Both the position numbers and the translations under genes were made by a program. Positions 1-36,400 of a DNA stretch of 36,400 bases are shown here, one piece after another. Below the pieces are notes generated by a model. The model searched no databases and was not told the origin of the DNA. It saw only the letters and a program-made list of their open reading frames with translations. The DNA is taken from contig LZRV01000033.1 in the NCBI GenBank assembly GCA_002159065.1, forward strand, positions 1-36,400, read 5' to 3'. The first letter of the stretch is position 1. The number at the start of each line of letters is the position of its first letter. This stretch comes from Paenibacillaceae bacterium ZCTH02-B3. Its GTDB lineage: Bacteria > Bacillota > Bacilli > Paenibacillales > Paenibacillaceae.

Positions 1-431
1 ATGCACATCTGCACCATCGCGCCCGACAGCACCTGGTGGATGCGTGGCAGTTCCAAACCGCCGATGACGGTCAGCGCCTTGGCGTATATGTAGTCGCCCG
101 TATACATGGCGATGCGGTTGTCCCAGCGCGACCGGACCGTCAAACGTCCGCGGCGGATGTCGGCGTCGTCGATCACGTCGTCGTGGACCAGCGATGCCAT
201 GTGGATGAGCTCCAGGGCGACGGCCACACGGATGATGTTTTCCGGATCTTGCTTCCCGAACCTTCCCGCCAGCAGCACGAATACCGGCCGGATCCGCTTG
301 CCGCCCGCCTGCAAAAGATGCAGCGACGTCTCGCTGAGCAGCGGCAGGTCGGAGCGGATGCTCCGTTCCAGTTCTTCTTCGATGCGGTCCAGTTCGGGTT
401 TGAGCGATGCGTAAATCTCCAGCAGGTTCAT
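1..431 (-). CDS. hepT: Heptaprenyl diphosphate synthase component II, partial (3' end outside window)
   Basis: Catalytic subunit of the two-part heptaprenyl diphosphate synthase, which extends farnesyl diphosphate with isopentenyl diphosphate to build the C35 tail of menaquinone-7. The 143 visible residues begin MNLLEIYASLKPEL, carry GGKRIRP, and then the first aspartate-rich motif HDDVIDDADIRRG, which binds the magnesium-diphosphate of the allylic substrate. The second DDxxD motif lies beyond the window. The ATG at 431 overlaps the mqnA stop by four bases (ATGA), so the two are probably translationally coupled. It is the last visible gene of the hepS-menG-mqnPMA-hepT operon. Family assignment is certain; only the truncation by the window edge limits it. 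Confidence 0.95.
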   Translation of the reverse strand, partial: MNLLEIYASLKPELDRIEEELERSIRSDLPLLSETSLHLLQAGGKRIRPVFVLLAGRFGKQDPENIIRVAVALELIHMASLVHDDVIDDADIRRGRLTVRSRWDNRIAMYTGDYIYAKALTVIGGLELPRIHQVLSGAMVQMC

Positions 432-1339
432 GAGTTCACCCGTGACTCGCCAGGCTTGAAAACCGCCTCTCCGCCCGCCGCGGCTTCCGGATCGAATTCC
501 GGCGGCAGGAGGCCGAGTTCCCGCGCGAAGCGGAAATACAGGCGAAGACCGGCTCTCTGGGCTTGTCCGAAATCGTAGCACAGATTGGCGAAATAGCCGT
601 TCCAGTAGGCGGCCGTTCCGCCGATCTCCGCCGCCGCGCGCTCCACGAGGGGAGCGGGGTCGCGCAGGGCGCGCTCCTTTCCGGCCAGAAGCGCGCCGTG
701 AATCTCCGCCACGGCCTCCGGGAAGGCTTCCGCCGTCTCCCGGCGCACCGCCCACACGGCGAAGGTCATCCAGTGGCCGGTCCACAGATGCCACACTTCC
801 CCGAGATCCAGCACCCGGCAGCCATGCGGCTCCCAGGAGGCGCGGATGGCGTGGTCGCCGATGAGCAGGGCCGCGTCCGCCCGCTCCAGCATGCTTTCCA
901 GAGCAGGTTCCGTATATTCGTAGGAAGGACTTCCGCCCCAAAATTTTTCCATGATGATCCGAAGCAGCGCCACCGATGTGGCCGAGGTCGTCGTGACCGC
1001 GATTTTGCCCCTGAGGACCCGTTCCAGCGGGGATTTCAGAAACAGCAGGATGGATTTCACCCGCCCCAGGGCGCTGACCGAAAGATCGGGCAGCAAACGG
1101 AACCGGTCCGCGTATTGCCCGTAGGCGAAAGAAGAAATCGCGGCCACATCGATCTCGCCCGCCGCGAGACGCCGGTTGAGCGCCGCCGGCATGTCCCGCA
1201 CCGGCTCGACGGGAGTGCGGAGCGACGCGGGGTCGAAATGGAAAAACACGGGCCAGCAATTGGTGTACGGATAGATTCCGACGCGGATCGGACGCCCGGG
1301 TTCGGGACCCCGCTCGGATTCCTGCCGATACTTACTCAT
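428..1339 (-). CDS. mqnA: Chorismate dehydratase MqnA (futalosine menaquinone pathway)
   Basis: MqnA removes water from chorismate to give 3-[(1-carboxyvinyl)oxy]benzoate, the first step of the futalosine route to menaquinone. The 303-residue protein has the periplasmic-binding-protein-like fold typical of the family, opening with IRVGIYPYTNCWPVFFHF and followed by DVAAISSFAYG, where family members bind substrate between two lobes. No signal peptide is present, as expected for a cytosolic enzyme. I chose the ATG at 1339 (MSKYRQESE); longer versions in this frame read into the mqnM gene and have no family similarity. The start lies inside the end of mqnM (8-base overlap) and the stop overlaps the hepT start. 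The related MqnD has the same fold, but the neighbours and N-terminus favour MqnA. Confidence 0.88.
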   Translation of the reverse strand: MSKYRQESERGPEPGRPIRVGIYPYTNCWPVFFHFDPASLRTPVEPVRDMPAALNRRLAAGEIDVAAISSFAYGQYADRFRLLPDLSVSALGRVKSILLFLKSPLERVLRGKIAVTTTSATSVALLRIIMEKFWGGSPSYEYTEPALESMLERADAALLIGDHAIRASWEPHGCRVLDLGEVWHLWTGHWMTFAVWAVRRETAEAFPEAVAEIHGALLAGKERALRDPAPLVERAAAEIGGTAAYWNGYFANLCYDFGQAQRAGLRLYFRFARELGLLPPEFDPEAAAGGEAVFKPGESRVNS

Positions 1340-1976
1340 GCGCTTCTCCCCATCTCGGGTACAGTTCGTGATCGATGCCCATCTGATCGAGCACTTTCCC
1401 CACCATGAAGCGGACGACATCCGTCAGGTCCCGCGGTTTCGTATAGAACGCCGGCATGGCCGGGATCATGCGGACGCCGAGGCGCGCCAGCTTCAGCATG
1501 TTTTCCAGGTGGATGGCGCTCAGGGGCGTCTCCCGCGGCACGAGAATGAGGGGCCGCCCTTCCTTCATGGCGACGGCCGCGGCGCGGGTCAGCAGGTTGT
1601 CCGCCGCGCCCGTGGCGATGGCCGCCAGCGTCCCCATGGAACAGGGCACGACGGCCATTCCCCGGCAGCGGAACGATCCGCTGGCAATGGCCGCGCCGAC
1701 GTCGTTCGGCGGGTAGTGCACGAGGACTCCGCGCTCCGGCGGAGACCCGAAAGCGGCCGCCAGCGCATCGCTGCGCCTGGCGGCGTCCCAGCCGAGCTCG
1801 TCCCTCAGCACCCGCCAGCCGGCGTCGGAAATGACCAGGTGCACTTCGTATTCACGCTCCAGAAGGGCCCGGACGAGCTCCACGCCGTAAACGGCTCCGC
1901 TGGCGCCGGTCATGCCGACCACCCAGCGGCGGTTCCCCGTCCCTTCCCTTCTTCCGCCTTCCGTCAGGCCTGCCAT
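1332..1976 (-). CDS. ubiX: UbiX-family flavin prenyltransferase (MqnM-like)
   Basis: A 214-residue UbiX-type protein. UbiX transfers a dimethylallyl group to FMN to make prenylated FMN, the cofactor of UbiD-type decarboxylases. Visible signatures are the N-terminal flavin site VGMTGASGAVYGVEL, VVPCSMGTLAAIATG in the middle, and the C-terminal MIPAMPAFYTKP. In futalosine-pathway organisms a UbiX homologue (MqnM) sits with a UbiA homologue (MqnP) and serves decarboxylation of the naphthoate intermediate; the UbiD partner (MqnL) is not in the window. The ATG at 1976 lies 13 bases inside the end of the upstream prenyltransferase gene, and the stop overlaps mqnA, so the four genes are tightly coupled. 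The role in menaquinone synthesis is inferred from context. Confidence 0.9.
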   Translation of the reverse strand: MAGLTEGGRREGTGNRRWVVGMTGASGAVYGVELVRALLEREYEVHLVISDAGWRVLRDELGWDAARRSDALAAAFGSPPERGVLVHYPPNDVGAAIASGSFRCRGMAVVPCSMGTLAAIATGAADNLLTRAAAVAMKEGRPLILVPRETPLSAIHLENMLKLARLGVRMIPAMPAFYTKPRDLTDVVRFMVGKVLDQMGIDHELYPRWGEAHE

Positions 1977-2845
1977 GCGCGCGCCACCACCAGATCGATG
2001 AACGTGAAGAAAAAGACCACCATGCTGAGGATGCCGTTCATCGTAAAAAACGCGGCGTCCAGCCGGCTCAGGTCGTGCGGGCGGACGAGCCGGTGCTCGT
2101 GCACCAGAATGCCGCAGGCCAGCGCCGTTCCCGCCAGGTACCACCAGCTCAGTTCGGTGAGCGCCATGAGCACCACGAAGCCGGAAGCCGTCAGCAGGTG
2201 GAACAGGCGGGCCAGCATCAAACCGCGGGCGATGCCGAACCGGGCCGGGATGGAATAGAGTCCTTCGCGGCGGTCGAAATCCACGTCCTGGCAGGCGTAG
2301 ATCACGTCAAAGCCCGCCGTCCACAGCGCGACGGAAAGGTAAAGCACCATCGCCGGCAGCGACACCGCGCCGCTGACCGCCACCCAGCCGCCCAGCGGCG
2401 CAAGGCCGATGGTCAGCCCGAGGATCAGATGGCACAGCCAGGTGAACCGTTTCGTGTAGGAATAAAAAACCAGCATGAACACCGCGACCGGAAGGAGTTT
2501 CACCGCCAGCGGATCCAGCTGGAACGCGGCCCAGAACAACAGAAGCAAGGAAATGATGACAAACACGACCACTTCCGCCGACTTGAGCTTCCCCGCGGGC
2601 AGCGCCCGCGAAGCCGTGCGGGGATTGCGGGCGTCGATCGCCTTGTCGATCAGGCGGTTGAGCCCCATGGCCGCGCTGCGCGCGCCCACCATCGCCAGCA
2701 GGATCCAGCCGCATTCGGCCCACGTGGGCAGCCGCGCCTCTTCCGTCACCGCCCCGAGGATGGCGCCGACATAGGCGAAGGGCAGCGCGAAAATGGTGTG
2801 CTCGAACTTGATCATGTCAAGGAACACCCGGATTTTGCGGATCAC
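1964..2845 (-). CDS. mqnP: UbiA-family prenyltransferase (MqnP-like)
   Basis: Integral membrane prenyltransferase of 293 residues with about eight to nine hydrophobic segments. It carries the two aspartate-rich UbiA motifs: [15 protein letters not shown] near residue 70 and [16 protein letters not shown] near residue 195, which bind the magnesium-prenyl diphosphate. In the futalosine pathway MqnP attaches the polyprenyl chain to the dihydroxynaphthoate ring; this job is inferred from its place between menG and mqnM/mqnA and next to hepS/hepT. The start is GTG at 2845, overlapping the menG stop (GTGA), with a strong AAGGAGG about nine bases upstream. It should not be confused with MenA of the classical pathway, whose companion men genes are absent here. 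Confidence 0.88.
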
Positions 2846-3558
2846 GGTCCGGCCGCCTCCTTGATGCCGATGTGAATCGCGGCGACCCCTCCGGTAAGCG
2901 GATGGACACGCACGTCCGCAAGGCCCGCGGCCCGGAACCGCCCGGCCAGCTCTTCCATGTCCGGGAAGGAAGCCAGCGATTCCGGAAGCCAGCGATATTG
3001 CTGGTAGCGGTTCGCCACCCATTTGCCGATCAGCGGCATGATTCGCTCAAAGTAAAAGCGATAGACGGTGCGAAACGGCTCCCAGTCCGGCTTGGACAGC
3101 TCCAGGCAGACCACCTTGCCGCCGGGCTTGGCGACGCGGGCCATCTCGCGCAGCACCCGGTCGATGTCCGGCACGTTGCGCAGGCCAAAGCCGATGGTGA
3201 CGTGGTCGAAGGTGTTGTCGGGAAACGGCAGATCCATGGCGTTGCCGTGCACGAGCTCGACGAGATGGGAAAGCCCGGCGCGTTCGATCTTCGTCCGGCC
3301 CACCTCCAGCATGTTGCGGCTGAAGTCCAGCCCGACCGTTCGGGCGCCGCTGGCCCGGGCCAGGGCGATGGTCCAGTCGCAGGTGCCGCAGCACAGGTCA
3401 AGGGAGGTCTCGCCGGGACGCACGTCCATCAGGCGCATCGTCCGGCGCCGCCACGCCTTGTGCCGCCGGAAGCTGATCAGATCGTTCATCAGATCGTATT
3501 TTGGCGCGATGCTTTCAAAAACGGCGTGGACATGCCGCTCCTTCGTTTCCGCGTCCAT
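2842..3558 (-). CDS. menG: Demethylmenaquinone methyltransferase
   Basis: SAM-dependent methyltransferase of 238 residues (UbiE/MenG family) that adds the ring methyl group in the last step of menaquinone synthesis, shared by the classical and futalosine routes. It shows [18 protein letters not shown] at the N-terminus, the SAM-binding [15 protein letters not shown], and the family motifs [20 protein letters not shown] and [13 protein letters not shown]. The ATG at 3558 matches the usual MenG N-terminus; an in-frame GTG nine bases earlier (3567) is possible, because the purine-rich GAAGGGG lies directly against the ATG. Its stop overlaps the mqnP start by four bases, and it begins five bases after hepS. 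Confidence 0.95.
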
Positions 3559-3563
3559 CCCCT

Positions 3564-4445
3564 TCACCCCAATTCCCTCGCCAGGGAAGCCTGCGAAACG
3601 CCGGCTTCCGCCAGGAACGGCTCGAAGAGAGGCCTGAGCTCGCCGGCCAGCTTGTCCGAAGGAAGGCGTTCCAGAAGGCCAAGCAGGAGTTCGGCGGATT
3701 GGCGGAGCAGCCCCGCCAGCGTGTCGGCCGCCGCGTATTTGTCCAGGCACTGGCGGATGACGCCGTCCTCCGGCTGCAGGCTGAGCCGGCGCCGGTCTTC
3801 CTCGCTGCCCGTCTGCAGCACGTGCCAGAATCCCCAGCCGCCGCCCAGCCGCTCCGCGCGCCGGAGGCGCCTGAGCTCCGCCAGGAGCAGCTCGCACCGG
3901 CTGAACAGGCGGACCATTTCCGGCCAGATGCGCCCCGCCCAGCCGCCCATGAGGGAGGAGAAGGTCACGAACAGGCCCGCGCGGATTTCCGATCCCAGCT
4001 GAACGTATTCTTCCGCGCTGAGCCCGAGCTGTTTCATTTTCGTGTAGAGGATCATTTTCAGCCGGTTCAGCTCGCAGATCGTTTCCCCGAGCCGCCGCAC
4101 CATCCCGATCTGTCCCGCCTGGGCCATCAGGTGATAGAAACGGCTGCTGAAATAGTCCCCGGCCAATACCCTGAGCTGCCGGGCCAGCATGGCGCCGGCG
4201 TCCGCGGGTTTGCCGTCCTCGTCGTGATCCACCAGATCATGGGTGTCCAGCCCCATCTGCACCAGGGAGGTGCACAGCACCAGAACGTCCCTTTCCGCCG
4301 CCAGGGGCGGATCGGGCTGATGGGTCAGCATAACGTACAAAAGCCGCACCCGGCCGTCCGGAAATTCGGGCAGCTCCGTGTGCAGCGCGATCATGTCGTA
4401 ATCGGTGTATTTTCTGGCCATCTGGACGATCCGGGTGATTGACAT
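3564..4445 (-). CDS. hepS: Heptaprenyl diphosphate synthase component I
   Basis: Small, non-catalytic subunit of heptaprenyl diphosphate synthase (HepS), which pairs with HepT and sets product chain length. The 293-residue protein has the family features [19 protein letters not shown], the DTHDLVDH stretch (a degenerate relic of the prenyltransferase aspartate motif) and [16 protein letters not shown]. It is longer than the roughly 250-residue B. subtilis protein; the additional sequence appears as a C-terminal helical tail ([12 protein letters not shown]-like region). The ATG at 4445 has GGAGG about seven bases upstream. It is the first gene of the menaquinone operon, with a TATAAT box upstream at 4508-4513. 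Confidence 0.9.
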
Positions 4446-4507
4446 GCTCCAGCCTCCGGGGTTTCGGCAACCGCAGGGTTCACGAACGCTTATCGGGATA
4501 CGTTGGT

Positions 4508-4513
4508 ATTATA
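4508..4513 (-). promoter_or_regulatory. Probable -10 box of the hepS-menG-mqn-hepT operon
   Basis: On the minus strand the hexamer is a perfect TATAAT, about 63 bases before the hepS ATG and downstream of the stop of the preceding gene (4557). The position 17 bases upstream reads TGCCGC, so no convincing -35 is visible. The call rests on the -10 alone, in an AT-rich island within a GC-rich region. Confidence 0.4.
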
Positions 4514-4556
4514 ACATATCCGTTCCCCCCGCGGCACGAAAGCGGCGTTTTTCCGT

Positions 4557-5099
4557 TCATTCCGCCACGCTGTCCAGCCAGCGACGGCCCGCCGGCGTGA
4601 CGAGCAGCCTGAATTGCGACCGCCAGTCCCCGTCCGTGAGGTCCCGAAGGGAACCGAGCTCGTCGAGCCGCTGCGGCGTCCAGTCTTCCCGGCGCGAATC
4701 GGCGGCGATGAGCAGCGCGCCATCCGTCCGGTTCCCCGCTCCGTACACGCGGACGAGCAGCCGTTTCACGTTGGGAACCTGGGCGAAGGAAAAGCGGGCC
4801 AGCGTGCCGACGTCTTCCCACACGGCGGCGGGCTGGCCGGAACCCGGCCGCGCCGCCAGATCCACCGTCAGGATGGCATGATCCCAGCCGACCCGCAAGA
4901 TCCGGTTCCGGAGCGGCATCGCCGCCATCGCGTCCGCCAGATTGTCCGCGGTCAAACGCTCCACGCGAAGGGGCGTGAATACGGCCAGCGGCCTTTCGCC
5001 CTCCGCATGGCGAAAAGGCGGTTCCGCCAGACGGGCCAGGGCCAGAGCGGCAAAAAAACAAAGCGCGGCCAGAGCAAAGTTGCGCAGGACGAGGCTCAC
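4557..5099 (-). CDS. Predicted membrane-anchored extracytoplasmic protein, unknown function
   Basis: I do not recognise this 180-residue protein. It begins at GTG (5099; VSLVLRNFALAAL) after a purine-rich GGGGGGTGG stretch. A hydrophobic segment at about residues 6-24 looks like a signal anchor, followed by a soluble domain of about 150 residues rich in Arg, Asp and Leu, with alternating strand-like stretches (RILRVGWDHAILTVDL, VKRLLVRVYGAG) that suggest an alpha/beta fold exposed outside the membrane. It lies between the mtrB terminator and the hepS promoter, so it may be a single-gene unit. A TACAAT hexamer at 5171-5176 (minus strand) is a possible -10. No catalytic motif or cysteine pair is visible outside the anchor region. 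Confidence 0.7.
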   Translation of the reverse strand: MSLVLRNFALAALCFFAALALARLAEPPFRHAEGERPLAVFTPLRVERLTADNLADAMAAMPLRNRILRVGWDHAILTVDLAARPGSGQPAAVWEDVGTLARFSFAQVPNVKRLLVRVYGAGNRTDGALLIAADSRREDWTPQRLDELGSLRDLTDGDWRSQFRLLVTPAGRRWLDSVAE

Positions 5100-5182
5100 C
5101 CCAGACCACCCCCCATGTCCGACGGTTCGCTTGCGGCCCGCGCCGTTTCGCCGCGGAGCGCCCCATCCCCATTGTACAAAAC

Positions 5183-5206
5183 AAAAAGGCGGGCTATGCC
5201 TCCGCC
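5183..5206 (-). terminator. Probable intrinsic terminator downstream of mtrB
   Basis: On the minus strand GGCG(GA)GGC-ATA-GCCCGCC forms a seven-pair stem with a two-base bulge at 5188-5206, followed by TTTTTGTTTT. It lies about 110 bases after the mtrB stop and before the next gene, consistent with ending the mtrB transcript. Confidence 0.6.
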
Positions 5207-5316
5207 TGTCCCCGCGCTTCATGCCGCTCGCCGGTTCGCTCTCGCCGGCTCCGCGGCCGCCGTCCCGTTCTTTGCGTTCCCGTCCGCCTCGTGCTTCCCT
5301 CGCTCCGGGGCGCCGG

Positions 5317-5544
5317 TCAGTCCCCGGTTTCGAACGAACCGTGCCTGGTCAGCACCAGGGCCCGGCCGCGGATCTTGATGGCGGACGTGTGCTCGGTGAA
5401 CTGCGCGATGAGCGCTTCGCCGCGGTCCAGTTTTTCGCTGTGGTGGAATTTCGTATCCTGGCCGCGTGTCAGGCCGTATACCTGGACGCCGTTGTCTAGG
5501 GCCTTGATCACGATAAAATCGGCCAGCACATGCTCCTTGTCCAT
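5317..5544 (-). CDS. mtrB: trp RNA-binding attenuation protein (TRAP)
   Basis: TRAP is an 11-subunit ring that binds tryptophan and then wraps trp leader RNA at GAG/UAG repeats, causing termination of the trp operon. The 75-residue protein matches the B. subtilis sequence closely, including [33 protein letters not shown] and the RNA-contacting lysine and arginine in AIKIRG. The start is ATG at 5544 with AAGGAG about ten bases upstream. In B. subtilis mtrB follows mtrA (folE); here folE is absent and a tRNA-Pro gene with its own terminator precedes it. No trp leader or tryptophan gene is in the window, so its targets lie elsewhere. Confidence 0.96.
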
Positions 5545-5601
5545 GGGCTTCGCTCCTTCTCCCGCGCGTCCGTCCGGAGGGAGAAACGCCGGCCAATACG
5601 C

Positions 5602-5634
5602 AAAAACCTCCATCCGCATGCGGGATTGGAGGTT
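5602..5634 (-). terminator. Intrinsic terminator of tRNA-Pro
   Basis: On the minus strand AACCTCCA/ATCCCGCATGCGGAT/GGAGGTT forms a long, near-perfect stem (one extra C) ending in a run of five T. It lies 15 bases after the encoded CCA of the tRNA and 58 bases before the mtrB start. Transcripts of mtrB therefore need read-through or a promoter in that short interval. Confidence 0.8.
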
Positions 5635-5649
5635 TGGAGGTCGATGCAA

Positions 5650-5726
5650 TGGTCGAGACGACTGGATTTGAACCAGCGACCCCACCCACCCCAAGGGTGT
5701 GCGCTACCAGGCTGCGCCACGTCTCG
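5650..5726 (-). tRNA. tRNA-Pro (anticodon GGG)
   Basis: The reverse complement folds as a cloverleaf. The acceptor stem CGAGACG pairs with CGTCTCG, with discriminator A and an encoded CCA at 5650-5652. The D arm is GCGCAGCCTGGTAGCGC. The anticodon stem CACCC/GGGTG encloses the loop TTGGGGT, giving anticodon GGG, which reads CCC/CCU proline codons. The T arm has the usual GGTTCAAATCC loop sequence. It is an isolated tRNA gene flanked by its own promoter (5796-5825) and terminator (5602-5634). Confidence 0.95.
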
Positions 5727-5795
5727 ACGTGCCATCCGGCGTTTCCGCCGTACCGTCCAAGCCGCGCCGGACGATCTCGGCAAGATACGAAAGTG

Positions 5796-5825
5796 ATTAT
5801 ATCACAGCCCGGAAACGATGCGCAA
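5796..5825 (-). promoter_or_regulatory. Probable sigma-A promoter of tRNA-Pro
   Basis: On the minus strand there is a perfect TATAAT at 5801-5796 and TTGCGC at 5825-5820 with an 18-base spacer. Transcription would begin near 5789, about 60 bases before the mature tRNA 5' end. The -35 matches consensus only in TTG. Confidence 0.55.
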
Positions 5826-5854
5826 GCACCCTGGGCGGGCAACGGGCTCCGCCC

Positions 5855-6127
5855 TTATTTGATCGCGTCCTTGAGCGCCTTGCCCGGCCGGAACGCGGGC
5901 ACTTTGCCGGCGGGGATTTCGATTTCCGCGCCGGTCTGCGGGTTGCGCCCCCGGCGGGCGGACCGCTCGCGGACCTCGAAATTGCCGAAGCCGACGAGCT
6001 GCACTTTTTCGCCGTTCTGCAGCGCTTCCGAAATGATGTCGAACACGGCATCCACCGCGCGCGTCACGTCTTTTTTGGACATGTCGGTCTTCTCGGCCAC
6101 CCGGGCGATCAGTTCGGATTTGTTCAA
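5855..6127 (-). CDS. hbs: DNA-binding protein HU
   Basis: Nucleoid-associated histone-like protein HU of 90 residues, nearly the length and sequence of B. subtilis HBsu. It has [19 protein letters not shown] at the N-terminus, the signature [19 protein letters not shown] of the DNA-binding arm, and [13 protein letters not shown] at the end. The start is TTG at 6127, chosen because GGAGGTG lies nine bases upstream and the protein then begins MNKSEL as in homologues. Directly after the stop the transcript can form GGGCGG...CCGCCC (5833-5854), but without a T-run, so a terminator is not certain. Its order after spoIVA is the same as in B. subtilis. Confidence 0.97.
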
Positions 6128-6185
6128 GCCCTGTTCACCTCCCGCCAATTTCCAGCATGTTATCTTTTTTTCCGTTTCACGGAAA

Positions 6186-6215
6186 ATTATACACACCGTG
6201 GCGCGGAGGATGCAA
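6186..6215 (-). promoter_or_regulatory. Probable sigma-A promoter of hbs
   Basis: The minus strand has a perfect TATAAT at 6191-6186 and TTGCAT at 6215-6210, spacer 18. Just downstream, TTTTCCGT-GAA-ACGGAAAA (about 6187-6169) is a perfect inverted repeat that overlaps the -10 end and start region, and could form a hairpin at the extreme 5' end of the mRNA. The -35 is weak (three of six). Confidence 0.55.
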
Positions 6216-6222
6216 TTCCGCC

Positions 6223-7701
6223 TTACAGGATGATGGCGATGAGGCCCCCGGACCCCTCGTTGACGATGCGCGCCAGGGTTTCCTGCAGCTTGTAGCGGGC
6301 GTTGTCGGGCATCATGGCGATCTTGCCCTGGATGCCTTCCCGCACGATGGAATGCAGCGAGCGGCCGAAGATGTCCGATTCCCAGATCTTGATCGGGTCT
6401 TTCTCGAAATCCTGCATCAGGTAGCGCACGAGTTCCTCGCTCTGCTTCTCGGTGCCGATGATGGGCGCGAACTCCGATTCCACGTCGACGCGGATCATGT
6501 GAATGGACGGAGCCGTCGCCTTGAGGCGCACGCCGAACCGCGACCCGTGCCGGATGATCTCCGGTTCGTCCAGCTGCATCTCCTCCAGCGTCGGCGCCGC
6601 GATGCCGTACCCGGTGGTTTTCACCATTTCCAGCGCGTCGGCGAACCGGTCGTATTCCCGCTTGGCATGCACGAATTCCTGCATGAGCTGAAGCAGATGG
6701 TCCTTGCCGCGGATTTCCGTGCCGACGATTTCCGTGAGCACCCGGTCATACAGCTCATCCGGCGCGTACAGGTCGATTTCCGCCACGCCCTGGCCCATGT
6801 TCATGCCACTCAGGCCGGCGCGGGAAATGAAATCGTAATGCGAGAACTGCTGGACGACCCGATCCACGTCGCGCAACCGGCGGATGTCCTTCACCGTGTC
6901 GCGGACGGCGTTTTCAAAGCTGGATCTGAGCCAGTGCTTTTCGTCCAGCGCCATGACCCAGCTGGGCAGGTTGACGTTGACTTCATGGACGGGGAATTCG
7001 AACAGGGCCTCGCGAAGGACGCCCAGCACCTCATCCTCGCCCATCGTGGCCGCGCTCAGGGCCAGGACGGGTATGTCGTATTTCTCCGCCAGTTCCTGGC
7101 GCAGGGCCTGCGTTTCCTCGCTCCTCGGCCGGACGGAATTGATGACGAGGACAAAGGGCTTGCCGACTTCCTTCAGCTCGTTCACCACGCGTTCCTCGGC
7201 TTCCACGTAGGCGCTGCGCGGAAGGTCCGCGATGGTGCCGTCGGTGGTCACCACCACGCCCAGGGTGGAATGTTCTTGGATCACCCGCCGGGTTCCGATC
7301 TCCGCCGCTTCCTGGAACGGAACCGGCTCATCGAACCACGGGGTCGTCACCATGCGCGGCCCCGTTTCGTCCTCGTATCCCTTCGCCCCTTCCACGGCGT
7401 ACCCGACGCAGTCCACCAGCCGGACGTTCACTTCCAGCCCGTCCGCCACCTTCACCTGAACCGCCTGGTTGGGCACGAATTTCGGCTCTGTCGTCATGAT
7501 CGTCCGGCCCGCCCCGCTCTGCGGCAATTCGTCGATGGCCCGGACGCGGTCCGCTTCGTAGGCGATGTTCGGAATCACGACGGTTTCCATGAAACGCTTG
7601 ATGAAGGTCGACTTGCCCGTCCGGACGGCGCCGACGACCCCAAGGTATATATCGCCGCCGGTGCGTTCGGCGATATCCTTGAAAATGTCCACTTTTTCCA
7701 C
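6223..7701 (-). CDS. spoIVA: Stage IV sporulation protein A (coat basement layer ATPase)
   Basis: SpoIVA is an ATP-hydrolysing cytoskeletal protein that polymerises on the outer forespore membrane and forms the base on which the spore coat assembles. The 492-residue protein equals B. subtilis SpoIVA in length and is closely similar along its whole length. It begins [17 protein letters not shown], has the Walker [10 protein letters not shown] with Lys30, the GTPase-like LVDCVGY and LVINSVRP segments, and the conserved C-terminus [12 protein letters not shown] needed for localisation. The start is GTG at 7701 with GGGAGGG upstream. A sigma-E-like promoter sits at 7781-7808, matching known mother-cell expression. 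It shows that the organism makes endospores. Confidence 0.98.
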
Positions 7702-7780
7702 GGAAATTCCCTCCCAACATAAATGGCGAAACCTGCGCGATCCGCCCGCAAGACGGACTCGTACACCATGGACCGGTATC

Positions 7781-7808
7781 ATTCTATGAGCGAGAGTCGG
7801 GATTATTC
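7781..7808 (-). promoter_or_regulatory. Candidate sigma-E promoter of spoIVA
   Basis: The minus strand reads GAATAAT (7808-7802; six of seven against KMATATT), a 13-base gap, then CATAGAAT (7788-7781; seven of eight against CATACAAT). Transcription would begin near 7774, some 70 bases before the GTG. Sigma-E control of spoIVA is established in B. subtilis; the spacer here is one base shorter than ideal. Confidence 0.5.
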
Positions 7809-7896
7809 CTTCCGAACGGCAGACGGTGCAAGATTTCCGTGGAAGGCGTGCCTGAAGGGGATAGCGAAAAGAGGAAAAAAGAAAGAAGGACCCGGG

Positions 7897-8631
7897 TCAC
7901 CGCGGCGCTTCCGCCGCCGGCAGACCGTCCTTCCAGCGGTAAACGGGAGATTTCACCGGCACAAGCGGCGAACGTTCCACCAGGAGATCGCGCAAATCCG
8001 TTTCCGGACCGGGATCCGCGCCGCTTGTCCTGACCGCTTCCGCCACATCGACGGCGTAATCGGCGTACACCCGGCCGTCAGCGTCGACCATAAGCGGCAG
8101 GATGTGTCCGGAAAACACGCTGGGAACGCCGGGATCGCGCATGCCGAGCCGGGCGAAATCGATTAACCAAAGGCCGGGATAGATTTCCTCCCCGGCCGGC
8201 AGCGGATTTCCCCGGCCGAGGAATTCCCGGATCCGCCGCTGCACCCCGTCGATCCGGTCCCACACGCGCAGATCGAGCAGCCGGACCTTCGGGTCGCGTT
8301 CCTCGTCGACGATGAGAAACAGGTACGGCCCGCCTCCCTCGAACGCCGCAGGCGGCGGAGCGGGGAGAAAGCCCGCGCTTTTCAGCCGGGCGAAATCGAC
8401 GCGGAACTTTTCGTATTTCGGCACGTTGGCATCCGCGTTGAAAAGGGGCAGCGTTCCATGGGTCTCGAAATAGCGGTTTACCGCCTCCTGCACGGCAAGA
8501 GCCGCTTCCCGGGGCGCCATGCCGCCGTCCGGCGTCCGGTCGCGCGGGTACAGGCAGCCTCCGGCCGCAAGCAGCACGAGCGCCATGGCGACGGCCGACG
8601 CCGCTTTTGTCGCGCGCCCGAATTTTCTCAT
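7897..8631 (-). CDS. YphF-like lipoprotein
   Basis: A 244-residue predicted lipoprotein. It begins MRKFGRATKAASAVAMALV and has a lipobox-like LAAGGC ending at about residue 27, so the mature protein would be lipid-anchored outside the membrane. The mature part includes ALAVQEAVNRYFETHGTLPLF and a glycine/proline-rich middle, without enzyme motifs. Its place between spoIVA and a small YphE-like gene matches B. subtilis yphE-yphF, which supports the family name; the function there is unknown. Its ATG overlaps the stop of the upstream gene (ATGA). A role in sporulation is only suggested by the neighbours. Confidence 0.75.
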   Translation of the reverse strand: MRKFGRATKAASAVAMALVLLAAGGCLYPRDRTPDGGMAPREAALAVQEAVNRYFETHGTLPLFNADANVPKYEKFRVDFARLKSAGFLPAPPPAAFEGGGPYLFLIVDEERDPKVRLLDLRVWDRIDGVQRRIREFLGRGNPLPAGEEIYPGLWLIDFARLGMRDPGVPSVFSGHILPLMVDADGRVYADYAVDVAEAVRTSGADPGPETDLRDLLVERSPLVPVKSPVYRWKDGLPAAEAPR

Positions 8632-8807
8632 GCGATCGACACCAGGCCGAACAGCGTTCCGAACAAAAACACGATAAACGCGGCCAGGATCAGGAGACGG
8701 CGCACAATGCCCTTCGTCTTCAGCCTGGCGAAGGTGACCATTCCCGCGGACAGCGCCAGCATCCCGATGGCCGCCAGGGAAATCCACATTTTCGTCATCG
8801 CGTCCAT
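8628..8807 (-). CDS. YphE-like small membrane protein
   Basis: A 59-residue protein with two hydrophobic helices (about residues 8-25 and 35-57) separated by a basic loop (FARLKTKGIVRR), so it should span the membrane twice. I chose the ATG at 8807 because GAGG lies nine bases upstream; an ATG at 8816 (adding MKR) is possible, but its leader would be only about ten bases given the TATAAT at 8833-8838. The stop overlaps the lipoprotein start by four bases. Its position and size fit YphE of B. subtilis; no function is known. Confidence 0.7.
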   Translation of the reverse strand: MDAMTKMWISLAAIGMLALSAGMVTFARLKTKGIVRRLLILAAFIVFLFGTLFGLVSIA

Positions 8808-8832
8808 CCGCTTCATCCTCCTCGTCCCCCAA

Positions 8833-8838
8833 ATTATA
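8833..8838 (-). promoter_or_regulatory. Probable -10 box of the yphE-yphF pair
   Basis: A perfect TATAAT on the minus strand directly after the spoVIF terminator, about 25 bases before the chosen yphE start. The expected -35 region is GC-rich and overlaps the terminator stem, so no good -35 is seen. Confidence 0.4.
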
Positions 8839-8842
8839 GCAC

Positions 8843-8875
8843 AAAAAAAGGACCGTCCCCGAAAAGGAACGGCCC
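8843..8875 (-). terminator. Intrinsic terminator of spoVIF
   Basis: The minus-strand transcript forms GGGCCGTTCC/GGGACGGTCC, ten pairs including two G-U wobbles, around a short T-rich loop, followed by seven T. It begins 12 bases after the spoVIF stop. Confidence 0.85.
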
Positions 8876-8887
8876 CGGGAGGACATG

Positions 8888-9163
8888 TCATTTTTTCAGC
8901 ATCATTTTCATCATCGATTCCAGCTGGCCGGGATTCAGGCCGCTTTTTTTGACCGCGCCGACGATTTCCCGGATCGTCGACTCCGACACCGGGACGCCGG
9001 ATACGGCCGACACCTGCTTGATGAGCTGGCGCAGCTTGTTCTCGTCCTGCAACGCGGCGGGCGTGACGCCGTCGGCGATCCTGCGGAGCGCGCTTTCGGA
9101 GATTTGCCTTCCGGTTTTTTTCGCGACGGCGCCGAGCACTTGCTTCGACAGATTCTTGTCCAT
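8888..9163 (-). CDS. spoVIF: Stage VI sporulation protein F
   Basis: A 91-residue protein of the SpoVIF family, small helical proteins needed in B. subtilis for full spore coat assembly late in sporulation. It starts MDKNLSKQVLGAVAKKTG, has the core DENKLRQLIKQVSAVSGVPV, and ends MMKMMLKK, much like B. subtilis YjcC/SpoVIF in size and pattern. The ATG at 9163 has GGAGGGG five bases upstream. Upstream at 9191-9220 is a sequence that fits the sigma-K consensus, and a strong terminator follows, so it is a one-gene unit between gpsA and yphE. Confidence 0.85.
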   Translation of the reverse strand: MDKNLSKQVLGAVAKKTGRQISESALRRIADGVTPAALQDENKLRQLIKQVSAVSGVPVSESTIREIVGAVKKSGLNPGQLESMMKMMLKK

Positions 9164-9190
9164 GGTTCCCCTCCTCGGCTGCTTGTGCCA

Positions 9191-9220
9191 TATCCTATGA
9201 GGAAGGGAAGAGCCGGGTGT
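9191..9220 (-). promoter_or_regulatory. Candidate sigma-K promoter of spoVIF
   Basis: The minus strand has CATAGGATA (9199-9191), an exact fit to the sigma-K -10 pattern CATANNNTA, preceded by ACACC (9220-9216) about 16 bases upstream, which provides the AC of the -35. Sigma-K control is established for spoVIF in B. subtilis. Confidence 0.55.
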
Positions 9221-9232
9221 GGGCAGGCCGGG

Positions 9233-10291
9233 TCAGCCGCCCGTGCGCGTGTGCGGCACTTTATCCCGGTGTCTCATGATTTCTTCGATCTCATGGGTTC
9301 TCACCCGGCCCATGAGCGCCTGGACCGCTTCCCGGGGAGATTTTCCCGCGAACAGGACGTCGTGGAGCTGCTCGGTGATCGGCATGCTGACGCCGTAGAG
9401 ACGGGCCAGCCGGTAAGCCGCCTTCGTGGTGTTCACGCCCTCCACCACCATTCCCATCCGCTTGAGCACTTCGTCCAGCGGCACGCCTTCCGCCAGCATG
9501 TAACCCGCCCGCCAGTTTCGGCTGTGGCGGCTCGAACAGGTGACCACGAGATCCCCGACGCCGGCCAGTCCCGCGAAGGTCAGGGGATTGGCCCCCATGG
9601 CTTTGCCGAGCCTCCCGATTTCCGCCAGTCCGCGCGTCACGAGGGCCGCCCGGGCGTTGTCGCCGAAGCCGAGCCCGTCGGACAGGCCGGCGCCGATGGC
9701 GATGATGTTCTTGACGGCGCCGGCGGTCTCCACTCCGATCAGGTCGGGGTTGGTATAGACACGAAAATATTCGTTGTTCATGAGGAGATCCTGGGCCCGT
9801 TCCGCGGACTCCCGGTCGATCGACGCGACCACCACCGTGGTCGGCAGCCGGCGGGCGACCTCCTCCGCGTGGCTCGGCCCGGACAGGGCGACGATGCGTT
9901 CTTCCGGCCGGCCGAGCTCCTCCGCCAGAACGGTGGACATCCGTTTCAGATCGTCGGGGGCAAACCCCTTGGCGGCGTGGATCACCAGCGCGTCGGGCGC
10001 AAGACTCGCAAACGCGGCCCGGGCCACTTCCCGCATGGCGGCGCTGGGAGCGGCGAACACCACCGCCCGGGCTCCTTCCAGCGCGGCGGCCAGATCGGAC
10101 GTGATCCGGATCGTCCGCGGCAATTCGATGCCGGGCAGGTAATGTTCGTTGCGCCGCAACCGTTCCATCTCTTCCGCGTGTTCGCGGCTGCGCGCCCAAA
10201 GGGTCACCTCGTGTCCGTTGTCTGACAGCACCCGGGCCAGAGCCGTTCCCCAGCTGCCGGCCGCCAGGACCGCGACTTTCTCACGCGTCAT
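9233..10291 (-). CDS. gpsA: NAD(P)H-dependent glycerol-3-phosphate dehydrogenase
   Basis: GpsA reduces dihydroxyacetone phosphate to sn-glycerol-3-phosphate, the backbone for phospholipids; the product feeds PlsY, encoded just upstream. The 352-residue protein shows all family blocks: SGPSHAEEV, TNPDLIGVETAGAVKNIIA with the catalytic lysine, and GLAGVGDLVVTCSSRHSRNW. The N-terminal nucleotide motif is odd: it reads VLAAGSWGTALA, so the first glycine of the usual GAGSWG is alanine (residue 10). The ATG at 10291 lies inside the end of plsY and has AAGGGTG upstream. Cytosolic. The rest of the protein is intact, so I expect an active enzyme. Confidence 0.96.
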   Translation of the reverse strand: MTREKVAVLAAGSWGTALARVLSDNGHEVTLWARSREHAEEMERLRRNEHYLPGIELPRTIRITSDLAAALEGARAVVFAAPSAAMREVARAAFASLAPDALVIHAAKGFAPDDLKRMSTVLAEELGRPEERIVALSGPSHAEEVARRLPTTVVVASIDRESAERAQDLLMNNEYFRVYTNPDLIGVETAGAVKNIIAIGAGLSDGLGFGDNARAALVTRGLAEIGRLGKAMGANPLTFAGLAGVGDLVVTCSSRHSRNWRAGYMLAEGVPLDEVLKRMGMVVEGVNTTKAAYRLARLYGVSMPITEQLHDVLFAGKSPREAVQALMGRVRTHEIEEIMRHRDKVPHTRTGG

Positions 10292-10919
10292 GGGACTCAC
10301 CCTTTTTCCGGCCGCCAAGGCGATTCTCTGTGCCCTTGGCCAACCGGACGATGTTGCGGCGGTGTCGGACGAACGCCAGCACGGCGATGACGACGGCTCC
10401 CGCGATGACGGCGGGGTCCGCGCGGAACGCGGCGGCGAGCGCCGGCAGCGCGGCAGCCATCACCAGCGATCCGAGGGACACATAGCGGGTGACGGCGATG
10501 ACCGCGATGGCGGCGACGCCGGAGATGACCATCGGCCAGAAGGCCAGCGGCGCCATGACGCCGATGGTGGTGGCGATCCCTTTGCCGCCCCTGAACAGAA
10601 AATATGCGGGCCAGTTGTGCCCGGCGACCGCCGCCAGACCGGACAGCACCGGCACCCAGGCCGCATGGGCGCCGTCAAGGCCGGAAGCCGCCCACCAGCC
10701 AAGGGCGACGGCGGCGGTGCCTTTCAGGGTGTCCAGCAGAAACACGGCAACACCCGGTCCTACGCCGAGCACGCGCAGGGTGTTGGTCGCCCCCGCATTG
10801 CCGCTGCCGTGCTTGCGGATGTCGATGCCCTTGAGCAAGCGGCCGATCACGATGCTGAAAGAGACGGAGCCGATCAGATAGGAAGCGATGACGGACAGGA
10901 CGGCGAAAACGTACGGCAA
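10281..10919 (-). CDS. plsY: Glycerol-3-phosphate acyltransferase PlsY
   Basis: Membrane enzyme that moves an acyl group from acyl-phosphate to glycerol-3-phosphate, giving lysophosphatidate. The 212-residue protein has about five membrane segments and the three family motifs: SYLIGSVSFSIVIG, HGSGNAGATNTLRVLG, and GHNWPAYFLFRGGKGIATT. The start is TTG at 10919 with GGGAGAG seven bases upstream; no in-frame ATG lies near. It overlaps gpsA by 11 bases, linking the two consecutive steps of phospholipid synthesis. In B. subtilis plsY is at another locus, so this is a lineage-specific grouping. Confidence 0.96.
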   Translation of the reverse strand: MPYVFAVLSVIASYLIGSVSFSIVIGRLLKGIDIRKHGSGNAGATNTLRVLGVGPGVAVFLLDTLKGTAAVALGWWAASGLDGAHAAWVPVLSGLAAVAGHNWPAYFLFRGGKGIATTIGVMAPLAFWPMVISGVAAIAVIAVTRYVSLGSLVMAAALPALAAAFRADPAVIAGAVVIAVLAFVRHRRNIVRLAKGTENRLGGRKKGESHDA

Positions 10920-10939
10920 GGAACGACTCTCCCATTCCT

Positions 10940-12262
10940 CTATTCGTCGTCGGACTTGCGGCGCGCCAGCAGCCGGATTGGCGTGCCCTCGAAGGAAAAG
11001 GCCGCGCGCAGCCGGTTTTCCAGATAGCGTTCATAGGAAAAATGGAGCAGCTCGGGATCGTTGACAAACAGCGCGAACGTCGGAGGCTTGACCCCCACCT
11101 GCGTGGCGTAGCCGATGCGCAGCCGGCGTCCGCGGTCCGACGGCGCCGGCGTCACGGCGACGGCGTCGACGATGACTTCGTTGATGAGATGCGTGGGCAC
11201 CCGCATGGCATGGCTTTCGGCCGCCGCCCGCACCACCGGCAGCAGCTTGCCCACGCGCGCCCCGGTCTTGGCCGACAGAAACACCACCGGCGCATAGCGC
11301 ATGAACTGGAACTTTTCGCGGATTTCCCGGGTGAACCGGTGCATCGTCTTGTCGTCTTTTTCCACCGCGTCCCATTTATTCACGACAAAAACCGAAGCCT
11401 TGCCCATTTCGTGGGCGTAACCGGCGATGTGCTTGTCCTGTTCGGCGATGCCCGCCGTGCCGTCCAGCACGACCAGGGCCACATCCGCCCGTTCGATGGC
11501 CTTCATCGCCCGCATGACGCTGTATTTTTCGACGGACTCGTAGATTCTTCCTCTTTTGCGCACGCCGGCGGTGTCGATCAGCACATACCGCTGCCCGTCC
11601 CGTTCGAAGGGGGTGTCGATGGCGTCGCGGGTGGTGCCCGCCACCTCGCTCACGATCACCCGTTCCTCGCCCAGGATGGCGTTGACCAGGGACGATTTGC
11701 CGACGTTGGGCCGGCCGATGACGGCGACTTTAATAACATCTTCGTCATATGTATCGTCTTTACCTTCCGGCAGCAGGGACACCACCGCGTCCAGCAGGTC
11801 GCCGATGCCCGTGCCGTGGGCGCCGGAAACGGCGACCGGTTCGCCGAAGCCCAAACTGTAAAATTCGTAGATTTCCGCCAGCTGTTTCGGATGGTCCACC
11901 TTGTTGACGGCGACGACCACGGGTTTTCCGGCGCGGTACAGCATCTCGGCCACGTCCCGGTCCGGTTGGGTGAGCCCGGTTTTGGCGTCGGCCATGAACA
12001 CGATGACGTCGGCCTCTTCGATGGCCAGCTCGGCCTGCATGCGCACAAGGCGGACGATCTCGTCCTCTTCGCCGCGCATGATGCCGCCCGTGTCGATCAG
12101 GCTGAAGAGGCGGCCTTTCCATTCGCCGGTGCCGTAGATCCGGTCCCGGGTGACGCCGGGCGTATCCTCGACGATGGATACGCGCTCTCCCACGATCCGG
12201 TTGAAAATCGTCGACTTTCCCACGTTGGGCCGGCCCACGATGGCGACCACGGGTTTGGCCAT
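10940..12262 (-). CDS. der: Ribosome biogenesis GTPase Der (EngA)
   Basis: Double GTPase required for assembly of the 50S ribosomal subunit. The 440-residue protein has two G domains in tandem, each with GRPNVGKS (near residues 10 and 184), switch motifs DTPGVTRD and [16 protein letters not shown], and NKVD/NKWD, followed by the C-terminal KH-like domain ending in RRKSDDE. I chose the ATG at 12262 ([10 protein letters not shown]), because AAGGAG lies eight bases upstream; an in-frame GTG nine bases earlier directly abuts that site. A promoter-like sequence lies at 12298-12327. It is followed by plsY and gpsA with short gaps. Confidence 0.97.
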
Positions 12263-12297
12263 TCCTTCCACTCCTTGCGTCTCCCGTACCGCTAACC

Positions 12298-12327
12298 ATC
12301 ATAGCAAAAATGCCGTGGAAAGGCGAA
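12298..12327 (-). promoter_or_regulatory. Possible sigma-A promoter of der-plsY-gpsA
   Basis: The minus strand reads TTCGCC (12327-12322), an 18-base spacer, then TATGAT (12303-12298), in the only AT-rich part of the gap before der. Transcription would begin about 29 bases before the der ATG. Confidence 0.4.
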
Positions 12328-12370
12328 TGGCGGCATGACGGTTTTGCCGTTTCGGCGCGGGCCGGCGAAA

Positions 12371-12565
12371 TCAGCGGACGGGCGGCGTGCGCTCGACCAG
12401 CACGAAATGGTGGTCCCCGATGCGGCTCGCGGCGCAATCCAGGACTTTTTCCAGTTCCAGGGCCAACCGTTCCGCGGCTTCGGGACTGCCGGCGGCAAAC
12501 ACCGGCGCTCCTCCGCCCGTCACTTCTTCCCTGCGCGCGGTCACAACGGCGATGATTTTGCCCAT
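12371..12565 (-). CDS. Small capping-type subunit associated with YIEGIA protein
   Basis: A 64-residue protein that begins MGKIIAVVTARREEVTGG and ends HHFVLVERTPPVR. It resembles the small protein that regularly accompanies the YIEGIA (SeaA) sporulation protein, which some databases name the capping complex subunit for YIEGIA; in B. subtilis the gene in this place is ypzH. It is predicted to be soluble, with a beta-alpha-beta pattern and no cysteines other than one in VLDCAASR. It starts four bases after the YIEGIA stop. The name is from memory of the family; function in spore envelope assembly is inferred from its partner. Confidence 0.72.
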   Translation of the reverse strand: MGKIIAVVTARREEVTGGGAPVFAAGSPEAAERLALELEKVLDCAASRIGDHHFVLVERTPPVR

Positions 12566-12569
12566 CGCT

Positions 12570-13493
12570 TCAGTCGCTTCGCTCCTTTCCTTTCCGGTTG
12601 GCCCGGACGGGGTGGCGGACGGCCGCTTCCAGCAGGGGCACATTCCGGACCGCGTCCAGCGCCTTGTCCCTGTCCTGTTCCCTGGCCAGCGCAAGGACGC
12701 CCACCCGGCCCGTCGCTAGTTCCAGTTTGGCCAAGGGCACAAGGGCGGGCTCCCCTTCATCCCGCATGACGCCAAGGCGTGTTGACAGATCGTACAGGAT
12801 GGCCTGCCGCTGGCCGCCATGGGCCAGCGTTACCCGGGCGTCGTCGTTCTTCGGCGCAAGCACGATCCCGATGCCGGACCGCATGATCAGTTCACGGTCC
12901 TCCGGCAATCCGACATTCATCATGTATATGTCGCCGACATAGACCCCCGCTTCGTCCACGCGCACCGGCGCGAAGGAAATGTCGGCGATGTCCCCCACCC
13001 TTCGGCCGCGCATGAGCAGCCGGGTGGCCGGCAAGACGGCGGCGCCCGCCGCCAGTCCTGCCCACAACCCGAGCCAGACGCAGAGCAAGCTGACGAAAAA
13101 GGATGCCAGCATCACCACATAATTGCGTCCTTCGAACGCGACGGCGATGCCCTCGATATAGGAGTCCCCCCGGGGGACGAGCTCCTGCCCGTCAACGGCC
13201 CTCAGCGCATTGCGTTCCATGCTGCGGACTTCGCGGAATTGCTGCGCGGCCAGGGACAGAAAGGTGATGGCCGTATATTCCTCGGCCATGAGCGCCGGCA
13301 CCGCCAGCGCGCCCAGGGCGCCCGCGATGAGCCCCAGCGACAAATGGATGAGCCGGCCGTGCGGATAAGCCGGGTATTGCCGATAATCGCTCCGCAGAAG
13401 CAGCACCCGGGCGATCAGCCCGACGGCCGTGCCCAGCACGACGGCAAGCACGTCCCGGTCCGCCGCAAGACGGAAGCCTTCCCATCCGCTCAC
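12570..13493 (-). CDS. YIEGIA-domain sporulation membrane protein (SeaA/YphB family)
   Basis: A 307-residue membrane protein with the defining hexamer YIEGIA at about residues 112-117 (DSYIEGIAVAFEGRNYVVM). It has about four hydrophobic segments in the first 165 residues, then a soluble domain with repeated strand patterns (GVYVGDIYMMNVGLPEDREL). The homologue in B. subtilis, SeaA (YphB), is a sporulation protein involved in spore envelope formation. The start is GTG at 13493, overlapping the stop of the upstream gene by four bases (GTGA), with GGGGGA as ribosome site. It forms a three-gene unit with the YphA-like gene and the small subunit. Confidence 0.85.
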   Translation of the reverse strand: MSGWEGFRLAADRDVLAVVLGTAVGLIARVLLLRSDYRQYPAYPHGRLIHLSLGLIAGALGALAVPALMAEEYTAITFLSLAAQQFREVRSMERNALRAVDGQELVPRGDSYIEGIAVAFEGRNYVVMLASFFVSLLCVWLGLWAGLAAGAAVLPATRLLMRGRRVGDIADISFAPVRVDEAGVYVGDIYMMNVGLPEDRELIMRSGIGIVLAPKNDDARVTLAHGGQRQAILYDLSTRLGVMRDEGEPALVPLAKLELATGRVGVLALAREQDRDKALDAVRNVPLLEAAVRHPVRANRKGKERSD

Positions 13494-14095
13494 GCCCGAT
13501 CCCCCGCCCTTCCGTCCCGCCGCGCGGGCAGCGGCGGCGCAAGTTCCCGCAAGGCCAGCGACGCCGCCCGGCAGACGGCGAAGGCCAGCCACCACATGTC
13601 CGCCAGGTATTCCGGCATGGGCCACCCCGGCGGCGACCCGAGGCGCAGGCCAACCAGGGCGGCGGCCGGCAGCACCAGCGAAAGAACCGCCAATTGCTCC
13701 CGCGCCGTCCGGAGCATCAGGGCGGTGACGGCGCCCAGCAGCACGGGAACGCTGCGTTCGGGTCCGGCGGCCAGCGGTCCCAGCCAGACCGCCGGATGCG
13801 TCGCCACGAGCAACAGGGCGGCGCCCAGCGCCGACGTCCCCAAGACGGCAAGCCGGCTTCGGGGCCCTGCGGCGCGGCAGGCGAGAAAAGCCGCCGCCGG
13901 AAGCGCAACGGCCGCCATGGCCGTCCGGCTTCCCGGAGGAAACAGAAAGCCGGCCAGCCATCCGGCGGGCCACAGGGCGAAAAACAACGCCGCCGCCCGG
14001 GGCGACAGGTCGCCGGCCAGCTCCCTTCGCCAGCCGCTCCACCACAGGACGAGCGCGGCAAGCCACAGGAGAACCGCCGCGTATCCTGCGCTCAT
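13490..14095 (-). CDS. YphA-like membrane protein
   Basis: A 201-residue protein, almost entirely hydrophobic, with about six predicted membrane helices and a basic C-terminal tail (PARRDGRAGDRA). Sequence motifs are few; the name rests on size, topology and position upstream of the YIEGIA gene, as for yphA in B. subtilis. I chose the ATG at 14095 because GGGAGG lies nine bases upstream; a further in-frame ATG at 14119 lacks a good site. It follows the ypfD terminator, so it needs its own promoter; GCATACTA at about 14162-14169 on the minus strand recalls a sigma-E -10, but the -35 is poor. No catalytic residues can be recognised. Confidence 0.72.
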   Translation of the reverse strand: MSAGYAAVLLWLAALVLWWSGWRRELAGDLSPRAAALFFALWPAGWLAGFLFPPGSRTAMAAVALPAAAFLACRAAGPRSRLAVLGTSALGAALLLVATHPAVWLGPLAAGPERSVPVLLGAVTALMLRTAREQLAVLSLVLPAAALVGLRLGSPPGWPMPEYLADMWWLAFAVCRAASLALRELAPPLPARRDGRAGDRA

Positions 14096-14188
14096 GGAAG
14101 CAAACCTCCCGTTTCGCATCCGTCTCTCACGCCATGCGCACCTCCCGCCCGGCATCTGACGGTAGTATGCGCAGGAAGCGGCCAAACG

Positions 14189-14212
14189 AAAAAGGCAGCC
14201 GAACGGCTGCCT
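14189..14212 (-). terminator. Intrinsic terminator of ypfD
   Basis: The minus strand has GGCAGCCG-TTCGGCTGCC, an eight-pair stem closed by a tight loop, followed by five T. It begins about 35 bases after the ypfD stop. Confidence 0.9.
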
Positions 14213-14247
14213 TCCTGGCCATTTCGCGTCCCGGACGCGGGTCGGTA

Positions 14248-15444
14248 TCACTTCAGCTTGCTGAGCTGGTCGCCGAATTTCTCGCCGAGGGTGAAGCTCA
14301 TGCCTTCCGGCTGCGGCAACTCCTCCTTCTGCCGCTGGCCGCGCTCGGACCTCGGCGGCGCTTCCTCGGCTTCCTTGATGGACAGGGAAGCGCGTTTCTC
14401 GGCGGGGTTGAAGTCCAGGATCTTGACCTTGACTTCCTGGCCTTCCTTCAGCACTTCATGGGGCGTGCCGATATGACGGTGCGCGATTTGCGAGATATGC
14501 ACCAGGCCTTCCACGCCGGGGGCAAGTTCCACGAACGCGCCGAAGCTGACCAGCCGCTTCACCGTGCCGGTCACGATGTCCCCCGCGTGGAACTTGTCGG
14601 CCGCCGTTTCCCACGGTCCCGGCAGCGTCGCCTTGATGCTCAGGCTGATCTTGCCGATGGACGGATCGACTTTCAGCACCTTGACCTTCACTTTCTGCCC
14701 TTCGGACACCACGTCCGCCGGATGGACGACGTGATGCCAGGCCATTTCGGAGACGTGCACCAGGCCGTCGACGCCGCCGATGTCCACGAAGGCTCCGAAC
14801 GGCGTAAGCCGCTGCACGGTGCCTTCGATCACCTGGCCGGGCTCCAGCGAGGACATGACGCGTTCCTTCAGTTCCTCGTATTCCTGGTCCAGCACGTCCT
14901 TCTGCGAAAGGATCACCTTGTTGGCGGAACGGTCGAGCTCGCGGATTTTCACGCGAAGCTTCTTCCCCTTGTAGCCGGAGAAATCTTCGACATAACGGCG
15001 CTCCACCATCGAGGCGGGAATGAAGCCGCGAACCCCGACGTCGACCACGAGGCCCCCTTTGACCACGTCGGCGACGGTGACCTCGAACACTTCGCCCCGC
15101 TCGAATTTCCCCTGCAAATCGTCCCACGCCCTTGCGCTGTCCGCCAGGCGCTTCGACAGGACGAGGCGTTCCTTTTCGTCATCGATGCTGAGGACCTTCG
15201 CCTCCACCTCCTGTCCGACCTGCACCGCGTCCGCCGCGTTCTCGACGTACACCGCGGACAACTCCCGAAGCGGGATGACGCCGTCATATTTGTAACCAAG
15301 GCTCACGAAAGCCTGGTTGTCTTCGATCTTGACGATGGTGCCCTTGACCGTATCCCCCTTTTTCAAAGACACGACCTGTTCCATCTCGTCCTGGCTGACC
15401 GTTTCTGCGGCCGGCGCTTCCTGAGTCTTGATCTCGTCCGTCAT
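14248..15444 (-). CDS. ypfD: 30S ribosomal protein S1 homologue (four S1 domains)
   Basis: RNA-binding protein of 398 residues with four S1 (OB-fold) domains at about 29-99, 116-182, 203-271 and 287-357, preceded by an acidic N-terminus and followed by a charged tail. Domains 3 and 4 carry the clearest signatures (PFGAFVDIGGVDGLVHVSEM and SFGAFVELAPGVEGLVHIS). Low-GC and related Firmicutes have this four-domain form instead of the six-domain S1 of Proteobacteria; its role in translation start is less essential. The ATG at 15444 has GAGGAGG nine bases upstream. It lies in the cmk-plsC-ypfD order, with a hairpin in the 73-base gap before it and a strong terminator after it. Confidence 0.93.
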   Translation of the reverse strand: MTDEIKTQEAPAAETVSQDEMEQVVSLKKGDTVKGTIVKIEDNQAFVSLGYKYDGVIPLRELSAVYVENAADAVQVGQEVEAKVLSIDDEKERLVLSKRLADSARAWDDLQGKFERGEVFEVTVADVVKGGLVVDVGVRGFIPASMVERRYVEDFSGYKGKKLRVKIRELDRSANKVILSQKDVLDQEYEELKERVMSSLEPGQVIEGTVQRLTPFGAFVDIGGVDGLVHVSEMAWHHVVHPADVVSEGQKVKVKVLKVDPSIGKISLSIKATLPGPWETAADKFHAGDIVTGTVKRLVSFGAFVELAPGVEGLVHISQIAHRHIGTPHEVLKEGQEVKVKILDFNPAEKRASLSIKEAEEAPPRSERGQRQKEELPQPEGMSFTLGEKFGDQLSKLK

Positions 15445-15483
15445 GTAAAATACCTCCTCAGTTCTACCCCTGCATTGACATTA

Positions 15484-15513
15484 TTTAAACCCGCGGCCGG
15501 CGCGGCGTTTAAA
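15484..15513 (-). promoter_or_regulatory. Hairpin between plsC and ypfD
   Basis: The minus-strand RNA can pair TTTAAAC-CCGCG with CGCGG-GTTTAAA around CCGGC, twelve pairs with one bulged G. It starts four bases after the plsC stop and ends some 40 bases before the ypfD ATG. There is no T-run, so it is not an ordinary terminator; it could protect or process the mRNA, or be a leader element of the S1 gene. Confidence 0.55.
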
Positions 15514-15517
15514 CCTT

Positions 15518-16120
15518 TTACGCTTCCCTGACCATGGCTTGGGGCCGGCCCGAAGACGGTCTGCCGGTCTCGAGCATCTCGCGGATGCAATCCATGATCG
15601 CCTTGGTGGCCAGCTCCGCGTCACCGCCGTAGGGGGCAAGGTCCAGCGGTTCCCCGTAGACGACAATCATCTTGGAAAAAGGGCGGTAATGGCCGATCAG
15701 GGCGACCGGCACCACCGCGGCCCCCGCCCGCAGCGCGATGGTCACCGCGCCGCGCTTGCCCTCGCCCAGCGTGCGGTTGCGCGTTCCCTCGGGGAAAACG
15801 CCCAGGATGTTGCCGCAGCGGAGGATGTCCAGCGCGGTGCGAAGCGTCTCCTTGGTGACCCCTCCGCGCTTTACAGGAAACGCGCCGAAATACCGGATGA
15901 TTCCGCGCAGGACCGGAACCCTGAACAGTTCTTCCTTGGCCATGTAATACACTTTGCGGTTCAGCCAGGCGGCCAGCGAAACGGGATCCTGCACGTTTTT
16001 GTGGTTGCTGCACAGCACCACGGGTCCCTCGGCGGGCACATTGGACGCGCCCCGCGGTTCCATGCGGTACAGCGCCCTGAGCAGCGCCCGCGCGATGATC
16101 CGGCAAATGCGGTATACCAT
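15518..16120 (-). CDS. plsC: 1-acyl-sn-glycerol-3-phosphate acyltransferase
   Basis: PlsC adds the second fatty acid to lysophosphatidate, making phosphatidate, the step after PlsY. The 200-residue protein has the four acyltransferase blocks: NHKNVQDP near residue 38 (the HX4D catalytic pair, with Asn where many have Ser), FGAFPVKRGG, VFPEGTRNR, and VVPVALIGHY. A hydrophobic N-terminal stretch (YRICRIIARALLRALY) probably attaches it to the membrane. The ATG at 16120 has AGGAGA eight bases upstream and follows the cmk stop by three bases. The cmk-plsC-ypfD order is common in Firmicutes. Confidence 0.94.
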   Translation of the reverse strand: MVYRICRIIARALLRALYRMEPRGASNVPAEGPVVLCSNHKNVQDPVSLAAWLNRKVYYMAKEELFRVPVLRGIIRYFGAFPVKRGGVTKETLRTALDILRCGNILGVFPEGTRNRTLGEGKRGAVTIALRAGAAVVPVALIGHYRPFSKMIVVYGEPLDLAPYGGDAELATKAIMDCIREMLETGRPSSGRPQAMVREA

Positions 16121-16123
16121 AAT

Positions 16124-16828
16124 TTACTTCTCCTTCTCCGAAAAGGTTCTTGCCGCTTCCCGGCTCCATTCGACGATCCGGGCGACGACCTCGTCGATGC
16201 CCATGCCCGTCGTGTCGAGAAACCGGGCGTCCGGCGCGCGGAGAAGAGGAGCAATCTCCCGTCCCTCATCGAGGCGGTCCCTTTCCGCCATCTCGCGTTC
16301 CAGTTGCTCCAGGGACACCCCGGCGCCTTCACCGAGCTGACGGTACCGCCTGAGCGCCCGTTCCCGGGGCGACGCGGTCAGAAACACTTTCAGTTCCGCG
16401 TCCGGAAGCACGTGGGTGCCGATGTCCCTGCCGTCCATGACCACTCCCTTGCCTTCGGCCATGGCCCGCTGCAGCTCGGCCATCCTTTTGCGGACGGACC
16501 CGATACCGGCGACTCGGGCGACGGTGCGGCTCACTTCGTGCGTCCTCAGCCGGTCGGTCACGTCGCGGCCGTCGACCAGCACCCGTTGCCCGTCGGGTCC
16601 CGGAATCAGCTCGATATGAAGGCGCTGGGCCAGCCGCCCGATCGCCTCCCCATCCTCGGGCGACAGGCCGGCTTCCAGCGCCATCAGGGTTACGGCGCGA
16701 TACATGGCTCCCGTGTCCACATACACGTATTGGAGAGCGTCTGCCACGAGCCGGGCGACCGTGCTTTTGCCCGCTCCGGCGGGTCCGTCGATGGCGATGT
16801 TGATTCGGTACGACCCAGGAGCGTCCAT
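16124..16828 (-). CDS. cmk: Cytidylate kinase
   Basis: Cmk phosphorylates CMP and dCMP to the diphosphates in pyrimidine salvage. The 234-residue protein has the P-loop IAIDGPAGAGKST (Lys21), YVDTGAMYRAVT, DGRDVTDRLRTHEV, and the signature MDGRDIGTHVLPDAELKVFLTAS. I chose the ATG at 16828; a TTG immediately before it (16831) fits the GGGAGG site slightly better, and would add one residue. B. subtilis Cmk is 224 residues, so the length is normal. A good sigma-A-like promoter lies at 16894-16922, making it the first gene of cmk-plsC-ypfD. Confidence 0.96.
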   Translation of the reverse strand: MDAPGSYRINIAIDGPAGAGKSTVARLVADALQYVYVDTGAMYRAVTLMALEAGLSPEDGEAIGRLAQRLHIELIPGPDGQRVLVDGRDVTDRLRTHEVSRTVARVAGIGSVRKRMAELQRAMAEGKGVVMDGRDIGTHVLPDAELKVFLTASPRERALRRYRQLGEGAGVSLEQLEREMAERDRLDEGREIAPLLRAPDARFLDTTGMGIDEVVARIVEWSREAARTFSEKEK

Positions 16829-16893
16829 CAAAGGGGCAATGTCCTCCCGATCGGCTGCGCAGGCCATGGACGGCCCGCGCAAAGAATGAGGAA

Positions 16894-16922
16894 ATTATAC
16901 CATACCGCCTGGGCGGATGCAA
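16894..16922 (-). promoter_or_regulatory. Sigma-A-like promoter of cmk with palindromic spacer
   Basis: On the minus strand TTGCAT (16922-16917), a 17-base spacer, and a perfect TATAAT (16899-16894). The spacer contains the perfect inverted repeat CCGCC-CA-GGCGG. Transcription would begin near 16887, about 60 bases before cmk. Confidence 0.6.
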
Positions 16923-16970
16923 AAACCGAAAACCCGCGCGGACCGCGATTTCCGGGCGCTTTCGGCGCTT

Positions 16971-17219
16971 TCAGGGGATGTCCTCGGCCGGCACTCCCTC
17001 CCGCGCCTCTTCCGCCACAAGCCAGATCCGAATCTCCGGTATCCGGAGCAGGGCCTGGAACAGCGCAAGCAGAACGGCCAGGACGGCGATCCACCGGACG
17101 AGTCGCCGCTCGATCCCGCCGGACCAGGCGAGGAACGCTTCCCGGTACCGGCGCACGCCAAGGCCGTCCGTGCCCGGATGTGCCCGCGGCCCGTCCCAAT
17201 GATTCCCGGTTGGCTTCAT
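16971..17219 (-). CDS. Small YpfB-like membrane protein (DUF5359 type)
   Basis: An 82-residue protein with one membrane helix (RWIAVLAVLLALFQALL, about residues 42-60), a polar N-terminal half and a short outside tail ending EEAREGVPAEDIP. Position between ypeB and cmk, size and the helix pattern match YpfB of B. subtilis; similarity is otherwise weak and the N-terminal half is longer. The ATG at 17219 has GAGGAAGG ten bases upstream. Oddly, the sequence just before and into the ATG is TATAATG, an exact -10 hexamer that would place a transcript start inside the gene. YpfA (MotI), which lies before ypfB in B. subtilis, is absent. Function unknown. Confidence 0.6.
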   Translation of the reverse strand: MKPTGNHWDGPRAHPGTDGLGVRRYREAFLAWSGGIERRLVRWIAVLAVLLALFQALLRIPEIRIWLVAEEAREGVPAEDIP

Positions 17220-17278
17220 TATATCATGTCCTTCCTCAATTTGGCATTGCAACCGACGGAAAAAATAGAATCGGCAGC

Positions 17279-17301
17279 AAAAAAACCGGCGTCATCCGCC
17301 G
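17279..17301 (-). terminator. Intrinsic terminator overlapping the end of ypeB
   Basis: The minus strand has CCGGCG-GATGA-CGCCGG followed by six T. The 5' arm is made by the last ypeB codons and the loop contains the TGA stop, so the terminator overlaps the coding end. Confidence 0.85.
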
Positions 17302-18671
17302 GCCGTCCCTTCCTGCTTGTCCGGGAGCCTTTCCACCGATTCTTCGGCGCCCGTTTCCGCGTTCATGAAGATGCGGTACGTGGAATCGTTGATCTTCCCG
17401 GTGAAAACGTGGCAGAGGACCAGCTCGTGCACGTCGTTTTCGATGACGCCCATGTGGTGTTCCTCCAGCCGGAAGCCGCCGTTCAGGCCCCGCCTGGCTT
17501 CTTCCGCGCCGATCTTCGCCGGGCGGGCCGCCACCGTCTTTGCTTCCTCTGGCGCGAACACGTGGTCCGCCGCCATGAGGCCGATCACCTCGCCGTCGTC
17601 CAGCGCCACGCGCACGGTGGCCTTGTCGGGATAAATCCGCACGCCGTTCCGAACGGCCGCGAACACGAAGGACGCCGTCCGTCCGTATCTGTCCGCCGAA
17701 ATCGGCTCCATCCCCTCAAGACCCGTCCGATCGAGGAAATTCGCCGCCTTTTCCCGCGCTTCCCCAAGTCCGATTCGCGGCTCGCCCGGTTCCCGCAGCC
17801 GGACGTACCGGAGCAGCCGCCCGCCTTTCCTCGTGAAGTCCATCCGGATCTCCGCGCCGTTATCGTCTTCCGCGGAAACGGCGAATCCGGGCAGTTCCGT
17901 CCCGATTCCGTATTCCTCGACCCGCATCCCGCCGGCGGCAAGCCGCCCGAGTCCGGCTTTCCGCAGAAATTCCCGCGCCTTCGCCTCCGCTTCCTCCGCG
18001 TTGACGGGCATGCCGTCCAGGTCGTTCTCCGAGCGTCTCCGCTCGGCGGAAAGCACGGACGGGCTCCAGCCGTCATCCGGATAGGTTCCGGCTTTCCGGT
18101 CCAGGGTGCGGAAGCCGTCGATGATGGCGCTGTCGTAGGGTTCCTTTTCCGTGGCCAGGGCCACTTCCACGTCCATCCAACGCAGCCTCTGCCGGATGAC
18201 GTCGTTCTGCAGCCGGTCCAGCTCGCCGCCGATTTCTTCGGACGCTTTGTACAGGGATTTGAGCATCTTGATCTCCTCTTCCGACAGCGGCTGTTTTTTC
18301 AGATCCCGCACGGCGGTATGGTAGGCGAATTCGGACAGCCGCGCCAGGAACTGCTCGGCCTTGTTCAGCGGCATCATGGCCAGCGGGAGCTGGCTGATGT
18401 CGCTTTGCGCCTCGCTGGTGAGACGCCAGACGTTGATCAGGCCCTTGCGGTGCATCCCGTCCGACTTTTCGGAAACGGCCAGGGTCCGCCCGAGCTCCTC
18501 GTGAAGGCGGTTCATCCGCTGCGTCAGATCGTGAAAGGCCCGTTGGTACGTGTTTTCCGCCTTGATCAGAACCGCGTTCTTTTCCTGGTGTTCCTGGTAA
18601 CCCCAAACGATCGCTCCGGCAAACAGAAATGCGAAAACCGGGAAAAACACCCGGCTCAAACGTCCGTACAT
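17292..18671 (-). CDS. ypeB: Spore germination protein YpeB
   Basis: YpeB is exported to the spore envelope, where it is needed for the localisation and stability of the cortex-lytic enzyme SleB. The 459-residue protein begins MYGRLSRVFFPVFAFLFAG, a signal anchor, followed by a long helical N-terminal domain (to about residue 200) and then PepSY-type repeats, with the conserved EEARRGLNGGF, HELVLCHVF and YRIFMNAETGAEESVERLP near the end. Length is near the B. subtilis protein (450). Its ribosome site AAAGGAG is buried in a perfect 13-bp hairpin that begins just after the upstream small gene. sleB, normally directly upstream, is absent from this locus. Confidence 0.93.
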   Translation of the reverse strand: MYGRLSRVFFPVFAFLFAGAIVWGYQEHQEKNAVLIKAENTYQRAFHDLTQRMNRLHEELGRTLAVSEKSDGMHRKGLINVWRLTSEAQSDISQLPLAMMPLNKAEQFLARLSEFAYHTAVRDLKKQPLSEEEIKMLKSLYKASEEIGGELDRLQNDVIRQRLRWMDVEVALATEKEPYDSAIIDGFRTLDRKAGTYPDDGWSPSVLSAERRRSENDLDGMPVNAEEAEAKAREFLRKAGLGRLAAGGMRVEEYGIGTELPGFAVSAEDDNGAEIRMDFTRKGGRLLRYVRLREPGEPRIGLGEAREKAANFLDRTGLEGMEPISADRYGRTASFVFAAVRNGVRIYPDKATVRVALDDGEVIGLMAADHVFAPEEAKTVAARPAKIGAEEARRGLNGGFRLEEHHMGVIENDVHELVLCHVFTGKINDSTYRIFMNAETGAEESVERLPDKQEGTAGG

Positions 18672-18676
18672 GACAC

Positions 18677-18734
18677 GCCGGCTCCTTTCGCCCGTTGGCC
18701 TTTTTTGCCGTTAGTTTGGGAGAAAGGAGCCGGC
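18677..18734 (-). promoter_or_regulatory. Hairpin hiding the ypeB ribosome-binding site
   Basis: On the minus strand GCCGGCTCCTTTC (18734-18722) is a perfect complement of GAAAGGAGCCGGC (18689-18677), with a 31-base loop. The second arm contains the ypeB Shine-Dalgarno AAAGGAG ten bases before its ATG. The first arm begins two bases after the TAA of the upstream 52-codon gene. No T-run follows. A ribosome finishing the small gene would cover the first arm and free the ypeB site, which suggests translational coupling. Confidence 0.75.
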
Positions 18735-18735
18735 T

Positions 18736-18894
18736 TTATGCGTCTTCCACCTGGATGTCGAAGTCGTCGGTGTTGTCGCAGAGGCACATTCGGAATCCGG
18801 TTTCGATGCGATCCTTCTCTTTGCGGCCGCGAAGAACGAATCTCTCGCCGCATCGCCTGCAGCGAATGGTCACCTTCACCCGTCGGCCGGCCAT
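18736..18894 (-). CDS. Small zinc-ribbon-like protein, unknown function
   Basis: A 52-residue protein, start ATG at 18894 with AGGGGG six bases upstream. It begins MAGRRVKVTIRCRRCGERFV and ends in an acidic tail (NTDDFDIQVEDA). Two pairs of cysteines, CRRC at residues 12-15 and CLC near 37-39, look like a zinc-binding ribbon, and the many basic residues between them would allow nucleic-acid contact. I believe similar small proteins occur in Paenibacillus, but no function is known to me. It lies between prsW and ypeB, where sleB stands in B. subtilis. CATACTG at 18928-18934 (minus) resembles a sigma-G/F -10, with a poor -35. Its stop codon adjoins the ypeB hairpin. Confidence 0.75.
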   Translation of the reverse strand: MAGRRVKVTIRCRRCGERFVLRGRKEKDRIETGFRMCLCDNTDDFDIQVEDA

Positions 18895-18944
18895 GGATGT
18901 CCCCCTCGCGCTCGTATCCTTTATCCGCAGTATGTCCCGCCCCC

Positions 18945-19646
18945 TCAGGAATTAACCTCTTCCTCGCGTTTCAGCAGGCGAAACGGCGATACGGCGTGGG
19001 CCCGGTGCACGAAACGGATGCCGCCGACCCACAGGAGAAACATGAACGGCACGACGAGCCACACCATCGAGGAGGAAAATACGGCCAGGGTCAGATAATC
19101 GTAAATGCCATGCGCAAGAAGGGGGACCAGAAAGGCCAGCGCGGTGTGGAGCCGGACGGACCGGCCTTTCGCGAATTTGGCCTTGCCGAGGAAAAATCCC
19201 ATGAACACGCCGAACAGGGCGTGTCCCGACACGGGCAGCAGCGCGCGCCACATGAGCACGCCGATGCCCGCCGGCTGCACCAGCAGGGCGAACAGGAGAT
19301 TTTCCACCGTGGCGAAGCCGAGGGAGACCGCCGTGGCGTAGACGATGCCGTCGTAGGGCTCGTCGAAATGGGAGTGAAGAAAGATGATATGGTAGAGCAC
19401 GAACCATTTGAAAAATTCCTCGACGCCCGCGGAAGTGCCGAAGGAAAACGCCAGATCCGATTCGCCAAGCCACAGGGCGGCGGCTCTCTGCACGATCATC
19501 ACGGGAATCACCAGCAGGCCGCCGATCAGGAACATTTTGGCCACCAGCGGCAAGGGCTCGGCGTCATACCGGTCGCTCAAATAAAAATAGGCAAGCAGGG
19601 CGATGCCCGGCGCCACGGCCGCGGCCAGCATGGCCAAAAGCTCCAA
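18945..19646 (-). CDS. prsW: Intramembrane protease PrsW
   Basis: PrsW is a membrane glutamic-type protease; in B. subtilis it makes the first cut in anti-sigma factor RsiW, releasing sigma-W under envelope stress. The 233-residue protein has about eight membrane segments and the family motifs: GVEEFFKW with Glu76, Glu77 and Lys80, a second glutamate in FATVENLLFAL (Glu115), and a histidine in PVSGHALFGVFMG. The start is TTG at 19646, after GGGGAG. No RsiW homologue is in the window, so the target is unknown here. It follows the mecA-family gene by 27 bases and precedes the small zinc-ribbon gene, as prsW precedes sleB-ypeB in B. subtilis. Confidence 0.93.
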   Translation of the reverse strand: MELLAMLAAAVAPGIALLAYFYLSDRYDAEPLPLVAKMFLIGGLLVIPVMIVQRAAALWLGESDLAFSFGTSAGVEEFFKWFVLYHIIFLHSHFDEPYDGIVYATAVSLGFATVENLLFALLVQPAGIGVLMWRALLPVSGHALFGVFMGFFLGKAKFAKGRSVRLHTALAFLVPLLAHGIYDYLTLAVFSSSMVWLVVPFMFLLWVGGIRFVHRAHAVSPFRLLKREEEVNS

Positions 19647-19673
19647 CGTCCGCTCCCCTTCCCCGCCGGTCTG

Positions 19674-20273
19674 TCAGGAGAAGTGCCTGGCGAGCACGCC
19701 GACGGCGCCTTCCGGAATAACCGTCTGCCCGTATTCGTCCAGGACCGCTTTCGTCATCGTTACGGCCTCGCCGTACTCCGCCAGAACCGCGACGGCATTG
19801 TGGCAGATGTCCGGCGGCAGATCCGCCGGTTCAAAACGCAGGATCCAGGCGTCGCGGTAACGGTACAGACGCCCTTTCCTGGTCATGCGGATCAGGCGGC
19901 GCGCCGCCCCGATGGCGTCCTCGATGTCGAGAAACCGGTAGGTAACCGCGTCGGTTCGTTCCAGGGAAACTTCGATTTCGAACATTTCTTCGTCCAGTTC
20001 GTCGTCCGCCGCGGAACCGTCGTCGGCGCCGATTTTGCCGCGGGTGACCACGACGACCATCCCCTGCGCGGGCATGGCGAATACCTCGACCGCCAGCGGG
20101 CCGGTGGCGTCGAAACCGAGCTCGTTGTATGCCTGGTCCATCATTTCGCTGAAGAGTTCGTGAACCTTGGGGATTTCCCGCCAAAGGTCCTCTTTCTGGA
20201 TCCCGCGCTCCGACAGATCGTCGAAGGTAAGGAAGATTCGGATTTTGTCGTTGCCGAGCCGTTCCATCCTCAT
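19674..20273 (-). CDS. MecA/YpbH-family Clp adaptor protein
   Basis: MecA-type adaptors bind substrates with the N-terminal domain and the ClpC ATPase with the C-terminal domain, sending the substrate to ClpCP; MecA targets ComK, and its paralogue YpbH (MecB) affects competence and sporulation. The 199-residue protein begins MRMERLGNDKIRIFLTFDDL, has GIQKEDLWREIPKVHELFSEMM, an acidic linker near residues 97-110, and the C-terminal LAEYGEAVTMTKAVLDEYG. The ATG at 20273 has GGAGGAGG nine bases upstream. Locus order (beside prsW and near the CPBP gene) favours YpbH over MecA. It stands after a terminator, so it has its own promoter, which I could not define. Confidence 0.87.
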   Translation of the reverse strand: MRMERLGNDKIRIFLTFDDLSERGIQKEDLWREIPKVHELFSEMMDQAYNELGFDATGPLAVEVFAMPAQGMVVVVTRGKIGADDGSAADDELDEEMFEIEVSLERTDAVTYRFLDIEDAIGAARRLIRMTRKGRLYRYRDAWILRFEPADLPPDICHNAVAVLAEYGEAVTMTKAVLDEYGQTVIPEGAVGVLARHFS

Positions 20274-20444
20274 GACTGGGATCCTCCTCCGGCGCGTCGG
20301 GTGATACAGCGTATGAAGCGCAACACGCAAGGTGCGCCCGCGGAACCGGCCCTCGCGCTTTTATGTATCATGTTATCATTTCCGGTCTCGAAATGCACTA
20401 GTAAAATTGTACGAGCCCCCGTGAGACGCGCCGGAAGCGGACGG

Positions 20445-20484
20445 AAAAAAGGCGTCCGTTCCCCTTGCGCGGGGTCCGGACGCC
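20445..20484 (-). terminator. Intrinsic terminator of the small membrane-anchored gene
   Basis: The minus-strand RNA pairs GGCGTCCG with CGGACGCC, with an inner CCCC/GGGG stem, and ends in six T. It begins about 24 bases after the stop of the 56-residue gene. Confidence 0.9.
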
Positions 20485-20508
20485 CTTGCGGCGGACGACA
20501 GCCGTCCG

Positions 20509-20679
20509 TCATTCGACAATTTCTTCCATGATTTTGTCCACCTGTTTCCGGACCGCGGACCGTCCGAACAAGGCCTTGCCCAGCGAATCGGTCACGGCCG
20601 CGAACCGGCCGTTTTGCCGCATGCCCATCGCCAGGGCGGCACCCGCCAGCCCGCCGAGCAGAAAAGCCGTCCATCTCAC
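20509..20679 (-). CDS. Small membrane-anchored protein, unknown function
   Basis: A 56-residue reading frame from GTG at 20679, with a strong GGAGGTG nine bases upstream. It begins VRWTAFLLGGLAGAALAMGM, a short glycine/alanine-rich membrane helix, followed by a charged amphipathic tail (KQVDKIMEEIVE). The layout recalls small YtxH-like anchored proteins, but no motif proves it. It is a single-gene unit with a clear terminator at 20445-20484. Coding is supported by the ribosome site, the terminator placement and the sensible protein pattern. Confidence 0.65.
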   Translation of the reverse strand: MRWTAFLLGGLAGAALAMGMRQNGRFAAVTDSLGKALFGRSAVRKQVDKIMEEIVE

Positions 20680-20868
20680 CCTGATTCACCTCCGTCAAGC
20701 GCGCATCCCCTTTCTCAGGGTGCCGTCATCTGTCTAGTTTGGCCCGGAAAGATTGCCGCATGCTCCCACAAATAAAGGAAAAAAGTCCCCGTGTTGAAAT
20801 CTCCAGGATGTGATAAAATTCGAGACAAATCCGCAAAACGCGACGCGCGGCGAAAGGAGCGCCTGTCC

Positions 20869-21774
20869 GTGAAATTTCCAGCTCCAGCCATCCTTGTCGT
20901 GCTTCTTTCCCTGGTCCTCGTCACCGCCGGCTGCTCCGGAAACCGGGAATCCGCGTCCCCCGTCCCCGGTGATCCCGCCCCGGAAACGGACGCCTCCGCG
21001 GCAACGGAAACGCCCGCTGAAACGGGGAGCCCGACGGAAACGGAGACTCCCCCGGGACCGGAACCCGCGCCGGAAGCGTCTCCCGCGCCGGCATCCCCGG
21101 AGCCGCCGGAGCCCGTCCCGCTCTACCGGATGAATGCCGTCTACGACATCGTGCCCATCGATCCGGACCAGGCGGACAAACGGGTCGTGCTGCTCACGTT
21201 CGACGACGGGCCGAAAAGCGCGGATACCCTTTTGCCCATGCTGGACACCCTTGACCGGCACGGCGCGAAGGCGATCTTCTTCGTCAACGGCTACCGCGTC
21301 GACAAGAACCCGGATTTGCTGAAAGAAATCCATGACCGGGGCCATGCGGTCGGCAACCATTCCTGGGATCACATCCCGCTGGGAAAGGAAAAGCCCGAGA
21401 CCGTCCGGGACCAGATCGGCCGGGTCCAGGACATCGTGCGGAAGCTCACGGGCGAGGCGCCCCGTTTCTTCCGTCCGCCCCACGCCTCCGGAGGAGAAGA
21501 CGTCCGCAGGATCGCCGGCGAATTCGGCCTTCTGTACATGACCTGGTCGAACGGTTCCCTCGACTGGGACCTTGGCAAGGTCAAAGAAGAAGACCGCCCG
21601 CAGGCGGTCATTGACAATGTGATGAAACAGCTTCGGCCGGGCAGCAACATCCTGATGCACGAACTTCCGTGGACGGCGGAGGCCTTGGACGGGCTGCTCG
21701 CCGCCATTCGCGGGGAGGGCTACCGCTTCGTCGATCCGCGCGAAATCGCGGCGGACGGCGCCGCAACCCGGTAA
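20869..21774 (+). CDS. Polysaccharide deacetylase lipoprotein (NodB domain)
   Basis: A predicted surface lipoprotein of 301 residues that removes acetyl groups from a polysaccharide, probably peptidoglycan or a related polymer. After a signal peptide with lipobox VTAGC (Cys22) comes a linker of some 60 residues made mostly of Pro, Glu, Thr, Ala and Ser, then a NodB catalytic domain. It has TFDDGPKSAD (catalytic Asp112 and metal Asp113), NHSWDH (metal His164 and His168), FFRPPHASGG, TWSNGSLDW and NILMHELP. The start is GTG at 20869 with AAGGAG nine bases upstream. The substrate cannot be decided from sequence; the family includes PdaA, PdaC and PgdA types. It is divergent from the small gene on its left and convergent with the next. 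Confidence 0.9.
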   Translation: MKFPAPAILVVLLSLVLVTAGCSGNRESASPVPGDPAPETDASAATETPAETGSPTETETPPGPEPAPEASPAPASPEPPEPVPLYRMNAVYDIVPIDPDQADKRVVLLTFDDGPKSADTLLPMLDTLDRHGAKAIFFVNGYRVDKNPDLLKEIHDRGHAVGNHSWDHIPLGKEKPETVRDQIGRVQDIVRKLTGEAPRFFRPPHASGGEDVRRIAGEFGLLYMTWSNGSLDWDLGKVKEEDRPQAVIDNVMKQLRPGSNILMHELPWTAEALDGLLAAIRGEGYRFVDPREIAADGAATR

Positions 21775-21827
21775 ACGCGGCAAACGCCCGCCGGGGCGCA
21801 AATCCCGGGAAAGGCTCGCTTTCCTGG

Positions 21828-22133
21828 TCATCCTCCCGTTCCGAAATTCCGGTACCCCCACCAGATCAGGCCGGCGACGAGGGCCGCAAACAGCGCCACA
21901 AGCAGCCGGTAAAACCAGCGGATCAGCCGGCCGTATTGCGAAGGATGCAGCAGCGACCGGGGCGGCAGACCGGTTTCGGGAAGCCCGGCCGCGGCCAGCG
22001 CGCGGGCGATGGCTTCGTCCAGGGTCACTTCCTGCTGCCGCTCCTGGCCGGTCTTACCGGCGGCGAATCGCTTCGCTTCCTTGTAGCGGGCCCATACCGC
22101 CGATGCCGTCTCTTCCCCGCGGTCTTCGCTCAT
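21828..22133 (-). CDS. Small C-terminally anchored membrane protein, unknown function
   Basis: A 101-residue protein from ATG 22133, overlapping the stop of the CPBP gene (ATGA). The N-terminal two thirds are soluble, charged and helical (ARYKEAKRFAAGKTG, LDEAIARALAAAGLP). One membrane helix lies near the C-terminus (YRLLVALFAALVAGLIWWG, about residues 75-93), so the body probably faces the cytoplasm. I do not recognise the family. Its coupling to the CPBP protease gene suggests a joint role. Downstream, GGAAAG-gctcg-CTTTCC (about 21809-21826) could be a weak hairpin between the two convergent genes. Confidence 0.68.
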   Translation of the reverse strand: MSEDRGEETASAVWARYKEAKRFAAGKTGQERQQEVTLDEAIARALAAAGLPETGLPPRSLLHPSQYGRLIRWFYRLLVALFAALVAGLIWWGYRNFGTGG

Positions 22134-22729
22134 GCCTTGCCTTCCCCCCGAAATCGGATGATGAGTCCCATCGTGAAATCGATGAGAAAGTGGGCGACCA
22201 TGGGGGCCCAGATCGTTCCGGTCTCCTCCATGATCCATCCCAGACCGTAGCTGACAAGAAACACCAGGCCCGTGGGCAGCCAGTGCCTGAGGTACCGGAC
22301 ATGGACGGCCGCAAACAGCACGCTTGTCCAGTAAGGGCCAAAAGCGTACTGGACGGCTCCGCGGAACAACAGTTCCTCGCAAAAAGCCACGAGCGCCGCG
22401 ATCAGCGCGATGTGCCACACGGCCCGCCTGCGGAACAGCCGCTCGTTGACGCCTCCGTCATCCACGGCGTCTTCCCGGATAAAGCGCGCCAGAAGCAGGT
22501 CGGCGGCGAGGACCAGGGCGGCGAATCCGGTCCCCCACAGGGCGAACTCGGCGGTTTCGGGCACCGCCAGCAGGGAAAACACGTTGCGTCCCTGTAAAAT
22601 AATCCATACAATACCGATAATAACGGTGAGGAACTGCGTTGCGTACAGGTTGGCGAGCAGGACCCGATCGCTCACCCGGTCGACGGAAACCGGCCTGAAC
22701 CGCCACCTGCGTCCGTTGAATTTGTTCAT
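22130..22729 (-). CDS. CPBP-family intramembrane metalloprotease (YpbD-like)
   Basis: A 199-residue membrane protein of the CPBP (Abi/CAAX protease-like) family, glutamate-type proteases acting within the membrane. It has about six helices and the catalytic motifs: FCEELLFRGAVQ (Glu118, Glu119, Arg123), SVLFAAVHVRYLRHW (His143), and VAHFLIDF (His180, Asp184). In B. subtilis ypbD, of the same family, lies in this region, which supports orthology. I chose ATG 22729 (MNKFNGRRWRFRP); no good ribosome site is visible, and a GTG nine bases earlier is possible. The gene starts back to back with 22789-23721, sharing a 59-base region. Substrate unknown. Confidence 0.85.
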   Translation of the reverse strand: MNKFNGRRWRFRPVSVDRVSDRVLLANLYATQFLTVIIGIVWIILQGRNVFSLLAVPETAEFALWGTGFAALVLAADLLLARFIREDAVDDGGVNERLFRRRAVWHIALIAALVAFCEELLFRGAVQYAFGPYWTSVLFAAVHVRYLRHWLPTGLVFLVSYGLGWIMEETGTIWAPMVAHFLIDFTMGLIIRFRGEGKA

Positions 22730-22788
22730 GATGCGCACGGTCCGTTCCGTATCAGTTTTGCGAATCCGGAAGAACAAAGGAGTAACCG

Positions 22789-23721
22789 ATGGACAAAGGG
22801 CTGAAAAAATCCGATCTGACGTTTTCGCTCGGCTTTCTGTTCACGCTGGTGGTGGCCGTCGGCGCCTTCTTTTACGGAATGAAAATCGGCGCCGAGCGGA
22901 CGGAAAGGGTGTACGAAGCCGAACGGCAGGCCCGGATGACCGCCGCGGCGGCGGAAACGGCGGGCGAAGCCTACCGCCAGCAGGACCTCGTTTCCTTTTA
23001 TCATACCGTATTTTTGCCCTATCGTGAATTTGCGGGCGAGTGGCTTTCCGTCCGGCACAAGCTGCTCACCGGGGCAACCGGCGACCGGGCCGCCCTCCTG
23101 AGGGAGCTTTCCCGCACGGCCGGCCGCAAATACGACGAAGCGTACATGGCCGCCGTTCCCCCGGTTTCCCCGCTTCTGATCGAAGCCCGGAGCCATTACC
23201 TCAGAAGCCTGCGGAACTTCGCCGACAGCCTCTCGCGTCTCGCTTCGGGGGCGAACGAGGGGAGCGTCGACGAACTGCTGGCGCGGGTGGAAGCCGACGA
23301 TGCGTTCCGGCAGGCCGTACGCAACGCCCAGCAGGGACAGCGCGGCTATTACGCGGCCATGGTGCAGTGGGCCGCCAGCCTTGACCCCAACATCCCCGGG
23401 GATTACACTCCGCCGGACCCTCTGGGATTCGACGAATGGAACCGCCTGCCGCTGCTGGTCAAATTCAGCGTGGCCGCGGACTATCTGTCCGGACGGGAAG
23501 CCGTGGACGAATTCCTCCCGCAGGATCTCGCCGCCAAGACGGACAATCTGATCCGTTCCGGGCAGGCGTCCAGGCTGAACCTGTCTTCTTTCGCGGAGGC
23601 CGCGGATCTCCTGATCGGCACGGAAGCGGTCCGCTCCGGCGACTATCTGCAGCTCGGGCCGCAGCTTTACAGCGCGAAGGAGATTCTGCCGCAGCTGCCG
23701 TTTTTCAGCTCCGGCGGCTGA
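22789..23721 (+). CDS. Membrane-anchored protein of unknown function
   Basis: A 310-residue protein I do not recognise. It has an N-terminal signal anchor (LTFSLGFLFTLVVAVGAFFYG, about residues 10-30), followed by a largely helical outside domain with a coiled-coil-like start (ERVYEAERQARMTAAAAETAGEA in pattern) and later aromatic-rich repeats (YYAAMVQWAASL). No cysteines or catalytic triads stand out. The ATG at 22789 has AAAGGAG seven bases upstream. It is divergent from the CPBP gene and lies before the ppa promoter. Codon use resembles the neighbours, so there is no sign of recent transfer. The description as an anchored extracytoplasmic protein is inference. Confidence 0.75.
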   Translation: MDKGLKKSDLTFSLGFLFTLVVAVGAFFYGMKIGAERTERVYEAERQARMTAAAAETAGEAYRQQDLVSFYHTVFLPYREFAGEWLSVRHKLLTGATGDRAALLRELSRTAGRKYDEAYMAAVPPVSPLLIEARSHYLRSLRNFADSLSRLASGANEGSVDELLARVEADDAFRQAVRNAQQGQRGYYAAMVQWAASLDPNIPGDYTPPDPLGFDEWNRLPLLVKFSVAADYLSGREAVDEFLPQDLAAKTDNLIRSGQASRLNLSSFAEAADLLIGTEAVRSGDYLQLGPQLYSAKEILPQLPFFSSGG

Positions 23722-23764
23722 CGGGCCCGGGCCGGACACGGCCGCTCCTGTCACCGGTTTGTCA

Positions 23765-23792
23765 TTGCAATGGAACGCCTCCTTGCTATAAA
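23765..23792 (+). promoter_or_regulatory. Probable sigma-A promoter of ppa-serA
   Basis: TTGCAA at 23765-23770, a 16-base spacer, and TATAAA at 23787-23792, about 42 bases before the pyrophosphatase ATG in an AT-rich patch. Four of six and five of six matches to consensus. Confidence 0.6.
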
Positions 23793-23834
23793 ATAGGAAA
23801 AGTTATTGGAACCTGAAGCGAGGAGGCTTGTTGC

Positions 23835-24341
23835 ATGGCGAACCTGGTGGTCGAAGCTTTGATCGAAATTCCCGCGGGAAGCCAAAACAAATACGAGTAC
23901 GACAAGGAGAAAAAGCGGTTCGTCCTCGACCGCGTGCTCTACTCTCCCATGCACTACCCGACGGAATACGGGTATCTGGAGGGAACGCTGGCGGAAGACG
24001 GCGATCCGCTTGATATTTTGGTGCTGACCACATTCCCGACGTTCCCGGGCTGCGTGATCGAGACGCGGGTGATCGGCGCGCTGATCATGTCCGACGAGAA
24101 GGGCCAGGACGAGAAGCTCCTGGGCGTGCCGGTAAACGACCCGCGCTGGAACCACGTGAATTCCCTGGACGACGTGTCGCCGCACATCCTGAAGGAGATC
24201 GCGCATTTCTTCGAAAGGTACAAGGATCTCGAAAACAAGAAAACGGTCATCGAAGGCTGGAAAGACGCCGAATTCGCCAAACGGCTGTACGAAGAGTGCG
24301 CGCGGCGTTACCAGGGCGCCACGAGCGCTCCGACGGCGTAA
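23835..24341 (+). CDS. ppa: Inorganic pyrophosphatase, family I
   Basis: Soluble magnesium-dependent enzyme that splits pyrophosphate released in biosynthesis. The 168-residue protein has the family I pattern: EIPAGSQNKYEYDK, YPTEYGYLEGTLAEDGDPLDILVL with the metal-binding aspartates, and MSDEKGQDEKLLGV with the third aspartate set and lysine. IAHFFERYKDLE and the closing VIEGW also match. B. subtilis uses the unrelated family II enzyme, so this is a lineage difference. The ATG at 23835 has GAGGAGG eight bases upstream. It is followed by serA after 21 bases, presumably in one transcript. Confidence 0.97.
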   Translation: MANLVVEALIEIPAGSQNKYEYDKEKKRFVLDRVLYSPMHYPTEYGYLEGTLAEDGDPLDILVLTTFPTFPGCVIETRVIGALIMSDEKGQDEKLLGVPVNDPRWNHVNSLDDVSPHILKEIAHFFERYKDLENKKTVIEGWKDAEFAKRLYEECARRYQGATSAPTA

Positions 24342-24362
24342 GCCGGTGCGGGAGGATGCCAA

Positions 24363-25955
24363 ATGTTCAAAGTGCTCATCTCGGATCCCATCAGCGACCA
24401 GGGCATCGCCTTGCTGGCCGAAGCGCCGGACGTGGAGATCGACAAAAAAACGGGGCTGAGTGAAGACGAGCTTGCCGCCGTCATCGGGAACTACGACGCG
24501 CTGCTCGTCCGCAGCCAGACGAAGGTGACGGCGCGGATTCTGGAAGCGGCACCGCGCCTCAAGGTGATCGGCCGCGCCGGCGTCGGCGTCGACAACATCG
24601 ACCTGGAAGCGGCCACGCGCCGCGGCGTCGTCGTCATCAACGCTCCCGACGGCAACACCATCACCACCTGCGAGCACGCCTTCGCCATGATGATGGCCCT
24701 GGCCCGCCACATTCCGCAGGCCTACGCCAAGACGATTCGCGGAGAATGGGACCGCAAGTCGTTCCTGGGCGTCGAGCTGCGCAACAAGGTGCTCGGCGTC
24801 ATCGGCATGGGCCGCATCGGCAGCGAGGTGGCCATCCGCGCAAAGGCGTTCGGCATGATCGTGCTCGGCTACGACCCGTTCCTGACGGAAGAGCGGGCCG
24901 AGAAGCTGGGCGTGCGTCCCGCCTCCTTTGAAGAAATCATCCGGACGGCGGATTTCATCACGGTCCACACGCCGCTGACGCCGGAAACCCGCGGCATGAT
25001 CGGCCGCGAGCAGTTCGCGATGATGAAGAGGGGCGTGCGCATCATCAACTGCGCCCGGGGAGGCATCGTCGACGAGGCGGCGGTGGTGGAAGCCATCGAC
25101 GCCGGCATCGTCGCCGGCGCCGCCTTCGACGTGTTCGAGCAGGAACCGCCGCCTCCGGACCATCCGTTCCTGCGTCATCCGAAAATCATCGTGACGCCCC
25201 ACCTCGGCGCGTCCACGGTGGAAGCGCAGGAAAACGTGGCGGTGGACGTGTCCGAGCAGATCCTGCACGTCCTGCGCGGCGAACCGTTCAAGAACGCGGT
25301 CAACATGCCATATGTGCCGCCCGAAGTGATGGCGAAGCTGGGACCCTTCTTCGACCTTGGCCGCAAGCTGGGCAGCCTGGCCGTGCAGAGCGTGGACGGT
25401 CCGATCAAGGAAATCGTCATCAGCTACGCCGGGGAACTGGCCGACATCGACACCCAGCCGCTCAACCGCCAGATCGTGGCGGGCGTGCTGGCCCATCACC
25501 TCGGTTCCGACCAGGTGAACGCCGTCAACGCCTTCCATCTGGCCAAGAACCGGGGCATCAACATCATCGTCGCCAAGAGCCGCGAGTCCAAGGGCTTCAC
25601 CAATCTGGTGTCGGTCACACTCCGCACCACCAGGGAGGAGCGGCTGGTGGCCGGGACGACCCTCAACGGCTTCGGGCCGCGCATCACCCAGATCGACAAG
25701 TTCCCGATCGACGTGGAACCGCAGGGTCACCTTCTGCTTGTCTCCCACCATGACAAGCCCGGCATCATCGGCAAGGTGGGCACGCTGCTCGGCAACAACG
25801 GCATCAACATCGCCACGATGAAAGTCGGCCGCGCCCTGGCCGGCGGCGAAGCGATCATGGTCCTGACCGTGGACAAGGACGTGCCAAAGGATGTGGTGGC
25901 CAGCATCGCCGCCCTGCCCGAGCTGAACAGCGCCAGGGAAATTCGCCTGGTCTGA
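24363..25955 (+). CDS. serA: D-3-phosphoglycerate dehydrogenase
   Basis: First enzyme of serine synthesis, oxidising 3-phosphoglycerate with NAD. The 530-residue protein is the long form: substrate domain, NAD-binding domain with [15 protein letters not shown], catalytic RGGIVDE arginine and PHLGAST histidine, then the ASB domain and a C-terminal ACT domain (about 455-530, [18 protein letters not shown]), which usually binds serine for feedback inhibition. The ATG at 24363 has GGGAGG about eight bases upstream. It shares a transcript with ppa, and ends in a strong terminator that overlaps the end of the convergent resE. Length matches the B. subtilis protein (about 525). Confidence 0.97.
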
Positions 25956-26026
25956 GTTGTCTCCCCGTTGGGCCCCGCCGGCGAAACGTTTCCGATCGTT
26001 TTGCGGAATGGTCCCCGAAAAGGCAT

Positions 26027-26076
26027 GGGCGCCGTCCGCCTCCTGCCCCTCAGGAAGCGGATGGGCGCCCTTTTTT
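26027..26076 (+). terminator. Intrinsic terminator of serA overlapping resE 3' end
   Basis: GGGCGCC/GGCGCCC, TCCGC/GCGGA and CCTG/CAGG stack into one long stem at 26027-26070, with a CCCCT loop, followed by six T. The second half of the stem is the end of the convergent resE coding sequence, including its stop (26050-26052). Confidence 0.88.
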
Positions 26077-27501
26077 GCGGCCGGCCGGCAGGCGGACGGT
26101 GAAGGTGGTTCCCTGTCCGACTTTGCTGCGCACGCCGATTTCCCCGCCGTGGGCTTCCACCAGATGCCGGACGATGGCCAGTCCGAGTCCGGTGCCGCCG
26201 TCCCGCTCGCGTTTGCGGGATTTGTCCGCCTTGTAGAACCGTTCGAAAATGTAAGGAAGGTCTTCTTCCGGAATGCCGGAACCCTCGTCCGCCACTTCCA
26301 GCTCCACCGCTTCTCCCCGGTGCATCGCCGTCTTCCGGGCGGCCAGCCGGATCGCCTTGCCGGCGGGCGTGTGGCGGAAGGCGTTGCTCAAGAGGTTCGC
26401 CAGCACCTGTTCCAGCCGTCCGTCGTCCGCCTGCTCCAGCACCAGGTCTTCTTCCGGCACCGCGCATTCCAACCGGATGCCCCGCTCTTTGGCCATCGCC
26501 GCGTACTTCCGATGGACCCGCACGAGCAGCTCGCCGACGTTCACCCGCCGGAAAATGAGTTCCACGTGGCCGGCTTCCATTTTCGCCAGATCGAGCAGAT
26601 CCTGCACCAGCCGACTCATGCGCATCGATTCCTCGTGGATGACCCGGGCCAACTCCTTGCGCTCTTCCGGCGTGGCGGCAATGTCGTCCAGGAGCGCTTC
26701 GCTGTAGCCCTGCAGCATCGACAGCGGCGTGCGCAGTTCATGGGACACGTTGGCGACGAAATCCCGCCGCATCTTTTCCGTGCGGAATTCCTCCGTGACG
26801 TTGCGGAACACCGCCACCGCGCCGCGCACGCCGTCTTCTCCGGCAAGGGGGGTCATCACCACCGACCAGACTTCGTTTTTCACGTTCAGCTTGGCGGTGA
26901 GTTCGCGCTTTTCCCGGATGACGGTCCGGAACGGTTCGCGCAGGGGGCCGGGGACTTTCCGGCATTCGATGGAGGATTCCCCTTCTTCCTCTTCCTCCCA
27001 CATCACCGCGTTCCAGGCTTCCAGAAGATTCTCGCCCTTCGGATTGGTCATGATGACATTTCCGCCGGCGTCGAAGGTGATGACCGCGTCAGACATGCTG
27101 CGCAGCACGCCGCTCAGGTGGTCCCGTTCGTGCTGCAGGTCGCGGATGAGCTTGTCCAGCTCCGCCGCCATCATGTTCAGCGCGCCGGACAGTTCCCCGA
27201 TCTCGTCCGACGACCGGTAGGTCAGCCGCACGGAATACTCGCCCCGCGCGATCCGGTTGGCCGCCTGGATCATTTCCCTAAGCGGCTGCGTGATCTTGGT
27301 GACCAGAAAGAAGGCGAAAAAGGTGGTGAGGAGAAAACCGACGGCGCCGGTGAACATGAACATGCGCTCGATCTTGACCGGGTCGGCAAAGGTCAGGTCG
27401 ATGTACAGCAGCAGGAAGAACCCCACCGTGCAGATGACGATGCCGACCAGGCCGATGATCGTCAGCCACAGCTTTCCGACAACGGTTTTCCAGATGGCCA
27501 T
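26050..27501 (-). CDS. resE: ResE-like sensor histidine kinase lacking an extracytoplasmic domain
   Basis: Sensor kinase partner of ResD, which in B. subtilis controls respiration genes under low oxygen and nitric oxide. The 483-residue protein has two membrane helices at about 11-34 and 48-68 with only about 13 residues between, HAMP (69-122), PAS (128-235), HisKA with phospho-acceptor His254 in [10 protein letters not shown], and HATPase with [18 protein letters not shown] and [10 protein letters not shown]. subtilis ResE is about 590 residues and has an outside domain of over 100 residues, which is missing here. Sensing would then depend on the membrane part or the PAS domain. The ATG at 27501 follows the resD stop by three bases; GAGGTG lies about 13 bases upstream. 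Confidence 0.88.
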
Positions 27502-27504
27502 CGG

Positions 27505-28218
27505 TTATTTCGGCACCTCGAGCTTGTACCCGACGCCCCACACGGTGGTGATCATGGCCGCCGCCTCCGGAGACGCGCGGCTCAGCTTTTCGCGCAGGCG
27601 CTTCACGTGGGTGTCCACCGTGCGCAGGTCGCCGAAGAAGTCATAATGCCAGACATCCTTGAGCAGTTCCTCGCGGGAAAACACCTTGTCCGGCGAACTG
27701 GCCAGATAATGGAGCAGCTCGTATTCCTTGGGCGTCAGATACACTTCCTGGCCGCCCGCCGTCACCCGCCGCGCCTCGTGCTCGATGGTCAGGTGCGGGA
27801 ATTTGATGACGCTGGACGCCGCGTCCCGCGTCCAGTAGGCGCTGCCCGCGGACCGCCGCAGGATCGCCTTGATGCGGTACATCACCTCGCGCGGGCTGAA
27901 GGGCTTGACCACGTAATCGTCGGCGCCCACCTCGAACCCGTGCACGCGGTTGACCTCTTCCCCCTTGGCGGTCAGCATCAGCACCGGAGTGGCCTTTTTC
28001 TGGCGCAGCCGCGAGCACACTTCCGTACCGTCCATGCCCGGCAGCATCAAGTCCAGAACGATGAGATCGTAATTTTGGTCCAACGCCATGCGCAGGGCCG
28101 TTTCCCCGTCTTCCGCCTCCTCGACCTCGTAGCCTTCCTTTTCAAGGTACATGCGCAGCAGCCGGCGTATCCGTTCCTCGTCGTCCACCACCAGAATCTT
28201 TTTGGCGTTCTCGCTCAC
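27505..28218 (-). CDS. resD: Response regulator ResD
   Basis: OmpR-type response regulator of 237 residues. The receiver domain has acidic residues in VVDDEERIRRLL, phospho-acceptor Asp in VLDLMLPGMDG (near residue 57), Thr in LMLTAKGEE and Lys in VVKPFSPRE. The C-terminal winged helix has LTPKEYELLHYLAS and TVDTHVKRLREKL, the DNA-recognition helix. Phosphorylated ResD activates aerobic/anaerobic respiration genes, including the res operon. The start is GTG at 28218 with AAGGAG ten bases upstream. A GC-rich hairpin (28262-28282) separates it from resC, and in B. subtilis resDE also has an internal promoter in this position. Confidence 0.95.
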   Translation of the reverse strand: MSENAKKILVVDDEERIRRLLRMYLEKEGYEVEEAEDGETALRMALDQNYDLIVLDLMLPGMDGTEVCSRLRQKKATPVLMLTAKGEEVNRVHGFEVGADDYVVKPFSPREVMYRIKAILRRSAGSAYWTRDAASSVIKFPHLTIEHEARRVTAGGQEVYLTPKEYELLHYLASSPDKVFSREELLKDVWHYDFFGDLRTVDTHVKRLREKLSRASPEAAAMITTVWGVGYKLEVPK

Positions 28219-28261
28219 CCTTCAGCAGCTCCTTTCCGCATATGATTCCAAACCGCACGCG

Positions 28262-28282
28262 GGCACGCCCTCCGGGCGCGCC
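28262..28282 (-). other. Hairpin between resC and resD
   Basis: The minus-strand RNA pairs GGCGCGCCC with GGGCGTGCC (nine pairs, one wobble) around GGA, starting three bases after the resC stop. There is no T-run. It may slow decay of resABC mRNA or lower expression of the distal resDE part. Confidence 0.55.
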
Positions 28283-28285
28283 GCT

Positions 28286-29551
28286 TCAGGATACTCCCGC
28301 GTAGGAATGCAGGCCTGCAATCAGGAGATTGACGCCGATCAGCGTGAACATGACGATCAAAAAGCCGATGACCGCGAGCCAGGCGGAACGGATGCCGTGC
28401 CAGCCGCGCGACAGGCGGAGATGCAGATAGGCGCTGTAGAAAAGCCAGGTGATGAGCGCCCACACTTCCTTCGGATCCCAGCCCCAGAAACGCGACCAGG
28501 CGATCTGCGCCCAGATCATAGCGAAGACGAGGGCGCCCAAGGTAAACAGCGGAAACCCGATGGCGATGGCGCGGTAGCTGATCTCGTCCAGGTCGTCCGG
28601 ATCGATGCCGTCCAGGGCGGGCTGGATCGCCCTGGCCAGGGGCTTGCGGATGATCAGCCGCAGCAGGCCGTACAGCAAAAGCCCGACGATGACCGACCAG
28701 ACGACGGTGTTCCATTTTCGTCCGGCGTTGACCCCGTTCATCCACGACGGCGTCTCGAAAAGCGGCTCCGTCATGCCGAGGAACGGGTCCATGGAGACGG
28801 TCTCGCTGTTGTACGGTTTGAAAATCGGCGGCAGGCCGTATTCCACCGTGCTTTCCTGTTCGATCACGTTGCCCCGCGCGTCCACGGTGACCGTTTCCTG
28901 GCGGAATTCGGCGTGGTACCCGGCGGCGCGGAAGCCGAATACGGCGACGAGGAACCCGATGACGATGACGATGACCACCAGGGTGAATTCGGCCCAGAAA
29001 CGGGCGCGGCGGCCGGCCTTGTCCGTGCGGCTGAAGTCGGTGACCCGCAGGATCAGGATCAGGGCCGCGGTAAAGCCCACGGCGAAAAACGCCTCTCCGA
29101 GCACCGCCGTGGTCACGTGCAGCCGGAGCCAGATCGAGTTCAAGGCCGGCACGAGAGGCTGCACTTCCGACGGAAACACCGAAGCGTAGGCGACGATGAT
29201 GATGGTCAGCGGAAGGGCGAATGCGCCCAGCAGGGGATGCCTGTACGCGAACCGGATGACAAAAAACGCCAGCATCATGGCGATGCCCAGCGCCATCAGG
29301 AATTCATAAAGGTTGCTGACCGGGATGTGCCCCGCGCCCGCCCAGCGGGCGAAAAAGTAAACGAGATGCGCCGCCCATCCGGCGGCGGCGAGCCACAGGC
29401 CGATATTGCCCCATCTCCTGCGGTGCGCTTCCGGTTCCCGGTTGGCGAAACGGCTGCCTCCCACGGCCACCGCGTAAGCGATGAACGAAAAGCAGTAAAG
29501 GAAAAACGCGACAATCACCGCATTGCTGCTGATCTGAAGCCAATCGGTCAA
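28286..29551 (-). CDS. resC: Cytochrome c biogenesis protein ResC (CcsA-type haem handling)
   Basis: Polytopic membrane protein of the System II cytochrome c maturation complex; with ResB it carries haem to the outside and attaches it to apocytochromes. The 421-residue protein has about eight or more membrane helices, the family tryptophan-rich motif in AWSRFWGWDPKEVWALITW, and conserved histidines (e.g. RLHVTTAVLG, SAYLHLRLSRGWHG) suited to bind haem. A large outside loop lies near 215-280. The start is TTG at 29551, overlapping the resB stop by four bases (TTGA), with AGGAGGAAGGA upstream. Confidence 0.93.
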   Translation of the reverse strand: MTDWLQISSNAVIVAFFLYCFSFIAYAVAVGGSRFANREPEAHRRRWGNIGLWLAAAGWAAHLVYFFARWAGAGHIPVSNLYEFLMALGIAMMLAFFVIRFAYRHPLLGAFALPLTIIIVAYASVFPSEVQPLVPALNSIWLRLHVTTAVLGEAFFAVGFTAALILILRVTDFSRTDKAGRRARFWAEFTLVVIVIVIGFLVAVFGFRAAGYHAEFRQETVTVDARGNVIEQESTVEYGLPPIFKPYNSETVSMDPFLGMTEPLFETPSWMNGVNAGRKWNTVVWSVIVGLLLYGLLRLIIRKPLARAIQPALDGIDPDDLDEISYRAIAIGFPLFTLGALVFAMIWAQIAWSRFWGWDPKEVWALITWLFYSAYLHLRLSRGWHGIRSAWLAVIGFLIVMFTLIGVNLLIAGLHSYAGVS

Positions 29552-31212
29552 GATTCCTTCCTCCTGTTGTCCAGCATCTTCGCGTCGACTTCGATGCCCG
29601 CTTTCGCCAGGGCCGCCGCCACCTCCGCGCGCAGGCCGAAGCGGTTTTTGTTCGTGTGGGCTCCCAGCGACAGGACGCCGTCGTCAATGCGCAGCCAGAT
29701 GCGCCGGTGGTTCCAGTAGATGCCCATGACGAGGCCGATCATGGTGATGGCGGCGCCGGTCCACACGTAGGGCATTCCCCGATCCACGCGGACGTTCAGG
29801 TAGCTCGTGTAGGTGGAAAATTCGACGTCTTCCATCGACATCACGCGAATGTCGAACATCTCCGCGGCCGCGCCGTTGATCCGGTCCTGGCCGAACCGCT
29901 GCCGGTCCGCCTCGCGCGGAAAATACAGATAGGGAACCCCTTCCTCCGGGAGGCCGGGTCCCTTGATGACGAACACGAATGCCGGCGCGTTGGGCTCCCG
30001 CGACAGCGTCACGGGCTCCCCGTTCTCGTCCAGCCCGAATTCGGGAAAACTGTCCCTGAGTTCCAGCGTAAAAGGACCGACCGAATAAGTCAACGGCGGG
30101 TGGCGCATCGGCAGTTCGAAGGGACCGTAGGACTGTCCGGTGCGCTTGTCGACCAGCGTCGGGCGTACGGAAATCAGGCGCGGCGCTTCGGCAAAATCGT
30201 ACTGATAGAGCCTGAGTCCCCTGTAAGACAGCGGGCTGTTGACCCGGATGTCGTGGGCGGCCACCTCTTTGAGTTCCGGCTCGCGGGTGGCGTCGTCGCA
30301 GTAGGCGACGCATTCGTACAGGACCGCCTTCGTGGTGAACTGCTTGACCCGCAGCTGTCCCTTGAGGTGTTCCGGAAGTTCGTCGTCGCTGTAAAAGTCG
30401 ATGCGGAAACCCAGGCTTTTGACGAAATAGCCAGTCCGCGGAATCTGCTCGATTTCCCCGTCGTCCAGCCCCACGTACTCGTCCATGTACCAGCCGGGAA
30501 TGACGCCTCTCATGAGGACGGCCAGCAGAAAGACGATCAGGCCGATGTGGATCACGTAGGGACCCCACCGGCTGAAACGGTTTTTCTCCGCCAGCAGGGC
30601 GTTGCCGTCCGTCCGCACTTTGTACCTTTTGCGGCTCAGGATTTCGGCGAATCTCGCCGTCCATGCTTCGGCGTCTCCCTGAATCGGGCCGACGTACACC
30701 ACCTGCTGCCGGGTGATGAACTGCAGGTGCTTGCGCACCTGTTGGCGGGTGAGCGCCCGGTAAAGGGGCAGCACCCGGTCCAGGCTGCAGATGACCAGCG
30801 AGGCGCCGATCATGACCATCAGGGTGATGAACCACCACGATTCGAACGTCCGGCTGAGCCCGAGCGCGTGATAGACGGCTCCGATCGTTCCGTAATTTTC
30901 CCTGTAATAGGCGGCCGGGTCGGTCAGGTTCACAAAGGCGCTTTCCTGAGGGAAAACCGTGCCGAGCGCCGCCGCCGCCAAAGTGATGACGATCAGCCAG
31001 ACGGCGACCCTCACCGAGGAGAAGAAATTCCAGACCCGGTCGACCGGATTGGGATGCGGTTTCTGCGAGCGGCGCGCCATGCCGTCATAGCGCATTTCCA
31101 GCACGGAATCCGACGCGGCCAGTTCCTCGTCGAGAGGCTTGCCGCACGCCTCGCACAGCACGGTGCCCACCGGATTCTGATGCCCGCACTCGCATTTGGT
31201 GTTCCGGATCAA
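29548..31212 (-). CDS. resB: Cytochrome c biogenesis protein ResB with N-terminal zinc ribbon
   Basis: Second membrane subunit of the System II complex, about 554 residues, with membrane segments near 70-90, 128-150, 225-245 and close to the C-terminus, and a large outside domain between the last two. The N-terminus is unusual: CECG and CEAC form a C-X-C ... C-X2-C zinc-ribbon pattern (Cys 7, 9, 20 and 23), placed in the cytoplasm. I prefer TTG at 31212 (reading MIRNTKCEC) because AAGGGGG lies six bases upstream; the ATG at 31218 directly abuts that site. It lies between resA and resC, and its stop overlaps resC. Confidence 0.92.
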   Translation of the reverse strand: MIRNTKCECGHQNPVGTVLCEACGKPLDEELAASDSVLEMRYDGMARRSQKPHPNPVDRVWNFFSSVRVAVWLIVITLAAAALGTVFPQESAFVNLTDPAAYYRENYGTIGAVYHALGLSRTFESWWFITLMVMIGASLVICSLDRVLPLYRALTRQQVRKHLQFITRQQVVYVGPIQGDAEAWTARFAEILSRKRYKVRTDGNALLAEKNRFSRWGPYVIHIGLIVFLLAVLMRGVIPGWYMDEYVGLDDGEIEQIPRTGYFVKSLGFRIDFYSDDELPEHLKGQLRVKQFTTKAVLYECVAYCDDATREPELKEVAAHDIRVNSPLSYRGLRLYQYDFAEAPRLISVRPTLVDKRTGQSYGPFELPMRHPPLTYSVGPFTLELRDSFPEFGLDENGEPVTLSREPNAPAFVFVIKGPGLPEEGVPYLYFPREADRQRFGQDRINGAAAEMFDIRVMSMEDVEFSTYTSYLNVRVDRGMPYVWTGAAITMIGLVMGIYWNHRRIWLRIDDGVLSLGAHTNKNRFGLRAEVAAALAKAGIEVDAKMLDNRRKES

Positions 31213-31242
31213 CGCCATCCCCCTTGTCCGCGCGCCCCGGCA

Positions 31243-31767
31243 TCAGGCGCTTTCCAGCAGGCTTTTCACCCGTCCTTCAATTTCCTCGATGGTGAGAGGT
31301 CCGCTCACGATCTGCCGGATGACGCCATTTGCATCGATGAAATACGTGGTCGGGTATTCGCGCAGGCCGAAGGCCCGCTCCGTCCGCCGGTTCGTGTCGA
31401 GCAGAATCGGAAAGCTGACGCCGATCCGGCGGATGAAGTTTTCCACCCGGTGCCGGTCTTCGCTCAAGTTGATCCCGACCACCTGCAAGCCCTCGTCTTT
31501 CCAGGCTTCGTACTGCTGCTGCAGGGCCGGCATCTCCTCCCGGCAGGGCGGGCAGAACGTCCCCCAGAAGTTGAGGATGAGCGGATTTCCCGCGTATTCT
31601 TCCAGCGTGTGCGCCTCACCCTGAAGGTCCGCCAGACGAAAGGACGGAGGCTTGTCCCCGGGGCGAAGCACGTCGCCGGAAGAGGCGAACGAGCGGCCGA
31701 CGGCGTAGCCGCCGACCAGCAGCATCAGCGCGAGAATGAGGTATTGAACGGATTTGTGACGGCGCAT
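31243..31767 (-). CDS. resA: Membrane-anchored thiol-disulfide oxidoreductase ResA
   Basis: Extracytoplasmic thioredoxin-like protein that reduces the cysteines of apocytochrome c so that haem can be attached. The 174-residue protein has an N-terminal anchor (YLILALMLLVGGYAVG), then LNFWGTFCPPCREEMP with the redox pair Cys72/Cys75, the cis-proline loop in YPTTYFID, and a helical end. The site is CPPC where B. subtilis has CEPC; the later glutamate in REEMP is kept. The ATG at 31767 has GGAGG ten bases upstream, and a TATAAT lies at 31806-31811. It opens the resABCDE cluster. Confidence 0.94.
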   Translation of the reverse strand: MRRHKSVQYLILALMLLVGGYAVGRSFASSGDVLRPGDKPPSFRLADLQGEAHTLEEYAGNPLILNFWGTFCPPCREEMPALQQQYEAWKDEGLQVVGINLSEDRHRVENFIRRIGVSFPILLDTNRRTERAFGLREYPTTYFIDANGVIRQIVSGPLTIEEIEGRVKSLLESA

Positions 31768-31805
31768 GGCAACCCCGACCTCCGTCCGATGCCGGCTTTG
31801 GTTCC

Positions 31806-31838
31806 ATTATAACGAAAACGCCGGCGTCCGAACGCCGG
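31806..31838 (-). promoter_or_regulatory. resA promoter region with palindrome over the -35
   Basis: The 232-base gap between rluB and resA (31768-31999) contains a perfect minus-strand TATAAT (31811-31806), about 40 bases before resA. No TTGACA-like -35 exists; instead CCGGCGT-CCGA-ACGCCGG (31821-31838) is a perfect seven-pair inverted repeat over that position, followed on the minus strand by CGTTTT, so it may double as a weak terminator of rluB. Further upstream TTGTCACACATTGTTCAA (about 31852-31870) is an AT-rich patch that could bind an activator. The rest of the gap shows no gene. Confidence 0.5.
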
Positions 31839-31999
31839 TCCGAACCTGCGGTTTTGAACAATGTGTGACAACGGTGCGTGCCGGGGCGTGACGGATGTCG
31901 CGGCCTGATCCGTCTCCCGTCCGTCTCCGGGCTGGTCCGCGCCGCACCCGCCCCTTCGATTTCCTCCGGCATCCGTCCCCGGCCGAAAGTCTTCCCGAC

Positions 32000-32761
32000 T
32001 TAACGCCCGTCCCTGATATTCCTCTCCCTCCGGGTTCCTTCGCCTTCTGCGGCTCTCTTCAGCAAGGCGATCTCCTCCTCGGTCAAGGGGCGGTATTTGC
32101 CGCGCTTGAGCCCCTGCAGGGTGAGCCCGGCGAACGCGACCCGCTTCAGCCGAAGCACCGGATGGCCGATCGCGTCGAACATGCGGCGGACCTGCCGCTT
32201 CCGGCCCTCGCGAATGGTGATCGAAATCGTCGCCCACCGGCCGTCGGGGTCCACGTCGACGTATTCCGCTTCCGCCGGAGCGGTCATGCCGTCCTCCAGC
32301 CGGATGCCCGAGGCCAGTTTCTCCAGGGCGGTGCCGTGCGGGACTCCCTTCACCGTGGCGTGGTAGGTCTTGGGGACGCCGTGTTTGGGGTGCGTCAGCC
32401 GGTACGCCAGTTCCCCGTCGTTGGTAAGCAGGAGCAGCCCTTCCGTATCGTAATCGAGCCGGCCGACGGGAAACACCCGGGCGGGCACATCCTTCAGGTA
32501 ATCCTTGACCACGGGCCTGCCCCCGGGATCGGACATGCTGGTGATGACGCCCTTGGGCTTGTTGAACATCAGGTAGACCTTGGGCTGGGAATCGACAGGC
32601 TTCCCCGAAACGGTGATGACGTCGCGCTCCGGATCGGCCTTGGCGCCGAGTTCGGTGACGACGCGGCCGTTGACCGCCACCCGGCCGGAGGCGATCAGTT
32701 CCTCGCACTTGCGCCGCGACGCCACCCCGGCCCGAGCCAGAATTTTTTGCAGTCGTTCCAA
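32000..32761 (-). CDS. rluB: 23S rRNA pseudouridine synthase RluB
   Basis: RsuA/RluB-family pseudouridine synthase of 253 residues that modifies the large ribosomal subunit RNA (position 2605 by family knowledge). It has an N-terminal S4 RNA-binding domain (RLQKILARAGVASRRKCEEL), the catalytic motif GRLDYDTEGLLLLTNDG with Asp103, and the family block REGRKRQVRRMFDAIGHPV. A basic tail ends the protein. The start is TTG at 32761 with GAGGTG eight bases upstream. It follows spmB by 21 bases, as in B. subtilis, where rluB (ypuL) also lies between spmB and resA. Confidence 0.94.
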   Translation of the reverse strand: MERLQKILARAGVASRRKCEELIASGRVAVNGRVVTELGAKADPERDVITVSGKPVDSQPKVYLMFNKPKGVITSMSDPGGRPVVKDYLKDVPARVFPVGRLDYDTEGLLLLTNDGELAYRLTHPKHGVPKTYHATVKGVPHGTALEKLASGIRLEDGMTAPAEAEYVDVDPDGRWATISITIREGRKRQVRRMFDAIGHPVLRLKRVAFAGLTLQGLKRGKYRPLTEEEIALLKRAAEGEGTRRERNIRDGR

Positions 32762-32782
32762 ACGGCCTTCACCTCTTCCCCA

Positions 32783-33322
32783 TCATACCGCACCGAACAA
32801 CCAGCGACAAGCCGCCACGGCGGCGAAGAAGCCGACCAGGTCGGAGAACAGGCCGACTTTGAGGGCGTACCGCGCCCGGCGGATGCCGACGGCGCCGAAG
32901 TAGACGGTCAGCACGTACAGCGTCGTGTCCGTGCTGCCCTGGATGGTGGCGGCGATCCGGCCGATGAGGGAATCCGGCCCGTGCTCGCGGATCAGGTCGG
33001 TGACGTAGGCCAGCGATCCCGATCCGGTGAGCGGCCGAAGCAGCGCCAGCGGCAGCACTTCGCCGGGCACGCCCAGCCGTTCCATGAGCGGGCGGACGGC
33101 CCCGGTCAGCACGTCCATGGCGCCGGAAGCGCGAAACATGGAAATCGCCGTCATCATCCCGACCAGATGGGGGATGATGGCGACGGCGGTCTGAAAGCCG
33201 TCCTTCGCTCCGTCGACGAAAGATTCGTACACCGGCACGCGGCGGAACGCGGCGTACAGCGGAATGAAGGCGATCAGCGCGGGAATCGTCCATATGGACA
33301 CGGCCTGGAGAAAGGCGGACAT
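32783..33322 (-). CDS. spmB: Spore maturation protein SpmB
   Basis: Membrane protein of the nucleoside-recognition (Gate) domain type, needed with SpmA for full dehydration of the spore core and so for heat resistance. The 179-residue protein has about five membrane helices and the family blocks DGAKDGFQTAVAIIPHLVGM, PLTGSGSLAYVTDL and IQGSTDTTLYVLTVYFGAVG. Length agrees with B. subtilis SpmB (178). The ATG at 33322 has GAGGG nine bases upstream and lies six bases after the spmA stop, so it shares the dacB sigma-E transcript. Confidence 0.95.
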   Translation of the reverse strand: MSAFLQAVSIWTIPALIAFIPLYAAFRRVPVYESFVDGAKDGFQTAVAIIPHLVGMMTAISMFRASGAMDVLTGAVRPLMERLGVPGEVLPLALLRPLTGSGSLAYVTDLIREHGPDSLIGRIAATIQGSTDTTLYVLTVYFGAVGIRRARYALKVGLFSDLVGFFAAVAACRWLFGAV

Positions 33323-33328
33323 GGCCCG

Positions 33329-34066
33329 TTACCCTCTTCCGGACGCTTCCGCCCGGCCCGTCGTCCTTTCGGACCCCGCACAACCCGCGGTGCCGCGGCA
33401 AACCGCGGGTTCATCCTGAATCCGGTAATTGGCGCGGGCTGTGGAGGACGCGCTCCCTTTTCCTCCGGTATCCGCCGAATAAGGCGGCGCGCCGCTCTTT
33501 TTGCGGTACCATCGGTCGGCGGCGATGGCCGCGCCCGTCGCGATCGCGGTGGCGAGCAGCGTCGAACCGATGATCTCCGCCGGGTTTTGCGAACCGAACT
33601 GGAGGCGGATGGCGATCAGCGTGGTGGGCACCAGCGTGATGCTCGCGGTGTTGAGGGCCAGCAGGGTGCACATGGCGGGCGTCGCCGTATATGGATCGGG
33701 ATTGAGCTTTTGCAGCTCCTGCATCGCGCGGATGCCCATGGGAGTGGCGGCGTTCCCAAGCCCCAGGAGATTGGCGCTCAGGTTGGAAAGGATGTATCCC
33801 ATGGCCGGATGGTTCCGCGGCACGTCCGGAAACAGCCAGCGCACCACCGGCCCGATCAGGGCGGCCAGCTTGCGCACCAGCCCGGCGTCTTCGGCCACGC
33901 GCATGAGCCCCATCCACAGCACCAAAATGCCGATCAGCCCCAGGCAGACGTTGACGCCGGTTTGCGCGCCGCTGAAGGCGGCGTCGGTGACTTCCTTCAT
34001 TTTGCCGGTCAGCGCCGCAAACCAGAAGCTGAACAGGATCATCCCGAGCCAAATCCAATTCACCAT
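33329..34066 (-). CDS. spmA: Spore maturation protein SpmA with extended C-terminus
   Basis: Partner of SpmB with the same kind of Gate domain. The core has about five membrane helices and the typical MKEVTDAAFSGAQTGVNVCL, NLSANLLGLGNAATPMGI and LLALNTASITLVPTTLIAIR. At 245 residues it is about 50 longer than the B. subtilis protein (196): after RWYRKKSGAPP comes a polar, low-complexity tail (SADTGGKGSASSTARANY and on) rich in Gly, Ala and Arg, perhaps from loss of an earlier stop. The ATG at 34066 has a perfect AAGGAGG nine bases upstream. Confidence 0.93.
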   Translation of the reverse strand: MVNWIWLGMILFSFWFAALTGKMKEVTDAAFSGAQTGVNVCLGLIGILVLWMGLMRVAEDAGLVRKLAALIGPVVRWLFPDVPRNHPAMGYILSNLSANLLGLGNAATPMGIRAMQELQKLNPDPYTATPAMCTLLALNTASITLVPTTLIAIRLQFGSQNPAEIIGSTLLATAIATGAAIAADRWYRKKSGAPPYSADTGGKGSASSTARANYRIQDEPAVCRGTAGCAGSERTTGRAEASGRG

Positions 34067-34140
34067 GGGCGATCGCCTCCTTGGACATACATGGATCCGA
34101 ACGAATGCCGGCTCTCCCGATAAGGCGCATTGCCCGCATG

Positions 34141-34165
34141 CCCGGCTTTCCCCCTTAAGGCCGGG
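34141..34165 (-). other. Hairpin in the dacB-spmA gap
   Basis: The 155-base gap 34067-34221 has one clear structure: CCCGGC/GCCGGG, a six-pair stem with a 13-base loop, without a T-run. I see no gene or strong promoter in the rest. It may weaken or shape read-through from dacB to spmA. Confidence 0.35.
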
Positions 34166-34221
34166 TTTGACAGCGGTTCCGCGGCAGCCGCACGTTTTCG
34201 GTGACGCGAATCGGGCGGGCC

Positions 34222-35331
34222 TCAGCCCGGCCTCGCCCGATCCGCCGCTTCGCGCATCGGAACGGAACCGATGACCCGCCCGTCCAGTTCGAAGGTCAGC
34301 CGGCCCCGCAGGCCGAACCGGTATTCCGGCGAATCCGGCGGGTAGGGCTGAAACAGCGCGCGCAGCTTCTCCCGTTCGCCGGCCGCAAACGGATAACGGA
34401 ACGCGGCCGCCGCTTCGTAAGGCAGGCCTTCCAGGCGCTGTCCTTCGGCGAAAACCTCTTCCAGCGGAAACGCGGCGAACCCGTAGTCCAGCAGCCGGCG
34501 GTGATCCTCCCAGTCGTTGCCGTCGTTCAGGGTGACGGCGATGAGCTGTTGCCCGTTGCGCGTCGCGGAACTGACCAGGCATCGGCGGGCCAGACGGGTA
34601 TATCCGGTCTTGACGCCGTCGGCGCCCTCGTAACGGAACAACATCTTGTTTTTGTTCAGGAAATGGTAGTCCCAACCGCCGTTGGGATTGGGAAAGGTCT
34701 TGACCTTTGTGGCGGCGATCTTCCGGAAGACCGGATTGCGCATGGCGTAGGCGGTCAGCTTCGCCAGATCGTTGGCGGTCGAATAGTGTTCCGGCTGGTC
34801 GAGCCCGTGGGGGTTGGCGAAACGGGTGCCTGACAGGCCGATCTCCTCCGCTTTGCGGTTCATGAGAAACACGAAGCCTTCCTCGGAACCGCCGACATGC
34901 TCGGCGATGGCCGAGGCGGCGTCGTTGCCGGAGCGGAGCATGAGGCCGTACAGCAGGGTTTCCAGCGGCACCTTGTCCCCCGGGCGCAGATAGATTGACG
35001 ATCCTTCCTTGTAAGCCGCCCTGGCGCTCACCGTGACGATGTCGTCCAGGCGGCCGTGTTCAATGGCGACGATGGCGGTCATGATTTTCGTCAGGCTGGC
35101 GATCCGCATCCGGCGGTCGCCGTTCACGCTGTGCAGAATCCTCCCCGACGCGGCGTCGATCAACGAGAGCGCTTCGGCATGGGTGGCGGGCGGCCGCATG
35201 GCATGTTTCGCCGCCGAAACGCCGACGGCGTCCGGATCGGCCGCCGCCGCGCGCAAAGCGGACCATGCCGACGCCAGAACAAGCAGCGCGAGGCAGCATG
35301 CCGCCATCCTCCTCCTGGGCGTCGCGTTCAT
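34222..35331 (-). CDS. dacB: Sporulation D-alanyl-D-alanine carboxypeptidase DacB
   Basis: Penicillin-binding protein 5* that trims D-alanine from peptide side chains and limits cross-linking of spore cortex peptidoglycan. The 369-residue protein has a signal peptide (ending near AWSALRAAAA) and the serine peptidase motifs SLTK with nucleophile Ser79, SGN at 134-136 and KTG at 241-243, then a C-terminal beta-rich domain. The ATG at 35331 (MNATPRRRMAACCLALL) has GGAGG seven bases upstream. The dacB-spmA-spmB order and a sigma-E promoter at 35357-35385 identify the sporulation enzyme rather than the vegetative DacA or DacF. Confidence 0.93.
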   Translation of the reverse strand: MNATPRRRMAACCLALLVLASAWSALRAAAADPDAVGVSAAKHAMRPPATHAEALSLIDAASGRILHSVNGDRRMRIASLTKIMTAIVAIEHGRLDDIVTVSARAAYKEGSSIYLRPGDKVPLETLLYGLMLRSGNDAASAIAEHVGGSEEGFVFLMNRKAEEIGLSGTRFANPHGLDQPEHYSTANDLAKLTAYAMRNPVFRKIAATKVKTFPNPNGGWDYHFLNKNKMLFRYEGADGVKTGYTRLARRCLVSSATRNGQQLIAVTLNDGNDWEDHRRLLDYGFAAFPLEEVFAEGQRLEGLPYEAAAAFRYPFAAGEREKLRALFQPYPPDSPEYRFGLRGRLTFELDGRVIGSVPMREAADRARPG

Positions 35332-35356
35332 CCTGGACCTCCCATCCGGTCGATAT

Positions 35357-35385
35357 ACTGTATGTGGGCGTGTCCCCGAGTATGA
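35357..35385 (-). promoter_or_regulatory. Sigma-E promoter of dacB-spmA-spmB
   Basis: On the minus strand TCATACT (35385-35379; six of seven against KMATATT), a 14-base spacer, and CATACAGT (35364-35357; seven of eight). Transcription would begin near 35350, about 19 bases before the ATG. Sigma-E control of this operon is established in B. subtilis. Confidence 0.7.
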
Positions 35386-35401
35386 ACAAGTTCCCGCGGA
35401 C

Positions 35402-35432
35402 AAAAAAAGGATCGGAGCGAACGCTCTGATCC
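35402..35432 (-). terminator. Intrinsic terminator of gerW
   Basis: The minus-strand RNA pairs GGATC-A-GAGCG with CGCTC-C-GATCC (ten pairs, one mismatch), followed by seven T. It lies about 35 bases after the gerW stop and just before the dacB promoter. Confidence 0.88.
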
Positions 35433-35466
35433 CCGCGCGGCCGCTTCCGGCCGTCGTCCCGGCCGT

Positions 35467-35952
35467 TCAGAGGACGGGTCCCGCTTCCTGGCGGCCGGCT
35501 TCCCCTTCCATGTCGGGTTCGAAAATGATTTCCTCGACTTCTTCTTCCCGCCCGGCTTCCCACATCTCCCGGATGCGGTCGATGAGCTGTGGCACGCTGT
35601 CGATCAGCCGTTCCCACAGGTGCGTCTGATGGTCCAGGGAAACCACTTTGACCCCGTGGGGGCCGACCACCAGAAAGGCGATCGGGGTGATGGATACGCC
35701 TCCCCCGCTGCCGCCGCCGAAAGGCAGCTGAACCACGGCGCCCCCGTTGTCTCCTCTTTTGGCATCTGTACGGCCTCCGGCGTAAAAATCGCTTCCCCCC
35801 GCCGCGAAACCGAATCCCACCCGGGATATGGGCAAAATGACGCTGCCGTCGGGGGATTGCACCGGTTCGCCGACGATGGTGTGCACATCCACCATTTCCT
35901 TGATGTTTTCCATCGCGGTTTGCATGAGGCTTTTGATCGGGTGCTCGGACAT
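35467..35952 (-). CDS. ytfJ: Sporulation protein GerW/YtfJ
   Basis: A 161-residue spore protein of the GerW/YtfJ family; in B. subtilis it is made in the forespore and affects germination. It begins MSEHPIKSLMQTAMENIKEM, has the strongly conserved DGSVILPISRVGFGFAAGG, glycine-rich GGGSGGGVSITPIAFLVVG, and ends in an acidic tail. The ATG at 35952 has a perfect AAGGAGG, so separate translation is likely. Unusually, the upstream DUF2953 gene runs into it in the same frame without a stop, so a fused product is also possible. A strong terminator follows. Confidence 0.92.
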   Translation of the reverse strand: MSEHPIKSLMQTAMENIKEMVDVHTIVGEPVQSPDGSVILPISRVGFGFAAGGSDFYAGGRTDAKRGDNGGAVVQLPFGGGSGGGVSITPIAFLVVGPHGVKVVSLDHQTHLWERLIDSVPQLIDRIREMWEAGREEEVEEIIFEPDMEGEAGRQEAGPVL

Positions 35953-36400
35953 GGCGAACTCCTCCTTGGTTGTGCCGGAATTTCCGGTACCAATGTCCTT
36001 CGTAGGATGCGCATGTCGACGTCCGTTTATGAACGCCCGCGCCGGAATCCGGACCGCATGGCGGATCAGGGCGCCCAGCAACGCGGACAGGCGGATGCGG
36101 AAATCCGCTTCCCACACAAAAGCGAATCGGGGTTCGTGAAAAACGGGGCGCACTCCTCCGTGCGGCCGGGCGTCCAGCCGGATCAGCGTTCCGGCCGCTC
36201 CGGCGGCAAGCCCTATGACGGTCCAGGCCATCCCGGCCGCGACGCCGGTGGACCCCGCGTCTCCGGTGCCGATTTCGAGGTCCGTCCGCCAGCGCGTGCA
36301 AACCGCATTGCGCAAATGGTTCAGCGTCCATGCCCACTGAAACGGCAAATCCGCGAACCGCCGGGCCTTTCGCGCCGATCGAAAGGCGCCGGCGCCGGTC
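35953..36400 (-). CDS. DUF2953 (YtfI-like) membrane protein, partial, open into ytfJ
   Basis: C-terminal part of a DUF2953 protein (5' end beyond the window). The typical block is visible: WRTDLEIGTGDAGSTGVAAG followed by a hydrophobic helix (MAWTVIGLAAGAAGTLI), HGGVRPVFHEPRFAFVW and FRIRLSALLGALIRHAVRI. In B. subtilis the corresponding gene ytfI lies just before ytfJ. Here the frame has no stop between the DUF2953 domain and the ytfJ ATG: about 30 linker residues (FINGRRHAHPTKDIGTG and on) connect them. Either this is a fusion, or the natural stop has been lost; the sequence around 36020-36035 contains a TAA in the next frame, so a one-base change could have caused it. Function of DUF2953 is unknown. 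Confidence 0.75.

What the first reader, a model, noticed from the sequence alone, without database searches (positions are those of the whole stretch)
18677..18738. Perfect 13-bp hairpin traps the ypeB ribosome site and starts right after the stop of a 52-codon gene
Seen directly: GCCGGCTCCTTTC at 18734-18722 and GAAAGGAGCCGGC at 18689-18677 (minus strand) are exact complements; the second arm holds the ypeB Shine-Dalgarno. The first arm starts two bases after the TAA of the small zinc-ribbon gene. With a GC-rich stem and no T-run this is not a terminator. Inference: ypeB is translated only when a ribosome finishing the small gene melts the hairpin, fixing the ratio of the two proteins and silencing leaky ypeB mRNA.
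Basis: partly seen in the sequence, partly recalled or inferred. Interest (0 to 1): 0.62.

Follow-up and report, generated by a model that had tools for sequence, protein, structure and literature searches.

The report
Hairpin silencing read-through mRNA of ypeB
A hairpin next to a spore-germination gene seems to hide the gene's ribosome site on any long message that leaks in from the gene upstream, while the message made from the gene's own spore-specific promoter starts inside the hairpin and stays readable; the trick is known elsewhere, but this conserved example in Paenibacillus relatives appears undescribed.

Summary
The hairpin is real: a perfect 13-bp stem (18734-18722 with 18689-18677, minus strand), the only one of its kind in the window, with the ypeB Shine-Dalgarno (SD) in its 3' arm. 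A transcript from that promoter would start in the loop, lack the 5' arm and leave the SD free. Only an upstream read-through mRNA can form the hairpin. Predicted SD opening cost in the window: 20.1 kcal/mol (long mRNA), 5.1 (sigma-G mRNA), 4.5 (long, spacer shuffled). Across 109 Paenibacillales loci the medians are 11.6, 3.8 and 4.7. Coupling to the small gene's stop is not the conserved feature: the stop usually lies well upstream, and the hairpin persists in 65 of 81 such genomes. Where a terminator insulates ypeB, the hairpin tends to be weak (clear in Cohnella; only marginal after correction for relatedness). sleB in the same genome has a similar 13-bp design. Best reading: an insulating hairpin that silences read-through ypeB mRNA, working like phage T4 gene e and the B. 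subtilis sigG leader. New member of a known kind; no expression data.

The parts
18736..18894 (-). 52-codon small conserved Cys-pair gene (C-x2-C ... C-x-C) upstream of ypeB
   Evidence: ORF; homologues of 48-64 aa upstream of ypeB in 107 of 110 loci; four Cys invariant in 9 aligned; no Pfam or NCBIfam hit over cut-off
18737..18741 (-). predicted sigma-G -35 element GCATA (overlaps last codon and stop of the small gene in the window)
   Evidence: GNATA at 18 or 19 nt from the -10 in most of 110 loci; consensus from PMC3416734
18719..18736 (-). 18-nt promoter spacer that contains the 5' arm
   Evidence: spacer 18 in 93 and 19 in 10 of 110 loci
18722..18734 (-). 5' arm of hairpin, GCCGGCTCCTTTC (anti-SD)
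18712..18718 (-). predicted sigma-G -10 element CAAACTA, in the hairpin loop
18704..18708 (-). predicted transcription start region (about 12 nt from the first base of the -10); not measured
   Evidence: inference from promoter geometry
18677..18689 (-). 3' arm of hairpin, GAAAGGAGCCGGC, holding the ypeB SD
17292..18671 (-). ypeB (germination protein YpeB)
   Evidence: TIGR02889 323.6 bits, cut-off 303.55; PF20769 and PF14620
18945..19646 (-). prsW, same strand, upstream of the small gene; possible source of read-through
   Evidence: NF033739 263.8 bits, cut-off 225

Best explanation
The hairpin insulates ypeB. ypeB has its own sigma-G (forespore) promoter, whose spacer is written so that its RNA copy is complementary to the ypeB SD. 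RNA entering from the upstream prsW/small-gene unit carries both arms, folds, and hides the SD, so ypeB stays silent outside the forespore. RNA started by sigma-G begins in the loop, lacks the 5' arm, and exposes the SD. Shown by computation: the promoter match, its conservation, the stem, and the predicted accessibility difference. Inferred: that read-through RNA exists, that initiation is where predicted, and that translation differs in the cell.
For: Consensus sigma-G promoter with fixed N18/N19 spacing (top score in 61 of 110 loci, 0 of 2790 control windows), matching GNATA / CAWAMTA, with ypeB and sleB listed as sigma-G genes in B. subtilis (PMC3416734). The GG of sigma-F -10 elements is mostly absent. 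Spacer-to-own-SD-region pairing beats shuffled spacers: mean z -3.36, 68 of 109 at p<=0.01; native pairing beats swaps among 33 diverged spacers, 0 of 20,000. SD opening cost 11.6 (long), 3.8 (short), 4.7 (shuffled spacer) kcal/mol; long minus short over 3 in 89 of 109. Clade alignments pair 81% and 89.5% of cells against 35-70% when slid. Terminator-bearing loci have weaker hairpins: within Cohnella 10 loci median 1.5 against 13 loci median 7.2. sleB shows the same design in the window's genome and often in relatives, 19 of 29; PBP promoters do not consistently, 8 of 26.
Against: No RNA or protein data. Few double compensatory changes (the SD side is constrained), and column-wise covariation is at or near shuffle level. 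RNAalifold finds no order-wide consensus because the register slides. With the SD core masked, the swap signal vanishes, though masking also breaks the helix. The terminator/hairpin trade-off is marginal after correction for relatedness (GLS p=0.057) and not seen in independent pairs. About 20 of 109 loci lack a clear effect.
Confidence: 0.72

Rival explanations
1. Translational coupling: a ribosome terminating on the small gene opens the hairpin and permits ypeB translation in a set ratio.
For: In the window the arm starts 1 nt after the stop, within a terminating ribosome's footprint. Hairpins are on average stronger where the stop is near the promoter (Spearman -0.49).
Against: The predicted sigma-G mRNA lacks the small gene and the 5' arm. 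The hairpin persists in 65 of 81 loci whose stop is at least 10 nt before the -35.
Confidence: 0.12
2. The hairpin is mainly an intrinsic terminator/attenuator for the upstream unit; sigma-G RNA escapes because it lacks the 5' arm.
For: About 40 of 109 relatives have 4-6 T between SD and start.
Against: The window has no T-run there; the terminator scan does not flag the site in the window or in L213 (the scan only allows loops of 3-8 nt). The loop is long (32 nt).
Confidence: 0.08
3. The complementarity is a by-product of promoter or SD composition, with no regulatory role.
For: Column-wise covariation is weak and some loci lack the pairing.
Against: Shuffled and swapped spacers pair worse, and other sigma-G promoters such as the PBP gene's do not show it consistently.
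Confidence: 0.08

Closest known systems
Phage T4 gene e (lysozyme) leader hairpin (PMC3014915)
   Same: Long early transcripts fold and hide the ribosome site; late-promoter transcripts lack the 5' strand of the structure and are well translated; also a lysis gene.
   Different: Phage late promoter, not a sporulation sigma factor; tested experimentally (about 100-fold), here only predicted.
B. subtilis sigG (spoIIIG) read-through hairpin (PMC5942855, citing Masuda 1988 and Sun 1991)
   Same: Forespore gene; large hairpin proposed to block translation of read-through mRNA from the upstream operon, unable to form on mRNA from the gene's own promoter.
   Different: Different gene and upstream unit. 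The 5' arm position relative to -35/-10 could not be compared from text.
Translational-coupling hairpins opened by an upstream terminating ribosome (general knowledge)
   Same: SD-sequestering stem next to an upstream stop codon.
   Different: Stop-to-arm distance is not conserved, and the own-promoter mRNA does not contain the stem.

Membership tests
Read-through-silencing hairpin with nested promoter (T4 gene e / sigG type) | SD paired with an upstream arm in the long transcript | tested here: met
   by prediction:
Read-through-silencing hairpin with nested promoter (T4 gene e / sigG type) | Promoter placed so that its transcript lacks the 5' arm | tested here: met
   by sequence only; start site not measured
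Read-through-silencing hairpin with nested promoter (T4 gene e / sigG type) | Long transcripts exist and are poorly translated, short ones well translated | not testable with these tools
   needs RNA mapping and reporters
sigma-G promoter | GNATA, 17-18 nt, CAWAMTA, without the GG of sigma-F | tested here: met
   (spacing from general knowledge)
Translational-coupling hairpin | Upstream stop conserved within ribosome reach of the 5' arm | tested here: not met
   81 loci with the stop at least 10 nt before the -35; met in the window itself
Intrinsic terminator | GC-rich stem followed directly by a U-run | tested here: not met
   window: no T-run; some relatives have T4-T6
Known Rfam RNA element | Match over gathering score | tested here: not met
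   only an 8.9-bit chance match

The most novel reading that the evidence does not exclude
Writing an anti-SD into the spacer of forespore promoters is a recurrent, order-wide way to keep cortex-lysis genes (ypeB, sleB, perhaps sigG) silent outside the forespore, interchangeable in evolution with an upstream terminator.
Probability: 0.35. Interest if true: 0.65.

Novelty: new member of a known kind. Interest (0 to 1): 0.5.

Why it matters
If true, one short DNA segment does two jobs: promoter spacer for the forespore polymerase and RNA lock against every other polymerase. That explains how a cortex-lysis partner can sit without a terminator behind another gene. It extends a mechanism known from phage T4 and from B. 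subtilis sigG to an order-wide germination gene, gives a sequence signature (spacer complementary to the SD) for finding more, and warns that long transcripts over spore genes need not mean protein.

Tried and rejected
Translational coupling as the main role. Early claim that the TAA in the -35 is generally the small gene's stop: wrong, it coincides only in the window and a few others. Intrinsic terminator in the window. Known Rfam element. Order-wide RNAalifold consensus: none. First structure mask on alignment A1 was off by one column, redone. SD-masked swap test gave no signal. Independent-pairs test of terminator versus hairpin had too few informative pairs; GLS marginal. ypeB-less genus g8 as a control: it also lacks the small gene and, in the one genome searched, sigG, so it was uninformative. 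Literature searches for a ypeB or Paenibacillus leader hairpin found nothing, in an open-access library only.

Full report
OBSERVATION. On the minus strand GCCGGCTCCTTTC (18734-18722) and GAAAGGAGCCGGC (18689-18677) are exact complements, and the second holds the SD of ypeB, ATG at 18671. The region folds at -64.4 kcal/mol, z -3.26 against dinucleotide shuffles. It is the only perfect stem of 13 bp or more with a 3-60 nt loop in the window, against 0.145 expected. ypeB is confirmed by TIGR02889 and Pfam.

The 5' arm lies inside the spacer of a sigma-G-type promoter: GCATA (18741-18737), 18 nt, CAAACTA (18718-18712). The published B. subtilis consensus is GNATA and CAWAMTA, and ypeB and sleB are listed there as sigma-G genes (PMC3416734). 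In 110 related loci the motif pair recurs with spacer 18 in 93 and 19 in 10; 61 reach the top score against none of 2790 control windows (the scoring motif was chosen after seeing these sequences). The GG typical of sigma-F is rare at the matching positions. Transcription from it would begin near 18706, in the loop, so this mRNA lacks the 5' arm.

PREDICTED EFFECT. Cost of opening the SD in the window: 20.1 kcal/mol on the long RNA, 5.1 on the sigma-G RNA, 4.5 on a long RNA with shuffled spacer. Medians over 109 loci: 11.6, 3.8, 4.7; long minus short exceeds 3 in 89. Over 80 named Cohnella and Paenibacillus loci (overlapping set): 12.75 against 4.2, over 3 in 69.

IS THE PAIRING SELECTED? Native spacers pair with their own start region better than shuffled spacers (mean z -3.36; 68 of 109 at p<=0.01) and better than spacers swapped among 33 diverged representatives (0 of 20,000). 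Clade alignments keep 81% (Cohnella) and 89.5% (Paenibacillus) of cells paired, 35-70% when slid. Double compensatory changes are few, and the order-wide alignment has no consensus fold because the register slides. With the SD core masked the swap signal is lost.

COUPLING OR INSULATION? In the window the small gene's stop abuts the arm, so coupling is conceivable. But in relatives the stop is usually upstream of the promoter; in 81 loci it is at least 10 nt before the -35, and 65 of these keep the hairpin. Where an intrinsic terminator separates the small gene from ypeB the hairpin is weaker: 22 of 40 terminator loci weak, against 4 of 125 without. Many terminator loci fall in one family, but the contrast repeats inside Cohnella (10 loci median 1.5, 13 loci median 7.2, p 9e-5). 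Correction for relatedness leaves it marginal (GLS p 0.057; independent pairs uninformative). It is therefore supportive, not decisive.

OTHER SIGMA-G GENES. Exact sigma-G pattern scans of the own genome give 11 hits, several of which have no plausible gene behind them. sleB, away from ypeB on contig C100, has a perfect 13-bp pairing of spacer plus -10 (CCTTTCCCATACT) with its SD region (AGTATGGGAAAGG); in relatives 19 of 29 sleB loci show a long-minus-short cost over 3. A PBP gene does so in only 8 of 26, so the design is not automatic for sigma-G promoters. sigG itself shows a difference in the own genome (13.0 against 7.7) and in 9 of 31 loci overall.

COMPARISON. The logic matches T4 gene e, where late-promoter transcripts lack the 5' strand of the inhibitory structure and are translated (PMC3014915), and the B. 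subtilis sigG read-through hairpin (PMC5942855). I found no description for ypeB (open-access library only). I classify it as a new member of a known kind.

LIMITS. Everything is computed from sequence. Start sites, read-through RNA and translation are not measured. The window's genome is an unnamed assembly in 187 contigs; its nearest named relatives by YpeB are Cohnella at about 55% identity.

Noticed in passing
window 18736-18894 (-): Small protein with four invariant Cys (C-x2-C, C-x-C) and no family-library hit over cut-off, conserved next to ypeB across Paenibacillales; absent together with ypeB in four genomes of genus g8, and the one of these searched also lacks a true sigG, so it may be linked to sporulation.
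   Followed up: partly
L115 (own genome C100:33814-36843): sleB lies apart from ypeB and has its own consensus sigma-G promoter whose spacer and -10 pair perfectly over 13 bp with its SD region.
   Followed up: partly
L116 (own genome C147, around 16081-16110): A sigma-G-like promoter whose spacer pairs over 11 bp with a site downstream that is followed by a T-rich stretch, upstream of the SD; perhaps a promoter nested in a terminator.
   Followed up: no
L016 (G043:C33): About 520 nt between the small gene and the ypeB promoter holding what looks like a tandem direct repeat of roughly 190 nt.
   Followed up: no
L302 (own genome C27:3500-6300): sigG leader with spacer CCCCCTCCCCCGGG able to pair with its SD GGGAGGG, as proposed for the B. 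subtilis read-through hairpin.
   Followed up: partly
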